Shown: piece after piece, positions 1 through 64,000 of the stretch
Position numbering within the stretch: position 1 is the stretch's first letter
Layout: every line of letters begins with the position of its first letter
Assembly (NCBI RefSeq): GCF_003610695.1
Contig: NZ_RAQH01000001.1
Coordinates: 310,001-374,000 of the forward strand
Origin: Epilithonimonas arachidiradicis
GTDB lineage: Bacteria; Bacteroidota; Bacteroidia; Flavobacteriales; Weeksellaceae
Reading direction: 5' to 3'
Length of the DNA stretch: 64,000 nt
Notes under the pieces: generated by a model
Told to the model about the DNA's origin: nothing
Database searches by the model: none
Seen by the model: only the letters and a program-made list of their open reading frames with translations
Program-made: the position numbers and the translations under genes

Positions 1-1086
1 ATGGAGAAAGAAGCCAAACCTTTGGTCAACAGATATTGGCTGACAGACGATTTTCCACACGAACTGATTCCAAAATTCAAAAAACTGAATCTCTGTGGTG
101 TCACCTACGAAGGTTACGGCTGCCCGAATTTACCATTCCTGATGGAAGGCGTCATTGCAATGGAAATTGCCAGAGTTGATGCGTCTTTGGCGACATTTTT
201 TGGTGTTCAGTCTGGATTATCAATGGGTTCTATTTATATGTGCGGCTCCGAGGAACAAAAGCAAAAATACCTTCCGGGAATGCAACAGTTTGATTTGATT
301 GGCGCATTTGGATTGACTGAGCCGGAAGTTGGTTCAGGCGCAGCTGGTGGACTAACGACAACCTGCAAAAAAGTAGATGGCGGCTGGATTCTGAATGGAC
401 AGAAAAAATGGATTGGGAACGCCACTTTTGCGGATGTGATTATCATTTGGGCGAGAGATTTAGATGATAATCAGGTAAAAGGTTTCATTGTCGAAAAAGA
501 CACACCAGGATTTGAAGTCGAAAAAATCAAAGGAAAAATGGCACTCCGAATTGTCCAAAACGGATTGATTACAATGAAAGATTGTTTCGTCGCCGATTCC
601 CAGAAAATGGAACACGCCAACAGTTTCAAAGACACTGCAAAAGTCCTTCAAATGACAAGAGCTGGCGTTGCGTGGATGGCGACAGGATGCGCAAGAGGTG
701 CTTATGAAAGTGCTTTGGAGTATACCAGAAAACGTAAACAATTCGGGAAGCCGATTGCCTCGTTTCAATTAGTTCAGGGACATTTGGTAGAAATGTTATC
801 TAATTTAACAGCAATGCAAACCTTAGTTTTCAGATTGTCCGAAATGCAGGATGCTGATATTTTGAAAGACGAACACGCATCTTTGGCAAAAGTTTTTTGC
901 AGTCTCAGAACTCGTGATGTAGTAGCACAAGCAAGAGAAGTAATGGGTGGAAATGGAATTCTTTTGGAACACGATGTTGCCCGTTTTGTTGCAGATGCAG
1001 AAGCTATCTATTCTTACGAAGGAACCAAGGAAATCAACTCGTTGATTGTCGGTCGTTCTATTACGGGAATGAGTGCGTTTGTTTAA
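1..1086 (+). CDS. acyl-CoA dehydrogenase, glutaryl-CoA dehydrogenase-like (5' end cut off)
   Basis: This is a flavin-dependent acyl-CoA dehydrogenase of the glutaryl-CoA dehydrogenase branch, which oxidises (and in true GCDH decarboxylates) an acyl-CoA thioester in amino-acid catabolism. The 361 visible residues contain the family blocks GLTEPEVGSG and NGQKKWIGN (FAD/acyl-CoA binding), RKRKQFGKPI, and near the C-terminus SYEGTKEINSLIVGR, whose Glu is the catalytic base in GCDH. Compared with my recollection of human GCDH, about 40 N-terminal residues are missing, so the Met at base 1 is probably internal and the real start lies left of the window. Substrate specificity cannot be read from the sequence. 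The next gene, msrB, starts about 50 bases downstream on the same strand. Confidence 0.85.
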   Translation: MEKEAKPLVNRYWLTDDFPHELIPKFKKLNLCGVTYEGYGCPNLPFLMEGVIAMEIARVDASLATFFGVQSGLSMGSIYMCGSEEQKQKYLPGMQQFDLIGAFGLTEPEVGSGAAGGLTTTCKKVDGGWILNGQKKWIGNATFADVIIIWARDLDDNQVKGFIVEKDTPGFEVEKIKGKMALRIVQNGLITMKDCFVADSQKMEHANSFKDTAKVLQMTRAGVAWMATGCARGAYESALEYTRKRKQFGKPIASFQLVQGHLVEMLSNLTAMQTLVFRLSEMQDADILKDEHASLAKVFCSLRTRDVVAQAREVMGGNGILLEHDVARFVADAEAIYSYEGTKEINSLIVGRSITGMSAFV

Positions 1087-1135
1087 CTATCTTATGATAA
1101 TGGAATCTTATATCAGATTTAGTAAATTTACATCA

Positions 1136-1675
1136 ATGAAAAAATTATTTTTTTTTATATTAATCAATTCATTTCTGCTCCAATGTGCGCAGAAAAAAGT
1201 TGACTTAACCAAACCGCAACAACAAACTAAAATGGAAGATAATACACACACCAATAACCCTTACTATTCAAGGACGGACAAAACTAAACTGAATGTTTCC
1301 AACGAAGAATGGAAAAAAATCCTTTCTCCAGAAGTTTATGCTATTGCTCGTGAAGCCAATACGGAATATCCTTTCACTGGAAAGTATAACGATTTTGATG
1401 AAGTCGGAGAATATTACTGTGCAGTTTGTGGCAATCATTTGTTCCGTTCAAGTTCTAAATTTGCGAGCACTTGCGGATGGCCGAGTTTCTTTGAAGCGGA
1501 TAAAGACGGCGTTATTTACAAGCGAGATTCGTCTCACGGAATGGAACGTATAGAGGTTCTTTGTAAACGCTGCGATTCTCACTTGGGACACGTTTTCAAT
1601 GACGGACCGCCGCCAACCGGAACCAGATATTGTATGAATTCCGTTAGTCTGGATTTTCAGCGAGATAAGAAATAA
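1136..1675 (+). CDS. msrB: exported peptide-methionine (R)-S-oxide reductase MsrB, probable lipoprotein
   Basis: MsrB reduces the R epimer of methionine sulfoxide in oxidised proteins. The catalytic domain occupies roughly residues 55-175. It has the structural zinc ligands CAVCG and CKRCDSHLGHVF and the catalytic Cys in RYCMNSVSLDF. I chose the ATG at 1136 because it gives MKKLFFFILINSFLLQCAQKK, a hydrophobic signal ending in a Cys, as in a lipoprotein. The longer reading frame from 1073 overlaps the previous gene and spoils that signal. The enzyme would therefore work outside the cytoplasm, repairing envelope proteins. A hairpin at 1681-1697 follows the stop codon. Confidence 0.93.
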   Translation: MKKLFFFILINSFLLQCAQKKVDLTKPQQQTKMEDNTHTNNPYYSRTDKTKLNVSNEEWKKILSPEVYAIAREANTEYPFTGKYNDFDEVGEYYCAVCGNHLFRSSSKFASTCGWPSFFEADKDGVIYKRDSSHGMERIEVLCKRCDSHLGHVFNDGPPPTGTRYCMNSVSLDFQRDKK

Positions 1676-1680
1676 ATCAG

Positions 1681-1702
1681 TCCCGAATTATTCGGGATTT
1701 TT
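1681..1702 (+). terminator. rho-independent terminator after msrB
   Basis: TCCCGAAT and ATTCGGGA form a perfect inverted repeat (1681-1697) followed by a run of five T. It begins five bases after the msrB stop codon. Confidence 0.8.
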
Positions 1703-1745
1703 CTTTGATATAATTTAAATTTGTAAGATTAAATCTAATTATAAG

Positions 1746-2498
1746 TTGAAAACAATATTCATCACCGGAGCCACTTCCGGAATTGGGAAAGCGACAGCTG
1801 TTTTATTAGCACAACAGAAAAACAGATTGATTATATGCGGCAGAAATCAAACCGTTCTCGAAGAACTTAAAACTGAATTATCCCAACAAACCGAAATTTT
1901 TAGTTTAAACTTCGATGTCCGTAATTCGGATGAGGTTTTTTCTGCCATTAATTCACTTCCGGAAGATTGGAAAAACATTGATGTTTTGATTAACAATGCA
2001 GGAAATGCTCATGGATTAGACCCGATTTCTGATGGAAATATTGATGATTGGAACTCGATGATGGACGGCAACGTGAAAGGTCTATTGTATGTTTCTCAAC
2101 CGATTATCAAACTGATGAAAGAAAAAAGAAATGGACAAATCATCAATATCAGCTCCGTTGCTGCGAGGCAAACTTATGCTAATGGAGTCGTTTATTGTGC
2201 TTCCAAAAAAGCCGTTGATGTGATTTCCGAAGGAATGAGAATCGAGTTGACAGAATTTGGAATCCGTGTTACGAATATCCAACCGGGAGCTGTAGAAACT
2301 GATTTTTCTAAAGTGAGATTCAAAGGGGATGATGAAAGAGCTGCAACAGTTTATGCGGGTTATGAGCCTTTGGTTGCGGAAGATATTGCGGATGCGATTG
2401 CTTATTGCATCAATGTTCCGGAAAGAATTTCGGTTTCTGATATGACGATTTATCCAAAAGCACAGGCGGAACCAAGGACGATTTACAGAAAATTATAA
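1746..2498 (+). CDS. short-chain dehydrogenase/reductase (YdfG-like)
   Basis: Classical SDR of 250 residues that uses NAD(P)H to oxidise or reduce a hydroxy/keto substrate, probably a 3-hydroxy acid as in YdfG. The nucleotide-binding motif TGATSGIG lies at residues 7-14, the NNAG motif near residue 85, and the catalytic Ser and YCASK (YxxxK) near residues 136 and 150. The start codon is TTG at 1746: it puts the Rossmann strand MKTIFITGATSG exactly at the N-terminus, and there is no in-frame ATG upstream. A TAAATTTG element (1716-1723) lies 22 bases before it and could be the -7 box. The substrate is unknown. Confidence 0.88.
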   Translation: MKTIFITGATSGIGKATAVLLAQQKNRLIICGRNQTVLEELKTELSQQTEIFSLNFDVRNSDEVFSAINSLPEDWKNIDVLINNAGNAHGLDPISDGNIDDWNSMMDGNVKGLLYVSQPIIKLMKEKRNGQIINISSVAARQTYANGVVYCASKKAVDVISEGMRIELTEFGIRVTNIQPGAVETDFSKVRFKGDDERAATVYAGYEPLVAEDIADAIAYCINVPERISVSDMTIYPKAQAEPRTIYRKL

Positions 2499-2505
2499 TC
2501 TGACA

Positions 2506-2934
2506 ATGAGGTTTTTAAGCTTATTTTTCTGCCTGTTTTTTGTTGCTGGATTTTCTCAGAATTATTCTAAGAAAGAAAAAGTATTGTTGATGCAGGTTTC
2601 GAAGTTGGACTCTTTGATGCAAAATAACAATTCCAAGATATTAGAATTGTTTTCTGACGATGTTTCTTTTGGACATTCCAATGGCTGGATTCAGAATAAA
2701 GATGATTTCAAAACAGATTTCGAATCCGGAAAAGTAAAATATCAATCCGTAAAACAAACCGAATTGAAGGAATTTAAAATCAAAAATAAATTCGCAAACG
2801 TCAGAAGAACTATTGCTGTAAAAGGACTTTACAAAAATGAAATATTCCAAATGAAATTATCTGTTCTCGAATTCTGGATTCGACAAAAAGGAATCTGGAA
2901 ATTGTGGAGCCGACAAAGTGTGAGTTTGAAATAA
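2506..2934 (+). CDS. secreted DUF4440/NTF2-like protein
   Basis: A 142-residue protein with an N-terminal signal peptide (MRFLSLFFCLFFVAGFSQ, probable cleavage after Ser/Gln around residue 18). The remainder has the pattern of an NTF2-like/DUF4440 fold: a long first helix (LMQVSKLDSLMQNN), a FSDDVSFGHSNG segment, and a C-terminal strand ending in IWKLWSRQSVSL. Such proteins bind small ligands or have weak enzymatic activity; no function can be assigned here. It starts seven bases after the SDR stop codon, so the two are probably co-transcribed. It is exported, so it would act in the periplasm. Confidence 0.75.
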   Translation: MRFLSLFFCLFFVAGFSQNYSKKEKVLLMQVSKLDSLMQNNNSKILELFSDDVSFGHSNGWIQNKDDFKTDFESGKVKYQSVKQTELKEFKIKNKFANVRRTIAVKGLYKNEIFQMKLSVLEFWIRQKGIWKLWSRQSVSLK

Positions 2935-2957
2935 TTCTTCCTTAATCCTTACATTTG
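2925..2957 (+). promoter_or_regulatory. Bacteroidota-type promoter of tsaB
   Basis: TTTG (2925-2928), a gap of 21 bases, then TACATTTG (2950-2957), which fits the Bacteroidota -33/-7 pattern TTTG-N19-TAnnTTTG. The tsaB ATG begins only four bases after the -7 box, so the mRNA may be leaderless or nearly so. Confidence 0.55.
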
Positions 2958-2961
2958 CAGA

Positions 2962-3648
2962 ATGAAAATCCTTCACATAGAAACCTCTTCAAAAAACTGT
3001 TCTGTTGCCATTTCTGATGGCGAAAATCTGCTTTGCCTTTGCGAGGAAGTTTCTGATAATTATAAACAATCCGAAAGTCTTCACAGCTTTGTTGAATGGG
3101 CTTTGGAAGGCGCAGAAATTTCTTTGAAAGATTTGGATGCTATTTCTTTGGGAAAAGGTCCTGGTTCTTATACAGGTCTTAGAATTGGTGCCGCTTCTGC
3201 AAAAGGTTTTTGTTACGGACTTAAATTGCCTTTGATTGCCGTTAATTCTTTGGATTCTATGGTTGAAGAATTTGTGAATCAAGGGTTTGAATTGATTATT
3301 CCTTTGATTGATGCCAGAAGAATGGAAGTTTACACCGCTTATTTTGACGGGCAATCTGGCAAAATTATTTCTGAAACTGAAGCAAAAATCCTCGATGAAA
3401 ATTCTTTTTCAGAATTAGTGGACAAGAAAATTCTTTTCATTGGAGATGGCGCAAAAAAAGCACAGGAAATTCTCAATCTTCCGAATGCAGAATTCAAACA
3501 TGATATTTATCCATCAGCAAAAGGATTGATTAAAAAATCTGTGGATAAATTCAATCAACAAGATTTTGAAAATGTCGCTTATTTTGAACCTTTTTATCTG
3601 AAAGATTTTCAGGGAATCAAGAAAGCTGACCGCATAAAAAAATCCTGA
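2962..3648 (+). CDS. tsaB: tRNA threonylcarbamoyladenosine biosynthesis protein TsaB
   Basis: TsaB is the inactive ASKHA-fold partner that dimerises with TsaD in the complex making N6-threonylcarbamoyladenosine at position 37 of ANN-decoding tRNAs. The 228-residue protein has the expected N-terminus (MKILHIETSS...VAISDG) and the hallmark GKGPGSYTGLRIG at residues 64-76. Length is normal for the family. The stop codon lies inside the left arm of the transcription terminator at 3641-3662, so gene and terminator overlap. It converges with the sugar dehydrogenase gene on the other strand. Confidence 0.95.
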   Translation: MKILHIETSSKNCSVAISDGENLLCLCEEVSDNYKQSESLHSFVEWALEGAEISLKDLDAISLGKGPGSYTGLRIGAASAKGFCYGLKLPLIAVNSLDSMVEEFVNQGFELIIPLIDARRMEVYTAYFDGQSGKIISETEAKILDENSFSELVDKKILFIGDGAKKAQEILNLPNAEFKHDIYPSAKGLIKKSVDKFNQQDFENVAYFEPFYLKDFQGIKKADRIKKS

Positions 3649-3662
3649 TTTAATCAGGATTT
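3641..3662. terminator. bidirectional terminator between tsaB and the sugar dehydrogenase gene
   Basis: AATCCTGATT pairs with AATCAGGATT across a very small loop. A-rich sequence on the left and T-rich on the right let it serve both converging genes. The tsaB TGA stop is within the left arm. Confidence 0.8.
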
Positions 3663-3667
3663 TGAAT

Positions 3668-4867
3668 TTATTTTTTAGAAATTTTATAAAGTTTTCCACT
3701 ATCTGTAATTCCATAGAGATTACCATCCATCCCGTTCAGAACATCCCGGAATCTTTCTTTTTGATCAAGAAGCAATCGTTCTTCGCCAACCACTTTGTTG
3801 TCCTTAATCACGATTCTATTAATATGTTCGCCGCTTAGACATCCGATGAAAAGATTATTTTTCCATTCCTCGATATTTCCTGTATAAAATGTTACGCCAC
3901 TTGGCGAAACCACAGGATCCCAATAGTAAACGGGTTGTTCTGTTCCGGCTTTCTGTGTTGTTCCATTATTGATTTTTTCTCCGGAATATTCGATTCCGTA
4001 AGTCACATCGCCCCAACCATAATTTTTTCCAGCTTGGATGAGATTGATTTCGTCTCCACCTCTTGGTCCCATCTCGATATCCCAAAGCTGACCTTTTTCA
4101 TCCAGAGCCAAACCTTGCGGGCTACGGATTCCGTAGGCAAAGATTTCAGGTTTGTAACCATCTTTTCCTATGAATGGGTTTCCCGGAGCGGGTTTTCCGT
4201 CTTTGGTAATTTTCAGGATTTTACCAAGATAATTATCTGTTTTCTGAGCGTAAACTCTTGTTTGTTTATCTGATCTTTCGCCTGTGCTGACGAACAGATT
4301 TCCGTCTTTGTCAAAAACCAATCGGCTACCGTAGTGTTTATCGCCATCGTAAGTTGGTGTTGCTCGGAAAATCACTTTGACGTCAGAAATTGTTTTAAGA
4401 TCAGAAGATAATCTACCTTTTCCGACAGCGGTATGATTTCCGCCTTCATAAGGTTCAGAAAAACTGAAATAGATGATATTATTGGTTTTAAAATCTGGAT
4501 CCAAGGCCACGTCTAACATTCCGCCTTGTCCTTTAGCATCTACTTTTGGAAAGCCATCGATTTTCGAAACTTGTTTACCATCTACAGAAACAACATTCAT
4601 AAATCCAGTCTTCTCAGTGATCAAAAATCTGCCGTCAGGTAGATTGATAATTCCCCAAGGTTTTCCCAGAGAAGTATTCAAAACTTCAACATTGTAAGGT
4701 GTTGTAGTTTTTACAGGTGTTATTCTTGTTTGTCCTGCAAATGCAGGTTTGTAATTCGTATTTGCTTTTTCCTCTATAGCAGAGACTTTGCTGGGTTTTC
4801 CCTTGCTTTGGCACGAATAAAATGCACCGATTAACGAAAGGAAAAAAGGAAGTGTGGATTTTAACAT
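3668..4867 (-). CDS. PQQ-dependent sugar dehydrogenase, lipoprotein (GSDH family)
   Basis: A soluble-type six-bladed beta-propeller aldose/glucose dehydrogenase of the glucose/sorbosone dehydrogenase family, which oxidises sugars with pyrroloquinoline quinone. Family signatures are KPWGIINLPDGRFLITE near the start, DKHYGSRLVFDKDGNLFVS in the middle, and RSPQGLALDEKGQLWDIEMG followed by GGDEINLIQAGKNYGWG. The N-terminus (MLKSTLPFFLSLIGAFYSC) is a lipoprotein-type signal with Cys19, so the enzyme is anchored outside the cytoplasm. Length (399 residues) is normal. No PQQ synthesis genes are in the window, so the cofactor may be scavenged. Divergent from the blaI-like gene, with about 100 bases between them. 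Confidence 0.88.
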   Translation of the reverse strand: MLKSTLPFFLSLIGAFYSCQSKGKPSKVSAIEEKANTNYKPAFAGQTRITPVKTTTPYNVEVLNTSLGKPWGIINLPDGRFLITEKTGFMNVVSVDGKQVSKIDGFPKVDAKGQGGMLDVALDPDFKTNNIIYFSFSEPYEGGNHTAVGKGRLSSDLKTISDVKVIFRATPTYDGDKHYGSRLVFDKDGNLFVSTGERSDKQTRVYAQKTDNYLGKILKITKDGKPAPGNPFIGKDGYKPEIFAYGIRSPQGLALDEKGQLWDIEMGPRGGDEINLIQAGKNYGWGDVTYGIEYSGEKINNGTTQKAGTEQPVYYWDPVVSPSGVTFYTGNIEEWKNNLFIGCLSGEHINRIVIKDNKVVGEERLLLDQKERFRDVLNGMDGNLYGITDSGKLYKISKK

Positions 4868-4911
4868 AATATTTATTTTCTGTTTGGAATGGAAAAATAA
4901 TGCCAGTAAAA

Positions 4912-4947
4912 TTTGTTAGTTTAAATTTTAATTCTACATTTGTAGAA
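4912..4947 (+). promoter_or_regulatory. consensus promoter with a BlaI/MecI-type operator on its -7 box
   Basis: TTTG (4912-4915), exactly 19 bases, then TACATTTG (4935-4942): a perfect TTTG-N19-TAnnTTTG promoter. The -7 box sits inside the inverted repeat TTCTACATTTGTAGAA (4932-4947), whose core TACAnnTGTA is the operator core known for BlaI/MecI repressors. A second half-matching copy (TATATTTGTAGAA, 4955-4967) follows 20 bases later and runs into the start codon. Repressor binding would cover the promoter. Confidence 0.75.
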
Positions 4948-4966
4948 TAAATTTTATATTTGTAGA

Positions 4967-5338
4967 ATGAAAGAACAAAAATTGACAGATACAGAAATTG
5001 TTTTAATGGAGATTCTTTGGCAAAAAGAAAAGGTTTTTATGAAAGATATTTTGGAAGAATATGCGGAACCAAAACCTGCTGCAACAACCATTGCAACTCT
5101 TCTCAAAAGAATGCAGAACAAAGATTTGATAGGCTACAAAACTTATGGAAACTCGAGAGAATATTTTCCAAAAGTGAAGAAAGAAGATTATTTCCAGGAA
5201 GAAATGACTTCTATGATTGACCGTTTTTTTAATAATTCTGTGAGTCAGTTTGCATCATTTTTCACTTCGAATGCAAAATTGTCCCAGAAACAATTGAAAG
5301 AACTACGAGATATCATTGACAAAGAAATAACTGACTAA
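4967..5338 (+). CDS. BlaI/MecI/CopY-family repressor
   Basis: A 123-residue winged-helix repressor. The N-terminal half (LTDTEIVLMEILWQKEKVFMKDILEEY...TTIATLLKRMQNKDLIGYKTYGNSREYFP) is the DNA-binding domain of the BlaI family; the C-terminal helices (residues 75-123) would form the dimer and carry the site cleaved on induction. The gene lies one base before the M56 peptidase gene, the usual repressor/sensor-protease pair. The BlaI-type palindrome over its own promoter implies autorepression. What it senses here is not visible; no beta-lactamase gene is next to the pair. The class A/C-type serine hydrolase gene near 59 kb is far away and lacks this operator. Confidence 0.9.
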   Translation: MKEQKLTDTEIVLMEILWQKEKVFMKDILEEYAEPKPAATTIATLLKRMQNKDLIGYKTYGNSREYFPKVKKEDYFQEEMTSMIDRFFNNSVSQFASFFTSNAKLSQKQLKELRDIIDKEITD

Positions 5339-5339
5339 A

Positions 5340-6689
5340 ATGTTAATCATTATTTTCAAAATAATCCTTTGTTCATCGTTGTTGATAGGGGTTTATTATT
5401 TGTTTTTGCAAAGAGAGAAAATGTTCCGCTTCAACAGGTTTTATCTTTTGTTGGCTTTGGTGTTTTCTTATGTAATTCCGTTTGTGAAAATCAACCTTCC
5501 TGCTGTTTCTCAACAGAAAAAAGAATTGATTTTTGACGAAATCCAAACTCAACAATTGATGCAGACAACAACTCAAGCAACTGATTTTAATTGGATGAGT
5601 TTGATTGTTCCAATTTGTATTTTAATATCAATTGGTTTGATTATCAGAACTGTAATTTCAATTAGAAAAATTATTACTCTGAAAGGAAAAGAGATCAATT
5701 ATCAAAATCAGAAAGTGAAATTAGTAGATAAAAATCTGCCTCCGTTCAGTTTTTGGAATAAAATCTATCTGAACAAAAATTACTTCGAAAAAGGGCAAAT
5801 CGATAACCGAATTTTTCAACATGAGAAAACACATTTGGTTCAGAAACATTCTTGGGATATTCTATTTTTACAACTTTTGAAAATTATTTCCTGGTTCAAT
5901 CCGGCTTTATATTTTTATAAAAAAGCAATGACAGATAACCACGAGTTTTTGGCAGATGAAAGCATTATTCAACAAAAAAATAACGTGAAAGATTATCAGA
6001 CCTTGATTCTTTCAGAAATTCTCCAAACCCAGAATCTAAAACTGACACACCAATTCAATTACAATAACACCAAAAAACGATTTATTATGATGACAATTAA
6101 AAAGTCAAAATTCGAAAAAACAAAAAAAATAGTTGCGGTTTCTGCTTTTGCAGGATTGAGTCTTTTGTTTGTTCAAAAAGTTTATGCTTCGGAAATCAAG
6201 CTTGAAAACCGGATAAGTACGCCAGAAATAGTAGTTAGTCATTCTACAAAACTTGATACGATTCCACAGAAAATGGAAGCAAAAAATAACCTTAAACTTA
6301 AAAATGCTAAAAAAGTAAAAACAATATCAGCACAAAAGGAGCTTAAAGAAAACGAATTGCCAATCCCACCTCCGCCGCCGCCAGCAAGAGAAGGAAAACC
6401 TGCAGAGTTTCCAGAAGGTTTACAAGCATTAAGAACACAATTCGCCAATACTTTTGATTCTTCAAAACTTGAAAACAAAGGAATGTTGAGAACCAATCTT
6501 TATATTTCGATTGATGAAAACGGGGTAACCAAAGACATCAGAGCGGAAGGTAGCAATCAGGATTTCAATAATGAGGCAATAAGAAGCCTAAAATCTGTTG
6601 TTCAGGACAAAAAATGGAAACCAGCGACCGAAGATGGAAAAGAATCTGCAACTGTTTTTAAACTTCCAATTACGATGAATTTCCAATAG
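5340..6689 (+). CDS. BlaR1-like M56 membrane metallopeptidase with C-terminal TonB domain
   Basis: A 449-residue integral membrane zinc peptidase of family M56. Predicted membrane segments lie near residues 2-22, 33-50, 84-104 and 262-283. The zinc motif HEKTH is at residues 161-165 and the second motif NHEFLADE at 200-207. After the last membrane segment come a charged linker, a short proline run (PIPPPPPPA) and about 90 residues resembling a TonB C-terminal domain (YISIDENGVTKDIRAEG...KWKPATEDGK...FKLPITMNF). A penicillin-binding sensor domain, as in BlaR1, is absent. The likely role is signal-dependent cleavage of the adjacent repressor; the TonB-like end suggests contact with an outer-membrane protein. 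This last point is inference. Confidence 0.85.
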   Translation: MLIIIFKIILCSSLLIGVYYLFLQREKMFRFNRFYLLLALVFSYVIPFVKINLPAVSQQKKELIFDEIQTQQLMQTTTQATDFNWMSLIVPICILISIGLIIRTVISIRKIITLKGKEINYQNQKVKLVDKNLPPFSFWNKIYLNKNYFEKGQIDNRIFQHEKTHLVQKHSWDILFLQLLKIISWFNPALYFYKKAMTDNHEFLADESIIQQKNNVKDYQTLILSEILQTQNLKLTHQFNYNNTKKRFIMMTIKKSKFEKTKKIVAVSAFAGLSLLFVQKVYASEIKLENRISTPEIVVSHSTKLDTIPQKMEAKNNLKLKNAKKVKTISAQKELKENELPIPPPPPPAREGKPAEFPEGLQALRTQFANTFDSSKLENKGMLRTNLYISIDENGVTKDIRAEGSNQDFNNEAIRSLKSVVQDKKWKPATEDGKESATVFKLPITMNFQ

Positions 6690-6710
6690 AATATCTTTAT
6701 CATCAACATC

Positions 6711-6739
6711 AAACGTTTCGCATCCCGAAACGTTTTTTT
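6711..6739 (+). terminator. terminator after the M56 peptidase gene
   Basis: AAACGTTTCG, loop CATCC, then CGAAACGTTTTTTT: a ten-base stem ending in a T run, 21 bases after the stop codon. Confidence 0.85.
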
Positions 6740-6757
6740 ATTTTGTATTTTTGTTAG

Positions 6758-8749
6758 ATGGAATTCAAACTTCAATCAGAATATCAACCTACTGGAGACC
6801 AGCCTCAAGCGATTGAGAAACTGGTAGAAGGTATCAATATCGGTGAAAAATATCAGACTCTTCTTGGTGTTACCGGTTCCGGAAAAACATTTACCGTTGC
6901 CAATGTGGTACAGCAAGTTCAAAAACCGACTTTGGTTTTGGCGCACAACAAGACTCTCGCGGCTCAGCTTTTTATGGAATTCAAGGAGTTTTTTCCAGAA
7001 AATGCGGTTGAATATTTTGTTAGCTATTACGACTATTATCAGCCGGAAGCTTTCATTGCTTCAACCAATACTTATATCGAAAAAGATCTGAGCATCAATG
7101 AAGAAGTTGAAAAACTGAGGTTGTCTGCAACAGCAAGTCTGCTCTCCGGAAGAAGGGATGTTTTGATTGTAGCTTCTGTTTCCTGTATCTACGGTATCGG
7201 AAACCCGACAGAATTTCATAAATCATTAATCACCATCGAGAAAAATGAAAAATTATCCCGAACGAGATTGCTTCATCAATTAGTTAGTGCTTTATATTCC
7301 AGAGCTTTGAACGAATTCCAGAGAGGAACATTCCGTGTAAAAGGCGATGTGATAGATATTTATCCGGCTTATGCGGATACAGCGATTAGGATCCAGTTTT
7401 TTGGAGATGATGTAGAGAAAATCCAAAGTTTTGATCCTGTCTCAGGCAATGTGATTTCGAATTTCGATTTAATTAATATTTATCCGGCTAATCTTTTCGT
7501 AACGACACCTGAAACGATGCAAAGTGCCATCCGTCAGATCCAGGATGATTTGGTAAAACAGGTTGATTTTTTCCGGGAAATTGAAAAGCCTTTGGAAGCC
7601 AAACGATTGGAAGAACGTACAGAATTGGACCTTGAAATGATTCGGGAATTGGGCTATTGTTCCGGAATTGAGAATTATTCCAGATATATGGACGGGAGAA
7701 TTCCGGGTTCAAGACCTTTTTGCTTGTTGGATTATTTTCCGAAAGATTTCTTAATGGTGATTGATGAAAGTCACGTTACGGTTCCTCAGGTACACGCGAT
7801 GTACGGTGGTGATAGAAGCCGAAAAGAAGTTTTGGTAGAACACGGATTCCGTTTGCCGGCAGCAATGGATAATAGACCTTTGAAATTCAATGAGTTTGAG
7901 GATATGCAGAATCAGGTCATTTATGTTTCGGCAACACCTGCAGATTATGAATTGGAAAAATCCGGTGGAACTTATATTGAGCAAATTATCCGTCCTACAG
8001 GACTTTTGGATCCAATTATAGAAGTACGTCCCACAATGAATCAGATTGATGATTTGATTGAAGAAATCCATAAAAGAGTAGAGCTGGACGAAAGAGTTCT
8101 CGTTACGACATTAACCAAAAAAATGGCGGAAGAACTCACAAAATATTTTACAAAAGTTGGAATCCGAACACGATATATCCATTCTGATGTGGAGACTTTG
8201 GAGAGGATTCAAATTATGCAGGATTTGCGTTTAGGATTGTTTGATGTTTTGGTTGGGGTTAATCTTTTGAGAGAAGGCTTGGATTTGCCGGAAGTTTCTT
8301 TGGTTGCGATTCTAGATGCAGATAAAGAAGGGATGCTGCGTTCTCGTCGTTCAATGATTCAGACAGTTGGTAGAGCAGCTAGAAACCTGAATGGTAGAGC
8401 GATAATGTACGCCGATAAAATGACAAAATCTATGCAGGCTACGATTGATGAAACCAATTATCGCCGTGAAAAGCAGATGAAATATAACGAAGAGCACGGC
8501 AAAGTTCCTCAGGCATTGAACAAAAAAATCAGTGAAAACCTGGTGGGAAGAAGCAAGGATTTTCCAGACGAAAAATATACGCATAAAGAGATCCTCCAGG
8601 AAGTGGCCGAGACCAAAGCGAATTATGGCAGCGATGATATTGAGAAAATTGTGGCTCAGAAGCAAAAAGAAATGGAAGCCGCTGCAAAAAATCTGGATTT
8701 CATAAAAGCAGCTAAACTGCGAGATGAGATTGCAGCTTTAAAAGCGTAG
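6758..8749 (+). CDS. uvrB: excinuclease ABC subunit UvrB
   Basis: UvrB is the damage-verifying helicase-like subunit of nucleotide excision repair; it is loaded by UvrA and guides UvrC. The 663-residue protein is full length. It has Walker A GVTGSGKTFTV (about residues 37-47), the beta-hairpin region SYYDYYQPEAFI, the DESHVTVPQ motif, helicase motifs V/VI (GVNLLREGLDLPEVSLVAILDADKEG and QTVGRAARN) and the C-terminal UVR domain (QKQKEMEAAAKNLDFIKAAKLRDEI) that contacts UvrC. A TATTTTTG element (6746-6753) ends four bases before the ATG. The stop codon is one base from the end of the converging kinase-like gene. Confidence 0.98.
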   Translation: MEFKLQSEYQPTGDQPQAIEKLVEGINIGEKYQTLLGVTGSGKTFTVANVVQQVQKPTLVLAHNKTLAAQLFMEFKEFFPENAVEYFVSYYDYYQPEAFIASTNTYIEKDLSINEEVEKLRLSATASLLSGRRDVLIVASVSCIYGIGNPTEFHKSLITIEKNEKLSRTRLLHQLVSALYSRALNEFQRGTFRVKGDVIDIYPAYADTAIRIQFFGDDVEKIQSFDPVSGNVISNFDLINIYPANLFVTTPETMQSAIRQIQDDLVKQVDFFREIEKPLEAKRLEERTELDLEMIRELGYCSGIENYSRYMDGRIPGSRPFCLLDYFPKDFLMVIDESHVTVPQVHAMYGGDRSRKEVLVEHGFRLPAAMDNRPLKFNEFEDMQNQVIYVSATPADYELEKSGGTYIEQIIRPTGLLDPIIEVRPTMNQIDDLIEEIHKRVELDERVLVTTLTKKMAEELTKYFTKVGIRTRYIHSDVETLERIQIMQDLRLGLFDVLVGVNLLREGLDLPEVSLVAILDADKEGMLRSRRSMIQTVGRAARNLNGRAIMYADKMTKSMQATIDETNYRREKQMKYNEEHGKVPQALNKKISENLVGRSKDFPDEKYTHKEILQEVAETKANYGSDDIEKIVAQKQKEMEAAAKNLDFIKAAKLRDEIAALKA

Positions 8750-8750
8750 A

Positions 8751-9512
8751 TTATTTGGGAAGAAAATATTTGTAAAATTTCAGGATTTTTTTGATTTTAC
8801 GCTTTCTTACCATTTTTTCTGATGCTTCACTGATTTTCCGAAGACAATATTCTACTGGGATTCCTGATAATCTGGAATATTCTGCACTGATGATTTTCAT
8901 CGTTTCGGTATCATTTGTCAATCTTGCAAAATTCTGTAACCTTTTATCAGTCGGGAAATTTGTATGGAAATTCATTCTGTTGAGGTCGACCAGATAAAAG
9001 TTATAAGTATCGTTTTCTTTTTTAATCAAAAAGTTTCCCGATGCATTATCTATAAACTCGATTCCATTTTCGTGCAGATTGTAAATGAGCGAAGCATAAG
9101 CTTTAAAGATCGTTTCTCTATCAGTAAACTCAGGATTATGAAGCGCATCCGTCAATGGAAAACAATTTCCCAATTGTTCACTAACGTAATAGCTTGACGT
9201 CAATCCCCAAAAATCGTGATACTCGATGTAAGCAACGGGATTGGGCGTGTAAAAATGTTTGCTGAGCAAAATGCTGGCGTATTCAAAAGAACGTCTGGCT
9301 TTCGATTTCCGGTAGAATTTATAGACGTGCCTGTTGATGACATTGTGTTGTTTGAAGGATTTGAAGTTATACTGCTTACCATCAATCTCAAAAACCTTAA
9401 CCACATTCCTCGCGCCAGGACCAATAGGAACACCACTGTTTTTAAAGTTTTTTATAATAGACGAAACATCGTCCTTATATTGAGAAAAACCTTCTGAAAA
9501 TACCCAGTTCAT
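8751..9512 (-). CDS. lipopolysaccharide kinase (Kdo/WaaP-like) family protein
   Basis: A 253-residue protein with a protein-kinase-like fold of the WaaP/InaA type, which phosphorylates sugars of the LPS inner core. What can be seen: a basic region with a candidate ATP-binding Lys (YNFKSFKQHN, near residue 51), a catalytic-loop-like stretch LHENGIEFIDNASGNFLI (residues 146-163, with D155 and N160), and VDLNRM (residues 175-180) in place of the kinase DFG segment. The C-terminus is strongly basic (KMVRKRKIKKILKFYKYF), suited to the inner membrane face. It lies 21 bases downstream of a GT9 glycosyltransferase gene, consistent with an LPS core role. Exact substrate unknown. Confidence 0.75.
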   Translation of the reverse strand: MNWVFSEGFSQYKDDVSSIIKNFKNSGVPIGPGARNVVKVFEIDGKQYNFKSFKQHNVINRHVYKFYRKSKARRSFEYASILLSKHFYTPNPVAYIEYHDFWGLTSSYYVSEQLGNCFPLTDALHNPEFTDRETIFKAYASLIYNLHENGIEFIDNASGNFLIKKENDTYNFYLVDLNRMNFHTNFPTDKRLQNFARLTNDTETMKIISAEYSRLSGIPVEYCLRKISEASEKMVRKRKIKKILKFYKYFLPK

Positions 9513-9533
9513 TATCTTCTTGTTTTTAGGTTA

Positions 9534-10568
9534 TTAGTTTAAAGACGATTTGATCAGCTCTATTACTTTATCATTATCAACATTATTGGTATTAATGGAT
9601 AAACTTTTGTGATTATAAGGCTTATACATGGTTTCATTTGTCACAGAAAAAAGACCTATTGTCGGCGTTCCGGAAGCGCTTGCCAGATGCATCACACCGT
9701 TATCAGCCGCGATAAAAATGGCACAGTTTGCGATAAAACCACCCATCTCACGAACATCTTTGCTGTAAAAATTCGGAATATTAAAATTTAGTTTGGAGAT
9801 ATTTTCCACAGGCAAAAGCTCGATAATATTATAATCCGGAAATGCCGATTCCAATTTGTCGTAGAAAGCTGTCCACCAGGATTCCGAATAACATTTGTCA
9901 CCAGTAGCATTGGTAAAAAGACAGATGGTTTTCTTGTCATTTTTTACCAGATCGTGTAATTTTTTCTTTCCATCCTCTAGCTCTTCTTTGTCTAATCTTA
10001 AATCCAAAAAAGGCACCTGAGACCGATGATCTTCGAGACCAATCTGAGAGAGATAATTTCTGAGATTGTAAATTGTGTTTTTTGCAATATGGTTATAATC
10101 AGAATGTTGTATTTTAAGATCTTCTACATCCTCACCAAAGAATTTGTAATCTGCTTTTGCAAAGGATATGGATAATCTTCCCGAAGACGAACCTTGCGTA
10201 GCATTAATGGCCAAATCATATTTATTGGATTTCAGAGAAAACCAACCCTTTATGTATTGAAACAAATTACTGAAAGGCTTTTTTGGAAGCTGGAAAATCT
10301 TGTCAACACTTTTATAATTTTTGAAGATAATTGGTGTTATACCACCCTTCACAAACAAATCGATCTTAGCGTTGGGAAATGTTTTTTCAATCTCCTGAAC
10401 CAATGGTGTTAATAACAGAATATTTCCCAACCTGTGATTGGGGCGGGAAATAAGAACTCGTTTGACAACAAAATTTTGATTAAGTTTCCCCTCGGCATGA
10501 GACTTACCAATGTTTTTGGTAAGACTTTTCATAATAGACCTTCTTACAGCGTTTATTTTTTTCTTCAT
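9534..10568 (-). CDS. glycosyltransferase family 9 (heptosyltransferase-like)
   Basis: A 344-residue GT-B glycosyltransferase of the ADP-heptose:LPS heptosyltransferase family. The first strand is VLISRPNHRLGNILLLTPLVQEI (residues 38-60), which carries the GDxLL-like family motif as RLGNILL. The C-terminal nucleotide-sugar domain contains GGFIANCAIFIAADNGVMHLASASGTPTIGLF, with the D-G-x-x-H-L-A motif. About 35 basic residues precede the first strand. Whether the donor is ADP-heptose or another sugar cannot be told. It is upstream of the LPS-kinase-like gene and probably co-transcribed with it. Confidence 0.85.
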   Translation of the reverse strand: MKKKINAVRRSIMKSLTKNIGKSHAEGKLNQNFVVKRVLISRPNHRLGNILLLTPLVQEIEKTFPNAKIDLFVKGGITPIIFKNYKSVDKIFQLPKKPFSNLFQYIKGWFSLKSNKYDLAINATQGSSSGRLSISFAKADYKFFGEDVEDLKIQHSDYNHIAKNTIYNLRNYLSQIGLEDHRSQVPFLDLRLDKEELEDGKKKLHDLVKNDKKTICLFTNATGDKCYSESWWTAFYDKLESAFPDYNIIELLPVENISKLNFNIPNFYSKDVREMGGFIANCAIFIAADNGVMHLASASGTPTIGLFSVTNETMYKPYNHKSLSINTNNVDNDKVIELIKSSLN

Positions 10569-10600
10569 ATAACTTTATTATTGCAAATTTACCGAAAAAA

Positions 10601-10822
10601 TTAACGTCTGAGAGGTTTTAACAGATCCATCAATCCATTCAGCTTGATTTCGTAGATGGTAGCCAGCTGCATCCCGAGTTTTCCTTTTGGAAAACCACCA
10701 TTTCTCAGAAACCATTCCAGGTAAGAAATTGGCAAATCGGCTAAAATTGTGTTTTTATATTTTCCAAAAGGCATTTTCACTTCGCAGATTTCCTTCAGGA
10801 TTTGAGGATTGATTCCTTCCAT
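10601..10822 (-). CDS. DUF3820 family small protein
   Basis: A 73-residue protein whose core MPFGKYKNTILADLPISYLEWFLRNGGFPKGKLG matches the DUF3820 pattern (M-x-F-G-K-x-K-G/N, L-P-x-x-Y-L-x-W). Members are annotated as putative quorum-sensing-regulated factors, but no activity is established. It begins one base after the stop codon of the AI-2E transporter gene, so it is translated from the same transcript. Confidence 0.8.
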   Translation of the reverse strand: MEGINPQILKEICEVKMPFGKYKNTILADLPISYLEWFLRNGGFPKGKLGMQLATIYEIKLNGLMDLLKPLRR

Positions 10823-10823
10823 T

Positions 10824-11915
10824 TCAAATTATAAGATCTGTTTTATTTTCAAGTTCATCATCTTCTGCAGGCAGCTGTAAAGGCGGCGGTGCATCTTCTT
10901 CAGAAAACTCATCCCGGTAAACCTGGATTAGTAATACCGTAATCGACATCAGAATCGGGCCGAAAATCAATCCCATAAATCCGAAAATGTTCATACCCAT
11001 AATAATCCCGAAAACCGTGATTAATGGATGGATATCCTCCAGTCTCTTCAGTAATGTGAATCTCAAAAGATTATCCGTTAAGCCCACGACGACCAACCCA
11101 TAAATTAATATCCCAACACCTGGCCCGGTTTGTCCTTCGGCAATCATAAAAATCCCAACAGGAAGATAGACGATTGCCGCACCAACAACTGGTAACATAG
11201 ATGCCAAAGCTGTTAATGCAAATAAAAGCATTGGACTTGGCGCTCCGAAAATATAATAACCAATCAAAGCAACTACACCTTGTCCTAAAGCCACAACCGG
11301 AATGCCGATGGCGTTTGCCATAACCAATTTAACAAACTTATCGCCCAACATTTGTGTATTAGCTCTTTTGAAAGGCATTGCTCTTGCTGCCATTCTTTCG
11401 AACAATCTGGCTTTTACAAACATAAAATACAGCACAAAATACATCGAGATGATAACTGTAAAAGTATTAACCGTCGTACTCAGAGCTTTGGTAGAAAAGG
11501 TTCCTGCAAAATTGGTGACTTTAGCAATATTTTCCTTACTCAAAATGTCGAATCCAACTTTCTGAAAGATAAACTGATGAATTTTTTCCAGGAAAATATT
11601 GAACTTCTGCATATAAACCTGTGCATTTCCCAATTTGGAAACCAGCTGGTCAACAGTAAAATAGACCGGTAAAATCAATATAATTAATGAAGCCAGCATC
11701 AAAACAGTTGCTGATAGCCAAGGCTTCCAGTTTTTCTCTTCAATGAGGTAGAAGTTATACTTTCTGCAAATAATGTAAAGCGTAACTGCTCCTAAAAACG
11801 AGGGAATAAATAATGCCAAATTCCAGCAAATCAACCCAACAAAAACACATATAAGAAGAATTAATGCGACCTGTTTGATAACAACAGAATCTATTGGTTT
11901 ACCGGAATCTGACAT
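10824..11915 (-). CDS. AI-2E family transporter (TqsA/PerM-like permease)
   Basis: A 363-residue polytopic membrane protein of the AI-2E transporter (UPF0118) family. Paired N-terminal membrane helices lie at residues 12-47, further helices around 60-85, and several C-terminal helices from about residue 145 to 330, including the conserved LPVVGAAIVYLPVGIFMI and VFGIIMGMNIFGFMGLIFGPILM. An acidic C-terminal tail (EEDAPPPLQLPAEDDELEN) is cytoplasmic. Family members export autoinducer-2 or act in Na+/H+ exchange; the substrate here is not evident. It is followed immediately by the DUF3820 gene and preceded by two membrane-protein genes on the same strand. Confidence 0.85.
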   Translation of the reverse strand: MSDSGKPIDSVVIKQVALILLICVFVGLICWNLALFIPSFLGAVTLYIICRKYNFYLIEEKNWKPWLSATVLMLASLIILILPVYFTVDQLVSKLGNAQVYMQKFNIFLEKIHQFIFQKVGFDILSKENIAKVTNFAGTFSTKALSTTVNTFTVIISMYFVLYFMFVKARLFERMAARAMPFKRANTQMLGDKFVKLVMANAIGIPVVALGQGVVALIGYYIFGAPSPMLLFALTALASMLPVVGAAIVYLPVGIFMIAEGQTGPGVGILIYGLVVVGLTDNLLRFTLLKRLEDIHPLITVFGIIMGMNIFGFMGLIFGPILMSITVLLIQVYRDEFSEEDAPPPLQLPAEDDELENKTDLII

Positions 11916-11934
11916 AGTTTATTTTTGAATTTAT

Positions 11935-12666
11935 TTATTGTTCTATTTGTCTAGGCGCACCAAAGTATGCACAGTAAGTAGAATACATCGCAATGTAGGC
12001 AAACGGAATGGTAAGATAAACTCCCACACAGCAAAGTACAATCCCTGCAATACTGATAAGCGCAGCCAAAATTGCAGTAAATAAAATCGTGCCATAGTTT
12101 TCCTGAACAATATTGAAGGATTTCTTCAGTGCATCAAAAGCGCTAGCCTTTTCAAAAATCAAAATAGGATAACCCAAAAAGAAGAAAGGCATCACAAAAA
12201 GTGCTGGTAAAAGACACATTAATAACAAAATTGTTAATGCAATTTGAGTAATCAAAGCGTAGATTACGATATTAATAAAATTCTGCTTGTAGGCAAAAAA
12301 GATATCAGAAACAGTTATGGGCTGTTTAAAATTAGACTTGTTAGCGACATAGATTAGACTTACAAAAATTGGCGTAAGAAGAAGCGTAACCAGAAAATTG
12401 GCGCCACTGTAAGCCGCAAACCCGGGTGCAGCAATGATATCTTGATAATTGACATTACCGCCAGACTCCCTTATCTGCTCTACCAAAAGCTGAGAATTGA
12501 ATCCTGTTAACATTTGCACCAGGAAGCCTAATAAAAAATAAATTACGACCGCCAAAAAGCAGTACAAAAAAGTGTTCTTAAAGATTTCCAAAGCGTGAGA
12601 GATGATTGCTCCCGCCTCTCTGTTCGGAGATGTCGCCTGCGAATCGAATTCATTAAAATTTTCCAT
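11935..12666 (-). CDS. hypothetical multi-pass membrane protein (related to the upstream gene)
   Basis: A 243-residue membrane protein with about five or six hydrophobic segments. The N-terminal 20 residues are polar; hydrophobic stretches fall near residues 30-52, 85-107, 135-170 and 188-225. A motif shared with the neighbour at 12737-13453 is the arrangement DIFFAYKQNF (there DLFAGFQGHY), a hydrophobic pair, then FDALKKSFNIVQENY (there FQAFRISVQAFQKNF). This order resembles DUF975-like or glycerophosphodiester-phosphodiesterase-type membrane domains. I do not recognise a function. Confidence 0.7.
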   Translation of the reverse strand: MENFNEFDSQATSPNREAGAIISHALEIFKNTFLYCFLAVVIYFLLGFLVQMLTGFNSQLLVEQIRESGGNVNYQDIIAAPGFAAYSGANFLVTLLLTPIFVSLIYVANKSNFKQPITVSDIFFAYKQNFINIVIYALITQIALTILLLMCLLPALFVMPFFFLGYPILIFEKASAFDALKKSFNIVQENYGTILFTAILAALISIAGIVLCCVGVYLTIPFAYIAMYSTYCAYFGAPRQIEQ

Positions 12667-12736
12667 TGAGTTTATTTTTGTAGTTGATACTCAAATCTAC
12701 ACAAAAATTTTTTGAAATGGATGAACTCAGGAAAAA

Positions 12737-13453
12737 TTATTCCTGAAAATCAGCAATCAAGTGTTTGTAAAGAACATAAATCCCGGCATTCCAAAACGGA
12801 AACGTCACGAAGATTCCGAAAAAGAAAATGATAAGCCCACAATAAGAAACGAGTATAGAAACGAGACATGCCAGCAAAATCACAATAAAATTTTTCTGAA
12901 AAGCCTGAACACTAATTCTGAAAGCCTGGAAAAAATTGTAATTCTTATAAAAGACCAAAGCCGGAACAAACAACATCATTCCCATCCAGACAAGGCTCAA
13001 TGGCGGAATAATCAAGATGTAGCTGTTAAGAATATTCCAGAAAAGTGAGTAAATCAGAAATAAAAAGAAATAATGACCCTGGAATCCCGCAAACAGATCT
13101 GACATCGCCACAGCTTCACCGATATCCAGTTTCCTGTAGATTTTGAGAAAGCCTATATTCAAAGGGAAAATCACAGACTTGATGATGAGAACAGCCATTG
13201 TAAAATACATCGCGTTTTCGGTTTTCATCAGTTCCTCGTACTTTTTTATAAAAGCTGGAAAATCAGAATACATCAGCTGTGAGAACTGATTCACTTGTTC
13301 AAAAAGCCCGTAGTATCGGAACGCATAAGCACCGGCAAACATAATCACAGAAAAATAGATCACCGTAAATAACAGCTGGAACGGCAAAGTTCTCATCCAA
13401 TATTGATAGGCTTCTGTCAGTATTTTTCCAATTTCCGGTTTTTGCGTCGTCAT
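12737..13453 (-). CDS. hypothetical multi-pass membrane protein
   Basis: A 238-residue membrane protein with hydrophobic segments near residues 22-45, 100-120, 142-175 and 195-228. It shares order and local motifs with the gene at 11935-12666 and looks like an old tandem duplicate, although direct identity is low. No catalytic residues can be recognised. It is the first gene of a leftward run (two membrane proteins, AI-2E transporter, DUF3820) that may form one transcript. Confidence 0.7.
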   Translation of the reverse strand: MTTQKPEIGKILTEAYQYWMRTLPFQLLFTVIYFSVIMFAGAYAFRYYGLFEQVNQFSQLMYSDFPAFIKKYEELMKTENAMYFTMAVLIIKSVIFPLNIGFLKIYRKLDIGEAVAMSDLFAGFQGHYFFLFLIYSLFWNILNSYILIIPPLSLVWMGMMLFVPALVFYKNYNFFQAFRISVQAFQKNFIVILLACLVSILVSYCGLIIFFFGIFVTFPFWNAGIYVLYKHLIADFQE

Positions 13454-13549
13454 TCCTCAAACTTTTTGCAAAAATAAGGATTGGAATTGATAAACCATAT
13501 TTTAAGTCTTTTATCTTTTCTCTATCATCTTTTCCCTTATTTTTGTTTT

Positions 13550-14521
13550 ATGTTTCAGAATCCGCAGTTTCAAAAGATGGACGAATTATCAGAGAGAAAA
13601 GAACCCTTCTTTTTTCTGATTAATTTTTTGATGAATGAGGTCAGAATCTTTACAAAAATCGAAATTGAAAATAAGGCTTTGTTAATTGATTTTCCGAATC
13701 TTACAAACGTCAATTATCAACACTCGACAATTTCGGATTTTGAGTGGAAATCGTTTCCGGAAATATTAGAAGATTATAAAAAAGGATTTGAATTCGTTCA
13801 GGAAAACCTCAGAAAAGGAAATTCATATCTGACCAACTACACCACCAAAACGGAAATCGAAACCAATCTTAGCATAGACGATATTTTTAAATTTTCAAAA
13901 GCAAAATACAAAGTTCTTGTTCCTGATGAATTTGTGTTTTTTTCGCCGGAAACATTTGTAGAAATTGTTGACAACAAGATTTTTACACATCCGATGAAGG
14001 GAACAATCGATGCAGAAATCGAAGATGCAGAAAATATTCTGAAAAATGACCCAAAAGAAAAAGCAGAACATTACACGGTTGTCGATTTGTTGAGAAATGA
14101 TTTGAGCATGGTTGCGGACAATGTTCAGGTTAAAGAATTTCAAAGAATCGATTATATCCAAACGAAGCAGAAAAATCTCTTGGCAATGAGTTCCGAAATC
14201 GAAGGCTTAATCAAACCAGAATATCGGAATAAAATTGGAACAATTCTTCAAAAGTTATTGCCCGCAGGTTCTATTCTTGGTGCACCAAAACCTAAAACCT
14301 TGGAAATTATTTTGGAAGCCGAACAATATGAAAGAGGATTTTATACAGGAATTGCGGGTTATTTTGACGGAAAAAATCTGGATTCCTGCGTAATGATACG
14401 TTTTATTGAAAAAGAGAACGAGAAACTGTTTTTCAAAAGCGGAGGTGGAATTACCCATCAAAGTGACCTTTTCAGCGAATATGAAGAAATGAAAAACAAA
14501 ATCTATGTCCCGATTTATTGA
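13550..14521 (+). CDS. pabB: aminodeoxychorismate synthase component I (PabB-type)
   Basis: A chorismate-utilising enzyme that makes 4-amino-4-deoxychorismate for folate synthesis. It is a compact form of about 323 residues covering essentially the C-terminal chorismate-binding domain. The motif HPMKGTIDA carries the Lys found in aminodeoxychorismate synthases, where anthranilate synthases have Ala. Other family blocks are DLLRNDLSMVA, PAGSILGAPKPKTLEII and RGFYTGIAGYFDGKNLDSCVMIR. I place the start at ATG 13550; the frame is open back to a TTG at 13481, but that adds an untypical hydrophobic extension. ATG 13577 is an alternative. Its 3' end overlaps pabC by 17 bases. No pabA-type glutaminase gene is adjacent. 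Confidence 0.88.
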   Translation: MFQNPQFQKMDELSERKEPFFFLINFLMNEVRIFTKIEIENKALLIDFPNLTNVNYQHSTISDFEWKSFPEILEDYKKGFEFVQENLRKGNSYLTNYTTKTEIETNLSIDDIFKFSKAKYKVLVPDEFVFFSPETFVEIVDNKIFTHPMKGTIDAEIEDAENILKNDPKEKAEHYTVVDLLRNDLSMVADNVQVKEFQRIDYIQTKQKNLLAMSSEIEGLIKPEYRNKIGTILQKLLPAGSILGAPKPKTLEIILEAEQYERGFYTGIAGYFDGKNLDSCVMIRFIEKENEKLFFKSGGGITHQSDLFSEYEEMKNKIYVPIY

Positions 14522-15131
14522 AAGTATCAAAGTTGAAGACCAGAATATTTTCCTGAAAGAACTTCATCAGAAAAGGATGAACGACACTTTTTCGAATTTC
14601 GGAAAAGTATGCAAAATTGATATTTACAGTTTATTCCTCAATCTGGAACACCATGAAGACGGGCTTTACAAATTCCGAATCGAATATGATCTGGAAAACA
14701 ATTTCAAAACACAGATTATTCCTCATGCGATTTCAGAATTAGATGATTTTGAATTGGTTATTGATAATGAAATCAATTACAGCTTTAAGTCTGCAGACAG
14801 AACTCAGTTACAAAAACTGAAAGATAAAAGTCACGCAGATGAAGTCATTATTGTGAAAAATAACCAGATTACAGACACTTCGTATTCCAATCTTTTGTTC
14901 CTTAAAGATAAAACTTGGTTCACACCGAAAAGTTATCTTCTGAATGGCGTGATGAGACAAAATCTTTTACAATTAAAAGAAATCAAAGAAACAGAAATCA
15001 CACTAGATAATATCAAAGATTTCACGCATTTTCAGTTGATCAATGCATTGAATGACTTCGATGATATGTTTATTTATCCGATTGAAAAAATCATTAATCT
15101 TCCGAAAGAAGAATCTGATTTGGAATTTTAA
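14505..15131 (+). CDS. pabC: class IV aminotransferase, probable aminodeoxychorismate lyase (PabC)
   Basis: A 208-residue PLP enzyme of the class IV aminotransferase fold; next to pabB its likely job is to release pyruvate from aminodeoxychorismate and give p-aminobenzoate. The PLP-binding Lys is probably in YSFKSADR (about residue 94), and the block DEVIIVKNNQITDTSYSNLLFLKDKTWFTPK...GVMRQ is the conserved family C-terminal region (E/D-T-S-x-x-N-L). It overlaps pabB by 17 bases, which points to translational coupling. Confidence 0.88.
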   Translation: MSRFIESIKVEDQNIFLKELHQKRMNDTFSNFGKVCKIDIYSLFLNLEHHEDGLYKFRIEYDLENNFKTQIIPHAISELDDFELVIDNEINYSFKSADRTQLQKLKDKSHADEVIIVKNNQITDTSYSNLLFLKDKTWFTPKSYLLNGVMRQNLLQLKEIKETEITLDNIKDFTHFQLINALNDFDDMFIYPIEKIINLPKEESDLEF

Positions 15132-15137
15132 ACTTAG

Positions 15138-15196
15138 AATCTCGCTGATTTTGCTGATCTTCTAAAATCTGCGTAATCCGCTAAATCTACGAGAGA
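15138..15196. repeat. imperfect palindromic intergenic element (family B, copy 1)
   Basis: Between the converging pabC and menD genes lies an imperfect inverted repeat. The left arm has TCTCGCTGATTTTGCTGAT and the right arm, read on the other strand, TCTCGTAGATTTAGCGGAT. The GATTTTGC-type words are similar to other intergenic palindromes in this window. It may also end transcription of both genes. Confidence 0.5.
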
Positions 15197-15202
15197 AATA
15201 AT

Positions 15203-16867
15203 TTATTTCAATTCCGCAAAATACTGCTTCAAAATATCCGCATTATTAGATTCCGAAGTCATGACTTCCAGGATTTTCGGTTTTGAATCCGGCTTGAAAT
15301 AATTGGGTAAAACGCGGTCAAGAGAAATCTCATCTTCAACTCGGGTATAATCAAATCCAAAATTCTTTGCTAATAATTCTGCATTTCTGTGATGTTGAGT
15401 GGCGATAAATTCGTCCAAAGCATTAGTTCCGCTTGGTCCAGGAATGATTTTGAAAATATTGCCTTCCCCATTGTTGAAAATCACAATTCTCGTATAAGGT
15501 GGAATATACTGATTCCAAAGTCCGTTGATATCATAGAAAAACGATAAATCGCCGGTAATCAGAATCGTTGGTTCATCCTCCATCATTGCAAATCCCATCG
15601 CAGTAGAAGTACAACCGTCGATGCCGCTGGTTCCGCGGTTGCAGTACACATCATATTTCTGATATTCAAATAATTGCGCATATCGGATTGCCGAAGAATT
15701 AGAGAAATGAACTCTGTAATTTTCAGGAATATGATTGGATAATTGATTGAAAAGATAAAAGTCTGAAAAAGGTGCTTTGTTGAGATATTCTTCGTGCTTT
15801 GCATCTTTTTTATCTTTCAGAACATCCCAAAGGTTGAAATAAGCTCTGGGTTCCAGATTGATAGATTTCAATAATTTAGAAAAGAAGACTTCTGGTTTTG
15901 TTTCAATCTTTTGACTCAGAACAAAGTATGTATCAGGCTGCCAATATTCATCAATATGCCAATGCTGCTTTGGTTTGGCTTTTCTTAGGAATTGCTTCAC
16001 TCTTTTGGAAACCACATTCTGCCCGATGGTAATTAACAAATCCGGCGCGTAAGTATGATAATCTTCCTCAGAAAAATCAGTAATGTAACGGTCGATATGA
16101 GCGAAAAATTTGTCGTGCTGAAGATTGGAATTCATTTCCGTCAAAACAACAACGGTGTGATTTTTAACCAATTGGGAAAGTTGAGCTTCCAGTTCCGGAT
16201 TAGGCGCCAACGTTCCTGTCAAAATCATAATTCTCTTGGAAGTATGCCAGTCCGCAATCAAATGAGATGGAACATCATAATTCTTTTTCTGAATTGTTTT
16301 CTCAACAGCTGGCATTACAGGCAATTCTTCCAACAAATTGTAAAGTGGTTCTGTCAAAGGAATGTTGATATGAACCGGTCCGCTTTTTTCGATACAAAGC
16401 TCAACCGCTTTTTTAATGGTTTCGAAATTATAATCATCTGCGCCGTCTTTTTCATCTTCCAATAATTCGAAATCGCCGTAAGAATGCTGCTGGAAAATAT
16501 TTTTTTGACGAATGGTTTGCCCGTCAAAAATATCAACAAAATCAGCAGGTCGGTCTGCTGTCAATACCAAAAGCGGGACATTCTGATAAAATGCTTCTAC
16601 AACCGCTGGATAATAATTAGCTGCAGCTGAACCGCTTGTACACGTAATAGCAACAGGTTTTTTAATAGATTTTGAAATTCCTAAACCTACAAAAGCCGCC
16701 GTTCTTTCGTCCACAATACTGTAACATTGGAACGCATCAATCTCAGAAAAATGAATCGCCAAAGGTGCGTTTCTGGAACCTGGAGAAATGATGATTTTAT
16801 CGATGCCGTATTGTTCAAGAATATGTGCGAGAATCTGGATGCTGCGTTTTGCTGAATATTGCTTCAT
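15203..16867 (-). CDS. menD: MenD, SEPHCHC synthase (menaquinone biosynthesis)
   Basis: MenD joins isochorismate and 2-oxoglutarate, with thiamine diphosphate, to form 2-succinyl-5-enolpyruvyl-6-hydroxy-3-cyclohexene-1-carboxylate in menaquinone synthesis. The 554-residue length is typical. The start region NAQ-type ISPGSRNAPLAIHF and DERTAAFVGLGISKS mark the pyrimidine domain with its catalytic Glu; YCNRGTSGIDGCTSTAMGFAM and ITGDLSFFYDINGLWN mark the ThDP-binding domain. No other men genes are nearby. Menaquinone would feed the cytochrome bd oxidase encoded near 61-63 kb. Confidence 0.96.
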   Translation of the reverse strand: MKQYSAKRSIQILAHILEQYGIDKIIISPGSRNAPLAIHFSEIDAFQCYSIVDERTAAFVGLGISKSIKKPVAITCTSGSAAANYYPAVVEAFYQNVPLLVLTADRPADFVDIFDGQTIRQKNIFQQHSYGDFELLEDEKDGADDYNFETIKKAVELCIEKSGPVHINIPLTEPLYNLLEELPVMPAVEKTIQKKNYDVPSHLIADWHTSKRIMILTGTLAPNPELEAQLSQLVKNHTVVVLTEMNSNLQHDKFFAHIDRYITDFSEEDYHTYAPDLLITIGQNVVSKRVKQFLRKAKPKQHWHIDEYWQPDTYFVLSQKIETKPEVFFSKLLKSINLEPRAYFNLWDVLKDKKDAKHEEYLNKAPFSDFYLFNQLSNHIPENYRVHFSNSSAIRYAQLFEYQKYDVYCNRGTSGIDGCTSTAMGFAMMEDEPTILITGDLSFFYDINGLWNQYIPPYTRIVIFNNGEGNIFKIIPGPSGTNALDEFIATQHHRNAELLAKNFGFDYTRVEDEISLDRVLPNYFKPDSKPKILEVMTSESNNADILKQYFAELK

Positions 16868-16925
16868 TTGGGAAAATTACTGAGAAATAAATCAGTTTGC
16901 AAATTTAATTAAAAGACTTGTTTTA

Positions 16926-17054
16926 TTTTATCGCAAAGGCGGAAAAATGTAAACAACTTGCTGTTTCAAGCCGCAAATATTGTATTCTGATTTTAATTTT
17001 GCGACTTTTTAACGAATTACAATTAAGAATAATTTGTGACTTTGCGATAAAAAT
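16926..17054. repeat. palindromic intergenic element (family B, copy 2)
   Basis: TTTTATCGCAAAGG (16926-16939) and the inverted copy CTTTGCGATAAAAAT (17040-17054) bracket a non-coding insert of about 100 bases which itself contains GCGACTTTTTAACG. The same terminal word reappears, inverted, at 18197-18219 on the other side of the radical SAM gene. The element fills the whole menD-radical SAM interval up to the stop codon. Confidence 0.6.
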
Positions 17055-17055
17055 A

Positions 17056-18096
17056 CTAAAACAATCGCAATTGTTGCGTTCTGCTTCCTGTAAAATGTTC
17101 AGTTGTCAAAACTGCTCTTTCACGATTATTAAAAAATTTCTTCTTTCCGATTTCAAAGGTTTTATGAATCATTTCTGCAATATTGCCTTCGCCTTGATAA
17201 CGCTGGAAAAATCGCTTTTCGCCCAGATTTCCACCACGCATTGAGCGGATGAGATTCAGGACTTTGTCTTTTCTGTCGGGAAAATGTGCTTCCAGCCATT
17301 GAACGAAAACCGGTTCAACAGTGTCATTCAGTCTGACAAGAGTATAACCGCAACTTTTTGCGCCGGCTTCGGAAACAGATTTCATTATAAAAAGGCTTTC
17401 GTCACTTGTCAATCCCGGAATCACAGGTGCAATCATCACATTCACGGGAATATTTTTCCCGGATAAAACTTCAATCGCTTTCAGTTTATTTTTTGCTGTA
17501 GAAGTTCTCGGTTCCATCACACGTCGCAAATCTTCATTAAGTGTCGGGATGCTCATATTCACCGAAATCAGGTTTTTCTCTGCCATTTTTTCAAGAATAT
17601 CAAGATCTCTCAAAATCAAAGCGTTTTTGGTGATGATGGAAACCGGATGCCTGTAATCCAAACAAACCTGAAGCAGTTTTCGGGTAATTTCAAACTGCCT
17701 TTCAATCGGTTGATAACAATCGGTATTTCCTGAAAGCATAATTGGTTTCGGAACGTAAGATTTCTTCTGAAAGGTTTTTTCCAAAAGTTGCGGTGCATTT
17801 TTCTTGACCATCAATTTTCTTTCAAAATCGATTCCTGCGCTATAACCCCAAAATTCGTGGGTCGGTCTTGCAAAACAGTATGAACACCCGTGTTCGCAGC
17901 CTTGATAGGGATTCATCGAATAATCCATAGAGAGGTCCGGACTTTTGATGACGTTGATAATCGTTTTCGGAAAAACTTCCGTAACCTGGGTCTTTATTTT
18001 GTCCAATTCATAATCTTCAGGCTCGAAAGTATATCTGTCGAAGCGGTTGATGACATTACGCTGTGCACCTTGACCTTTTGGAATTAAATCTGACAT
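17056..18096 (-). CDS. PA0069-family radical SAM protein
   Basis: A radical S-adenosylmethionine enzyme of about 346 residues, similar to the spore-photoproduct-lyase-like PA0069/Rv2578c family. The iron-sulfur motif is CEHGCSYC (CxxxCxxC, about residues 66-73) in the family-specific context NPYQGCEHGCSYCFARPTHE. Other family blocks are SGNTDCYQPIE, SIITKNALILRDLD and EPRTSTAKNKLKAIE. I set the start at 18096 (MSDLIPKGQGAQRN), since the reading frame upstream (MCLCVNFHQL) runs into a palindromic repeat. The substrate of this family is unknown; a DNA-repair role is often guessed. The gene is flanked on both sides by related palindromic elements. Confidence 0.85.
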   Translation of the reverse strand: MSDLIPKGQGAQRNVINRFDRYTFEPEDYELDKIKTQVTEVFPKTIINVIKSPDLSMDYSMNPYQGCEHGCSYCFARPTHEFWGYSAGIDFERKLMVKKNAPQLLEKTFQKKSYVPKPIMLSGNTDCYQPIERQFEITRKLLQVCLDYRHPVSIITKNALILRDLDILEKMAEKNLISVNMSIPTLNEDLRRVMEPRTSTAKNKLKAIEVLSGKNIPVNVMIAPVIPGLTSDESLFIMKSVSEAGAKSCGYTLVRLNDTVEPVFVQWLEAHFPDRKDKVLNLIRSMRGGNLGEKRFFQRYQGEGNIAEMIHKTFEIGKKKFFNNRERAVLTTEHFTGSRTQQLRLF

Positions 18097-18111
18097 AAGT
18101 TGATGAAAATT

Positions 18112-18219
18112 AACGCAAAGGCACAAAGAATAGTTATTAAAAAATCGTTTTAAGTCGCAAAGCTTTGCGACTTAAATAAGTTAATAAGGAAATAAACTTT
18201 CCGCCTTTGCGATAAAAAT
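18112..18219. repeat. palindromic intergenic element with a perfect 28-bp core palindrome (family B, copy 3)
   Basis: The terminal arms are AACGCAAAGGCACAAAG (18112-18128) and the inverted CTTTCCGCCTTTGCGATAA (18197-18215). In the middle, 18149-18176 is a perfect palindrome of 28 bases centred on AAAGCTTT with GTCGC/GCGAC arms. It begins 15 bases upstream of the radical SAM start codon. It would form a strong hairpin in RNA or a cruciform in DNA. Confidence 0.65.
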
Positions 18220-18291
18220 GATTGGAATTGTTGTTTCAAAATTATCACTTGAAAAATAAAAACTCTCTTAAAATTCCGGAAAGTTTTCCAC

Positions 18292-18317
18292 AAAAAAATC
18301 CGGCTCATAAGAACCGG
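18292..18317 (-). terminator. terminator of the small membrane-protein gene
   Basis: On the minus strand: CCGGTTC, loop TTAT, GAGCCGG, then ATTTTTTT. The stem has one G-T wobble pair. Confidence 0.75.
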
Positions 18318-18346
18318 AAATTTGTATAATATAAATAGTGTTGGTG

Positions 18347-18541
18347 TTAAAGGAAAGCGTCCAATTCTACACCGTCATTCGGGTTTGCATACGCTTTTCT
18401 AGGTGTGCCGAATAACAAATGATGGTCAGAATAATCGCTGTTATAGATTTTGTTTTTAAAATATTTCCTTACCGCTATAGCGCTCAGGACTGCGGCTGTA
18501 CCAAATAATCCTGCAAATATTATTTCGATATTTCTCTTCAT
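18347..18541 (-). CDS. small single-pass membrane protein, unknown
   Basis: About 64 residues from the ATG at 18541 (MKRNIEIIFAGLFGTAAVL...). Two further in-frame ATGs lie upstream at 18559 and 18571. One membrane helix (IIFAGLFGTAAVLSAIAV) is followed by a basic stretch (RKYFKNKIYNSD) and a polar tail with LFGTPRKAYANPNDGVELDAFL. The gene has its own terminator, which supports its being real. I do not recognise it. It is divergent from the LytS kinase operon. Confidence 0.6.
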   Translation of the reverse strand: MKRNIEIIFAGLFGTAAVLSAIAVRKYFKNKIYNSDYSDHHLLFGTPRKAYANPNDGVELDAFL

Positions 18542-18609
18542 ATCAATATTAATTTCCATTCTCAAAAGCAAATAGTGTTCCCTTTTGTTTTCAACAAAAT
18601 GACATTTTT

Positions 18610-18681
18610 TACAATTCAGTCGGTTTTTTCTACAGTTCGGTCAATATTAATTGCTTAACTTCTGATATTGAAATAATTTTG
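18610..18681 (+). promoter_or_regulatory. LytTR-type operator pair and promoter of the sensor kinase operon
   Basis: Two direct repeats, TACAATTCAGTC (18610-18621) and TACAGTTCGGTC (18631-18642), start exactly 21 bases apart. The core ACAGTTCGG of the second matches the LytTR consensus [TA][AC][CA]GTTN[AG][TG] at all nine positions. After a gap of 31 bases comes TAATTTTG (18674-18681), a TAnnTTTG box, 18 bases before the ATG. The same layout, with the same 21 and 31 spacings, precedes the genes ending at 22105 and 22992. Confidence 0.8.
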
Positions 18682-18698
18682 AACCAAGAAATTAAGAA

Positions 18699-20024
18699 AT
18701 GAAAAGAAAAAATATCATATCACTGTTTTGGGTCGGTTTCGGCGTTAATCTTTTTTTCTTCATCGTGGACACTGATGAGAAAACAGTGGAGAACTTTTTC
18801 TATGGACTTTTAGTTTGTCTGATGTACTCATTATTCATCGGAATCAGTAATGGATTGACCAACGAGTTTTTGAACAAAAAATTCCCTTGGGCGGAACAAA
18901 CCAGAACTCGAACCATTTTTGGAATCATTGCTTTGGTTATTGTGAATGTTGTAGTAAGCTATTTATGTGGTTATCTCAATTTTGTAGTGATTCAGAAAAC
19001 GGCGACAACGGAAGCTTTCTTCTCTGGAAAATATAACTTTATCAATTGGTTCACCATTAATATTGCTTTGATGATTTCGGCTTTCCTTCACGCTAAAGGT
19101 TTTATGGAGGAACTGAAAAAGAACACCAAAAAAGAAGTTGTAGAACAGAAACTGATTGCCAAATCTGCCAACGCCCAATTCGAATCGTTAAAGAATCAGT
19201 TGGACCCACATTTTCTTTTTAATTCTTTGAATGTCTTAACGGCTTTGATTGATGAAAACCCGGAACAGGCGCAGAAATTCACGACATCGATGTCAAAGAT
19301 TTATCGTTATGTTCTCGAACAGAAAGACAAAGAAATGGTCAAAGTGGAGGACGAGATAGAATTTGCTAAAATCTATTGCAACCTTTTGAAAACCAGATTT
19401 GAAGACAGCGTGAATTTTACTTTTGACGTCAATAATGATGATTTACAAAAATTTGTAGTTCCACTTTCCTTACAATTATTATTAGAAAACTGCATCAAAC
19501 ATAATTTCGCAACCTCATCAAAATCATTGAATATCAGAATCTTTACAGAAGGAAAGTTCCTCTGCATCGAGAATAATCTCCAAGTGAGAGAGCAACTTAA
19601 AGAAAGCGCAGGAATCGGTTTAGCCAACATCGTTCAGCGTTATGCACTACTTACTAAACAAAATGTATTCATAGAAAAATCAGAACAAACTTTTAAAGTC
19701 AAAATACCAATATTAATCGAAAAAAATTCTCAGACAATGGCAACTTATACTTCAGAAACTACAGAAAATGTCGCTTACGAAAGAGCGGTAAAAAGAGTAA
19801 AAGAACTGAAAGGATTCTACGGAAACTTAATCTCTTATTGCGTCGTGATTCCTTTTTTAGTAATCATCAATCTATTGACTTCGCCTGAACAAATTTGGTT
19901 TTACTGGCCAATGTTAGGCTGGGGAATCGGACTTCTGGCGCACGGAATGACCGTCTTCGCCATCGGTAAAAATTGGGAAGAAAAGAAGATTCGTGAAATA
20001 ATGAATAATCAAAAATCAATTTAA
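18699..20024 (+). CDS. LytS-type sensor histidine kinase with C-terminal 2TM domain
   Basis: A 441-residue membrane histidine kinase of the LytS/YehU type, which phosphorylates LytTR regulators. Four N-terminal membrane helices (about residues 5-22, 33-50, 70-92, 113-130) are followed by the His_kinase block LKNQLDPHFLFNSLNVLTALI (phospho-acceptor His near residue 171) and the ATP-binding part (LLLENCIKHN, GIGLANIVQRY). The last 95 residues form a separate 2TM domain (AYERAVKRVKELKGFYGNLISYCVVIP...WEEKKIREIM) that is repeated as two free-standing proteins by the next two genes. First gene of a five-gene operon ending with a LytTR regulator; preceded by a LytTR-type operator, so likely autoregulated. 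Confidence 0.92.
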   Translation: MKRKNIISLFWVGFGVNLFFFIVDTDEKTVENFFYGLLVCLMYSLFIGISNGLTNEFLNKKFPWAEQTRTRTIFGIIALVIVNVVVSYLCGYLNFVVIQKTATTEAFFSGKYNFINWFTINIALMISAFLHAKGFMEELKKNTKKEVVEQKLIAKSANAQFESLKNQLDPHFLFNSLNVLTALIDENPEQAQKFTTSMSKIYRYVLEQKDKEMVKVEDEIEFAKIYCNLLKTRFEDSVNFTFDVNNDDLQKFVVPLSLQLLLENCIKHNFATSSKSLNIRIFTEGKFLCIENNLQVREQLKESAGIGLANIVQRYALLTKQNVFIEKSEQTFKVKIPILIEKNSQTMATYTSETTENVAYERAVKRVKELKGFYGNLISYCVVIPFLVIINLLTSPEQIWFYWPMLGWGIGLLAHGMTVFAIGKNWEEKKIREIMNNQKSI

Positions 20025-20036
20025 AAATCAATAGCA

Positions 20037-20336
20037 ATGGAACATATTAATAAAGACAATCCACGTTATGCAATGGCTGTGGAAAGAGTACAAAAAATCA
20101 AAAAATTCTATACCGGAATTCTGGTTTTCGCAATCGTATTTATGGTTGTTTACGGCGTCAGATTTTTCAAAAACGGATTTCCGCAGAACCTTGGTGAGAT
20201 GCACTTATCGTGGATTTTTATCATCTGGGGATTGATTCTGGCCATCAAAGGTGCAAAACTGTTTTTGTTCAACTCCGATTGGGAAAATGATATGATTAAC
20301 AAAGAAATCAAAAAACAAAACAATGGAAATTATTAA
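20037..20336 (+). CDS. 2TM domain protein
   Basis: A 99-residue protein consisting of one 2TM domain: a short amphipathic start (YAMAVERVQKIKKFYTGILVF), two membrane helices and a closing acidic/basic motif (FNSDWENDMINKEIKKQ). The pattern AxxRVxxIKxFY...W-E-x-x-I matches the C-terminal domain of the preceding sensor kinase. Function unknown; it probably associates with the kinase through like domains. Its end overlaps the next gene by 14 bases. Confidence 0.85.
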   Translation: MEHINKDNPRYAMAVERVQKIKKFYTGILVFAIVFMVVYGVRFFKNGFPQNLGEMHLSWIFIIWGLILAIKGAKLFLFNSDWENDMINKEIKKQNNGNY

Positions 20337-20625
20337 CGATAAAAACGATATCCAATATCGTGAAGCCGTAAGAAAAGTAAAACGTCTGAAAAGCTTTTAC
20401 ACCCATTTGACAATCTATGTTTTGGTGAATCTATTTCTTATTTTTGCCAACTGGAGCGAAATTCGTGATGAACATAGCATTTGGAGTTGGCAGATTTGGG
20501 CAGTTCCGGTTTTTTGGGGAATCGGATTGATAGCGCAAGCTATAGGAGTTTTCTGTCCGGGTTTCTTCTTCGGAAAAGATTGGGAAGACAAGAAAATCAA
20601 GGAATTGACAGAGAAATATAAATAA
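20323..20625 (+). CDS. 2TM domain protein
   Basis: A 100-residue 2TM domain protein, third copy of the domain in the operon. The sequence YREAVRKVKRLKSFYTHLTIYVLVNLFLIF precedes the second helix WAVPVFWGIGLIAQAIGVF and the tail GKDWEDKKIKELTEKY. It is closer to the kinase-attached copy (GKNWEEKKIREIM) than to the preceding gene. It overlaps its upstream neighbour by 14 bases and ends one base before the methyltransferase-like gene, so all are translated as one unit. Confidence 0.85.
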   Translation: MEIINDKNDIQYREAVRKVKRLKSFYTHLTIYVLVNLFLIFANWSEIRDEHSIWSWQIWAVPVFWGIGLIAQAIGVFCPGFFFGKDWEDKKIKELTEKYK

Positions 20626-20626
20626 A

Positions 20627-21202
20627 ATGATACAGATATTTTTTTATATTCTAATGGGAGCTTGGCTTTTTACCGAGGTCTTTTATAAAAGCCAAATGTC
20701 ATCCAATAATTCTGACCAAAAAGGTAAAGACAAGTCTTCCCTCAGCTTGCTTTGGATTGTTATTATCTCATCCATATCGTTATCAATTTTTGTTTCATAT
20801 ATTCATTTTGAAGATTTTAATTTGATGATGACAACACAAAACTGGATAATCTATCTCGGGTTGGTTGTATTGTTTATCGGGATTTTGACAAGGTTTTTAA
20901 TCATAAAATCTCTTGGCAAATATTTTACTGTGGATGTGACTATCCGTCAAGGCCATAAAATAAAAAAAGACGGGATTTATAGTGTTTTGCGACATCCTTC
21001 TTACGCGGCTTCTCTTCTCACGTTTCTAGGTTTAGGTTTATTTTTAAACAATTGGCTTGCATTATTTATAGCATTTATTCCACCATTTTTAGCATTTTTG
21101 TATAGAATTAAAATTGAAGAAAAAGCCCTTACAGAACAATTTGGACAGGATTATCTCGATTATAAAAAATCAACCAAAAAATTAATTCCCTACATTTATT
21201 AA
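20627..21202 (+). CDS. isoprenylcysteine carboxyl methyltransferase-like membrane protein
   Basis: A 191-residue polytopic membrane protein of the ICMT/PEMT-like methyltransferase family. The conserved C-terminal part is GIYSVLRHPSYAASLLTFLGLGLFLNNWLAL...RIKIEEKALTEQFGQDYLDYKKSTKKLIPYIY, with the RHPxY and EE motifs that bind S-adenosylmethionine in this fold. About five membrane helices. The methyl acceptor is unknown; bacteria lack farnesylated proteins, so lipids or other small isoprenoids are possible. It is inserted between the 2TM genes and the LytTR regulator gene, five bases from the latter. Confidence 0.85.
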   Translation: MIQIFFYILMGAWLFTEVFYKSQMSSNNSDQKGKDKSSLSLLWIVIISSISLSIFVSYIHFEDFNLMMTTQNWIIYLGLVVLFIGILTRFLIIKSLGKYFTVDVTIRQGHKIKKDGIYSVLRHPSYAASLLTFLGLGLFLNNWLALFIAFIPPFLAFLYRIKIEEKALTEQFGQDYLDYKKSTKKLIPYIY

Positions 21203-21208
21203 GAAACT

Positions 21209-21958
21209 ATGAAAATTAGAACGATAATCATTGAAGACGAAAAACCAGCGGTCAGAAGGCTGGAAAAATTATTAAGCCTATTTCCTGATTTAGAATTAGT
21301 TGCGAGCCTCAATTCTGTGGAAGAAGCAGTTGATTGGTTTCAGGAAAATGAACATCCACAGCTGATTTTTTCAGACATCGTTTTAGGCGACGGATTATCG
21401 TTTGATATTTTTGATAAAGTTTCAACCAAAGCTTTCATCATTTACACAACCGCTTTTGACCAGTACACCTTAAAGGCTTTCAAACTGAACAGCATCGATT
21501 ATCTCCTGAAACCGATTGAAGAAGAAGACTTGGCTAAAGCCATTGAGAAATTCAAATCATTTTTGCCGGAAGAAGGTTTGGTTAATTCTCAGGAAATCAG
21601 ACAGATTGTTCGAAAAGAAAAATCAACGCTTTCCAGAATTTTGGTCAAAATCGGTTACAATCTGAAAGTGGTTTCCATCAACGAAGTCAGTTGTTTCTAC
21701 AGCGAAAATAAAATTGTTTACTTGCAAACTAAAGAACGGAATTTCCCAACAGATTTCACTTTGGACGAATTGGAAAATGTCTTGGACAACACTAAATTTT
21801 TCCGCGTCAACAGACAATTTATCATCAGTTCAGATTACATCAAAAACATCCACACTTCTCCGAATTATAAGGTTGATCTAGACTTCCAACCGAATGAAGA
21901 GATTACGGTGAGCAGAGAACGTGTGAAGGATTTCAAGGATTGGCTGGCAGGGAATTAG
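21209..21958 (+). CDS. LytTR-family response regulator
   Basis: A 249-residue regulator with an N-terminal receiver domain (residues 1-120; IIEDE at the start, phospho-acceptor Asp in LIFSDIVLGDG near residue 56, TTAFDQYTLKAF, and the Lys in IDYLLKPIEEED) and a C-terminal LytTR DNA-binding domain (about residues 145-245; ILVKIGYNLKVVSINEVSCFYSENKIVYLQT...FFRVNRQFIIS). It is the partner of the LytS-type kinase four genes upstream. LytTR domains bind paired direct repeats; three such pairs in this window are listed as regulatory sites and are its probable targets. Confidence 0.93.
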   Translation: MKIRTIIIEDEKPAVRRLEKLLSLFPDLELVASLNSVEEAVDWFQENEHPQLIFSDIVLGDGLSFDIFDKVSTKAFIIYTTAFDQYTLKAFKLNSIDYLLKPIEEEDLAKAIEKFKSFLPEEGLVNSQEIRQIVRKEKSTLSRILVKIGYNLKVVSINEVSCFYSENKIVYLQTKERNFPTDFTLDELENVLDNTKFFRVNRQFIISSDYIKNIHTSPNYKVDLDFQPNEEITVSRERVKDFKDWLAGN

Positions 21959-22056
21959 AAAAATCACTTGATTTTATAAAGCCTTACATCTTGCATTGAT
22001 AACATCTTTTACCCAACTTCCTCCAGGCTAGAACTAATTGCTGTGTATTAAAACTA

Positions 22057-22085
22057 AAATTCCCTCGTAAAAACGAAGGAATTTT
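22057..22085. terminator. terminator between the LytTR gene and the helical-repeat gene
   Basis: AAAATTCCCTCG and CGAAGGAATTTT form a stem with one mismatch around a small A-rich loop. T and A runs on either side allow use in both directions; the two genes converge here. Confidence 0.7.
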
Positions 22086-22104
22086 GTGAAGATGAAAGTC
22101 TTTT

Positions 22105-22746
22105 TTATTTCTGACTCAGGAAATATTCTGCTTCAGCTTTTCCCCATTTTGGGTCGAGAAACGTTTTTGATTTGTAAGCATTGAACTGCTCAATGGCTTT
22201 TTTGAATAATTCAATTCCCTTTTCTTTGCTGCCACCGAACTGTTCTGGTGTGAAGTAAGCATCTTCTGCCTGTAAAACTGTGATTCTAGGATTATTAGGA
22301 TCTAGTTCTTGAGCTTTTGCCAAAGCTTGTTGAGCAATTGGCGCTTCACTCATATATCTGGACATCGGGTCTGCCATCATTCTGAGCCCGCTTGTCATTT
22401 TTTTCAGGATGAAGAGTTCCGCATTATTCGGACTGAGCGCTTCTGCTTTTGCGATATATTTGTCTGCTTCATCTGCAGCCGTATCTAAGCCGGATTTATC
22501 CCCGCTACGCATCAGGATTCTCCCTTTTTGGATGGTTGCAAAGGCAGCATAATAATACGGAAGCCAATTGTTTGCCTCTTTCGTTCCGATTCTGTCAAAA
22601 TCGTTGGCTAAAGCTGTGAATTCGTCTGGTGTTTTGTGGTCTTCTACTTTAGCGATTTTCTCTGTCATTGCTTTTTCAAAAGCTGTTTGTGCAAATGTGA
22701 TTGTACTTACAAAAAGTAATGCTGCTGTTAAGATTAGATTTTTCAT
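22105..22746 (-). CDS. secreted TPR-like helical-repeat protein
   Basis: A 213-residue protein with a clear signal peptide (MKNLILTAALLFVSTITFAQ). The mature part is helical with TPR-like spacing: YYAAFATIQKGRILMRSGDKSGLDTAADEADKYIAKAEALSPNNAELFILKK and QQALAKAQELDPNNPRITVLQAEDAYFTPEQFGGSKEKGIELFKKAIEQF. The A-L-x-P-N-N and ELDPNNPR turns are typical of TPR. No enzyme motifs. It is expected in the periplasm or on the outer membrane. Its promoter carries the same operator pair as the LytS/LytTR operon and the TonB receptor gene just upstream, so the three are probably co-regulated. Confidence 0.82.
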   Translation of the reverse strand: MKNLILTAALLFVSTITFAQTAFEKAMTEKIAKVEDHKTPDEFTALANDFDRIGTKEANNWLPYYYAAFATIQKGRILMRSGDKSGLDTAADEADKYIAKAEALSPNNAELFILKKMTSGLRMMADPMSRYMSEAPIAQQALAKAQELDPNNPRITVLQAEDAYFTPEQFGGSKEKGIELFKKAIEQFNAYKSKTFLDPKWGKAEAEYFLSQK

Positions 22747-22784
22747 TTGGATATTTTTTAATTGTTTATTTTAAATTTCTGATT

Positions 22785-22856
22785 CAAAGATAGAATGAGT
22801 TTTTGTTCATTTAAATTTTATTCTACCGAGTTGTTGTTTTTAATGACTGAATTGTA
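22785..22856 (-). promoter_or_regulatory. LytTR-type operator pair and promoter of the helical-repeat gene
   Basis: On the minus strand the distal repeat is TACAATTCAGTC (22856-22845), identical to the distal copy before the kinase operon. The weaker proximal repeat AACAACTCGGTA (22835-22824) starts 21 bases later. After 31 bases comes TATCTTTG (22792-22785), a TAnnTTTG box. The spacings equal those of the other two sites exactly. Confidence 0.72.
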
Positions 22857-22873
22857 ACTTTAATTAAGTTTTC

Positions 22874-22984
22874 AACCACAAAAGTCACAAAGATTAATAT
22901 TGATTTGATTACTCTATGTTGAATTTTTAAAGTTCAAATAAGTTGACTGATTTAAAATCAAACTTTTGTGCCTTTTGTGGTTTT
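22874..22984. repeat. intergenic element with 20-bp terminal inverted repeats (family B, copy 4)
   Basis: AACCACAAAAGTCACAAAG (22874-22892) and the inverted CTTTTGTGCCTTTTGTGGTT (22963-22982) flank about 70 AT-rich bases. The layout resembles the other family-B elements, with CACAAA words in place of CGCAAA. It sits between the TonB receptor stop and the helical-repeat gene's operator and may limit read-through. Confidence 0.6.
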
Positions 22985-22991
22985 AAATCAT

Positions 22992-25229
22992 TTACAAATT
23001 ATTATTAATCGCATCATTCGTTTTATCAACCCCGAAACTTACAAATACGCCTACAAAAGCAAACGTATTAACCGGAGGTCTAACGGCTGTTCTACTGTTT
23101 CCGTCTGCAGAATAATTATAGCCGTAAATATTTTTATTTCCAAGAATATTATTAATACTCAAGACAAATACAGTGAATGACTTTGAATCTTTCTTCCCAA
23201 CACTTGGAACATAATTGATACTGAAATTCAGCCCGCTGTAATCCTTCAGCTTTCCTTGGTGACGAACGATATTCTCTCCGTTTTTTGAAACCAAATCATA
23301 ATAAGGACGCCCTTTGGAATAAGTATATGACAAATTAAATCCTGTTTTCCAGTCCATCACAAATTTCTTAGCAACGGCATTGAATGTATGTTTTGAAGCA
23401 AAATTCGGTGCTAAACTAAAAGGATAGTTTAAGAAATCTCTTTTAGAATCCAGGTAGGAATAGGTCAGCCAATAATCGATGTCTTTGAAGGTTTTTTTAT
23501 CTCGCCAGAATAACTCGATTCCTTTTGCAAAGCCTTTACCATTATTGATATTGGCAATTTGATAATATTGATTTTGATTACTGGTCATTAAGCTATCTGA
23601 GATATAAGATTTTGTTTTAATAAGACTTTTATAATTTTTATAAAACGCTTCGAATCTTAGACTTCTTCCATCAGAATTTTTCTGAACCTGAAAAATATAA
23701 TGGTCGGCCCTCTGGAAATCAAAATTCTTGCTGTAAAGATATTTGCTTTCGGGATTCTGATAGAAGATCCCGTAAGCGAAAGATGTTGTCCAGTCTTTGG
23801 AAATCCTATAAGCTAAAGCTGCTCTCGGAGAGAAATTCCATTTATCCAGATAAGAAGAATGTTCTGTTCTTGCTCCAATTTTTGCAGTTAAATTATTAGT
23901 AAAAATCAAATCGGTTTCCGCAAAAGCAGACGAAATCAAATCTTTATAATCTCTTTCAAAAGTTCCATATTTCATTGTTTCATCAGCATTATTTAATTCA
24001 AAACCTCCTCTCACAATGCTTGCTCTGTTGATTTTTCTTTCGATAACAGCCTTTGCATTGATATAATTGGATTGGTTGTTAATTGGTGTATTAGATTGCT
24101 CAACATTATCTTTAAAAGTTGCAAAATTCAAATCGTTAGAATTGTAAGTATAAGATGTTCCGATATTCAAAAGATACTTTCCGAATTTCTCTTTGTAAGA
24201 CAAATTGTGATACATATTCTGGCCTTTCAGACTGACCATATTTTTGTCAGAATCTTCTTCCAAACTTTCGGAACCGACTGCCATTTTATTCTCATCCACA
24301 CTTCCGTAATATTTGATGAAACCGCCTTTTTTAGTTTTAATTCTGAAGTTTCCATCGAATCCATAACCCTGAGGATATTTGTCAAAATCTGTATTGAAAT
24401 TGAATAGTTTTCCCATCAATCCAAGATTAGAATAACCACCCGCAACACCCCAGGAAGCTGTTTTCTTCTGATTTAGTTTCTGATAATTCGCACTTAGAAA
24501 AATCGGGGAAACACTGAAATCAAACGACGTTGTATCCGGCAAATCCACACTTTCCAAAATCAGAACAGAAGACAACGCCTGTCCATAAACTGCTGAATAG
24601 CCACCGCTTGAAAACACATTACCTTTAAATAACGATGTATTGAAACGGTCTCTACCAGCAATTCCCGGAACCGAATTGGTAAAATAATTATTGACCAGAT
24701 TGCCGTCCATAAAGATTTTAGTTTCCGCTCCGGTTCCACCTCGTACAAATAAACCTTCACTCTCTCCTACTTTCTGAACACCCGGCAAATAGCCTAAAGC
24801 TGAGGAAATCTGTCCATTAGCGCCGGCTGTTGTATAAACATCCAAAGGTGTCAGTAATGCTGTCGCACGTTTTTTATCGCTGGCTTCTATGCTTCCTGCA
24901 GTAATCACGACTGCATTGATTTCGCTGATTTGCTCCTTTAGATTAGCATTCATTGCAATATCTTTTCCCTCGATTTTCACAGGTAGTTCAACCTCATCAT
25001 AATCTTTTCCGTAAAATACCAAAGTCTTATCTCCTGTTTCTGTGGTTGTGAAAGAATAGTTTCCATTAGCATCAGTAGTTGCACCGTCATACGTATCTTT
25101 AAGCGTAACGCTGATGTCTTTCAATGCTTTGTTCTTATAAGTGACTTTTCCAGAAATGGTAATCTGTGACCAGATGCTAATACCAACCAAAAGAAAAAAA
25201 AGTGTGAAAATTCTGCTTTGAGTTTTCAT
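22992..25229 (-). CDS. TonB-dependent outer-membrane receptor
   Basis: A 745-residue outer-membrane active transporter. The signal peptide is MKTQSRIFTLFFLLVGISIWSQ. Residues 23-105 form a carboxypeptidase-regulatory-like domain (TISGKVTYKNKALKDISVTLKDTYDGATTDANGNYSF), usual in Bacteroidota receptors. A plug domain follows (AVVITAGSIEASDKKRATALLTPLDVYTTAGANGQISSALGYLPGVQ, then FVRGGTGAETKIFMDGNLV), and then a 22-strand-type barrel ending in an aromatic-rich strand (VNTFAFVGVFVSFGV). There is no SusD partner, and the size is closer to metal-chelate receptors than SusC. The substrate is unknown. Its promoter has the LytTR-type operator pair. Confidence 0.93.
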   Translation of the reverse strand: MKTQSRIFTLFFLLVGISIWSQITISGKVTYKNKALKDISVTLKDTYDGATTDANGNYSFTTTETGDKTLVFYGKDYDEVELPVKIEGKDIAMNANLKEQISEINAVVITAGSIEASDKKRATALLTPLDVYTTAGANGQISSALGYLPGVQKVGESEGLFVRGGTGAETKIFMDGNLVNNYFTNSVPGIAGRDRFNTSLFKGNVFSSGGYSAVYGQALSSVLILESVDLPDTTSFDFSVSPIFLSANYQKLNQKKTASWGVAGGYSNLGLMGKLFNFNTDFDKYPQGYGFDGNFRIKTKKGGFIKYYGSVDENKMAVGSESLEEDSDKNMVSLKGQNMYHNLSYKEKFGKYLLNIGTSYTYNSNDLNFATFKDNVEQSNTPINNQSNYINAKAVIERKINRASIVRGGFELNNADETMKYGTFERDYKDLISSAFAETDLIFTNNLTAKIGARTEHSSYLDKWNFSPRAALAYRISKDWTTSFAYGIFYQNPESKYLYSKNFDFQRADHYIFQVQKNSDGRSLRFEAFYKNYKSLIKTKSYISDSLMTSNQNQYYQIANINNGKGFAKGIELFWRDKKTFKDIDYWLTYSYLDSKRDFLNYPFSLAPNFASKHTFNAVAKKFVMDWKTGFNLSYTYSKGRPYYDLVSKNGENIVRHQGKLKDYSGLNFSINYVPSVGKKDSKSFTVFVLSINNILGNKNIYGYNYSADGNSRTAVRPPVNTFAFVGVFVSFGVDKTNDAINNNL

Positions 25230-25245
25230 AATGTTAATTTTGATT

Positions 25246-25317
25246 CAAAGATATTTTAGCCGAGGATAATAGTAAATTAATTATGACCGAACCGTAGATA
25301 TTGCTAACCGAATCGTA
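25246..25317 (-). promoter_or_regulatory. LytTR-type operator pair and promoter of the TonB receptor gene
   Basis: On the minus strand: TACGATTCGGTT (25317-25306), then TACGGTTCGGTC (25296-25285) starting 21 bases later, then 31 bases to TATCTTTG (25253-25246). The receptor ATG lies 17 bases further on. The proximal core ACGGTTCGG matches the LytTR consensus in eight of nine positions. Confidence 0.78.
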
Positions 25318-25319
25318 GA

Positions 25320-25335
25320 TGTTTCACGTAAAACA
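25320..25335. other. parS-like site (15 of 16)
   Basis: TGTTTCACGTAAAACA differs at one position from the ParB-binding consensus TGTTTCACGTGAAACA. It lies between the divergent TonB receptor and superoxide dismutase genes, directly beside the LytTR operator. Confidence 0.55.
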
Positions 25336-25355
25336 ATTCTTCATCATATTGGCTT

Positions 25356-25363
25356 TAAATTTG
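25356..25363 (+). promoter_or_regulatory. possible -7 box of the superoxide dismutase gene
   Basis: TAAATTTG matches TAnnTTTG and lies 31 bases before the ATG. No TTTG is seen at the -33 distance. Confidence 0.35.
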
Positions 25364-25394
25364 TTATATCGACAATTAACAAATAAACTATCTT

Positions 25395-25895
25395 ATGAAA
25401 AACTTATTACTAATTGGAATCGCCGGCTTAATGCTGGCTTCCTGCAAAACAGTTTCTAAACAATACACCGTTCGTCCAAAATCTCATACCGAGACTCAGG
25501 GAACTGCAACATTTACTCAAAAAAAAGGAGAAGTTACGATGGATCTGAGCGTATTCAAACTCAAACCGGGAATGCACGCTGTTCATATCCACGAGTTTGG
25601 AAACTGCAGTGCAACAGACGCTTCATCTGCTGGCGGACATTGGAATCCTTCCAAAGACGACCACGGCAAATGGGAATCTGACCATTTCCATATGGGCGAT
25701 ATCGGCAATCTTGATGCGGATAAAAACGGACAGGCACAACTAATTTTCACTACTGATAAATGGTGTCTTGGATGTGATGACCCGATGAAAAATATTATTG
25801 GAAAATCGGTCGTTATCCACGCCGGAGTAGATGATTTTCATACGCAACCTACTGGAAATGCGGGCGGAAGAGTCGGATGTGTTGAGATAAAATAA
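25395..25895 (+). CDS. sodC: Cu/Zn superoxide dismutase, lipoprotein
   Basis: A 166-residue Cu/Zn-type superoxide dismutase that removes superoxide outside the cytoplasm. The lipoprotein signal is MKNLLLIGIAGLMLASC with Cys17. Metal ligands are visible as HAVHIHEFGNC (two Cu His), GGHWNPSKDDHGKWESDHFHMGDIGNL (bridging His, Zn His and Asp) and SVVIHAGVDDF (last Cu His). The disulfide pair is probably the Cys in EFGNC and the one in GGRVGC. The CLGCDD insertion adds a second Cys pair (WCLGCDD), which is less usual. It is divergent from the TonB receptor gene. Confidence 0.94.
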   Translation: MKNLLLIGIAGLMLASCKTVSKQYTVRPKSHTETQGTATFTQKKGEVTMDLSVFKLKPGMHAVHIHEFGNCSATDASSAGGHWNPSKDDHGKWESDHFHMGDIGNLDADKNGQAQLIFTTDKWCLGCDDPMKNIIGKSVVIHAGVDDFHTQPTGNAGGRVGCVEIK

Positions 25896-25985
25896 GTGAG
25901 GCTTTTGAGAAAATGGACTGATAGATAAAAGATTATGAACAGAAAGTCCTTTTTCTTTTTGTCTATTATCTTTTAGTCTGAAAAA

Positions 25986-26354
25986 CTATATTTCAAAACT
26001 TTGGAAAGCATCAATAATGTGGTGTATTTCCAAAGTTTTTTGTTGGTTAGGAAGGACTGAAACAATATCAAATCTCACTTCTTTATTAATATTATTTTCT
26101 TCAATGAAATAATTAGAAGCTGATATTAACAATTTGATTTTCTTTTTGCTAACCGCTTCCTGAGGTTCAATAAAAACGTCTGTATGCCTGGCTTTGACTT
26201 CAACAATAACGATTTGATTTTCTGTTTCAGCAATGATATCAACTTCGGCTTTCAGGTAACGGAAATTGCGCGCCAGAATCTTATATTGATTCTTGACTAA
26301 AAAATCAACAGCTAAATCTTCAGCTATTTTTCCAAAGTCATTGTGGTCAGCCAT
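25986..26354 (-). CDS. YraN family (UPF0102) nuclease-like protein
   Basis: A 122-residue protein of the UPF0102/YraN family with a restriction-endonuclease-like core: GKIAEDLAVDFLVKNQYKILARNFRYLKAEVDIIAETENQIVIVEVKAR. The E...D...ExK pattern (Glu near residue 7, Asp in EVDIIA, EVKAR) is the PD-(D/E)xK active-site arrangement. Its cellular role is not established, though a link with recombination is suspected. It follows the LD-carboxypeptidase gene by 12 bases on the same strand. Confidence 0.9.
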   Translation of the reverse strand: MADHNDFGKIAEDLAVDFLVKNQYKILARNFRYLKAEVDIIAETENQIVIVEVKARHTDVFIEPQEAVSKKKIKLLISASNYFIEENNINKEVRFDIVSVLPNQQKTLEIHHIIDAFQSFEI

Positions 26355-26366
26355 CCTAGATTATGA

Positions 26367-27299
26367 TTAATAAAACTCAACAGTTACTTTTTTATCAACT
26401 TTTAGTTTGATTTCTGAACCAATGATTAAAGGTCTGTTGTCAAAAATATGCCCATTTGGAAAGCCAAAAACTGTTGGAAAATCATATTTCGAAATTCTAT
26501 CCGCAATCAATTGATAAGTGAAGGAATCGAAGGATTCTTCGTAATCTTTGTTTTCACTTTCCTTACCCATATTGGTCATTCCTCCAACGATTAATCCTTT
26601 GATTTTGGTAAAAACTCCGGCTAATTCCAAGCTCATTATCATCCGGTCTAAGGCGTAGAAATTTTCACCAATATCTTCTATGAATAAAATTTTATCTGTA
26701 AAATCAAAAGAATATTTAGTTCCCAAAAGCGCATAAACCAAAGCGAGATTACCACCAATCAAAATTCCGGAGGTCTCTCCTACTCTATTGTTAGGATTTG
26801 AATCGATTTTATAATTGAGTTTTTTACCTTTCAGAATATCAAAAATCAATTCGTAACTTTCTTCTGTAACCCCAAAACTCGATGTTTTAATCGTTTGTCC
26901 ATGGATAGATGCGAAACCTTTTTTCAACAGATAACCTTGAATCACCGTATTATCAGAATAACCAATATACCATTTAGGATTTTTCCTGAATTCTGTCAAT
27001 TTTAACTCCTGCAAAAGATGCTGACAACCATAACCACCTCTCGAAGCCCATACTGCAGAAATCTCTTTATCATTTAAAGCCCAATTAATGTCATTTATTC
27101 GTTGTTTTTCTGTTCCGGCATATGAATAGCCATTTTGGTATTTTGTATAGAGATTTTCGCCTAAAACAGGTTCATAACCTTTGGTCTTGATTAATTCCAA
27201 AGTTTTGTCCAATTGTGGAATCTCGACAGAACCTGCCGGGGAAATGATGGCTATTTTGTCTCCTTTTTTTAGGGATTTTGGAAAAGTTGTATTTTGCAT
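26367..27299 (-). CDS. LD-carboxypeptidase (peptidase S66)
   Basis: A 310-residue serine peptidase of family S66 (LdcA-like), which trims the terminal D-Ala from peptidoglycan tetrapeptides during wall recycling. The nucleophile Ser is in WYIGYSDNTVIQGYL, the catalytic Glu in LFIEDIGENFYALDRM and the His in GFPNGHIFDNRPL. The N-terminus SLKKGDKIAIISPAG and ASRGGYGCQHLL are also typical. There is no signal peptide, as expected for the cytoplasmic recycling enzyme. Confidence 0.93.
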   Translation of the reverse strand: MQNTTFPKSLKKGDKIAIISPAGSVEIPQLDKTLELIKTKGYEPVLGENLYTKYQNGYSYAGTEKQRINDINWALNDKEISAVWASRGGYGCQHLLQELKLTEFRKNPKWYIGYSDNTVIQGYLLKKGFASIHGQTIKTSSFGVTEESYELIFDILKGKKLNYKIDSNPNNRVGETSGILIGGNLALVYALLGTKYSFDFTDKILFIEDIGENFYALDRMIMSLELAGVFTKIKGLIVGGMTNMGKESENKDYEESFDSFTYQLIADRISKYDFPTVFGFPNGHIFDNRPLIIGSEIKLKVDKKVTVEFY

Positions 27300-27414
27300 T
27301 TGTGTTGCTTATTTGAATATAGCAATGATAACAATTTTAACGCAAAGCTCGCTATGTTTTTCTTCCTAATTAAAAATATTTTAAGATTCACAAAGGCGCT
27401 TCGCTCATAAAAGT

Positions 27415-27572
27415 CAAGATTGACTTCTTCGAACCACTCCGTTAGGTTTCCTGCGAAATCACAATATTATGTTTAGGTTACTGGTATTTATGTGGAATCT
27501 GCAACCGACTTGAGAGGTTGAGCCCTTCGACAAACTCAGGATAAACTACAGGCGGATTAAGCTACCCAAATT
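27415..27572 (+). repeat. dispersed intergenic repeat (family A, copy 1)
   Basis: Contains CTGCAACCGACTTGAG and GGCGGATTAAGCTACCCAAA, which match the other family-A copies. At 27415-27450 a block AAGATTGACTTC...TCGAACCACT...CGTTAGGTTT is shared, inverted, with the copy at 57.8 kb. It also includes CCCTTCGACAAACTCAGGAT. It fills most of the 276-base gap before the LysE gene; the rest (27300-27414) is AT-rich with CGCAAAGC/GGCGCTTCGC words. Confidence 0.6.
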
Positions 27573-27575
27573 TAA

Positions 27576-28253
27576 TTATCTTTTCTTCGGTTGTTGCTTC
27601 TCTGCCTTTTCTAATTTTTCGTCGAACTTATTGAATTTTTTAAAGCTTTGAAGGAAAATAAAGAAGCTGAATAACACCAAAATACAACCAACTGCTTTTC
27701 GGATCTTGTTGGCAACTCGTTGATTCAGTTTGTCGTGGAATTGCTTTGCTAAAAGGATTTTGGAAAGGTCGATAAGAAGATAAGTTCCAATCACAATCCC
27801 AATATAAAGTATAAAATCCTGTACTTTTGGATAGGCATTACGGACAGAAACTACGGTTACTAGCCAGAAAAGGACAACGCCAATATTCAATAAATTGAGT
27901 AAAAATCCGTTCAAGAATGTTTTGAAATAATTTTGGTCGATGAGTTTTTCTTCGCCTTCAATGTGCATTTTGGTTCTGGAAAGCAACATATAAATGGCAT
28001 AAATCAAAATTAAAAATGCTGAAATCCGATAAAATCCGGGATGTTTATCTATCAAACTGACCAGGTCTGCACTGGCATAATAACTGACCAGAATACAAAG
28101 AAGGTCAGCCGAAACTACGCCAATATCCAAGGCAATGGCGTGTCTTGGACCGCGGGAAAAACTGGTTTCTATCAGTAAGAAAAAAATAGGTCCTATAAAG
28201 ACCAAACTTAGCATTATTCCTAATCCGACAGCGTATAAAATGAGTTCGAGCAT
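27576..28253 (-). CDS. LysE-family exporter
   Basis: A roughly 225-residue membrane protein of the LysE/RhtB type (export of amino acids or similar small molecules). It has six probable membrane helices: MLELILYAVGLGIMLSLVFIGPIFFLLIETSF at the start, then residues 43-60, 70-90, 115-140, 148-170 and 190-210. The start at 28253 gives the normal family N-terminus; the frame extends to 28304 with a basic, untypical addition. The tail (EKLEKAEKQQPKKR) is charged. Substrate unknown. Confidence 0.82.
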   Translation of the reverse strand: MLELILYAVGLGIMLSLVFIGPIFFLLIETSFSRGPRHAIALDIGVVSADLLCILVSYYASADLVSLIDKHPGFYRISAFLILIYAIYMLLSRTKMHIEGEEKLIDQNYFKTFLNGFLLNLLNIGVVLFWLVTVVSVRNAYPKVQDFILYIGIVIGTYLLIDLSKILLAKQFHDKLNQRVANKIRKAVGCILVLFSFFIFLQSFKKFNKFDEKLEKAEKQQPKKR

Positions 28254-28392
28254 TATTATTTTTTTGTAAAAAGTATAATGTATCTTGTAATAAGACAAAA
28301 GCAAAAATACATTTTACTTTTTAAATACCGCAAATAAGTAGAAACTAGATATTAGACTTTAGATATTCCATGGATTATTAGAATTTAAAAAA

Positions 28393-28911
28393 CTAATCTT
28401 CTTTCGAAAATTCATACTTTTTCAAAACTCTTAGTCCAAATAATCCTTTTGAAAATGTGTAAGTTACAATGTTATTCTTTTCTATTTTCTTATAATCTGC
28501 AAATGTCTTAAAGAAAAAATAATCATCATATTTTCTCGTATTCAATTTTATTGTTGTAGAAATTACCTTTTTTCGTGGATTACTTCTTGTGTCTGAAGAA
28601 GTAAGTGTATAATCAAACTTATATTTTTCTACTTCTTCTTTTCCTGAAAATGTAAAATTAATGAAGAAAAAAACATTGAAAATAAATGGCAATATTACCA
28701 GCAAATAAAAACAAATATTTTTTATAAATCTCTGAAAATCAAAATATTTATATACAAAATATCCTAAAATTATAAATGCTGATAATAGTCCTAATATCTC
28801 TATAATTGAAAGTTGTGTATTAACTACATAATTGAAAAACAAATAGATATTAATAAAAATCAATAAGACCTTACCGATATCTTTATAATAATCTATTTTG
28901 TATCGTTTCAT
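28393..28911 (-). CDS. hypothetical membrane protein
   Basis: A 172-residue protein with four likely membrane helices in the first 100 residues (KVLLIFINIYLFFNYV, EILGLLSAFIILGYFVYKYF, NICFYLLVILPFIFNVFFFINF) and a polar C-terminal half rich in Tyr and Lys that should face the periplasm. It begins directly after the RNase R stop codon on the same strand. Very AT-rich, even against its neighbours. I recognise no family. Confidence 0.65.
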   Translation of the reverse strand: MKRYKIDYYKDIGKVLLIFINIYLFFNYVVNTQLSIIEILGLLSAFIILGYFVYKYFDFQRFIKNICFYLLVILPFIFNVFFFINFTFSGKEEVEKYKFDYTLTSSDTRSNPRKKVISTTIKLNTRKYDDYFFFKTFADYKKIEKNNIVTYTFSKGLFGLRVLKKYEFSKED

Positions 28912-31062
28912 TTACTCAACAATCTTAAAATCAAGTTGCTTTGCAATCAAATTTGCTTTTACAACCTTTATTTTTACCTCGTCTCCAAGCTGATAAGTAT
29001 TGCCAGTTCTGGAACCTACAATCGCATAATTCTTCGCATCCAGAGAATAAGAATCATCCACCAAATCGCGCAATTTTATCATTCCTTCTGCTCCATTTTC
29101 AGGAATTTCCACCCAGAAACCATACTCTGCAACTCCGGAAATAACGCCTGAGAAAACTTCTCCAACGTGGTCTTCCATAAATTTGACCTGCATAAATTTG
29201 ATGCTTTCTCTTTCCGCTTCAGAAGCTAATCTTTCCATTGCTGAACAATGTTTTGCCTTTTCTTCCACTTCATCTTTATTTGGCGATTTTCCACCGTCAA
29301 GATAATGTTGTAACAATCTGTGCGCAATCAAATCCGGATAACGGCGAATTGGCGATGTGAAATGCGAATAATATTCGAAGCCAAGTCCGTAATGCCCAAT
29401 CGGATCTGTGGAATAAACGGCTTTACTCATACTTCTCATTGCCAAAGTTTCGATCATATTTTCTTCACCTTTTCCTTTGACATCGCTCAATAATTTATTC
29501 AAAGATTCAGCAACTTTTTGAGTATTTGCTAAATCCATTTTGTAACCGAAAGTTCCTACAAAATCTCGTAAAGCCGTCAATTTTGCTGGGTCCGGGTCAT
29601 CGTGAATTCTGTAAATAAAAGTATTTCCTGTTGGTTCATTTCTTTTATTTAATGAGATGAATTCCGAAACTTTTTTATTGGCCAAAAGCATAAATTCCTC
29701 AATCAAATGGTTAGAATCTTTGCTGACTTTGAAATAAACGCCAATCGGTTTGTTGTTTTCATCCAAATTGAATCTTACCTCGCTCCTATCAAAAGTAATC
29801 GCACCATTTCTGATACGTTCCGCCCTCATTATTTTGGCTAATTTGTCCAATTGAAGAATTTCCTCAACCAAATCGCCTTCACCAGTTTCGATTCTTTCCT
29901 GAGCTTCTTCGTAAGCAAATCTTCTATCCGAATGGATAACTGTTCTACCAAACCATTGCTTATGGATTTTTGCATCCTCATCCAGTTCAAAAACAGCTGA
30001 GAATGTGAATTTATCTTCATTTGGTCGTAGTGAACAAACATCATTACTCAAAACTTCCGGAAGCATTGGCACTACTCTATCAACCAGATAAACCGAAGTT
30101 GCTCTCGCATAAGCTTCATCGTCCAAAATAGTCCCAGGTTTCACATAATGAGAAACGTCCGCAATATGAACACCAATTTCCCAAAGTCCATTTTCTAATT
30201 TTCTGATAGACAAAGCATCATCAAAATCTTTAGCATCTTTTGGGTCAATCGTAAATGTCAGAATATCACGCATATCCCAGCGTTTCGCCACTTCATCTGC
30301 ATTGATACTTCTGTCGATTTGGTCTGCATCGTGTTCTACTTCTGGTGGGAAATTGTAAGGCAAACCATATTCTGCCAAAATCGAATGGATTTCTGTTTCG
30401 TGGTCGCCTGGAGCACCAAGAACAGTTGTGATTTCACCTTCCGGATTCTTGCTTCCCGGTTTCCATTCCAGCATTTTAACGATGACTTTATCGCCGTCTT
30501 CTGCGCCATTGAAATGGTTTTTGGAAATAAAAATATCGGTATTAAGTTTCTTCTTATCCAAAACTACAAATCCGAAATCTTTCTCCGCAATTTTCTGGAA
30601 AGTTCCAACAAAAACTTCTTTTGCTCTTTCCAGAACTTCTACCACCGAACCTTCCAGCTTTTTACCTTTAAAATTATAAGTTACAATCAGGACTTTATCT
30701 CCTTGTAATGCATCTTTTACGTTTTTCTGATGGATGAAGATATCATCATTGATTCCATCAACCTTTACATAAGCATTTCCGGATTGGTTAAAATCGATGA
30801 CACCAGTCAGAGCACCTTCTATATTAAGGTTGACAATATATTTTCCTTTCTCGGTTTCCTTAATTTTTTGACTTGCCAAGAGTCTGTGAAGCGCCTGAAT
30901 TACAAGCTCTCTTTGTCTTGGATTTTTGTAATCTATTCCTTCCGCAATTTGTTTATAATTGTAGATTTTGGAAGTTTTTTTGCTCATAAAACGAAGAATT
31001 GTTCTTCCCAAATCGAGAAGTTTCTGTTCGTTTTTATGACTTATATTCTTTTTGTTTTTCAT
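28912..31062 (-). CDS. rnr: ribonuclease R
   Basis: A 716-residue 3'-5' exoribonuclease that degrades structured RNA. The domain order is N-terminal winged helix (residues 1-70), two cold-shock domains (about 70-225), the RNB catalytic domain with DPKDAKDFDDALSIRKL (Mg-binding Asp residues near 275-285) and HYGLGFEYYSHFTSPIRRYPDLIAHRLLQ, and a C-terminal S1 domain (EVFSGVISGVAEYGFWVEIPENGAEGMI). The length is somewhat shorter than E. coli RNase R because the basic tail is missing, ending at LDFKIVE. Followed by a hypothetical gene with no spacing. Confidence 0.96.
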   Translation of the reverse strand: MKNKKNISHKNEQKLLDLGRTILRFMSKKTSKIYNYKQIAEGIDYKNPRQRELVIQALHRLLASQKIKETEKGKYIVNLNIEGALTGVIDFNQSGNAYVKVDGINDDIFIHQKNVKDALQGDKVLIVTYNFKGKKLEGSVVEVLERAKEVFVGTFQKIAEKDFGFVVLDKKKLNTDIFISKNHFNGAEDGDKVIVKMLEWKPGSKNPEGEITTVLGAPGDHETEIHSILAEYGLPYNFPPEVEHDADQIDRSINADEVAKRWDMRDILTFTIDPKDAKDFDDALSIRKLENGLWEIGVHIADVSHYVKPGTILDDEAYARATSVYLVDRVVPMLPEVLSNDVCSLRPNEDKFTFSAVFELDEDAKIHKQWFGRTVIHSDRRFAYEEAQERIETGEGDLVEEILQLDKLAKIMRAERIRNGAITFDRSEVRFNLDENNKPIGVYFKVSKDSNHLIEEFMLLANKKVSEFISLNKRNEPTGNTFIYRIHDDPDPAKLTALRDFVGTFGYKMDLANTQKVAESLNKLLSDVKGKGEENMIETLAMRSMSKAVYSTDPIGHYGLGFEYYSHFTSPIRRYPDLIAHRLLQHYLDGGKSPNKDEVEEKAKHCSAMERLASEAERESIKFMQVKFMEDHVGEVFSGVISGVAEYGFWVEIPENGAEGMIKLRDLVDDSYSLDAKNYAIVGSRTGNTYQLGDEVKIKVVKANLIAKQLDFKIVE

Positions 31063-31305
31063 TGTTTAAAATTTAAAATTCATCTTCATTTATGTCCAAC
31101 AACAACAATCCCAAATAGGATTTAATTTTTATTAAAGATAAAATAAAATAGGGGAGTTTTGGAAACCTTTGTATTAATTTATGGTTTCGTGAGAAAGAAC
31201 TTTCTCTGTGAAATGCATTGCAAAGATACAACTTTAATAATAATTGGATTTTTTTCATCTTAATTCAAATAAAAAAGACTTACAAAATTGTAAGTCTCTC
31301 TATAT

Positions 31306-31737
31306 CTAGCAGAATGCGATTTTATCAACTCGGTTCTGATGTCTTCCACCTTCAAAATCCGTTGTCAGGAATTTATCTACAATCTCAAATGCCAATTCTT
31401 TTGAAATGAATCTCGCTGGAATAGAAATCATATTGGCATCATTATGTTGTCTAGCAAGAGAAGCGATTTCCGGCATCCAACACAATGCACAACGGATTTT
31501 CTGATGTTTATTAGCAGTGATTTGAACACCGTTTCCACTTCCACAAATCAAGATTCCCAATTCGTTTTCTCCGTTTTCTATTGAACTTGCGGCAGGATGT
31601 ACGTAATCCGGGTAATCTACAGAATCAGCAGAGTAGGTTCCGTAATCCTTGATTTCAACTTTTCCTTCCAAGTATTTTTTTATCAGTTCTTTATACTCAA
31701 AACCTGCGTGATCTGCGGCTATTGCTATCTTTTTCAT
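31306..31737 (-). CDS. rpiB: ribose 5-phosphate isomerase B
   Basis: RpiB interconverts ribose 5-phosphate and ribulose 5-phosphate in the pentose phosphate pathway. The 143-residue protein has the family N-terminus IAIAADHAGFEYKELIKKYL (DHAGF), the block DYPDYVHPAA, the anion-hole loop LGILICGSGNGVQITANKHQKIRCALC and the C-terminal QHNDANMISIPARFIS. Cys near residue 66 is the expected catalytic base. The length is typical. Confidence 0.95.
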   Translation of the reverse strand: MKKIAIAADHAGFEYKELIKKYLEGKVEIKDYGTYSADSVDYPDYVHPAASSIENGENELGILICGSGNGVQITANKHQKIRCALCWMPEIASLARQHNDANMISIPARFISKELAFEIVDKFLTTDFEGGRHQNRVDKIAFC

Positions 31738-32330
31738 TTTAAATTATCATTTTTTACTTTTAACAATATAAATTTACTACATATTTTGTAATTGTTGGTA
31801 TGATATTTTAATATAATTGATAATAATATTTAATAATAAGTGATTATATATCAACATAATTTATATTATAATATTTAAACATCAAATAAATTTTGATATT
31901 ATTAATGAATAGATAATACATTGTTAGAAATTGTTAGAAAACCTGTTGATAACTTCTATTAAATAATTCTTTTAATCTTAATTTAATTTTCGTAATGCAA
32001 GTTTCATCAGAAAAAACAATTCATATTTTCAAAAAACTTTTTGTTGAGATTCGTTGGTTTTATCCGCAAAAATATTTCTAATAAAGAGCCGATTTCAGAA
32101 TTACAAACATTTGTTAATAACAATGATAATATTTTGATAATCAATATTAAATCAATGTTAACAACCTACTCATTACTCCATATTTTCTGTGGTAAAATAA
32201 TCATCTTAAAGTTTTCCCCATAATACCGAACTACAACAATAGACTACAATATTTATTTTTATTAAAAAGAAAAAGAAGTTGTTTATGATTGTAAAATAAG
32301 TTTGTGGATTTCTTTTCGGAATTAAATTTT
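31738..32330. other. AT-rich non-coding region, candidate replication origin
   Basis: No credible gene lies in the ~680 bases between rpiB and pgk. From 31790 to 31920 the sequence is almost entirely A and T with many TAATAT words, suited to strand opening. Next come a direct repeat (TTGTTAGAAA twice, 31921-31940) and DnaA-box-like words: TGTTGATAA (31944-31952; complement TTATCAACA, 8 of 9 to TTATCCACA), TGTTAATAA (32112-32120), TGTTAACAA (32156-32164) and TGTGGATTT (32303-32311). Two parS-like sites lie 2.4-4.3 kb to the right and one 6.5 kb to the left. Suggestive only. Confidence 0.35.
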
Positions 32331-32358
32331 CAAAAGGGAAGAATAAGTTTTAAATTTG
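32328..32358 (+). promoter_or_regulatory. probable pgk promoter
   Basis: TTTC (32328-32331), 19 bases, then TAAATTTG (32351-32358), a TAnnTTTG box 58 bases before the pgk ATG. The -33 box has one mismatch to TTTG. Confidence 0.5.
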
Positions 32359-32416
32359 TGAAACAAAGAGAGGAGAACTTTTGAATCTCTATTTAAAAAC
32401 CTTAAATAAAAATTTA

Positions 32417-33607
32417 ATGAAGACAATAAAAGATTTCGATTTTAAAAATAAGAAAGCTTTGGTGAGAGTTGATTTCAACGTGCCTCAGGATGAAAATCTT
32501 AAAGTAACAGATAATACAAGGATTACTGCAGTGAAACCTACTGTAGATAAAATTTTGTCTGATGGTGGTTCTGTCATATTAATGACACATCTTGGAAGAC
32601 CAAAAGGCGAAGTAAATGATAAATATTCTCTTAAGCACGTTTTAAGCGAAGTTTCTAATGTTCTTGGTCAAGAAGTTAAGTTTGTGGAGGAATCGGTAGG
32701 AGAGAAGGCAGAAGAGGCTGCTAACGCTCTGCAACCAGGAGAAATCTTATTATTGGAAAATCTGCGTTTTCATAGTGAAGAAGAAAATGGTGATGAGTCT
32801 TTTGCTGAGCAACTTTCAAAATTAGGTGATGCTTATGTCAATGATGCATTTGGAACTGCACACAGAGCACATGCTTCTACAGCTGTAATTGCTCAATTCT
32901 TTCCTTCTACTAAATTTTTCGGTTTACTAATGGAAAAAGAACTTGTAGCGATTGATAAAGTTCTGAAATCTGGTGAAAAACCTGTAACCGCGATACTTGG
33001 AGGTTCTAAAGTTTCCACAAAAATCACCATTATAGAAAATATCCTTCCTGCAGTTGACAATTTAATTATTGGAGGAGGAATGTCTTTTACATTCATCAAA
33101 GCACTTGGCGGAAAAGTCGGACAATCTATTGTTGAAGATGATAAATTGAATTTAGCTCTTGAAATTTTGGCTAAAGCAAAAGAACATAGTGTAGAAGTTT
33201 ATCTTCCGACAGATGTTATCATCGCTGATGATTTCAATAATGAAGCGAATAGAAAGGAATGTAATATCAGAGAAATTCCGGAGAGTTGGCAAGGTCTGGA
33301 TGCTGGTCCAAGATCAAGAGAAATTTTCAATGATGTTTTATTAAATTCTAAAACAATTCTTTGGAATGGTCCAATCGGAGTTTTTGAAATGTCAAATTTT
33401 GCTGCCGGAACTAAAGCTTTAGGAGACAGTATTGCAGAAGCAACAAAATTAGGAGCTTTCTCATTAGTTGGAGGAGGGGACAGTGTTGCTTTCGTAAAAC
33501 AATTTGGTTATTCTGATAAAGTGAGTTATGTTTCAACAGGAGGAGGAGCAATGTTGGAGAGTTTGGAAGGATTGGAACTTCCGGGAGTTGCTGCCATTAA
33601 CAAATAG
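32417..33607 (+). CDS. pgk: phosphoglycerate kinase
   Basis: Pgk transfers phosphate between 1,3-bisphosphoglycerate and ADP in glycolysis. The protein has 396 residues from ATG 32417 ([24 protein letters not shown]), the standard N-terminus. The frame is open back to a TTG at 32381 preceded by a GGAG-like sequence, but the 12 added residues are not part of the family. Signatures are [39 protein letters not shown] and the C-terminal nucleotide motif [13 protein letters not shown]...[14 protein letters not shown] strong terminator follows. Confidence 0.97.
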
Positions 33608-33632
33608 AAATTTACTTTTCAACATAAATTAT

Positions 33633-33664
33633 AAAACCGACAAATTTTTGTCGGTTTTATTTTG
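33633..33664 (+). terminator. pgk terminator
   Basis: AAAACCGACA (33633-33642) pairs with TGTCGGTTTT (33649-33658), followed by ATTTTG. The rest of the gap up to 33827 is AT-rich without visible structure. Confidence 0.85.
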
Positions 33665-33827
33665 TCTATAATTGATCAAGATTCAAATAAAATTTTTTAA
33701 GCGATTCTCAGCGAATTTAATTTTAGATTAAAAATAACTTGAAATTTTCTATTTTTTATTATTAATAACAATTTTTCAACAAAACAGCTGAAAATTGACC
33801 TTCAGAAATATATCAAAAATCGATTTT

Positions 33828-34649
33828 CTATTTTTTTTCGATAATATATATCAAACTTGAAAATTCGTTCGAAAAAAGTGCTTTTACGTTGGAAATTGCT
33901 CCGTGAAAGACAGCTTTTAGCCAAAAAAGTGGTGATTTCTTATATTTTTCACTCAACATCGAGATATAAAATGAATCGAGTAGGAGCGGTTTGATTTTTC
34001 TTAATTTCCAATCTGGGTTTTTTGAAATCAGATTTTCCATTCCATTTTTTGAAAAATGATAGATATGTCTTGGAACATCATACGCTGCCCAGAATTCTTT
34101 ATAGTGTTTCGCATCGTACGAAGTTGGATTTGGAACAGCAATAATTAACAAACCTTTTTCTTTTAATTTCTGATTAAATATTTCCAAGATTTCTTTCTGA
34201 TTTTCGATATGTTCGAAAACGTGCCATAATGTAATTGCATCTAAACTTTGGTTTTCAATTGCATTTATATCGTCAATTATTTTAGCTTTTTGAATTTTAT
34301 TTATAGCTGCATTTCTGGCATCTGAATTGGGTTCAAATCCAAAAGTTTGAAAATCATTTTCAATATATTTTACAAACTCTCCAGCACCACAACCATAATC
34401 TAAAACGTTAGAACCTTTTTTAATTCTATCAACAAGAATATTTTTTTTGTATTGAAGATTAAAAGACTGTAGAAATTTATAAAGTTTTTCTTTTAAACTT
34501 CCCGAATCTTGATGATGTGAAATATAATTTTCACTCTCATAATATCTTGAAATATTAGAAGGAATAGGGGAGGTTTTGAAAATACCTTTTGTATCAGTTT
34601 CTACAATTTCAAATTCTTCTTGTGTAAGAAAATGGTCTTTAATTTTCAT
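33828..34649 (-). CDS. class I SAM-dependent methyltransferase
   Basis: A 273-residue methyltransferase with a UbiG/Methyltransf_23-like fold. SAM-binding motif I is VLDYGCGAGEFVKYI (about residues 86-100), the acidic loop is FGFEPNSDARNAA, and LDAITLWHVFEHIENQKEIL gives motif IV. The N-terminal 80 residues (HFLTQEEFEIVETDTKGIFKTSPIPSNISRYYESENYISH) are typical of sugar- or quinone-like methyltransferases in Bacteroidota. The substrate is unknown. It lies downstream of mnmG but is separated by a terminator and a parS-like site. Confidence 0.85.
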   Translation of the reverse strand: MKIKDHFLTQEEFEIVETDTKGIFKTSPIPSNISRYYESENYISHHQDSGSLKEKLYKFLQSFNLQYKKNILVDRIKKGSNVLDYGCGAGEFVKYIENDFQTFGFEPNSDARNAAINKIQKAKIIDDINAIENQSLDAITLWHVFEHIENQKEILEIFNQKLKEKGLLIIAVPNPTSYDAKHYKEFWAAYDVPRHIYHFSKNGMENLISKNPDWKLRKIKPLLLDSFYISMLSEKYKKSPLFWLKAVFHGAISNVKALFSNEFSSLIYIIEKK

Positions 34650-34672
34650 TCTTAATAAAAGTTTTTAAACAA

Positions 34673-34702
34673 AAAGAACAATGAAAAATAACATTGTTCT
34701 TT
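34673..34702 (-). terminator. terminator of mnmG
   Basis: AAAGAACAATG and CATTGTTCTTT form an 11-base stem with an eight-base loop; on the minus strand the right side runs into TTTTTG. It lies next to the parS-like site. Confidence 0.7.
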
Positions 34703-34706
34703 GAAA

Positions 34707-34722
34707 TGTTTCACGTGGAACA
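34707..34722. other. parS-like site (15 of 16)
   Basis: TGTTTCACGTGGAACA, one mismatch from TGTTTCACGTGAAACA, in the longer palindromic context AAATGTT...AACATTT. It lies in the mnmG-methyltransferase gap. An identical 16-mer lies at 36615-36630 on the other side of mnmG. Confidence 0.7.
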
Positions 34723-34731
34723 TTTATAATT

Positions 34732-36594
34732 TTATCTACCCAAGTATATCAAAAGTACATTAATATCTGCTGGAGAAACACCACTGATTCTTCCTGCTTG
34801 TGCAATGGTTTTAGGTTTTACTTTACCCATTTTTTGTTTAGCTTCTGCAGAAAGAGAAGTAATTTTGGAATAATCAAAATCTTCAGGAATTCTGATGGTT
34901 TCTAATCTATTCAGTTTAGCTACATTTTCCTTTTCTTTCTCGATATAGCCTTTGTATTTGATATTGATTTCTGCCTGTTCTCTTACTTCATTTTCATAAG
35001 TAGAAGCTACATCTTTTATAGCTTCAATCGCTTCTAATCTTTCCAAAGTCATATTAGGACGAGTCAAGATTTGTGCTGCTCTATAAGCTTGGTCAACAGG
35101 AGAGGATTCTATGGTTTCCAGGATAGGATTAATGATTCCTGGTTTAAGAGAAGTTTCTCTAAGGAAAGTCTCTAATTCATCGCTTTTAGCAATTTTTTCT
35201 TCAACTTTTCTTAGTCTTTCTTCTTTTGCTAAACCAAGATTATATGCCTTTTCAGTTAATCTAATATCAGCATTATCTTGTCTAAGTAGTAATCTGTATT
35301 CAGCTCTGGAAGTGAACATTCTATATGGTTCCTCAGTTCCTTTTGTAATCAAATCATCAATTAAAACTCCGATATAAGCTTCATCACGATTAAGAATGAA
35401 TTCTCCTTTATCGTGAACTTTATTATGTGCATTGATGCCGGCAATTAAACCTTGTCCGGCAGCTTCTTCATAACCTGTTGTTCCATTAATTTGACCAGCG
35501 AAGTAAAGGTTTTCAACCAGTTTTGTTTCTAATGTATGATTCAATTGAGTAGGAGGGAAGTAATCGTATTCTATAGCGTAACCTGGACGGAAAACTTTTA
35601 CATTTTCGAAACCAGGAATATGTTTCATAGCTTTGATTTGAACATCTTCCGGAAGAGATGAACTGAAGCCGTTGACGTAGATTTCTACAGTTTTCCAACC
35701 TTCTGGCTCTACAAATAACTGATGTCTGTTTCTCTCAGCAAAACGGTTAATTTTATCCTCAATACTTGGACAATATCTTGGACCTAAACTCTGAATAGTT
35801 CCATTAAACATAGGACTTCTATCAAATCCTTCACGTAAAATATCGTGTACAGTTTCGTTAGTATAAACAATATGACAGCTTAATTGTTTGGTTAATTTTG
35901 GTGTATCTAAATAACTGAATTTCTGAGGATTTTCGTCTCCTTTTTGTTCTTCCATTTTGGAGTAATCAAGGCTTCTTCCGTCCACACGTGGAGGAGTTCC
36001 TGTTTTCATTCTCCCAGCTTCAAAGCCTAAAGAAACTAATTGCTCAGTAATTCCGAAAGCTCTTGGTTCGCCCATTCTTCCACCACCTAATTGTTTATCT
36101 CCAACGTGAATCAAACCATTAAGAAAGGTTCCATTGGTTAAAACAACAGATTTGGCTTTGATTTCGATTCCAAGGGATGTTATAACTCCGGCAACTTTGT
36201 TATTTTCAATAATTAATTGCTTAACCATATCTTGGAAAAAGTCAAGATTAGGTGTATTTTCGAGAGCTAATCGCCATTCTTCCGCAAACATCATTCGGTC
36301 GTTTTGTGTTCTTGGAGACCACATTGCAGGACCTTTGGAGAGATTCAACATCTTGAACTGGATGGCAGATTTATCAGCCACAATACCGGAATAGCCTCCC
36401 ATTGCGTCGATTTCTCTTACAATTTGTCCCTTTGCAATTCCACCCATTGCAGGATTACAGCTCATTTGTCCAATGGTTTGCATATTCATTGTGACAAGGA
36501 GCGTTTTTGAACCAAGATTGGCAGCAGCAGCAGCAGCCTCGCAACCTGCGTGACCAGCTCCAACTACAATTACGTCATATATTTCGCTTATCAT
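34732..36594 (-). CDS. mnmG: tRNA uridine-5-carboxymethylaminomethyl modification enzyme MnmG (GidA)
   Basis: MnmG, with MnmE, installs the (carboxymethyl)aminomethyl group on wobble uridine 34 of certain tRNAs, using FAD and methylene-tetrahydrofolate. The 620-residue protein begins YDVIVVGAGHAGCEAAAAAANLG (FAD motif, residues 6-28) and contains MSCNPAMGGIAKGQIVREIDAMGG, TPPRVDGRSLDYS and GQINGTTGYEEAAGQGLIAG, all diagnostic. The C-terminal helical domain is complete (FDYSKITSLSAEAKQKMGKVKPKTIAQAGRISGVSPADINVLLIYL). In many bacteria the gene lies near oriC. Here identical parS-like 16-mers flank it. Confidence 0.98.
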   Translation of the reverse strand: MISEIYDVIVVGAGHAGCEAAAAAANLGSKTLLVTMNMQTIGQMSCNPAMGGIAKGQIVREIDAMGGYSGIVADKSAIQFKMLNLSKGPAMWSPRTQNDRMMFAEEWRLALENTPNLDFFQDMVKQLIIENNKVAGVITSLGIEIKAKSVVLTNGTFLNGLIHVGDKQLGGGRMGEPRAFGITEQLVSLGFEAGRMKTGTPPRVDGRSLDYSKMEEQKGDENPQKFSYLDTPKLTKQLSCHIVYTNETVHDILREGFDRSPMFNGTIQSLGPRYCPSIEDKINRFAERNRHQLFVEPEGWKTVEIYVNGFSSSLPEDVQIKAMKHIPGFENVKVFRPGYAIEYDYFPPTQLNHTLETKLVENLYFAGQINGTTGYEEAAGQGLIAGINAHNKVHDKGEFILNRDEAYIGVLIDDLITKGTEEPYRMFTSRAEYRLLLRQDNADIRLTEKAYNLGLAKEERLRKVEEKIAKSDELETFLRETSLKPGIINPILETIESSPVDQAYRAAQILTRPNMTLERLEAIEAIKDVASTYENEVREQAEINIKYKGYIEKEKENVAKLNRLETIRIPEDFDYSKITSLSAEAKQKMGKVKPKTIAQAGRISGVSPADINVLLIYLGR

Positions 36595-36614
36595 ATTCTA
36601 TATTTTAAAGGTAA

Positions 36615-36630
36615 TGTTTCACGTGGAACA
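36615..36630. other. parS-like site (15 of 16)
   Basis: TGTTTCACGTGGAACA, identical to the site at 34707-34722, 21 bases upstream of the mnmG start codon, where it may overlap the mnmG promoter. Confidence 0.7.
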
Positions 36631-36686
36631 TTGACTATAATATTGTAACTAGCCCCGATTGACTCAATATTTTTAATTATTTTTTA

Positions 36687-36793
36687 TTGAATCGTCGAAG
36701 CTCATTCTTCGCTTTGTAGCGGTTACCCCGCAACTAGCTTTGGGGAAAGCATTGGCGTGAGGAGTATGAGCGGAAAGCGGGAAATAGCTCCTA
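36687..36793 (+). repeat. dispersed intergenic repeat (family A, copy 2)
   Basis: A diverged copy: GAATCGTCGAAGCTCATTC at the left and GAGCGGAAAGCGGGAAATAG at the right match the ends of the copies at 53.3 and 57.8 kb; the centre (GTTACCCCGCAACTAGC) differs. The right end runs into the stop codon of ybeY. Confidence 0.45.
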
Positions 36794-37207
36794 AAAATTT
36801 TTAAATTGATTGATATAAAAATCTTCTTTTGCTCGCATTTGGGTTTGTTCTTCCTCGGTTTTATCCTTGTATCCGCAAAGATGAAGAATCCCGTGAGCCA
36901 AAACGCGATTGAATTCTGATTCAAAGTTTTGGGATAGAGTAGAAGCGTTGTCCAAAATGCGCGGCAAAGATACGAAAATATCTCCCGAAATGGTTTTTCC
37001 CTTCACATAGTCAAATGTGATGATATCTGTGTAATAATCGTGGTCGAGATAATCCTGATTGACCTTGAGAAGATACTCGTCATCGCAAAAGATATAATTG
37101 ATTTCGCCGAGCTTCCTGTTCTCTGTTTGAATCAAGTTTTCCAGCCATTCTGATGTTTTTGAATGGATTTGTACTTTGTCGATTTCTTCAAAAAAAAAGT
37201 TTATCAT
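36791..37207 (-). CDS. ybeY: endoribonuclease YbeY
   Basis: YbeY is a zinc-dependent endoribonuclease needed for 16S rRNA 3'-end maturation and ribosome quality control. The 138-residue protein carries the metal motif HGILHLCGYKDKTEEE (H-x3-H-x4-Y/D pattern, about residues 105-120) and the upstream block TDIITFDY...ISGDIFVSLPRI. The length is typical. Its stop codon touches the end of a dispersed repeat. It starts four bases after the patatin gene's end, on the same strand. Confidence 0.93.
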   Translation of the reverse strand: MINFFFEEIDKVQIHSKTSEWLENLIQTENRKLGEINYIFCDDEYLLKVNQDYLDHDYYTDIITFDYVKGKTISGDIFVSLPRILDNASTLSQNFESEFNRVLAHGILHLCGYKDKTEEEQTQMRAKEDFYINQFKNF

Positions 37208-37211
37208 ATTT

Positions 37212-39368
37212 TTAAAACCAATGTCCTAAAATGACACTGAAAACGCCTTTATGTTTGTTAAGAGATTTGCTGAAATTAACTTTTATCTGGCCAAAAGGAG
37301 ATTTGTAACCAGCGGTAAGTCCTATGGAACTGTAATTGAGTTTGACAGCATCTTCAAATTTAATAGAGCTAAACATATTTGCAAAACTGAAATTCCCTAT
37401 CAGGAAGTAGTTTTTATTGAATCTCAACTGTAGATCATTGGAAGCAATGAATATATTATTATCTGTCAAAGATGCAAACTGGTATCCTGCAAATTGTTTA
37501 TAATTGGCTATAGGTTGTTCAAAAATTCCTCCAACTCTATATTGATAAAAAGAAGGAAGGTTGTCTCCAATTGTAATCCCTCCATATAAATTCAGACGGT
37601 AAGTGAACATTTTTGAAATGTAAAAATTCATCTTGATATCTGCTTTTATATTGATTGGTTTCTTCTCTAATTCTGAATTGAAAAGATCTATGATTTTTCC
37701 TTCCGCGTTAAGATAAAAACCTTTTGTCGGAAAGTCGCGGTCGTTTTGAGTATCACTTTTTAAGAAGACATACGGATTGAGGTATTTTTCTACAATTTTA
37801 TTGGCACCGTTTCGTTCACTTTCAAAATAGTCGTGGCTCAAACCTCCTCCAATTGCAAACTTGTCTTTCCAAACAGACTGAATAAACACTTCGTTTCTGA
37901 ACCAATCCCAAGTTTCGGTTGTATTATTATCAAAATTTTTCAGATCGAATGTCATTCCTGATGAATATAAACCAAAACCCGGAATATATCCGTTATCTAT
38001 AAAATAATTGAAATAATATCTCGGATTATCACCAATTACTACATCTAAAGACAAATTGGAGTTTCTAAATAACAACCGCTTTGCTGAATAATTGAGCAAT
38101 AATCCGGTCTTGAAAACTTCGTCGTAATGAAGCCCAAATTTCAAAAAATGACGGGATTCATCCTCAGTGACATATAATTTGAGATAACTGCTGTTGTTTT
38201 CCTGAACGATATCGTAATTAATGAACTTATAATTGTTGGTTGCGTACAATTTATCAATCATCTTGTTCACACTTCCATAAGTCTGCATAGAAGGCAGTTT
38301 AAGCCCCATTTTTCCTCGAATATAGTTGGATTTATAGATCCTTCCATTTTCAACCACAAGACTGTCTATTTTGTAAACGCTGGAATAAATTGGATTGATT
38401 GATGATCTTATTCTGTCAAAATTTCGTTTTGGTAATTTGTCCAGAATATCAACATATTTTTGGGCTTCAACATAACCACTGTCCAGGATTTTTCTTTTAT
38501 CGTCATAACTTGTAGCAGTCATTCCGGTAAGGTCCGGTTTGATATTGATATCTGTGTACTTATACTGGTTGAGTGTTTCTTTTTTGATGTTGATATCAAT
38601 GATTTGATTAAGAATAGAAATAATGCTATTCAGATTCTCACGTTTTGCCAAAGGCTGATTGAGGTCAACACCAATAACAATATCGATTCCTTTATCTTTC
38701 AATGGCTTTGAAGGGAAATTAACCGTCATCGCACCGTCAACATAAATACTATCACCAACTTTCACAGGATCTAAAAGCGAAGGAAATGCGGAACTCGCCA
38801 TAATAGAAGAAACTAAATCGCCATTCTCAAAAATCTTCATCTGACCGCTTTCTATATTGGTTCCGATGCACATAAAAGGAATCGGAAGTTTGGAGAAATC
38901 ATCAATATTTGAAACGTTTCTCAGAAGTTCTTTCAGTAAGTAAACATTTCTCTGACCGGTACTAATAGAAGAGGGAAATGTAATCTTTCCATTTTTCAAG
39001 GGAACGGTAAACAGATATTTATCAACACTTTTGTTGAAAAAACTGGTTTCCTGTCGGGTTTTTGGGTCGGTTATTAATGAGTAGAAATCGGTATCCATTA
39101 CGATTTTTTCGATGTCTTTACCTGTATAACCAGCCGCATAAAGTCCACCGACAATTGCACCCATACTGGTTCCGGAGATATAATCGATTTTAACACCAAG
39201 AGAATCCAAAACTTTCAAAACACCAACGTGTGTGAAACCTTTTGCGCCACCTCCGGAAAGAGACAATCCAATTTTAGGATTTTTCGGAATGACAAGATTT
39301 TCCTTTATCTGAGAATAACACATCAGATAAGCTAAAAATGGAATCAGATAAAAGAGCTTCTTGATCAT
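37212..39368 (-). CDS. patatin-like phospholipase with C-terminal outer-membrane barrel (PlpD-like)
   Basis: A 718-residue exported protein. The signal peptide is MIKKLFYLIPFLAYLMCYSQ. Residues 30-230 form a patatin lipase domain with the oxyanion motif SGGGAKGFTHVG, nucleophile elbow GTSMGAIVGG and catalytic Asp in VDGAMTVNFP. A POTRA-like stretch follows (RIRSSINPIYSSVYKIDSL, about 335-410). The last ~300 residues are a BamA-type 16-strand barrel (FGLHYDEVFKTGLLLNYSAKRLL...FSVILGHWF) ending in an aromatic strand. Such proteins sit in the outer membrane as self-anchored phospholipases. It is transcribed with murF-alr, the gene directly upstream. Confidence 0.92.
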   Translation of the reverse strand: MIKKLFYLIPFLAYLMCYSQIKENLVIPKNPKIGLSLSGGGAKGFTHVGVLKVLDSLGVKIDYISGTSMGAIVGGLYAAGYTGKDIEKIVMDTDFYSLITDPKTRQETSFFNKSVDKYLFTVPLKNGKITFPSSISTGQRNVYLLKELLRNVSNIDDFSKLPIPFMCIGTNIESGQMKIFENGDLVSSIMASSAFPSLLDPVKVGDSIYVDGAMTVNFPSKPLKDKGIDIVIGVDLNQPLAKRENLNSIISILNQIIDINIKKETLNQYKYTDINIKPDLTGMTATSYDDKRKILDSGYVEAQKYVDILDKLPKRNFDRIRSSINPIYSSVYKIDSLVVENGRIYKSNYIRGKMGLKLPSMQTYGSVNKMIDKLYATNNYKFINYDIVQENNSSYLKLYVTEDESRHFLKFGLHYDEVFKTGLLLNYSAKRLLFRNSNLSLDVVIGDNPRYYFNYFIDNGYIPGFGLYSSGMTFDLKNFDNNTTETWDWFRNEVFIQSVWKDKFAIGGGLSHDYFESERNGANKIVEKYLNPYVFLKSDTQNDRDFPTKGFYLNAEGKIIDLFNSELEKKPINIKADIKMNFYISKMFTYRLNLYGGITIGDNLPSFYQYRVGGIFEQPIANYKQFAGYQFASLTDNNIFIASNDLQLRFNKNYFLIGNFSFANMFSSIKFEDAVKLNYSSIGLTAGYKSPFGQIKVNFSKSLNKHKGVFSVILGHWF

Positions 39369-39370
39369 TG

Positions 39371-41815
39371 TTAATTTTTTATATAGATTCTTTTGACTCT
39401 GGGAGAAATAGAAGTTAATACTTCATAAGTAATGGTGTCACAATATTTTGCAAATTCTTCTAATGACGGATTAGAATTAAAAATTGTTACGGAATCGCCT
39501 TCTTTTGCATTTACATTATCTACATCAATCATCATCATATCCATACAAATGCTTCCCACAATTGGGCAAAGTTGATTGTTGATACCAATATTCCCGACCT
39601 TGTTTCCAATCAATCTCGGAATTCCGTCCGCATAACCAACAGGAATGGTGGCAATCTTTGTATCTTCTTCCGCTTTGAATCTTCTGCTATAACCAACAGA
39701 TTCTCCAGTTTTTATATCAGAAATTTGAGAAATAACGGTTTTAAAACTGACTGAATGTTGAAGCTGCTTTTTAATTTCCGGGTTTGAAGTTTCTCCAATC
39801 ATTCCGATTCCGATTCTTACCATATTATATTGATAGTCAGTGTAATTGGTAATTCCAGAAGAATTAAGGATATGTCGGATTGGCTCATAACCCAATTTAT
39901 AAATCAAATAACTAGAATTTTTTTCAAATGTTTTTAATTGATTCAATGTAAATTCTTTTTCTTCAGGCATATCAGAAGATGAGAGATGACTGAAAATACT
40001 TTGAACTTTGACATTCATAGCGTTTAATTTTTCAGTTAATTCATCTAATTCAAAATCCTTAAAACCAAGACGATGCATTCCTGTTTCCAATTTGATGTGA
40101 ATAGGATATTTCAATTGATTTCCAGATTTTATTAATTGTTCATTGAATAATTCTAAAACTCGCAGACTATATATTTCCGGTTCCAGATTATATTCGATAA
40201 CGCTGTCGTAACTGTGTTGTTCAGGATTCATAACAATAATCGGCGTTGTGATTCCTTTTTTTCTCAGTTCAACACCTTCGTCTGCAAATGCAACACCAAG
40301 ATAATCAATATGATGGTGCTGCAGAAATTCGGAAATCTCATAACTTCCTAATCCATAAGCATTGGCTTTTACCATTGCCATCATTTTGGTTTCGGGTTTT
40401 AATAATGATTTATGAAAATTAATGTTATGAAGAATAGCATTCAGATTGATTTCCAAAACTGTATCGTGTTTTCTGAGCTCAAGAATTTCCTTAATTTTTT
40501 CAATCTCGAATTTTCTTGCACCTTTCAGAAGAATAACCTGATTTTCTAAATCGTTAATGACTTTACTATCAATAAATTGGTTAGTATTATTAAAAGTATA
40601 AGTTTCGGAATTAAACTGTTTATAAAATGAGCTAATTTCCTCTCCAATCAAAAAAACTTTATCGAATTTTTGTTCATTTACCAATTCAGAAACTTCAGAA
40701 TATAACTCTTCGGAATTCTCGTTAGAATCCAAAATATCTGTAAGGATCAGAGATTTTTTTGGTTTGTTATATTCACCGATAAACTGAAACGCAATTTTCA
40801 AAGAATCTAAATCCAAATTATAAGAATCATTGATAATCAGATTATTTCTAATGCCTTCAATGCTTTCCAGACGCATTTCAATCGCTTTGAGCGCATCGAT
40901 TTTTTCTTTAATCTGAAGATTTGATAGCTTCAACTCTTTCAAAATTCCTATCAAAGCCAATACATTGGTTAATGTTGCCTCATCTCTTTGATTGATTGGA
41001 AGTGAGAATTCTTCTTCGAAATATTTGACTTTAATATCCTGAATTCGGTCATTAACATCAGAAACTATCGTGATGTCATTATTATTCTTTAATCCGTAAG
41101 ATATTAAATTTTTACTTGAATATAATTGATTAATTAATTTGTGTGTCAATTCGTTATCAGAATTATAAAATATAATTTCTGAATGTTTGAACAGTTTTAA
41201 TTTTTCTTGAATTAATTCTTCCTCGGAACTGAAATTAGCTGAGTGAGCAGTTCCAATATGCGTCAATAATCCAATCTTCGGGTGGAAAACATTTTCCTGT
41301 TTTTCCATTTCGTCAGGCTTGGAAATCCCAACTTCGAAAATTCCTAGTTCGTGTTTTCTATCGATTTGCAATAGTGACAGAGGTAAACCAATTTGAGAAT
41401 TAAAACTCTTTGGGCTTTTAACTGTAACATATTCATTAGAAAGGCATTGATACAGCCATTCTTTCAGAATTGTTTTTCCATTACTTCCGGTTATCCCAAT
41501 CGAATTGATGTCAGAATGTTCAAAATGATATTTGGCAAGAGTCTGTAAAAACTCAACCGAATTTTTTGTAATGATTTGATTGATAGAAGAATTGTCTATT
41601 TGATGTTCAGTGATAATCGTATCAATTCCTTTTTCTATAACATTCTCTATATATTTCTGCCCGGAATTCTTTTTGGTATTGATCGCAAGAAATGCAGTAT
41701 GCCTTGTAGAATAAATAGTCCTGCTGTCAAAAGCAATATTTTTGATTTTGATTTCACTGTTTCCAATAATTTTGGAATTTGTTATTTGTGCAATTTCTTT
41801 TGCTGTGTAATTCAT
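39371..41815 (-). CDS. bifunctional MurF ligase / alanine racemase
   Basis: An 814-residue fusion of two peptidoglycan-precursor enzymes. Residues 1-445 form UDP-MurNAc-tripeptide:D-Ala-D-Ala ligase (MurF), with the ATP-binding GITGSNGKTILKEWL near residues 108-122 and LILTDILDSNE downstream. Residues 450-814 form alanine racemase: HDTVLEINLNAILHNINFHKSLL, the PLP-binding Lys in MMAMVKANAYGLGSYEI, VRIGIGMIG and the C-terminal block GYADGIPRLIGNKVG...VGSICMDMMMIDVD. Fusion couples D-Ala formation to its use in the ligation. The arrangement is known in Bacteroidota. Confidence 0.95.
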   Translation of the reverse strand: MNYTAKEIAQITNSKIIGNSEIKIKNIAFDSRTIYSTRHTAFLAINTKKNSGQKYIENVIEKGIDTIITEHQIDNSSINQIITKNSVEFLQTLAKYHFEHSDINSIGITGSNGKTILKEWLYQCLSNEYVTVKSPKSFNSQIGLPLSLLQIDRKHELGIFEVGISKPDEMEKQENVFHPKIGLLTHIGTAHSANFSSEEELIQEKLKLFKHSEIIFYNSDNELTHKLINQLYSSKNLISYGLKNNNDITIVSDVNDRIQDIKVKYFEEEFSLPINQRDEATLTNVLALIGILKELKLSNLQIKEKIDALKAIEMRLESIEGIRNNLIINDSYNLDLDSLKIAFQFIGEYNKPKKSLILTDILDSNENSEELYSEVSELVNEQKFDKVFLIGEEISSFYKQFNSETYTFNNTNQFIDSKVINDLENQVILLKGARKFEIEKIKEILELRKHDTVLEINLNAILHNINFHKSLLKPETKMMAMVKANAYGLGSYEISEFLQHHHIDYLGVAFADEGVELRKKGITTPIIVMNPEQHSYDSVIEYNLEPEIYSLRVLELFNEQLIKSGNQLKYPIHIKLETGMHRLGFKDFELDELTEKLNAMNVKVQSIFSHLSSSDMPEEKEFTLNQLKTFEKNSSYLIYKLGYEPIRHILNSSGITNYTDYQYNMVRIGIGMIGETSNPEIKKQLQHSVSFKTVISQISDIKTGESVGYSRRFKAEEDTKIATIPVGYADGIPRLIGNKVGNIGINNQLCPIVGSICMDMMMIDVDNVNAKEGDSVTIFNSNPSLEEFAKYCDTITYEVLTSISPRVKRIYIKN

Positions 41816-41833
41816 TGATTATCAAGAAATAAA

Positions 41834-42430
41834 CTAATTTATCTCATTATCTTTATTAAGAACTTCCTCCACAAAAATTTTTCTGCTTACCGCATCATAA
41901 GCTTCGGTTTCTCCCAATTCCACTAATTCCGTTCCTGCAGAAGTCCTCATAGAGTAGTTGGCAAGATTTCCTGTTCTTCGGCAAATAGCATGGACTTTAG
42001 TTACATATTCTGCGGTTGCCATCAGGTTCGGCATTGGGCCAAACGGACGACCAAGAAAATCCATATCCAAACCGGCTATCACAACCCGGATTCCATTATT
42101 TGCTAATTGATTGGCAACATCAACAATACTTTCATCAAAAAACTGAGCTTCATCTATCGCCACCACATCACAATTAGAACCTAACAAAAGAATCTCGGAA
42201 GGGCTTTCCACAGCTGTACTTCGGATTTTAGTCTGGTTGTGAGAAACCACATCTTCCTCAGAATAGCGTGTATCGATTCTTGGTTTGAAAATTTCCACAT
42301 TCTGACCAGCCATTTCCGCACGACGGAGTCTTCTGATAAGTTCCTCCGTTTTTCCCGAGAACATAGAACCGCAGATAACTTCCATCCAACCGCTTTGTTT
42401 GGAATGATTAATTGTATTTTCTAAAAACAT
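41834..42430 (-). CDS. tdk: thymidine kinase
   Basis: A 198-residue type II thymidine kinase that phosphorylates thymidine in the salvage pathway. The P-loop is GSMFSGKTEELIRRLRRAEMAG (residues 22-43), the DEAQFF motif follows at about residue 104, and AGLDMDFLGRPFGPMPNLMATAEYVTKVHAIC is diagnostic. The zinc-binding lasso is degenerate: the usual CxxC pairs appear as CRRT and as SRKI, so only one of four cysteines remains and zinc is probably not bound. It precedes murF-alr by 18 bases on the same strand. Confidence 0.94.
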   Translation of the reverse strand: MFLENTINHSKQSGWMEVICGSMFSGKTEELIRRLRRAEMAGQNVEIFKPRIDTRYSEEDVVSHNQTKIRSTAVESPSEILLLGSNCDVVAIDEAQFFDESIVDVANQLANNGIRVVIAGLDMDFLGRPFGPMPNLMATAEYVTKVHAICRRTGNLANYSMRTSAGTELVELGETEAYDAVSRKIFVEEVLNKDNEIN

Positions 42431-42552
42431 TATTAATTTAGCAAAAAATTGTTTTAAAATTCTAAAGAAAACCTTGATGAATTCTTTTTGGGAACAAAAT
42501 TGTTCTTAAATTTATAAACATCAAATTTAAGTAAAAATTAATAAGATTTATT

Positions 42553-43779
42553 ATGCAAAACCTGCAAGATACATACAAGAAAATCTTCGCTGAAATCAAA
42601 ATTCTTTTGTCAGAATTGGCGGAATCTGATTCTTATGAAGCGATTTTGAACAAGGAAAATGAAATTAACCAACTTTATCAGAAGTTTTCTTTTCTTAAAA
42701 TTTCTCAGAAATTTGATTATTCGTCAATAGAAATTGAACCTTTGGAATCCATTGACAATCAATCAACAAACGTTAATTCAGATTTATTATCAGTTGAAAA
42801 ATTTGAAGATGAGAATAAGGTTGCAGAAATCATTGTTGAGGAAACGGAAGTTCACGATATTTTCGAAGATGTTCCGGAAGTAGAAGAAGTTCATTCTTTT
42901 GCTGAAATTGATGCGCAGGAAAATTTGGTTGAGGAAACAGTTTTTGAAAATGAAATTGTTGGACAAACTGAAGAGAAAAATCAACTTAACGAAATTATTG
43001 AAAATGAAATCGAAGTTGGTAATCAAAATGAAGAGTTTAAAGAACAGATTTCAGAAACAGAACTTGTTAATGAAATTGAAGCTCAAAATTATCACGAAGA
43101 AATAGTAGAAGCCGTTGAAGAGATCGAAGCTGAGGAAGAAAAGCTGTTAGAAGAACCGGCTGAAAAACTTGAACCAATGCAGGACAGTCAATTTTCTTTT
43201 GCAATGACAAAAGATGAATCAAATGCAGGAAATTCTCAAGATGATTATGAAACAAGATTGGCTGAGAAAGAAGCGAAACTAAAGGAATTGGAGGAAAACA
43301 GACGAAAAATTGTAGAATTTTCTAAAGAAAATACACAGCCGAAAGAAAAATCTCAGCAAGTTTATGAATCACAGAATCAAGAAGAACATCACGATAAAAA
43401 ATTCAAATTAGCCAATATCAAAGGTCTGAAAATCGCCAAATCCTTGTTTGATGATGACCATTTAGAAGAAGTTGAAAAGCCTGCTCCCGTTCAAACCTCA
43501 GGAAGCTTATTGAAAAATAATGTACCGACAGATTACATGGAAGCGCCGAAGCCAAAACCAGAATTCAAGCTGGATTTGAATGACCGAATTGCGTTTTCTC
43601 AATATCTTTTCAACGGTAGTCAAAGTGAATTGAATCAAGTCGTTACAGTTCTAAATTCTTTCAATTCTTTGGATAAAGCTCAGGAGTATTTGAGTGATAT
43701 CTATTACGAAAGAGACTGGAAAAAAGTGGATAATTATGCGCAAAGACTTTGGACTTTGGTAGAAAACAGGTTTTTGTAG
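42553..43779 (+). CDS. acidic low-complexity protein of unknown function
   Basis: A 408-residue, strongly acidic protein. The N-terminal 55 residues look like a coiled coil (MQNLQDTYKKIFAEIKILLSEL). Residues 60-210 are Glu-rich and repetitive (many V-E-E, N-E-I and E-E-I words) and probably unstructured. A charged helix around 230-275 (RLAEKEAKLKELEENRRKIV) follows. The last 70 residues are ordered and look conserved (LNDRIAFSQYLFNGSQSELNQVVTVLNSFNSLDKAQEYLSD...WKKVDNYAQRLWTLVENRF). No signal peptide or membrane segment. It ends directly before rsmI (no gap), so it is probably co-transcribed. Function unknown to me. Confidence 0.8.
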   Translation: MQNLQDTYKKIFAEIKILLSELAESDSYEAILNKENEINQLYQKFSFLKISQKFDYSSIEIEPLESIDNQSTNVNSDLLSVEKFEDENKVAEIIVEETEVHDIFEDVPEVEEVHSFAEIDAQENLVEETVFENEIVGQTEEKNQLNEIIENEIEVGNQNEEFKEQISETELVNEIEAQNYHEEIVEAVEEIEAEEEKLLEEPAEKLEPMQDSQFSFAMTKDESNAGNSQDDYETRLAEKEAKLKELEENRRKIVEFSKENTQPKEKSQQVYESQNQEEHHDKKFKLANIKGLKIAKSLFDDDHLEEVEKPAPVQTSGSLLKNNVPTDYMEAPKPKPEFKLDLNDRIAFSQYLFNGSQSELNQVVTVLNSFNSLDKAQEYLSDIYYERDWKKVDNYAQRLWTLVENRFL

Positions 43780-44454
43780 ATGAGCGGCATTCTTTATTTT
43801 GTTCCGACACCCGTTGGAAATCTGGAAGATATGACTTTCCGGGCTGTGAAGGTTCTGAAAGAAGTAGATTATATTCTGTGTGAAGATACCCGAACTTCTG
43901 GCGTTCTCTTGAAACATTACGAAATATCCAAACCTTTGAAATCCTATCATTTACATAACGAACATCAGGCGACTGACAGAGTTATTCAGGATTTGGAAAA
44001 CGGGCAGAATATTGCCATGATTACAGATGCGGGAACACCGGGAATTTCTGATCCGGGTTATCTTTTAGCGAAAGCCTGTGCAGACAAAAGTCTGGAAATG
44101 ATTTGTTTGCCAGGTGCAACAGCTTTTGTTCCTGCTTTGGTTGTTTCTGGTTTGCCTAATCACGATTTTTATTTTGCTGGATTTCTTCCTCAGAAAAAGG
44201 GAAGACAAACCAAACTGAAACAATTAGCTGAAGAAAAGAAAACAATAGTTCTTTACGAAAGTCCGCATAAAATCAATACAACACTTGAGCAAATCAAAGA
44301 ATTCTTTGGGGAAGAAACTAGAGTAAGTCTTAGCAGAGAGATTTCCAAAAAATTCGAAGAAACTAAAAGAGGAACAATCAATGAGTTAATTGAATTTTCG
44401 AAAAGTAAAACTTTAAAAGGTGAGATTGTTCTGATTGTGAATAATTCAATATAA
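43780..44454 (+). CDS. rsmI: 16S rRNA (cytidine1402-2'-O)-methyltransferase RsmI
   Basis: RsmI methylates the 2'-OH of C1402 in the 16S rRNA decoding centre. The 224-residue protein has the tetrapyrrole-methylase fold with YFVPTPVGNLEDMTFRAVKVLKEVD at the start, LCEDTRTSGVLLKHY, ITDAGTPGISDPGYLLAKAC, LPGATAFVPALVVSGLPNHDFYFAGFLP and YESPHKI, all diagnostic. It is slightly shorter than the E. coli protein because the C-terminal extension is absent. Start codon immediately follows the previous stop. Confidence 0.96.
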   Translation: MSGILYFVPTPVGNLEDMTFRAVKVLKEVDYILCEDTRTSGVLLKHYEISKPLKSYHLHNEHQATDRVIQDLENGQNIAMITDAGTPGISDPGYLLAKACADKSLEMICLPGATAFVPALVVSGLPNHDFYFAGFLPQKKGRQTKLKQLAEEKKTIVLYESPHKINTTLEQIKEFFGEETRVSLSREISKKFEETKRGTINELIEFSKSKTLKGEIVLIVNNSI

Positions 44455-44457
44455 AGA

Positions 44458-45282
44458 ATGAATTTTCTTAAACTCATATTTCTGTTTTTTCCAGTTTTTT
44501 TCTTCACTCAAGTCAGTTATGAAGGGAAAATTGGTAATTACCCAATTGAGATGGTTCTTAATATTGATAGAGAATTTGCTGATGGAATTTATATTTATTC
44601 AAAATTCAATGAACCAATTTCTATTAAAGGAATTATTGAGAATGGAAATTTAACGCTTTTCGAGATGGATGGAGATTTGAAGACGGCAAAATTCTATTTT
44701 AATAATTTTAAAGATGAAAAAGAAGAATACTTGGGAACTTGGACAAATCTCAAAACAGAAGCTCAATTGAATTTCTATTTAAAGAAAAAAGCAAATCAAA
44801 AATCATTTTTACAATCAGAAAGCACCAAAAGATTTTATTTCAGAGGAACAGAAGAAGAGGATGAGAATTATCTTTTAATTATCGATAAAAAAAGCAATCA
44901 GATTTTTCAGAAAATGAAAATGGAAGAATGCGGATTTGATAGTATCTATGATGTTTCGGTCGGAGATTATAATTTTGATGGTTACGAAGACTTTTCCAGC
45001 TGTATGCAATCTTATGCAGGTCCAAACACTTCAAAAACCTATTTTTTGTTTGATAATAAGAATAATGAATTTTTTGCAAGTGATTTTTCTGGAACTTCTT
45101 TGGAATTTGATGAGAAAAATAAATTGATTACAGAAACCAACCAATGTTGTGCAGGGGCATCTATTGTCAAAAATATTTATAAAGTAAAAGAAAATAAGAT
45201 GGTTTTAATCAAAGAACATTGTTATAAATGGAGCGAGAAACTTCAAAAACATATTGAGAAAAAACCAAAGGATTGTCAATAA
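44458..45282 (+). CDS. secreted protein, XAC2610/FG-GAP-like, unknown function
   Basis: A 274-residue exported protein starting four bases after rsmI. The signal peptide is MNFLKLIFLFFPVFFFTQ. The first half (VSYEGKIGNYPIEMVLNID...GIIENGNLTLFEMDG) is beta-rich. The second half has a calcium-loop-like DYNFDGYEDFSSC (D-x-N-x-D-G-x-x-D) and cysteines in ECGFDS, SSCMQSY, NQCCAGAS, EHCYKW and KDCQ. This combination resembles XAC2610-related proteins. Function unknown; its place after rsmI probably reflects only co-transcription. Confidence 0.72.
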   Translation: MNFLKLIFLFFPVFFFTQVSYEGKIGNYPIEMVLNIDREFADGIYIYSKFNEPISIKGIIENGNLTLFEMDGDLKTAKFYFNNFKDEKEEYLGTWTNLKTEAQLNFYLKKKANQKSFLQSESTKRFYFRGTEEEDENYLLIIDKKSNQIFQKMKMEECGFDSIYDVSVGDYNFDGYEDFSSCMQSYAGPNTSKTYFLFDNKNNEFFASDFSGTSLEFDEKNKLITETNQCCAGASIVKNIYKVKENKMVLIKEHCYKWSEKLQKHIEKKPKDCQ

Positions 45283-45302
45283 TTCTTAAAGTATTATTTT
45301 TG
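45273..45302 (+). promoter_or_regulatory. probable fabG promoter
   Basis: TTG (45273-45275), 19 bases, then TATTTTTG (45295-45302). The fabG ATG is 33 bases downstream. The -33 box overlaps the end of the preceding gene. Confidence 0.55.
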
Positions 45303-45335
45303 CCATAATAAAATTAGAAAACATTATAAAAATAT

Positions 45336-46079
45336 ATGGGATTACTACAAGGTAAAGTTGCAATCATCACCGGAGCAACGCGTGGAATCGGAAGAGGAAT
45401 TGCGGAAGTTTTTGCCAAAGAAGGCGCAAAAATAGCATTCACTTACGCCGGCTCTGTTGAAAAAGCTAAGGAACTAGAATCAGAATTAAGCAAAATAACA
45501 GAAATCAAAGGCTATCAGTCAGATGCTTCGGATTATGATGCTGCTCAAAAATTAGTTGAGGATGTGTTGGCAGAATTCGGAACGATTGATATTTTGGTAA
45601 ATAACGCGGGAATCACAAGAGATAATCTGATGTTGAGAATGTCAAAAGAAGATTGGGACACGATTATAAAAGTTAATCTGGATTCGGTTTTCAACCTGAC
45701 AAAAGCAGTTATTAAACCGATGATGAAAGCAAAATCCGGTTCTATCATCAATATGACTTCGGTTGTTGGTGTAAAAGGGAATGCTGGACAAGCCAATTAC
45801 GCGGCTTCAAAAGCCGGAGCTATTGGTTTTACTAAATCTATTGCTTTGGAATTAGGTTCCAGAAATATCCGTTGCAATGCTATCGCGCCAGGTTTCATAG
45901 AAACTGAAATGACGGCTGCTTTGGACGAAAAAACAGTTCAGGGATGGAGAGATGGAATCCCTATGAAAAGAGGAGGCCAGCCGGCAGATGTTGCCAATGC
46001 TTGCGTTTTCTTCGCAAGTGAATTATCTTCTTACGTTACAGGACAGGTTCTGAATGTTGACGGAGGAATGTTGACATAA
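45336..46079 (+). CDS. fabG: 3-oxoacyl-[acyl-carrier-protein] reductase FabG
   Basis: FabG reduces 3-oxoacyl-ACP with NADPH in fatty acid elongation. The 247-residue protein is full length. It has TGATRGIGRGIAEVF (cofactor loop, residues 13-27), NNAGITRDNLMLRM, the catalytic Ser in INMTSVVGVKGN, YAASKAG (YxxxK) and RCNAIAPGFIETEMT. The block RDNLMLRMSKEDWD is specific for FabG within the SDRs. It has its own promoter and terminator. Confidence 0.95.
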   Translation: MGLLQGKVAIITGATRGIGRGIAEVFAKEGAKIAFTYAGSVEKAKELESELSKITEIKGYQSDASDYDAAQKLVEDVLAEFGTIDILVNNAGITRDNLMLRMSKEDWDTIIKVNLDSVFNLTKAVIKPMMKAKSGSIINMTSVVGVKGNAGQANYAASKAGAIGFTKSIALELGSRNIRCNAIAPGFIETEMTAALDEKTVQGWRDGIPMKRGGQPADVANACVFFASELSSYVTGQVLNVDGGMLT

Positions 46080-46100
46080 GCAACTTAAAATAAAATGTTA

Positions 46101-46139
46101 AAAACTCACAGAACAATTAAATTCTGTGAGTTTTTTATT
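46101..46139 (+). terminator. fabG terminator
   Basis: AAAACTCACAGAA (46101-46113) pairs with TTCTGTGAGTTTT (46122-46134), followed by TTATTT. Confidence 0.88.
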
Positions 46140-46184
46140 TCTTTCCGTCAAAAAAGATATAAATTTATCATTTGATTTTTACAA

Positions 46185-47618
46185 ATGCTGAAAAGAGTGG
46201 TTTTTCTGTTATTTGCGTTTTGCAATGTGTTGGTTTTCGGGAAATCTGTCGATCCGGAGAAAAACCAGCTTTTTCAGAAGGCCAATTACGAAATGGTGCT
46301 GACACCCGATAAAGCTACTGAAGTATTGGATTATCTGGAGAAGAATTTCCAGCTGGATTCCGAAGAAAAAGAAAAATTGGATTATTTGCGAATCAAATCT
46401 TTGTTTTTCCAAAATAATCTGACAGAAGCATTAAAAAAAATTTCTAGAAATAACGAGGATTTTCCATCAAGTATAATTGTTCTGAAAAAAAGTATCTTAT
46501 ATTATCTGAGCATTAGTGATAATGCATCAATCGAGGGAACTTTAAAACAAAATGACGTACAATTCTCCAATCAAATCATAACTCTGTTGGAGAAACTAAA
46601 TCAAAACCAATCCGAAAATTTGACCCGAGAGCTTTCGCAAATTTTAAAAAAAGCAAAGACGGAAAATCTGATGATTGCAAGGGAAAATCTATTTTACCTC
46701 TATGAATTCATTACAAATAATGATAAAAATTCTTCGGATAATTTTTTTATAGAAGGTTTGTATAACTTATATAAAGGTGATATTCAGTTCCGGATTGTTT
46801 ATGCAAAGTATCTTCTCAAGAATGATAAAATTGAGGATGCTGAGCAGATTTTATTTAAGCTTCCTGTAGATGCTCTGGCTCAAACGCCCAACCTAAATCT
46901 GAGATATAATTATTATGATTTTCTGGTAGACTATTATGCCAAAAAAAATTCTAATGAGGATTATAAAGATGCTGTAGAAAAAAAAGATTTGGTATTGAAA
47001 ACACTCAACGAAACACGTTTTTCAGCTAAAAATAAATGGTTCAACATTATAGAGGAACATCTACACAATGAGCTGAATAATAAGATAGATAATGGCAGGA
47101 CTATTTTATTTTCGATTATTGGTGCAGGACTATTGATTACAGGCCTTATCTTGTTATGGTATTTCCAAATCAATTCCCAAAACAAAGAATATGAGAACTT
47201 TATTACAAGAATTAACCTGCTTAAGGAGAAAAAAGCACCTCAGCCACAGGTCATTTCCGAAAAAACAGAAAATCTATTGCTGAAAAAACTGGATGACTTT
47301 GAAAAAACAGAAGATTTTATAAAATCTGAAATTTCCCTTCAGAATCTTGCCAAAAAATTGGAAACCAATACAAAATATCTTTCAGAAACTATCAATACAC
47401 ACAAGCAAAAAAACTTCAATGCTTATATTAATGAATTGAGAATCAATTATATCATCAATAAGCTGAAGGAGAAACCTATCTACAGAAGCTATAAAATCAA
47501 ATATCTTGCAGAGGAAAGCGGCTTCTCTACGCACAGTGCGTTTGCTGCGGTCTTTAAATCTGTGACCGGAATGTCCCCAGCCAATTACATTCAACTATTA
47601 AAACAAAAAGAAGAATGA
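46185..47618 (+). CDS. membrane-bound AraC-type transcriptional regulator with helical-repeat sensor
   Basis: A 477-residue regulator of the Bacteroidota TPR-TM-AraC type. An N-terminal signal sequence (MLKRVVFLLFAFCNVLVFG) is followed by about 280 residues of helical repeats outside the membrane, a membrane helix (ILFSIIGAGLLITGLILLWYF, about residues 306-326), a coiled linker, and a C-terminal AraC DNA-binding domain (LQNLAKKLETNTKYLSETINTHKQKNFNAYINELR...IKYLAEESGFSTHSAFAAVFKSVTGMSPANY). It should relay an envelope signal directly to DNA. Its end overlaps the next gene by four bases (ATGA), indicating coupling. Confidence 0.9.
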   Translation: MLKRVVFLLFAFCNVLVFGKSVDPEKNQLFQKANYEMVLTPDKATEVLDYLEKNFQLDSEEKEKLDYLRIKSLFFQNNLTEALKKISRNNEDFPSSIIVLKKSILYYLSISDNASIEGTLKQNDVQFSNQIITLLEKLNQNQSENLTRELSQILKKAKTENLMIARENLFYLYEFITNNDKNSSDNFFIEGLYNLYKGDIQFRIVYAKYLLKNDKIEDAEQILFKLPVDALAQTPNLNLRYNYYDFLVDYYAKKNSNEDYKDAVEKKDLVLKTLNETRFSAKNKWFNIIEEHLHNELNNKIDNGRTILFSIIGAGLLITGLILLWYFQINSQNKEYENFITRINLLKEKKAPQPQVISEKTENLLLKKLDDFEKTEDFIKSEISLQNLAKKLETNTKYLSETINTHKQKNFNAYINELRINYIINKLKEKPIYRSYKIKYLAEESGFSTHSAFAAVFKSVTGMSPANYIQLLKQKEE

Positions 47619-48751
47619 AACGATGGGTTCTCATAATGATTTTATTTTTGGGCCATTCTACTCTTATCAATGCCCAGACAACCGAAGCCGTTCTTAAAAA
47701 AGCGGATAAACTGATGCTGATGAATCCCAAACAGGCTTATCAGATTGCAGAGAAATATTACAAAGATAACTCTCTGAATCACAAGGATAAACTCCACTGC
47801 CTGTTTATTCTTACCAATACTTCAAACCTTCTCCAGAACCGGCTGGAGGTCATCAAATATGGGAATGAGACATTGAAAATGGCAGACAACGGCGATGATG
47901 TCATTACTAAGATAAAAATATTGGGCATTCTTGGAAATACCTACCAGTTTCTTAAACTCAATGAAAAGACAAGAATCTATCTCGACCAGGCAGAATTACT
48001 TTTAGCATCGCCGAAAATTAAAGATTCTCTGTCACTGGTCAGAGGAAATATTTTTTACCTAAAGGCGATGAACTATTTCTACAGCTTGGATAGTGATATT
48101 GCTTTGTCTTACTTTAACAAGGCTATTAATGAGTATATAGATTCTAAAAATCCTTTAGCGGAGATCAATATTAAAATTGCTTATCTTAACAAAGCGTCTT
48201 GTCTGATACAGCAAAAAAGGCTGAATGAAGCACTTGAAAACCTAAAGTTGGCAAGTATTAATCCCAAGGAATCTTCGCAGCCATATCCGCCACAGTTTGC
48301 CGAGTTACAGGAAGCTTTTATAACACTTGGAAATGCCAAAATTTTAGCAGCAGAAGGCAAGTATGATCTTTCTAATGAATTGCTTTTCAAAATATTAAAT
48401 AGTAGAAAAAATCAATCCGCGCGGGATGATATTGAAAACGATATCTATGACCTACTTTCAAAAAATTATTTGCAGCTTAAGGATATCGAAAAACACGATT
48501 ATTATGAGATGCTTTTTAGGAAGCAGGTGGCACAGAGTAATATTGAAACAGCAAAATCGGTCAACCAGCTGATTTCTCAGGAAAAAGTTGAGAATGATGT
48601 TGAAAAAGATTCGATTAATCAAAAATATCTTTTGCTGATTGCCCTTTCGTCTATATTTTTTGGTGTGATTATTAGCATTTTACTCTTCAAAACAGTTAAA
48701 ATGCAGAAGAAAAAACTTTTGCTGAAAAAACAAGTCTCGGAAAACATATAA
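47615..48751 (+). CDS. membrane-anchored helical-repeat protein lacking the AraC domain
   Basis: A 378-residue protein built like the sensor half of the preceding gene: signal peptide (MKRWVLIMILFLGHSTLINAQ), TPR-like helices (AVLKKADKLMLMNPKQAYQIAEKYY; SYFNKAINEYIDSKNPLAEINIKIAYLNKASCLIQQKRLNEALENLKLA), then one membrane helix (YLLLIALSSIFFGVIISILLF, near residues 336-357) and a 20-residue basic tail. The HTH that normally follows is absent, and only 131 non-coding bases separate it from the next gene, too few for a frameshifted one. It is translationally coupled to the AraC-type gene and may act as its co-sensor or antagonist. Inference. Confidence 0.8.
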   Translation: MKRWVLIMILFLGHSTLINAQTTEAVLKKADKLMLMNPKQAYQIAEKYYKDNSLNHKDKLHCLFILTNTSNLLQNRLEVIKYGNETLKMADNGDDVITKIKILGILGNTYQFLKLNEKTRIYLDQAELLLASPKIKDSLSLVRGNIFYLKAMNYFYSLDSDIALSYFNKAINEYIDSKNPLAEINIKIAYLNKASCLIQQKRLNEALENLKLASINPKESSQPYPPQFAELQEAFITLGNAKILAAEGKYDLSNELLFKILNSRKNQSARDDIENDIYDLLSKNYLQLKDIEKHDYYEMLFRKQVAQSNIETAKSVNQLISQEKVENDVEKDSINQKYLLLIALSSIFFGVIISILLFKTVKMQKKKLLLKKQVSENI

Positions 48752-48882
48752 TATTGATAATCAATAAGTTGTTGATTTTAAAATAATAGCAAAATCATAA
48801 ATTTTCCATAATAGAGCTATTCATTTCTTTGAAAAACTGATTTTTCCAAACTATTTTCGTAGAGTTAAAAATCGAAATTGAA

Positions 48883-50700
48883 ATGAAGAAGTTCTACTTT
48901 TTATTCGCAGCAGCTATTGCTATCATAAATGGGAATCTCAACGCACAGACTTGTAACACGGTCAGCAGTTTTCCATTCAAAGAAACTTTTGAGGCCGACA
49001 GCCCGAGCCGTTCTTGCTGGACACAGCAGGTGACAGGTGGAGTTAACCCTAACTACGATGGATTTATCTATAAGAAAGGCGCTGCCGGTGGTGTTGATTA
49101 CAACGTTGTAAATGCCCACTCCGGACAACTCAATGCGTGCTCTCAGATTGCAGCAGGATCTACCAATCCTAAAATTAAGCTAATCAGCCCTGTGATGGAT
49201 GTAACCGGATTAGAAACACCAACACTTTCTTTCTTCTATAGCCAGGAAGCGTGGGGAATTTATCAGAATTTCCTGAATGTATATTACAGGCTTTCTCCAA
49301 CATCAGAATGGAAAGTTCTCAAAAATTATCTGTTCAACGTTCCGGATTGGAAACAAGCGGTGATTACACTACCGGAAAAATCTTCTCAATTACAAATTTG
49401 TTTTGAAGCAATTGTTAAAACAGGACGTTCTAACACATTGGATGACATTGTTATCGGAAATAGCGACAGTGTAGAAAACTATCCTGCAGTTTGCGCACCA
49501 TCTACGCCAAGCAACAATTTTGAAACAGGAGCAGGTGACCTTAAATTGCTTTATATGGCCAATGAATTCAATGTTGCGGCACATACCAATCTAACTGTGA
49601 CAGATATCATTCTTAATACAATTGACAAGGGAGGCATTGAGTCTTTTGATATTATGATAATGGACAGAGATGATTACGGTACACCAAGTGGTATTATTCA
49701 AAATTATGAAGGGGTACAACCAAATAACGTTACTGACCTTAACGAAAGAGATGGCTTTACATTTAGGAAAAATACATTCAATCTTCCTGAAGCTGTTATG
49801 CTTCCCGGAGGTGCAACCGGTAGAAGATATTGGTTGGTTGTAAAAGTAGTTAATAAAGTACAGGAGAATCCATCATTCTGGGAAACGACAACTATCAGAA
49901 ACAGCGGTAAGGAAACTTATTACAGCGGAGATGGACAAACAAACTGGAGACCGACCACAGGTGGTGCAGACGGCGTATTTACGTTAATTGGAAGCTGTGT
50001 TGAGACCAATCCTTTGGATGAATACTGTGTTCCAAAATTCAATTTCCTGATGCCAATCGATAATGTAAAAATCGGTACCATCAATAATCCATCTACTGAT
50101 AATATTGGCTACGAGGACTTCTCTGCTATCAAGACAGATGTGGAGAGAGGTAAAACATATCCATTACAGGTCAATGCTCAGACTTACAACAATACTTCCA
50201 ACCAGGCGATAACCGTTTATGTAGACTGGAACCAGAATGGTTATCTGGGCGATGACGGAGAAGTTTATAACATCGGAAAGGTTTTCCAAGTGACAGGTAA
50301 CACTGTAACATACCAGTTACCAATACCGGCTAGTGCTAAGCTCGGCGACACTAAAATGAGAATTATCTCTAATTTTAATGAATATGCCAATTTTTCTTGC
50401 GGTGTCTTCTCGCAGGGCCAGGCAGAAGATTATACATTGAATGTAAAGGAGAGTCTTGCCGTAACTGAGACCGTAAAAAAATTCCAGTCTATTATCTTCC
50501 CGAATCCGGCTAAAGATTTTGTAACCATCAGGAATGAAGCTGATCTTAAAAAAGCTGAGGTAATTGATATGAATGGTAGAAAAGTAATGGAATCAACGTC
50601 CAAAACTATTGATGTATCACAACTTGCTACAGGTCAGTATATCATTAAGATGACTTTTGATAACGGAAATATAGATACACAGAAGCTGATTAAAAAGTAA
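48883..50700 (+). CDS. secreted GEVED-domain protein with type IX sorting signal
   Basis: A 605-residue exported protein. The signal peptide is MKKFYFLFAAAIAIINGNLNAQ. A jelly-roll domain follows (FPFKETFEADSPSRSCWTQQ...GNSDSVENYP, about residues 28-200), then a beta-rich middle part, then a GEVED domain (about 410-520; VYVDWNQNGYLGDDGEVYNIGKVF...FSQGQAEDYTLNV). Residues 530-605 form a type A T9SS C-terminal domain (FPNPAKDFVTIRNEADLKKAEVIDMNGRKV...LATGQYIIKMTF...QKLIKK). It is secreted across the outer membrane and probably attached to the surface, with a binding or adhesion role. It lies just downstream of the AraC-type pair, which may control it. Confidence 0.9.
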   Translation: MKKFYFLFAAAIAIINGNLNAQTCNTVSSFPFKETFEADSPSRSCWTQQVTGGVNPNYDGFIYKKGAAGGVDYNVVNAHSGQLNACSQIAAGSTNPKIKLISPVMDVTGLETPTLSFFYSQEAWGIYQNFLNVYYRLSPTSEWKVLKNYLFNVPDWKQAVITLPEKSSQLQICFEAIVKTGRSNTLDDIVIGNSDSVENYPAVCAPSTPSNNFETGAGDLKLLYMANEFNVAAHTNLTVTDIILNTIDKGGIESFDIMIMDRDDYGTPSGIIQNYEGVQPNNVTDLNERDGFTFRKNTFNLPEAVMLPGGATGRRYWLVVKVVNKVQENPSFWETTTIRNSGKETYYSGDGQTNWRPTTGGADGVFTLIGSCVETNPLDEYCVPKFNFLMPIDNVKIGTINNPSTDNIGYEDFSAIKTDVERGKTYPLQVNAQTYNNTSNQAITVYVDWNQNGYLGDDGEVYNIGKVFQVTGNTVTYQLPIPASAKLGDTKMRIISNFNEYANFSCGVFSQGQAEDYTLNVKESLAVTETVKKFQSIIFPNPAKDFVTIRNEADLKKAEVIDMNGRKVMESTSKTIDVSQLATGQYIIKMTFDNGNIDTQKLIKK

Positions 50701-50729
50701 CTTCGTAATTAATTTAACATAAATGTTTG

Positions 50730-50760
50730 CCCCATCTTTTTTAGGATGGGGTATCATTTT
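50730..50760 (+). terminator. terminator of the T9SS cargo gene
   Basis: CCCCATC (50730-50736) and GATGGGG (50745-50751) form the stem, with ATCATTTTT after it. Confidence 0.75.
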
Positions 50761-50820
50761 TCGATTATATTGCAGAGTAATAGGATATTTTTAAATTATT
50801 TTGTGAACTAATATTAAACA

Positions 50821-51393
50821 ATGATAATCAACGGAAGGAATTACAATAATATTTTACTGGTTTTTGCTTTGGAATCTGAAGCAGAAAAAGAATTCGAAAA
50901 TTACAATAAAGTCTTTGTAGGAATAGGAAAAGTTAAAGCTACTTATAATTTGACAAAAGCCATTCAGAAAATTAATCCGGATTTAATTATCAATCTTGGA
51001 ACAGCAGGAAGTACAACTTTTGACAGAGGAAGTGTTGTGAATTGCAGTCGTTTTATTGAGAGAGATATGGATGTCAGAGCTTTGGGTTTTCAGAAGTTTG
51101 AAACACCACTTTCCGGCGAACCAGTTCTTCTGGAATATGGATTGAATGTAGAAAATCTCCCCAGCGGAATCTGCGGTTCTGGCGACCAATTCGAAATGGA
51201 ACATATCAATCCTGAATATAATGTTATCGATATGGAAGCTTTTGCATTGGCGAAAGTTGCAGAGCAGGAAGGAATCGATTTTCTTTGCCTGAAATATATT
51301 TCTGACGGTGCAGACGGAAATGCGGCCGATGATTGGACGGAAGAAGTGAAAAAAGCTTCGATTGCTTTAAGAAGAGAACTAGATAATCTTTAA
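50821..51393 (+). CDS. nucleoside phosphorylase/hydrolase family protein (MTA/SAH nucleosidase-like)
   Basis: A 190-residue protein of the purine nucleoside phosphorylase superfamily. The start NNILLVFALESEAEKEF gives the phosphate/ribose-site strand; LIINLGTAGST is the G-T-A-G motif; NVIDMEAFALAKVAEQEG carries the ribose-binding Met-Glu; and YISDGADGNAADDW carries the catalytic Asp. It is shorter than E. coli MTA/SAH nucleosidase (about 230 residues). It likely hydrolyses 5'-methylthioadenosine, S-adenosylhomocysteine or a related nucleoside. Confidence 0.85.
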   Translation: MIINGRNYNNILLVFALESEAEKEFENYNKVFVGIGKVKATYNLTKAIQKINPDLIINLGTAGSTTFDRGSVVNCSRFIERDMDVRALGFQKFETPLSGEPVLLEYGLNVENLPSGICGSGDQFEMEHINPEYNVIDMEAFALAKVAEQEGIDFLCLKYISDGADGNAADDWTEEVKKASIALRRELDNL

Positions 51394-51396
51394 TAT

Positions 51397-51427
51397 AAAA
51401 CCAGCCGAATTTGGCTGGTTTTCTTTA
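51397..51427. terminator. terminator between the nucleosidase and DUF1835 genes
   Basis: AAAACCAGCC (51397-51406) pairs with GGCTGGTTTT (51413-51422), followed by CTTT. The two genes converge here and the symmetrical stem can serve both. Confidence 0.85.
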
Positions 51428-52159
51428 TTTTTCATTTAAAACTTTCTCATAAATCTTCTTGACCTGCAAATCTCCAAAACCAAAAATTCCTAATTCTTCC
51501 TGAAATTTTTTAAAAACCGAATCAAAATCTGTCAAGTCATTTTCAATTTGATTTTTTATGAAATTTTCTGGTTTTATATTGATATAAGCGTCAACAACTT
51601 TGTTCAAAAAATGAAAGCAAATGAATTGGTTTTCTGATAATTGTTTCAAAGAATTCAAATCATTATTCTGGTAAGCTTTCCAAAGATTTATGGCTAACTC
51701 GATGTCATTTTCATTAAGTAAAACTCTGGATTTTAACGATTCTTCCAGATCAGAATTTTCTGAATCTGAAAAACCTTTCCAATGATTTTCTGTATTTGCT
51801 TTCGGAAAAACTCTATAGAGTTTTAAATCCTTTCTATTTGAAAGCAATGAAATACAAAACCACAAATTAACCTGGCAAAACAGGTCATCTTCAAACCAAA
51901 GATTAACATCAGAACCTTCAGGAATATTCAGAATCTTTTCAAACTCAGAAACCGATTTTTGATAATAACTTTCCTTGGAAACTTTGTAATCTTCGGAAAT
52001 TGATTTGGCTCTTACTTCCCAAAATTCTTTCAAAGAATCAGCTTTCAAATCTCCAGTAACCAAAGCCTCACGACAAACAATAATTTCGCCATTGATTGAA
52101 GTTTTCCTCAAATCTTCAGCAAGAAAATCGCCATTAGCTATGTGAAAAATATTTTTCAA
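51425..52159 (-). CDS. DUF1835 domain protein
   Basis: A 244-residue cytoplasmic protein. The first 120 residues match the DUF1835 pattern: FHIANGDFLAEDLRKTSINGEIIVCREALVTGDL...FWEVRAKSI, then INIPEGSDVNLWFEDDLFCQVNLWFCISLL. The rest is helical (residues 130-244) and ends with an ELGIFGFGDLQVKKIYEKVL segment. No activity is established for this family. It is three bases downstream of guaC on the same strand, but no functional tie is evident. Confidence 0.85.
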   Translation of the reverse strand: MKNIFHIANGDFLAEDLRKTSINGEIIVCREALVTGDLKADSLKEFWEVRAKSISEDYKVSKESYYQKSVSEFEKILNIPEGSDVNLWFEDDLFCQVNLWFCISLLSNRKDLKLYRVFPKANTENHWKGFSDSENSDLEESLKSRVLLNENDIELAINLWKAYQNNDLNSLKQLSENQFICFHFLNKVVDAYINIKPENFIKNQIENDLTDFDSVFKKFQEELGIFGFGDLQVKKIYEKVLNEK

Positions 52160-52162
52160 AAT

Positions 52163-53203
52163 TTATCCATTAAAAATCTGATTCTCTTGCTCTTGCACAC
52201 GTATAAAGGTGGTTCGCTTAGAAAGTTCTTTCAACTTCGCAGCCCCAACATAAGTACACGTTGAACGAACGCCGCCTAAGATATCTTTTACAGTTTCCGC
52301 AACCGGACCTTTATAAGAAACTTTCACGGTTTTACCTTCAGAAGCACGATATTCTGCAACACCTCCGGAATGTTTATCCATAGCTGTTTGAGAACTCATT
52401 CCGTAAAAAAGCCTGAATTTTTTCCCATTTTCTTCTACGATTTCACCGCCACTTTCGTCGTGTCCGGCAAACATCCCGCCCAGCATTACGAAATCTGCGC
52501 CGCCACCAAAAGCCTTCGCCACATCTCCGGGAACTTTACAACCACCGTCGCCGATGATTTGGCCGCCCAAACCGTGTGCTGCATCCGCACATTCGATGAT
52601 TGCGGAAAGTTGTGGATAGCCAACACCGGTTTTTACACGAGTCGTGCAAACCGAACCTGGACCAATCCCTACTTTGATGATATCAGCACCAGCAAGAATC
52701 AGTTCTTCTACCATTTCGCCGGTTACAACGTTGCCTGCCATAATGATTTTATCGGGGAAATTCTGACGTGCTTTTTTCACAAATTCCACAAAATGTTCGG
52801 AATAACCATTGGCAACATCAATACACAAAAACTGAATTTTCGGATTGGCGTCCAAAATTGTTTTGATCTTCTCCTCGTCCGCTTTTCCGGTTCCGGTGCT
52901 CAGGGCAATGTATTGGTAGAACTCATCGCTTTTATCTTTCAGGAAATCAGACCATTCCTGTACAGAATAATGTTTGTGAACAGCCGTAATGATTTTGTCT
53001 TTGTAAAGTGCTTCCGCCATTTCGAAAGTCCCGACGGTGTCCATATTCGCCGCAATCAGAGGAACGCCGCTCCATTTTTTCTGAGTATGTAGAAAAGTGA
53101 ATTCTCTTTCTATAGTCACTTCTGAACGGGATTTGAGTGTAGAACGCTTCGGACGAAACATCACATCTTTGAACCCTAACTTGATTTCGTTTTCTATTCG
53201 CAT
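52163..53203 (-). CDS. guaC: GMP reductase
   Basis: A 346-residue enzyme of the IMPDH/GMP reductase family; its length, the absence of CBS domains and the N-terminus ([27 protein letters not shown]) fit GuaC, which deaminates GMP to IMP with NADPH. The catalytic Cys is in [24 protein letters not shown] (about residues 175-198), followed by [35 protein letters not shown]. The flap [18 protein letters not shown] is present. Role: purine interconversion. Confidence 0.93.
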
Positions 53204-53284
53204 ACATCAAAATTAGCATTTATTTTTTTGAAAATGAATGATTATTAAACGGAATGACAAAGTAATTGTTTGATGACAAATGTT

Positions 53285-53390
53285 GATTGAATGCCGAATC
53301 CGCAGCCCGACTTGAGCGGAAATCCTTTTTACGCAACGAAGTGGAGTGAAAAGATTGGGAGCGGAAGACGGATAAAGCTGCCCAAATAAT
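53285..53390 (+). repeat. dispersed intergenic repeat (family A, copy 3)
   Basis: The cleanest copy: GAATCCGCAGCCCGACTTGA, then GCGGAAATCCTTTTT, a short spacer with ACGAAGTGGAGTGAAAAG, then GAGCGGAAGACGG and AAAGCTGCCCAAAT. The GCAGC/GCTGC and GGAAATCC-type words could pair into a stem. It fills the gap between guaC and a glycosyltransferase gene. Confidence 0.65.
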
Positions 53391-53417
53391 CAATAAAGAA
53401 TCTCTATTTTTGTGATT

Positions 53418-54620
53418 GTGAAACATCTTGTCATTATCGGTCTTGTTATTCCGGAGCCGGCTTCTACTGCAGCAGGTCACAGGATGATGCAGCTTATCCA
53501 ATTGTTCTCGGAAGCAAATTATAAAATCACGTTTATGACGGCTTCCAACAACATCGAATTCTCAGAAAAAATCGAAATCCAAAAAATCGAAATCAATAAC
53601 GAAAGCTTTGATGAGAAAATAAAAAAACTCAATCCTGATATCGTGCTTTTTGACCGTTATGTGACGGAAGAACAATTTGGTTGGCGCGTTTCTGAGAATT
53701 GTCCCAATGCTATGAAAATCAATGATACAGAAGATTTGCATTTCCTTAGAGAAGCGAGACGGAAAGCTTTTGTTGAGAAACGGGAAGTTAGTAATGAAGA
53801 TCTTGTTAATGATGTTTTCAAAAGAGAAATTGCTTCGATTTTGCGTTGTGATTTGTCTTTGATTATTTCGGAATTTGAATATCAATTGCTAACAGAGAAG
53901 TTTAAAATCAATCCTGATATTCTGTTTTACATTCCGTTTTTGACTGAAAAGATTGAGAAAAATAAGACTGCTTTTCAAGAAAGACAACATTTTGTAAGTA
54001 TCGGAAATTTCTTACACGAACCCAATTGGCAAACGGTTCTGAAACTGAAATCCATTTGGAAATCAATTCGGAAACAACTTCCGGAAGCTGAACTTCATAT
54101 TTATGGTGCCTATGCTTCTGAGAAAGTTTATCAACTGCATAATGATAAAGAAGGTTTTTTGGTAAAAGGAAGAGCGGACGATGTTGAATCACTTTTTAAT
54201 GAATACAAAGTTTTGTTGGCTCCGATTCCTTTTGGTGCCGGTTTGAAAGGAAAGCTTTGGGAAAGTATGCAATTTGGATTACCTAATGTAACTTCATCAA
54301 TTGGTTCAGAAGCAATGCACAAAAATTTACCTTGGAATGGTTTTACCGAGGATTCTGATGGGAAATTTATAGAAAAGGCAATTGAATTATATCAAAATGA
54401 ATCAGTTTGGAATCGAGCCAATGAAAATGCTTTTGAGATTTTGAATGAAGTTTTTGATAAGAAGTTATATGTTAATCAGTTTTTTGAAACAATCTCGAAA
54501 ATTTATAGTAATCTGGAAAATCATCGGACGGAGAATTATCTCGGGAAAATCCTGCAGCATCATCAGTTGAATTCGACAAAATATATGAGCCGGTGGATTG
54601 AAGAGAAAAACAAGAAATAA
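53418..54620 (+). CDS. glycosyltransferase (GT4-like)
   Basis: A protein of about 400 residues with GT-B glycosyltransferase features. The N-terminal strand is KHLVIIGLVIPEPASTAAGHRMMQLIQLFSEANYKITFMTAS; the C-terminal donor-binding half has FVSIGNFLHEPNWQTVLKLKSIW, LHIYGAYASEKVYQLH and VLLAPIPFGAGLKGKLWESMQFGLPNVTSSIGSEAM, the last being the usual G-K/E-x7-E motif. No ATG is available: the frame opens at GTG 53412, and I prefer the GTG at 53418 (MKHLVIIG). A TATTTTTG box (53405-53412) lies directly upstream. The acceptor is unknown. Confidence 0.82.
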   Translation: MKHLVIIGLVIPEPASTAAGHRMMQLIQLFSEANYKITFMTASNNIEFSEKIEIQKIEINNESFDEKIKKLNPDIVLFDRYVTEEQFGWRVSENCPNAMKINDTEDLHFLREARRKAFVEKREVSNEDLVNDVFKREIASILRCDLSLIISEFEYQLLTEKFKINPDILFYIPFLTEKIEKNKTAFQERQHFVSIGNFLHEPNWQTVLKLKSIWKSIRKQLPEAELHIYGAYASEKVYQLHNDKEGFLVKGRADDVESLFNEYKVLLAPIPFGAGLKGKLWESMQFGLPNVTSSIGSEAMHKNLPWNGFTEDSDGKFIEKAIELYQNESVWNRANENAFEILNEVFDKKLYVNQFFETISKIYSNLENHRTENYLGKILQHHQLNSTKYMSRWIEEKNKK

Positions 54621-54631
54621 ACTAATCGATT

Positions 54632-55378
54632 ATGAAAATTTGTAAGAACTGTGGTCATCGTTTTGAAGGGAAATTTTGTAACAATTGTGGTCAAACAGCT
54701 GATACAAAGCTAATTAATTATCATTATCTCAGGCATCAGTTGACGCACAGCCTTTTTCATATTGATGCAGGACTGTTATATACTTCCAAGCAATTGTTTC
54801 TGCGACCAGGACACACAATCCGCGAATATCTGGAAGGAAAAAGAGTGAGTCATATCAAACCATTTTCTTTTGTTCTGATATTGACAGGATTTTATATTTT
54901 GCTTTGCCATTGGTTTGGTATTAATCTGTTTTCAGCTTCGGAAGAGTCTTTAAAATCTGACATTGGTTATGGGAAATCTTTGAACCTTGATGAATGGTTT
55001 TTGTCACATTTCAGTTGGGTAACTTTGGCGACTATTCCTTTGTACACAATGGGAACCTGGATTTGCTTTCATAACAAAGGTTACAATTTTGTAGAATACC
55101 TTGTTCTGAATACTTACAAAGCCGGGCAAAGACTGATTGTTCAGATTGTCTTTTTACCGTTTATTTTCTTGGTCAAGCATTCTCTCAATATTGGAACTGT
55201 GATGCTGATTGTTTATTTGATTGATTTGGGATTGCACTTTTGGACGAATCTCCAGTTTTTCAAACCAATGAAACCGATAAATATTATTATGCGATCAATT
55301 TTCAGTCATTTGATTATGACTATTTTGGTTGGATTAGCGGTTTTAATCTTTATAGTTGTGATATCATTATTAAATTAA
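54632..55378 (+). CDS. DUF3667 membrane protein with N-terminal zinc ribbon
   Basis: A 248-residue protein. The first 25 residues are a zinc ribbon (CKNCGHRFEGKFCNNCGQ, CxxC-x10-CxxC). The conserved DUF3667 block follows (HSLFHIDAGLLYTSKQLFLRPGHTIREYLEGKRVSHIKPFSFVLIL) and then about five membrane helices. Function is not established. It starts 11 bases after the glycosyltransferase and is followed by a Pr6Pr gene seven bases later, so the three may be one transcript. Confidence 0.87.
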   Translation: MKICKNCGHRFEGKFCNNCGQTADTKLINYHYLRHQLTHSLFHIDAGLLYTSKQLFLRPGHTIREYLEGKRVSHIKPFSFVLILTGFYILLCHWFGINLFSASEESLKSDIGYGKSLNLDEWFLSHFSWVTLATIPLYTMGTWICFHNKGYNFVEYLVLNTYKAGQRLIVQIVFLPFIFLVKHSLNIGTVMLIVYLIDLGLHFWTNLQFFKPMKPINIIMRSIFSHLIMTILVGLAVLIFIVVISLLN

Positions 55379-55385
55379 TCAAAAT

Positions 55386-55985
55386 ATGAAACAGAAAGTG
55401 GCGTTATTTCTTGCGATTTTAGGATGGATGGCGGTGATTCTACAGTTTTATCTGATGATGGAAACAAGAACCGTTTCTGTGATGGAATCGGTAATTCGAT
55501 TCTTCAGTTATTTTACGATTTTGAGTAATTTGATTTTGGCTGTTTCATTCTCAGTTCAGGCATTCCAAAAAGAAACGATTAAAGTTTTGACGCCGATCAC
55601 AGTTTACATCACGATTGTTGGCTTAGTCTATCAGATTCTTTTGAGACACACTTGGAGCCCGGCAGGACTTCAAATGATTGTTGATGAACTATTACATTCC
55701 ATCATCCCAGGATTAGCGATTATTTATTGGTTTTTGTTTGAGGATAATAAGCTTAATTATAATCACATTCCGAAGTGGTTGATATTTCCTTTGGTGTATT
55801 TGCTTTATATTCTCGTTCGAGGGAATTATTCGGGTTTTTATCCTTATCCGTTTGTAGATGTATCAAAATTCGGGTTGAATCAGGTATTGGTCAATTCAGG
55901 ACTTTTAATAGTCGTGTTTGTTTTATTCTGCGTCCTTTTTGTTTGGATTAAAAAACAAAATCTAAAGCGAGAGAATAAATATTAG
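55386..55985 (+). CDS. Pr6Pr family membrane protein
   Basis: A 199-residue protein with six membrane helices, matching the Pr6Pr family by its pattern: LAILGWMAVILQFYLMMETRT, VIRFFSYFTILSNLILAVSFS, PITVYITIVGLVYQILLRHTWSPAGLQMIVDELLHSIIPGLAIIYWFLFE, and LYILVRGNYSGFYPYPFVDVSKFG. The family has no known function. It ends in a basic cytoplasmic tail (WIKKQNLKRENKY). Confidence 0.82.
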   Translation: MKQKVALFLAILGWMAVILQFYLMMETRTVSVMESVIRFFSYFTILSNLILAVSFSVQAFQKETIKVLTPITVYITIVGLVYQILLRHTWSPAGLQMIVDELLHSIIPGLAIIYWFLFEDNKLNYNHIPKWLIFPLVYLLYILVRGNYSGFYPYPFVDVSKFGLNQVLVNSGLLIVVFVLFCVLFVWIKKQNLKRENKY

Positions 55986-56019
55986 AATTTTATAGAATAT
56001 AAGAAGTATATAAAAACAA

Positions 56020-56047
56020 AAAACCACTAGACTAATCTAGTGGTTTT
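56020..56047. terminator. bidirectional terminator beside the tRNA gene
   Basis: AAAACCACTAGA (56020-56031), loop CTAA, TCTAGTGGTTTT (56036-56047): a perfect 12-base stem with A and T runs on both sides. It ends transcription of both the Pr6Pr gene and the tRNA-Asn gene. Confidence 0.85.
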
Positions 56048-56048
56048 G

Positions 56049-56122
56049 CTCCTCTTGCTGGGCTCGAACCAGCGACCCTCTGATTAACAGTCAGATGCTC
56101 TAACCAACTGAGCTAAAGAGGA
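56049..56122 (-). tRNA. tRNA-Asn (anticodon GTT)
   Basis: On the minus strand the 74-base gene begins TCCTCTTTAGCTCAGTTGG and its acceptor arm pairs TCCTCTT with AAGAGGA, followed by discriminator G. The D-arm has GCTCAGTTGGTTAGAGC, the anticodon loop CTGTTAA gives GTT, and the T-arm has GCTGGTTCGAGCCCAGC. No CCA is encoded. It is the only tRNA in the window. Confidence 0.95.
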
Positions 56123-56198
56123 ATGTTTCCATTTGCTTTAAGCGTGTGCAAATATAGAAACTTTTTTTATACTTCCAAAAATTTTTGGACAACTTTTT

Positions 56199-57707
56199 TT
56201 AATTTTTTTGACTAAAAAATTGCGCTACAACCTTAACTATATCATTTCCAAAGATTAACGCCATAAGGCCTAATAAGAAAATTACACCTACCATTTGCGC
56301 ATTTTCCAAAATTTTCTGCGGAACTGGTTTTCTTGTGATGATTTCCCACAATGTAAACAAGACGTGACCACCATCTAATCCTGGGATTGGAATCAAATTA
56401 AGGAATGCTAACCAAACAGAGAACATAGCCGTAAAGCCCCAGAAAAACTCCCAATCGATAGAAAGGCTTCCATCCTTGCTTTTTTCAACGTGCATATTAT
56501 TTACGATGGCGATAGGACCTCCAACCTTTTTATAACCTTGTGTTTTGGTGTTAAAGATGATTTTAAATTGTTTCACCTGCATTGTCAAAACATCAATAGT
56601 TCTTGTAAACCCTCTTGGGATGGCTTCCAGAAAAGAATAATTTTTCGTTGTCTCGCTTTTGTTCAGATAACTCTGAGCCAATTGGAAGTTAGGACCAAAT
56701 CCTAATTTTCCTTCCGGAGTTGCTTTAGCTTTGATTGTAAGGGGTTGATCATTTCTGATAATATCTAAACTGATTTCTCCACCTTTATTTGCCTTTAAAG
56801 CATCCGTAACTTGGTCATAGAATTCCGTTTTCTGTCCGTTGACGCCAACAATTTTGTCTCCTTTTTGTAATCCAGCTTTTATTGCCGGCATATTTGGAGT
56901 TAAAGTGTCAACCACGGCAGGAAAACGATTCATAAAGTAAAGTTTCGCCTCGTTAGCGTGTAGAACTTCAGCTACACCATCCTCATTGATTGGGAAAGTT
57001 ACTTCTTTTCCACCTCTTAGAACAGTTACGTTATCAGCAAAAAGCATATTAACGGTTGAGGTTTCCATTCTTTCTGCAGGTTTTCCGTCTATTTTCAGGA
57101 TTTTATCTCCTGTTTCCAAGCCCATTTTTTTACCGGCATCAGAAACCGCAATCCCATTCTCGAATTTCGAATTATCGTGATAAGTTTCTCCGGTGAAGTA
57201 AGATAAGCAAGAGTAGATCAACCAAGCCAAAAAGAAATTAACTGTTACACCACCAAGCATAATAATCAATCGCTGCCAAGCCGGTTTTGCACGGAACTCC
57301 CAAGGTTCAGCCGGTTTGGAAAGCTGAGCCGTGTCCATACTTTCGTCCACCATTCCGGCGATTTTTACATAACCGCCCATTGGGAGCCATCCAAGGCCAT
57401 ATTTCACACCTTCGTGTTTTCTCCAGTCGCTGTCCGGTAATTTGGAAACATCGATTGGCTGTGTTATTTTTTTACCGTTGATTTCAACCTCTTCATCCGT
57501 AGGCTGATTTTTAGAAAAGAATTTATATTGCCATTTTCCATTGATTTTCTTCATTGCGAAGATGGAAAAATAAGGATCAAAGAATAAAAAGAATTTGTCT
57601 ACTTTGGTTTTAAACCATTTCGCCGGCAGGAAGTGCCCGATTTCGTGTAAAGTTACAAGGATAGAAATGCTCAGGATAAACTGAAATATTTTTAATGCTA
57701 ATTCCAT
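56199..57707 (-). CDS. rseP: RIP metalloprotease RseP (site-2 protease)
   Basis: A 502-residue intramembrane zinc protease that cleaves membrane-bound signalling proteins such as anti-sigma factors. The active-site motif is VTLHEIGHFLPAKWF (HEIGH, near residue 21), with the third ligand in NLIPIPGLDGGHVLF near the C-terminus. Between them are an insertion with KYGLGWLPMGGYVKIAGM and two PDZ domains (about residues 185-255 and 265-335; GLETGDKILKIDGKPAE and AGLQKGDKIVGVNGQKTE). Length is typical for Bacteroidota. It is transcribed toward tRNA-Asn. Confidence 0.95.
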   Translation of the reverse strand: MELALKIFQFILSISILVTLHEIGHFLPAKWFKTKVDKFFLFFDPYFSIFAMKKINGKWQYKFFSKNQPTDEEVEINGKKITQPIDVSKLPDSDWRKHEGVKYGLGWLPMGGYVKIAGMVDESMDTAQLSKPAEPWEFRAKPAWQRLIIMLGGVTVNFFLAWLIYSCLSYFTGETYHDNSKFENGIAVSDAGKKMGLETGDKILKIDGKPAERMETSTVNMLFADNVTVLRGGKEVTFPINEDGVAEVLHANEAKLYFMNRFPAVVDTLTPNMPAIKAGLQKGDKIVGVNGQKTEFYDQVTDALKANKGGEISLDIIRNDQPLTIKAKATPEGKLGFGPNFQLAQSYLNKSETTKNYSFLEAIPRGFTRTIDVLTMQVKQFKIIFNTKTQGYKKVGGPIAIVNNMHVEKSKDGSLSIDWEFFWGFTAMFSVWLAFLNLIPIPGLDGGHVLFTLWEIITRKPVPQKILENAQMVGVIFLLGLMALIFGNDIVKVVAQFFSQKN

Positions 57708-57814
57708 TAATACATTTTAAAATTATAGTTGTCAAAGGTAATCATTTAGTCAGAAACTATACCAATGTAAAAATCAGCCTTTTCTCTGCCAAAATAACAC
57801 TCAATGATAATGAT

Positions 57815-57965
57815 GATTCGGGCAGCTTAATCCGCCTTCCACTCCCAAACCTAACGAAGTGGTTCGACGAAGTCAATCTTTTTTGCACGAAGATTCCACA
57901 TAAAATAGAACATTTGTATAAGCAAAAAAGGATTTCCGCTCAAGTCGGGCTGCGAGTGATTCAAC
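57815..57965 (-). repeat. dispersed intergenic repeat (family A, copy 4, with insert)
   Basis: On the minus strand: GCAGCCCGACTTGAGCGGAA with ATCCTTTTTTGC, then an insert including TTTATGTGGAATCTTCGTGC, then GATTGACTTCGTCGAACCAC and TTCGTTAGGTTTGGGAG, ending GGAAGGCGGATTAAGCTGCC. The ends match copy 3; the insert block is shared with copy 1. It occupies the 324-base rseP-pirin gap; the remainder of that gap shows nothing else. Confidence 0.62.
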
Positions 57966-58031
57966 GGTAAATCAAAAGTGTAAATATTAGATAGAAATCC
58001 TTAATTTTAAATCAAATTTAAAAATGAAATT

Positions 58032-58934
58032 ATGTCAAATATCGAGATGATAATCGAAGAGCGTGCTGCGGATATTGGTAACTTTTTGGTTGGCAGATTG
58101 TTGCCATTTTCTCAGAAGAGAAGTGTTGGTCCATTTGTGTTTATTGATCATATGGGACCGGCTGCGCTCAAAGATTACGAAAATATGGATGTTCCGCCGC
58201 ATCCACACATTGGGCTTTCCACTTTGACATTTTTGTTCGAGGGAAGCATTATGCACAGAGATTCCATCGGTACGGAAATCGAAATCAAAGAAGGTGCTGT
58301 CAATTGGATGACCGCCGGAAAAGGTGTTGCCCATTCCGAAAGAACACCAGAATATCTGCGAACCACCGATAAAAACCTCCACGGATTACAAATTTGGGTC
58401 GCACTTCCAAAAGAATTGGAAACAATGGAACCCGAATTTTTCCATATCAACAAAGAAGATATCCCAAGCTGGATAGATAACGGAGTCAATTATAAATTAA
58501 TCGCTGGTGAAATCCTCGGACGTAAATCTCCCGTTCCTGTTTATTCGCCATTGTATTTTTTGGAAGTCAAAAATACACTTCAGGAAGACCGCGAAATTGT
58601 TCTTGGCGATTATCTTTTCGGAGAATCTTCCCTATACATTTTGGAAGGTAATATTGAAAGCGAAGGTAATCTATACACACCAAAACACATCCTGATTGCG
58701 AAAGATTCCAAACTTTGTCATTTCACATTAAAACCGAATTCGACAGTTTATATTTTCGGAGGCGAACCTTTTCCGGAACCAAGATATATCTATTGGAATT
58801 TCGTTGGAACTTCAAGAGAAATTATAGAAGACGCCAAAACTAGATGGGCAAACCACGAGTTTCCAAAAGTCATTAATGATGATGGCTACGTTCCGCTTCC
58901 ACCACAGAATAAGAATATTAAGCTAAAAGAATAG
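58032..58934 (+). CDS. pirin family protein
   Basis: A 300-residue bicupin of the pirin family. The first cupin (residues 20-130) carries the metal ligands in DVPPHPHIGLSTLTFLFEGSIMHRDSIG and the block GAVNWMTAGKGVAHSERTPE. The second cupin (about 175-260) lacks a complete ligand set, as usual. Bacterial pirins such as YhhW act as quercetin dioxygenases or as iron-containing redox regulators; the function here is unclear. It has its own terminator. Confidence 0.92.
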   Translation: MSNIEMIIEERAADIGNFLVGRLLPFSQKRSVGPFVFIDHMGPAALKDYENMDVPPHPHIGLSTLTFLFEGSIMHRDSIGTEIEIKEGAVNWMTAGKGVAHSERTPEYLRTTDKNLHGLQIWVALPKELETMEPEFFHINKEDIPSWIDNGVNYKLIAGEILGRKSPVPVYSPLYFLEVKNTLQEDREIVLGDYLFGESSLYILEGNIESEGNLYTPKHILIAKDSKLCHFTLKPNSTVYIFGGEPFPEPRYIYWNFVGTSREIIEDAKTRWANHEFPKVINDDGYVPLPPQNKNIKLKE

Positions 58935-58941
58935 ATAACAA

Positions 58942-58978
58942 AAAAGCATTTCGACATTTCGGAATGCTTTTCTTTTTT
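58942..58978 (+). terminator. terminator of the pirin gene
   Basis: AAAAGCATTTCG (58942-58953) and CGGAATGCTTTT (58960-58971) form a stem with one T-G pair, followed by CTTTTTT. Confidence 0.85.
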
Positions 58979-59032
58979 CTTGATTAAATTAAAAATTACA
59001 TTTCCGATGTAATAAAAACTTTTATTTAGTTG

Positions 59033-59056
59033 TTATAACTAAAAAAATAGTTATAA
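59033..59056 (+). promoter_or_regulatory. inverted repeat directly before the serine hydrolase start
   Basis: TTATAACTA (59033-59041) and TAGTTATAA (59048-59056) are perfect inverted copies around six A. The right arm ends one base before the ATG at 59058, so it could be an operator or an RNA hairpin that hides the start codon. Confidence 0.45.
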
Positions 59057-59057
59057 A

Positions 59058-60479
59058 ATGAAAAAACTACATTTAATCATTATTCTGATTATATCAATAA
59101 GTACTTTTGCACAAACCGCGAATAACTTAAACAACAGAAACAAATCGAAAAAAGAATCAGTTTATGCCAATCAAATTGATTCTGTAATGGCGAAATCCTA
59201 TGAAAGAGGTTTATTCAACGGAAATGTCCTTGTCGCTAAAAACAACAAAATCATCTATCAAAAATCATTCGGATTTACAGATGAAACGAAGCAAACGCTT
59301 TTAAATAAAAAATCGATATTTAACATTGGTTCTATTGCAAAGGAATTTAATGCGGTTTCTATAATGATTTTAGTGGAGCGTGGTCTTCTCGATCTTGATG
59401 ACCCGATTTCCAAATTTAATTTAGGATTACCAAAATGGTCAGAGAAAGTTACCATCCGCCATTTGATTAATTATGCCAGTGGGATTCCTAGGATAGAAAA
59501 TGGGTTAATAGCCCCGAAAAATGATGAAGAGGCGTGGAAGATTTTGCGAAGTAATGATAGCCTATTATTCGAACCGGGAACCAGTTACAGGTATGATAAT
59601 GGTAATGTTTTCTTGCAGAGAAGAATCATTGAAAAGGTAACCGGAATGTCATTTGAGGAATTCGTTTCTAAAAATATAATTAAGCCTTTAAAAATGACCA
59701 ACTCGGTATTTGATCCCAAATCGGGATATAAAAACCGAACGTCTTCTTATGATATGGACAATGTCAGATGTCCGGAAATGCAATTTATTAGCGGATGGCT
59801 TTGGGTAGATATCAATGATCTCTATAAATGGATTGAAGCGCTGAATTCTAATCGATTAATATCCAAAGAATCCTTCCAAACTTTGTTGAATAATCCATAC
59901 GCCAAAGACGAAGGAGGGTCACTCGGCAGATACTTTGAAAAAGAAGAACTACAAAGACATAATGGCGTTTCGTATAAATTCGAATCGATCTTTTTAAATG
60001 ATCTTAAAAATAATATTACGATAATTCTGGTTTCCAATACCCTCAATAGAGTTTGGGATTTAGGACATATTATACATAAATTGATGTTGGGAAAAGAGTA
60101 CAAAATTCCTAAAAAATCTATTTATCAAGCCATAAGAAAAGAAGCTGTCAATGACGTCAATAAAGCGATAGAAACCTATTATTTACTTAAGAAAAATTCT
60201 AAAAATGAATACAGTTTTGAGAATCCTGGAGAACTTAATAAATTGGGATATGAATTATTAAGACTCGGCAAAAACAATGAATCCATAACCATATTCAAAT
60301 TGGCTACCAAGGAATTTCCTAAAGACGCAAATCTATTTGATAGTTTAGGAGAAGCTTATTTTACCAATAAGCAATATGATTTGGCATTAGAGAGTTATAA
60401 AAAAGCAATCGGTCTTGGCGGAACCAATGGGAATGCCAAGAAAATGATTGAGAAAATAGAGCAAGAAATGAGCAAGTAA
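59058..60479 (+). CDS. exported serine hydrolase (beta-lactamase/class C fold) with C-terminal TPR
   Basis: A 473-residue exported protein. The signal peptide is MKKLHLIIILIISISTFAQ. The serine-hydrolase domain (about residues 35-345) has the SxxK motif SIAK (S92, K95), YxN as YDN in TSYRYDNGNVF, and HNG in QRHNGVSYKFES, the third catalytic motif. The C-terminal part (about 370-473) has two or three TPR units ending in FDSLGEAYFTNKQYDLALESYKKAIGL. Members include esterases, D-aminopeptidases and carboxypeptidases; true beta-lactamase activity is not implied. An inverted repeat abuts the start codon. Confidence 0.88.
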   Translation: MKKLHLIIILIISISTFAQTANNLNNRNKSKKESVYANQIDSVMAKSYERGLFNGNVLVAKNNKIIYQKSFGFTDETKQTLLNKKSIFNIGSIAKEFNAVSIMILVERGLLDLDDPISKFNLGLPKWSEKVTIRHLINYASGIPRIENGLIAPKNDEEAWKILRSNDSLLFEPGTSYRYDNGNVFLQRRIIEKVTGMSFEEFVSKNIIKPLKMTNSVFDPKSGYKNRTSSYDMDNVRCPEMQFISGWLWVDINDLYKWIEALNSNRLISKESFQTLLNNPYAKDEGGSLGRYFEKEELQRHNGVSYKFESIFLNDLKNNITIILVSNTLNRVWDLGHIIHKLMLGKEYKIPKKSIYQAIRKEAVNDVNKAIETYYLLKKNSKNEYSFENPGELNKLGYELLRLGKNNESITIFKLATKEFPKDANLFDSLGEAYFTNKQYDLALESYKKAIGLGGTNGNAKKMIEKIEQEMSK

Positions 60480-60502
60480 AATTTTCCAATGTATAAAACA
60501 AA

Positions 60503-60533
60503 AAAAGCTTCTGAGAACCCAGAAGCTTTTATA
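60503..60533. terminator. terminator between the serine hydrolase and beta-barrel genes
   Basis: AAAAGCTTCTG (60503-60513) pairs with CAGAAGCTTTT (60520-60530) with a six-base loop. The genes converge here, and the A and T runs allow use in both directions. Confidence 0.85.
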
Positions 60534-60547
60534 TTTTTAGTCAAAAT

Positions 60548-60970
60548 TTAGAAAGAATAAGAAACACCAAAACTTCCATTGTTCCCGGCTTCTATAAAAG
60601 CGCCCCAGTTCTCTGTGAAAAAATATCTTGCACCAAGATAAACGCCTAAACCGAAGTTTCTACCGGCAACTCCTACATTAACACCAGGATAGATATCTAT
60701 TTCAGAAGGTAATGCCAAAGCTTCTTGTAAGTGAAACCCAACACGTCCAAAAACAAAAGGATTATCATCATCTTCATTAAAATAAACATTCGCACCTCCA
60801 CCAACAGAGATGAGGTTGGAAAGTCCATAATCATAACTTGCAGTAGGTCCGGTTCCAAATCCCCAAACATTAATTCCCGCTTGTGCTTTTTGGTCCCCTG
60901 CACCTTTCCAGGCTTGAGCATAAGACAAAACGCCAGCCAACAAACCCATTGTCAATAGCAATTTCTTCAT
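60548..60970 (-). CDS. small outer-membrane beta-barrel-like protein
   Basis: A 140-residue exported protein. The signal peptide is MKKLLLTMGLLAGVLSYAQA. The mature 120 residues alternate polar and hydrophobic residues with frequent Gly and aromatics (NVWGFGTGPTASYDYGLSNLISVGGGANVYF, PFVFGRVGFHLQEAL, VGVAGRNFGLGVYLGARYFF) and end in FGVSYSF, with the terminal Phe expected of an outer-membrane barrel. About eight short strands are possible. I believe it belongs to a Flavobacteriia-specific uncharacterised family (DUF6646-like). Function unknown. Confidence 0.78.
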   Translation of the reverse strand: MKKLLLTMGLLAGVLSYAQAWKGAGDQKAQAGINVWGFGTGPTASYDYGLSNLISVGGGANVYFNEDDDNPFVFGRVGFHLQEALALPSEIDIYPGVNVGVAGRNFGLGVYLGARYFFTENWGAFIEAGNNGSFGVSYSF

Positions 60971-61051
60971 AATTTATCGATTGAATTTAAAAATGGTTTT
61001 TCATATCAAAAATAAAACCACTATGTAAAAAACGACTCTTGGTTTATTTTA

Positions 61052-62068
61052 TTATTCCGGATCTTTTCTGCTTTGATTGCCAAAAGACATCAACAGATAA
61101 AACAGAAACGGCAGAATGAAAATACTTCCCAAAAGAAGAGCCCAGCCAAGAGCTTCAATAGTTTTTGGCGCTGCACTTTCATCAAACAGAGAAAGATGAC
61201 CACCGTTGGCAAAAAGAATGATATTAGGATTGTGCTGATAAGTGGCAGCAATAAGAATCATAATGATTTGAAATCCACCATAAATTCTGACCAACAGAAA
61301 ATGACCTTTCTTGATGGCCTCGTTGGTAAACAATAAACTGATTGTTGCCAGTGTTATGGCGATAATTCCCAAAGCTTTTGAGAAAATCCATTTTAATAAA
61401 GGGATGTCAGAATAATGAGCGCTTACAAAAACTAAAACGCCCGTTACGACTACATAAATAGCTGTTTCTCTTGCCTTTTTTTTCATAATTGGCAGCGCAT
61501 CACTGAATCTCGCTTCGTGAAGAGAAAACAACGAGGCCAGATAAGCACAAAGCGAAACGGTGAAAAATCCTACACAAACTCCGAAAGGATTCAGCCAACT
61601 GAAAATGTACAAACTCAGAAAATCTTTTGCTTCAGGATCTATCGAGCCAGAAATCGTTGCCGCTGCAATAATTCCTAAAAAAAATGGCGTCAACAAGCTT
61701 GAATAAAAGAAAATCTGTGCATATAATTTTTGCCAGTTATCCTCAACAGCATCATAATTTCTGAATGTAAAAGCGGTTCCTCTTGCGATAATCCCAATCA
61801 GCATCAAAACCAAAGGAATATGAAGATAGGTTGAAACGGTTGTGTAAATCGTAGGAAAACCGACAAATAATACCACGACTGCAATAATCAGCCACATATG
61901 ATTCGCTTCCCAAATTGGTGCGATAGATTTGGACATTATCTTTTTCGTTTGGTTACGATAAGATTTTTTGGAAAATAATTCGATAATCCCAGCTCCGAAA
62001 TCTGCACCACCTGTAATCACATACAAACAAATTGAAACCCAGAGAAATGCAATAACTACGTAAATCAT
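61052..62068 (-). CDS. cydB: cytochrome bd oxidase subunit II
   Basis: CydB is the smaller integral subunit of cytochrome bd quinol oxidase, which reduces oxygen at low tension without pumping protons. The 338-residue protein has eight to nine membrane helices and begins IYVVIAFLWVSICLYVITGGADFGAGIIELF, with the family's G-G-A-D-F-G-A-G motif. The block SIAPIWEANHMWLIIAVVVLFVGFPTIYT is diagnostic. Its ATG overlaps the cydA stop codon by one base (TAATG), so translation is coupled. No cydX or cydDC genes are adjacent. Confidence 0.95.
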   Translation of the reverse strand: MIYVVIAFLWVSICLYVITGGADFGAGIIELFSKKSYRNQTKKIMSKSIAPIWEANHMWLIIAVVVLFVGFPTIYTTVSTYLHIPLVLMLIGIIARGTAFTFRNYDAVEDNWQKLYAQIFFYSSLLTPFFLGIIAAATISGSIDPEAKDFLSLYIFSWLNPFGVCVGFFTVSLCAYLASLFSLHEARFSDALPIMKKKARETAIYVVVTGVLVFVSAHYSDIPLLKWIFSKALGIIAITLATISLLFTNEAIKKGHFLLVRIYGGFQIIMILIAATYQHNPNIILFANGGHLSLFDESAAPKTIEALGWALLLGSIFILPFLFYLLMSFGNQSRKDPE

Positions 62069-63408
62069 TATTTCTTATTTTTAGGATTATAATTAGGGTC
62101 AGTAGGGTCGTATAATTTCGGTACCATCTTGAGCTGTCTCAATAACAAGAAGATGATAATTAATGATAACGAAATGAAAATCAATGTGAAAAAGTAAAAC
62201 GAATATTGGATTCCCGGCATCGGAGTCACCGCATCAATGGTTTTCATAATGCCGTAAATAATCCAGGGTTGTCTGCCAACTTCCGTCACTGTCCAACCCG
62301 CTTCTAATGCGATATAACCGAATGGAATTGCTGCAACGAACATTTTCAGATACCAGTTTTTGGTCAGCCATTCTTTCTTCCAAAATGTTGCGATGAGGTA
62401 AATCAAGCCAATGATCATCATTACACTTCCGAAAAATATCATAATTTGAAAAGCGTAATGAACAACCGCAACCGGAGGCCAGTGGTCTTTTGGAAAATCT
62501 TTCAGCCCTTTCACTTCAGCATCAAAATCGCCCCAAGCCAGAAAACTTAGAACTTTCGGAACTTTTATAGCATATTTAATTTGTTCATTTTCTTCATCTG
62601 GAATTCCGCCAATGACGAAACTTGCGCCTTTTTCCGTTTCGAAATGCGCTTCCATCGCCGCCAATTTTATCGGTTGTCTTACAGCGACAGATTTGGCTGC
62701 AACATCACCACTGATAGGAGCGAGTAAAGCGCCGATAATTGCAAATCCTGCAGAAATTCTGAATGCTTTTGTATGGAAATTGACATTTCGTTTTTTCAAA
62801 ATCATCAAGGCGTGAATCCCAGCTACAGCAAATCCTGTTGCTGCAAAAGCTGCCACGGTCATATGAAACGCCTGTGGAAACCAAGCCTCATTGAACATTG
62901 CTTTTATCGGATCGATGTTCAGATATTTTCCATCAATATAATCGAAGCCTGCCGGGCTATTCATCCAGGCATTGGCAGCTACAACCAAAATTCCGGAAGC
63001 CAGTCCACTTACGCCGACTACAACGCCGCAAAACCAGTGAAACCATTTGTTGAATTTTTCCCAACCATATAGGAAAAATCCAATAGCTATTGCCTCAATG
63101 AAAAAGGCAGTTCCTTCCAGAGAAAAAGGCATCCCGAAAATCGGACCTGCGTGTTCCATAAACTTTGGCCAAAGCAGACCCAATTCAAAAGACAACATCG
63201 TTCCCGAAACAGCACCGGTTGCGAAAAGAATTGCCACTCCTTTGCTCCAGGCTTTAGTTAGTCCTTTATAGACTTCGTCTTTGGTTGTTAAATATCTGTA
63301 ATGTGAGAAAGCCATTAGAAAAGGCATTACCATCCCGACACAGGAAAATATGATGTGAAAGCCCAGGGACATTGCCATTTGAGATCTGGCGGCTAGAAAA
63401 TCATCCAT
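62068..63408 (-). CDS. cydA: cytochrome bd oxidase subunit I
   Basis: CydA carries the three hemes and the quinol site of cytochrome bd oxidase. The 446-residue protein has about nine membrane helices. Heme-ligand regions are MAMSLGFHIIFSCVGMVMPF (His18), WFPQAFHMTVAAFAATGFAV (His near 185) and the conserved GRQPWIIYG near residue 385. The quinol loop is of the short type, lacking the C-terminal insertion seen in E. coli (522 residues). The electron donor would be menaquinol, in line with menD in this window. The first gene of the cydAB operon. Confidence 0.95.
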   Translation of the reverse strand: MDDFLAARSQMAMSLGFHIIFSCVGMVMPFLMAFSHYRYLTTKDEVYKGLTKAWSKGVAILFATGAVSGTMLSFELGLLWPKFMEHAGPIFGMPFSLEGTAFFIEAIAIGFFLYGWEKFNKWFHWFCGVVVGVSGLASGILVVAANAWMNSPAGFDYIDGKYLNIDPIKAMFNEAWFPQAFHMTVAAFAATGFAVAGIHALMILKKRNVNFHTKAFRISAGFAIIGALLAPISGDVAAKSVAVRQPIKLAAMEAHFETEKGASFVIGGIPDEENEQIKYAIKVPKVLSFLAWGDFDAEVKGLKDFPKDHWPPVAVVHYAFQIMIFFGSVMMIIGLIYLIATFWKKEWLTKNWYLKMFVAAIPFGYIALEAGWTVTEVGRQPWIIYGIMKTIDAVTPMPGIQYSFYFFTLIFISLSLIIIFLLLRQLKMVPKLYDPTDPNYNPKNKK

Positions 63409-63854
63409 AATCTACATTTTGCTTCTGTAAAGTTAGGTTTAATTTCAAATCATTAATTGTATTTTCTCAAGACAATTGTCATACTTTGAATATTATATTT
63501 GCCAAAAGTATTATGGGTTAACGTCAAAACGTGTCGTGATGTAAAATTTTTATTTTTGTCGAGGCTTAATATTTGATTTTAAGGATCTTAACAGGTTATC
63601 ATTTAACATAATATCAATGCTTGTATATCCCTTGTATATCCTTTCTTCGATAGTTGTATATCCATTCTATATCCGTTGTATATCCTTTGTTCGATGCTCG
63701 TTCGATAAGAGACTGTGTGGTATCAATTATAAGATAACAATTGCATTATTAAAAATCGTAGATTTGATCCCGTTTATGACTGTCTGAATTGGCAATGAAA
63801 TTATGAAGACAGAATTAATGGATATAGCTTTGACAAATAAATAAATTAAAAGAT
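63409..63854. other. cydA-terC intergenic region
   Basis: 446 bases without a gene. The left part (63409-63620) is AT-rich and includes the palindrome GACAATTGTC (63471-63480) and TAnnTTTG words at 63494-63501 and 63551-63558. The middle holds an 11-base tandem array (63621-63708, listed separately). A further TAGATTTG (63759-63766) lies 88 bases before the terC-like start. Confidence 0.6.
63621..63708 (+). repeat. tandem array of eight 11-bp units
   Basis: Units start at 63621, 63632, 63643, 63654, 63665, 63676, 63687 and 63698, with no spacer. Five are of the type TTGTATATCCN (one has TTC at the start) and three of the type TTGTTCGATNN. The order is A A B A A A B B. The period equals about one helical turn, so each unit presents the same face of the DNA. 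Confidence 0.85.
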
Positions 63855-64000
63855 ATGGATAAGAGTGTTATCGATTTGCACCCAGGTCTTGTAACAGGAT
63901 TTGCCGTAGTAGTCATTATTATGCTATTATTGGATCTTGGCGTTTTCAACAAAAAAGCGCACGAAGTGTCTTCCAGAGAAGCGACAGTCTGGAGCGTTGT
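63855..64000 (+). CDS. TerC/Alx family membrane protein (3' end outside window)
   Basis: Only the first 48 residues are visible: MDKSVIDLHPGLVTGFAVVV, a first membrane helix (GFAVVVIIMLLLDLGVF), then NKKAHEVSSREATVWSV. The D-L-x-V-F-x-x-K-A-H-E-V-x-x-x-E-A-x-x-W-S pattern is the typical N-terminal part of TerC/Alx proteins, which handle manganese or other metals and are linked to tellurite resistance. The 11-bp array lies 147 bases upstream. Confidence 0.85.
   Translation, partial: MDKSVIDLHPGLVTGFAVVVIIMLLLDLGVFNKKAHEVSSREATVWSV

Follow-up and report, generated by a model that had tools for sequence, protein, structure and literature searches.

A conserved promoter element predicted to place a HusA/HusB-related uptake pair and a secreted hydrolase under a LytS/LytTR two-component system in Epilithonimonas arachidiradicis

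Three transcription units within the window, the whole analysed stretch of 64,000 nucleotides of Epilithonimonas arachidiradicis DNA, are each preceded by two direct copies of a short motif followed at a fixed distance by a promoter-like box, which raises the question whether one regulator governs all of them and what the governed genes accomplish together. The features concerned are the following.

18610 to 18641, forward strand: predicted operator O1 of the LytS/LytTR operon (copies 18610-18620 and 18631-18641; TACAATTCAGT/TACAGTTCGGT, no mismatches)
18651 to 18681, forward strand: predicted promoter P1, from a position-specific matrix (-33 TTG at 18651-18653; -7 TAATTTTG at 18674-18681)
18699 to 20024, forward strand: LytS-type sensor kinase, His_kinase PF06580 and C-terminal 2TM PF13239 (Pfam)
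20037 to 20336, forward strand: stand-alone 2TM protein 1 (Pfam 2TM, E 1.3e-12)
20323 to 20625, forward strand: stand-alone 2TM protein 2 (Pfam 2TM, E 6e-24)
20627 to 21202, forward strand: membrane methyltransferase-like protein (PEMT/ICMT; Pfam), present in only some orthologous operons
21209 to 21958, forward strand: LytTR response regulator, receiver PF00072 and LytTR PF04397 (Pfam; E 2.2e-22)
22105 to 22746, reverse strand: HusA-like secreted haemophore-family protein, 213 aa, predicted signal peptide (phmmer to PDB 6bqs, E 1e-28)
22785 to 22792, reverse strand: -7 box TATCTTTG serving the HusA-like gene, at N32 from the second copy of O2
22825 to 22856, reverse strand: predicted operator O2 of the HusA-like gene (TACAATTCAGT/AACAACTCGGT, 2 mismatches in the second copy)
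22992 to 25229, reverse strand: HusB-like TonB-dependent receptor, CarboxypepD_reg domain and barrel, 745 aa (Pfam)
25246 to 25253, reverse strand: -7 box TATCTTTG serving the TonB receptor gene, at N32 from the second copy of O3
25286 to 25317, reverse strand: predicted operator O3 of the HusB-like TonB receptor gene (TACGATTCGGT/TACGGTTCGGT, no mismatches)

The sequence-only reading of this locus had described tandem sites at 18610 (+), 22856 (-) and 25317 (-), and all three are present, each with the described 21 nt between the starts of its two copies. The TAnnTTTG box starts 32 nt past the 11-mer, which equals the gap of 31 nt given earlier for a motif counted as 12 nt, and the distal copies at 18610 and 22856 have the 12-mer TACAATTCAGTC in common, as had been noticed.

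A search of the whole genome, which the same reading had proposed as a check, was performed with the full pattern motif-N-motif-N33-TAnnTTTG at up to 3 mismatches and with the reversed pattern as control. In the 3.65-Mb genome exactly 4 matches were recovered, all of them promoter sites, and none in the control. The tandem 11-mer alone, equally with up to 3 mismatches, gave 5 matches and no control match; the fifth (G000:C1:606740, 3 mismatches), which falls within a gene of a Mu-like prophage and has no -7 box, was set aside as a chance occurrence, so that exactly the four promoter sites remain once the -7 box is demanded. The fourth site, at G000:C1:466741 (-) and 131 kb from those of the window, continues with N32 and TATTTTTG and precedes the gene of a secreted alpha/beta hydrolase. 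The proposed regulon of three LytTR promoters is supported for its three sites, which are conserved before orthologues, but had missed the hydrolase promoter. Very probably, one conserved promoter design under a two-component regulator serves the regulator's own operon, the HusA/HusB-related pair and the secreted hydrolase, with the predicted operator architecture, the target set, their conservation and the Hus homology all established by comparison.

We regard it as highly probable that these elements work together as follows. The membrane-bound LytS-type kinase with its C-terminal 2TM domain would receive a signal and phosphorylate the LytTR regulator encoded at 21209-21958, which would bind the two direct ACNRTTCRG copies, 12 bp apart and 10 bp upstream of the -33 box. 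Four promoters would thereby be activated, those of its own operon in positive autoregulation, of the HusA-like gene, of the HusB-like receptor gene and of the gene for the secreted alpha/beta hydrolase, so that the Hus-type pair would take up more of its hydrophobic ligand, for which a porphyrin or haem is the likeliest candidate. That this LytTR protein is the binder, that its effect is activation, what the ligand is and what the kinase senses are the parts of the scheme which we infer.

The assignment of the window pair to the Hus family is well supported by sequence and predicted structure. The HusA-like protein has 33% identity to HusA of Porphyromonas gingivalis, and its AlphaFold model (pLDDT 90) finds 6bqs with Foldseek at E 1.4e-10 (TM 0.78/0.82) as the sole PDB match below E 0.001. 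The receptor aligns with HusB of P. gulae in BLASTP at E 7e-32, and its homologue is found immediately upstream of husA in 80/80 named HusA loci in Bacteroidota, including husB-husA of P. gulae; a PDB search with the receptor gave no sequence match, and no NCBIfam family was found for the HusA-like protein, the receptor or the kinase. Consequently, what had been taken for an undescribed uptake module is homologous to HusA/HusB of Porphyromonas, and the supposed periplasmic partner more plausibly belongs to the secreted or surface-located haemophore-like proteins of the HusA type.

Porphyrin binding is not comparably well supported. With the regulon and its regulator unchanged, the Hus pair of free-living Flavobacteriales might take up another hydrophobic nutrient or signal, porphyrin binding being a later specialisation of Porphyromonas; we consider this a serious contender, although somewhat short of an even chance. 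Co-option of porphyrin binding within Porphyromonas has been suggested by the HusA authors themselves (PMC6173696), and husA has been reported in one study not to be induced by iron or haem starvation (PMC10913741). The porphyrin groove of HusA involves L123, V124, W130 and Y164 (PMC6173696), and in Flavobacteriaceae homologues its aromatic residues are lost, with W130/Y164 replaced by G/A. Furthermore, a ferrochelatase is encoded in the genome of the window, which makes haem auxotrophy of the organism unlikely. On the other hand, all four groove positions are hydrophobic or aromatic in Weeksellaceae (123 mostly M, 124 mostly V/A, 130 Y/F/W, 164 F/Y); the window protein carries M, A, Y and F, conservative yet not identical replacements, and HusA Y164F retains the haemin spectrum (PMC6173696).

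Turning to the regulator, the kinase translation contains the H-box PHFLFNSLN and the G-box GIGLANI and that of the regulator the receiver segment FSDIVLGDG, and both the phospho-acceptor histidine of LytS and the receiver aspartate were found. As 13 response-regulator-like proteins of the genome match the LytTR regulator at E values up to 1e-3, the binder was assigned by linkage, the geometry of autoregulation and co-occurrence. The presence of several LytTR-like paralogues would allow another one to bind the operators, with the adjacent LytS/LytTR genes as a mere target, an improbable arrangement in our estimation: the adjacent regulator is encoded in all 24 genomes of the genus, at 91-97% identity, and clusters with husAB in many other genomes, the closest paralogues share only about 40% identity with it and are distributed patchily, and LytTR regulators are usually autoregulated. 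Among 148 genomes of the order, a HusA homologue occurs in 41, 40 of which also encode this LytTR type, an association inflated by shared ancestry; in 31 of these 40 the two genes lie within about 5 kb. The putative role of this LytTR protein as binder is derived from such linkage and co-occurrence. Mutations in LytTR and kinase genes figure in a study of Flavobacterium johnsoniae (PMC10197871), for which no tie to the present system could be made.

The layout of the sites is informative about the mode of action. A position-specific matrix of 61 sites gives the half-site ACNRTTCRG, a 12-bp spacer, exactly 10 bp to an invariant TT (-33) and, some 20 nt further on, TAnnTTTG, with two 9-bp direct repeats within the 11-13 bp separation of LytTR regulons and just upstream of a promoter. 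Published LytTR operators read ACCxCTTAx-12 bp-ACCxCTTAx, are situated mostly 10 bp before the -35 box and mediate positive autoregulation (PMC6193735). The spacing agrees exactly, which gives good support to a LytTR activator that would bind the predicted operators and regulate its own operon positively. The direction of regulation is invisible in a sequence, and the tandem sites might instead repress transcription; this is comparably improbable, as the sites, positioned like those of characterised LytTR activators, are wholly upstream of the -33 box and do not extend into the promoter.

Conservation across relatives extends the argument beyond one genome. An unbiased search for the pattern in 99 relatives found matches in 26 genomes, nearly all before orthologues of LytS, the TonB receptor, the HusA-like protein or the hydrolase. 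In the 24 genus genomes, the search that required the -7 box and tolerated up to 3 mismatches gave 99 matches, of which 92 precede orthologues of the four genes, and the remaining 7 all have 3 mismatches and equal in number the matches of the reversed control (7). A loss of repeats and spacing before orthologues, which the sequence-only reading had named as evidence against itself, was not observed: the element precedes LytS in 24/24 genomes, the intact TonB receptor and HusA-like genes in 22/22 orthologues each and the hydrolase gene in 21/21. The hydrolase promoter is thus found in 21/24 genus genomes, and where the hydrolase gene is absent, in three genomes, so is the site. Among these orthologues, the copy distance of 21 and N32 are invariant, but the four promoters are otherwise dissimilar. 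In two genomes (G005 and G012), regulator and hydrolase are retained while the genes for the TonB receptor and HusA have degenerated jointly. In other genera of the family, TonB, HusA, often 2TM, LytS, 2TM and LytTR genes are contiguous, and at most such loci the element, spaced at N32 or N33, stands before TonB, HusA, LytS or 2TM genes; C. antibioticum, C. paridis and two others are the named Chryseobacterium with the element. In a second family, the element stands before TonB and a DUF2141 gene. The notion that, in an AT-rich genome with a common -7 box, the repeats reflect chance or a general promoter feature of the lineage is considered refuted, its probability being negligible with no reversed-control match in the genome, only 7 in 24 genomes and just four gene families targeted genus-wide.

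Hus loci elsewhere in the phylum appear to be wired to another regulator. Across 98 rows of the HusA family, an HTH_34 gene is nearby in 70, the LytTR type in 22, neither in 6 and both in none. The LytTR-type loci belong to Flavobacteriales and one Cytophagaceae and the HTH_34-type loci to Porphyromonas and Chitinophagaceae; in the latter type the LytTR element was not found, the best matches being no better than reversed controls. In Porphyromonas, an HTH_34 gene and a membrane protein gene lie just upstream of husB, and the mutual exclusion of regulators suggests that husC/husD may be the HTH_34 regulator and its membrane partner. In a HusA tree labelled by regulator, which has long branches, the LytTR label needs 3 changes; a single swap of the Hus regulator is possible.

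A 2TM protein is also encoded beside 24/70 of the HTH_34-type Hus loci, and the only three 2TM domains of the window's genome are all in the LytS operon, suggesting that the 2TM domain is linked to Hus and may form part of the sensor. An intramembrane 2TM histidine as haem ligand was rejected, since a histidine occurs in the second helix of 72% of domains and in the first helix of 46%, which is too variable. Extrapolating further, Hus might be a phylum-wide system of Bacteroidota whose regulator has been exchanged between lineages, HTH_34 and a membrane protein serving Porphyromonas and Chitinophagaceae and LytS/2TM/LytTR serving Flavobacteriales, with the 2TM domains of Flavobacteriales sensing the ligand or the loading state of the outer-membrane pair in a self-amplifying uptake-and-sensing circuit, a tentative and rather unlikely proposition at present.

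HusA and HusB have been studied almost only in Porphyromonas, where their role in haem supply is disputed; the involvement of HusA "requires further clarification" (PMC10100897). A predicted regulator, an exact operator, a target set of four promoters and a conserved co-regulated hydrolase are gained here in tractable, non-auxotrophic Flavobacteriales, and a simple promoter reporter offers a way to screen for what induces the system and thereby for its true ligand. In the open, non-subscription literature that was searched, no link of HusA with LytTR, of 2TM with LytTR or of HusA with Flavobacteria was found. LytS/LytTR control of the Hus pair thus appears to be new, whereas the operator architecture and the uptake family are known.

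Among known systems, the hus operon of P. gingivalis (PG2227 = HusA, PDB 6BQS/6CRL) shares the homologous secreted TPR-like protein and the adjacent TonB receptor. However, the Hus loci of Porphyromonas and Chitinophagaceae have, in place of LytS/LytTR, a winged-helix regulator of the HTH_34 type and in most cases also a membrane protein, and, in contrast to the Porphyromonas operon, each gene here possesses its own LytTR-type promoter and the hydrolase is included. The LytTR Regulatory Systems HdrRM and BrsRM (PMC6193735) resemble the present one in the 9-bp direct repeats, the 12-bp spacer, the 10 bp to the promoter and the autoregulated operon, but consist of a regulator with a membrane inhibitor, whereas here kinase and receiver domain make up a genuine two-component system and the promoter is of the Bacteroidota -33/-7 type. 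BtsS/BtsR and YpdA/YpdB of gamma-proteobacteria equally combine a LytS-type kinase with a LytTR regulator that activates a transporter gene, and BtsR is the best NCBIfam match of the window regulator, below the cut-off. Those systems serve pyruvate transport across the inner membrane, whereas outer-membrane Hus uptake, a C-terminal 2TM domain on the kinase, stand-alone 2TM proteins and predicted autoregulation distinguish the system described here.

In two members of the genus, the TonB receptor and HusA genes have decayed jointly to fragments (loci L149 of genome G005 and L150 of G012), with operators still discernible and with LytS/LytTR and the hydrolase retained. A DUF2141 gene, preceded by the tandem element in intact or degenerate form, is probably an older member of the regulon (loci L135, L139, L136, L137 and L060). 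In Flavobacterium-like genomes, this gene is placed between TonB and HusA, and in two other families immediately 5' of LytS/LytTR. In one related genus, most members have a diverged second HusA paralogue (G042, G100, G101, G107, G122, G152, G165, G179 and G187).

Divergent from the TonB receptor gene, an arrangement seen in many genera, lies a gene without an operator of its own:

25395-25895 (+), Cu/Zn superoxide dismutase lipoprotein

The rejected fifth tandem match falls within the following element:

G000:C1:604500-612000 (L007), Mu-like prophage carrying genes of the portal, terminase and protease types

Directly 5' of husB in Porphyromonas gulae are found:

L155 4744-5629, two genes, whose products are a membrane protein of 198 aa and a winged-helix regulator of the HTH_34 type

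Relatives of these genes accompany most Hus loci outside the Flavobacteriales. The P. gulae pair may represent husC/husD, the function of which is reported as unknown.
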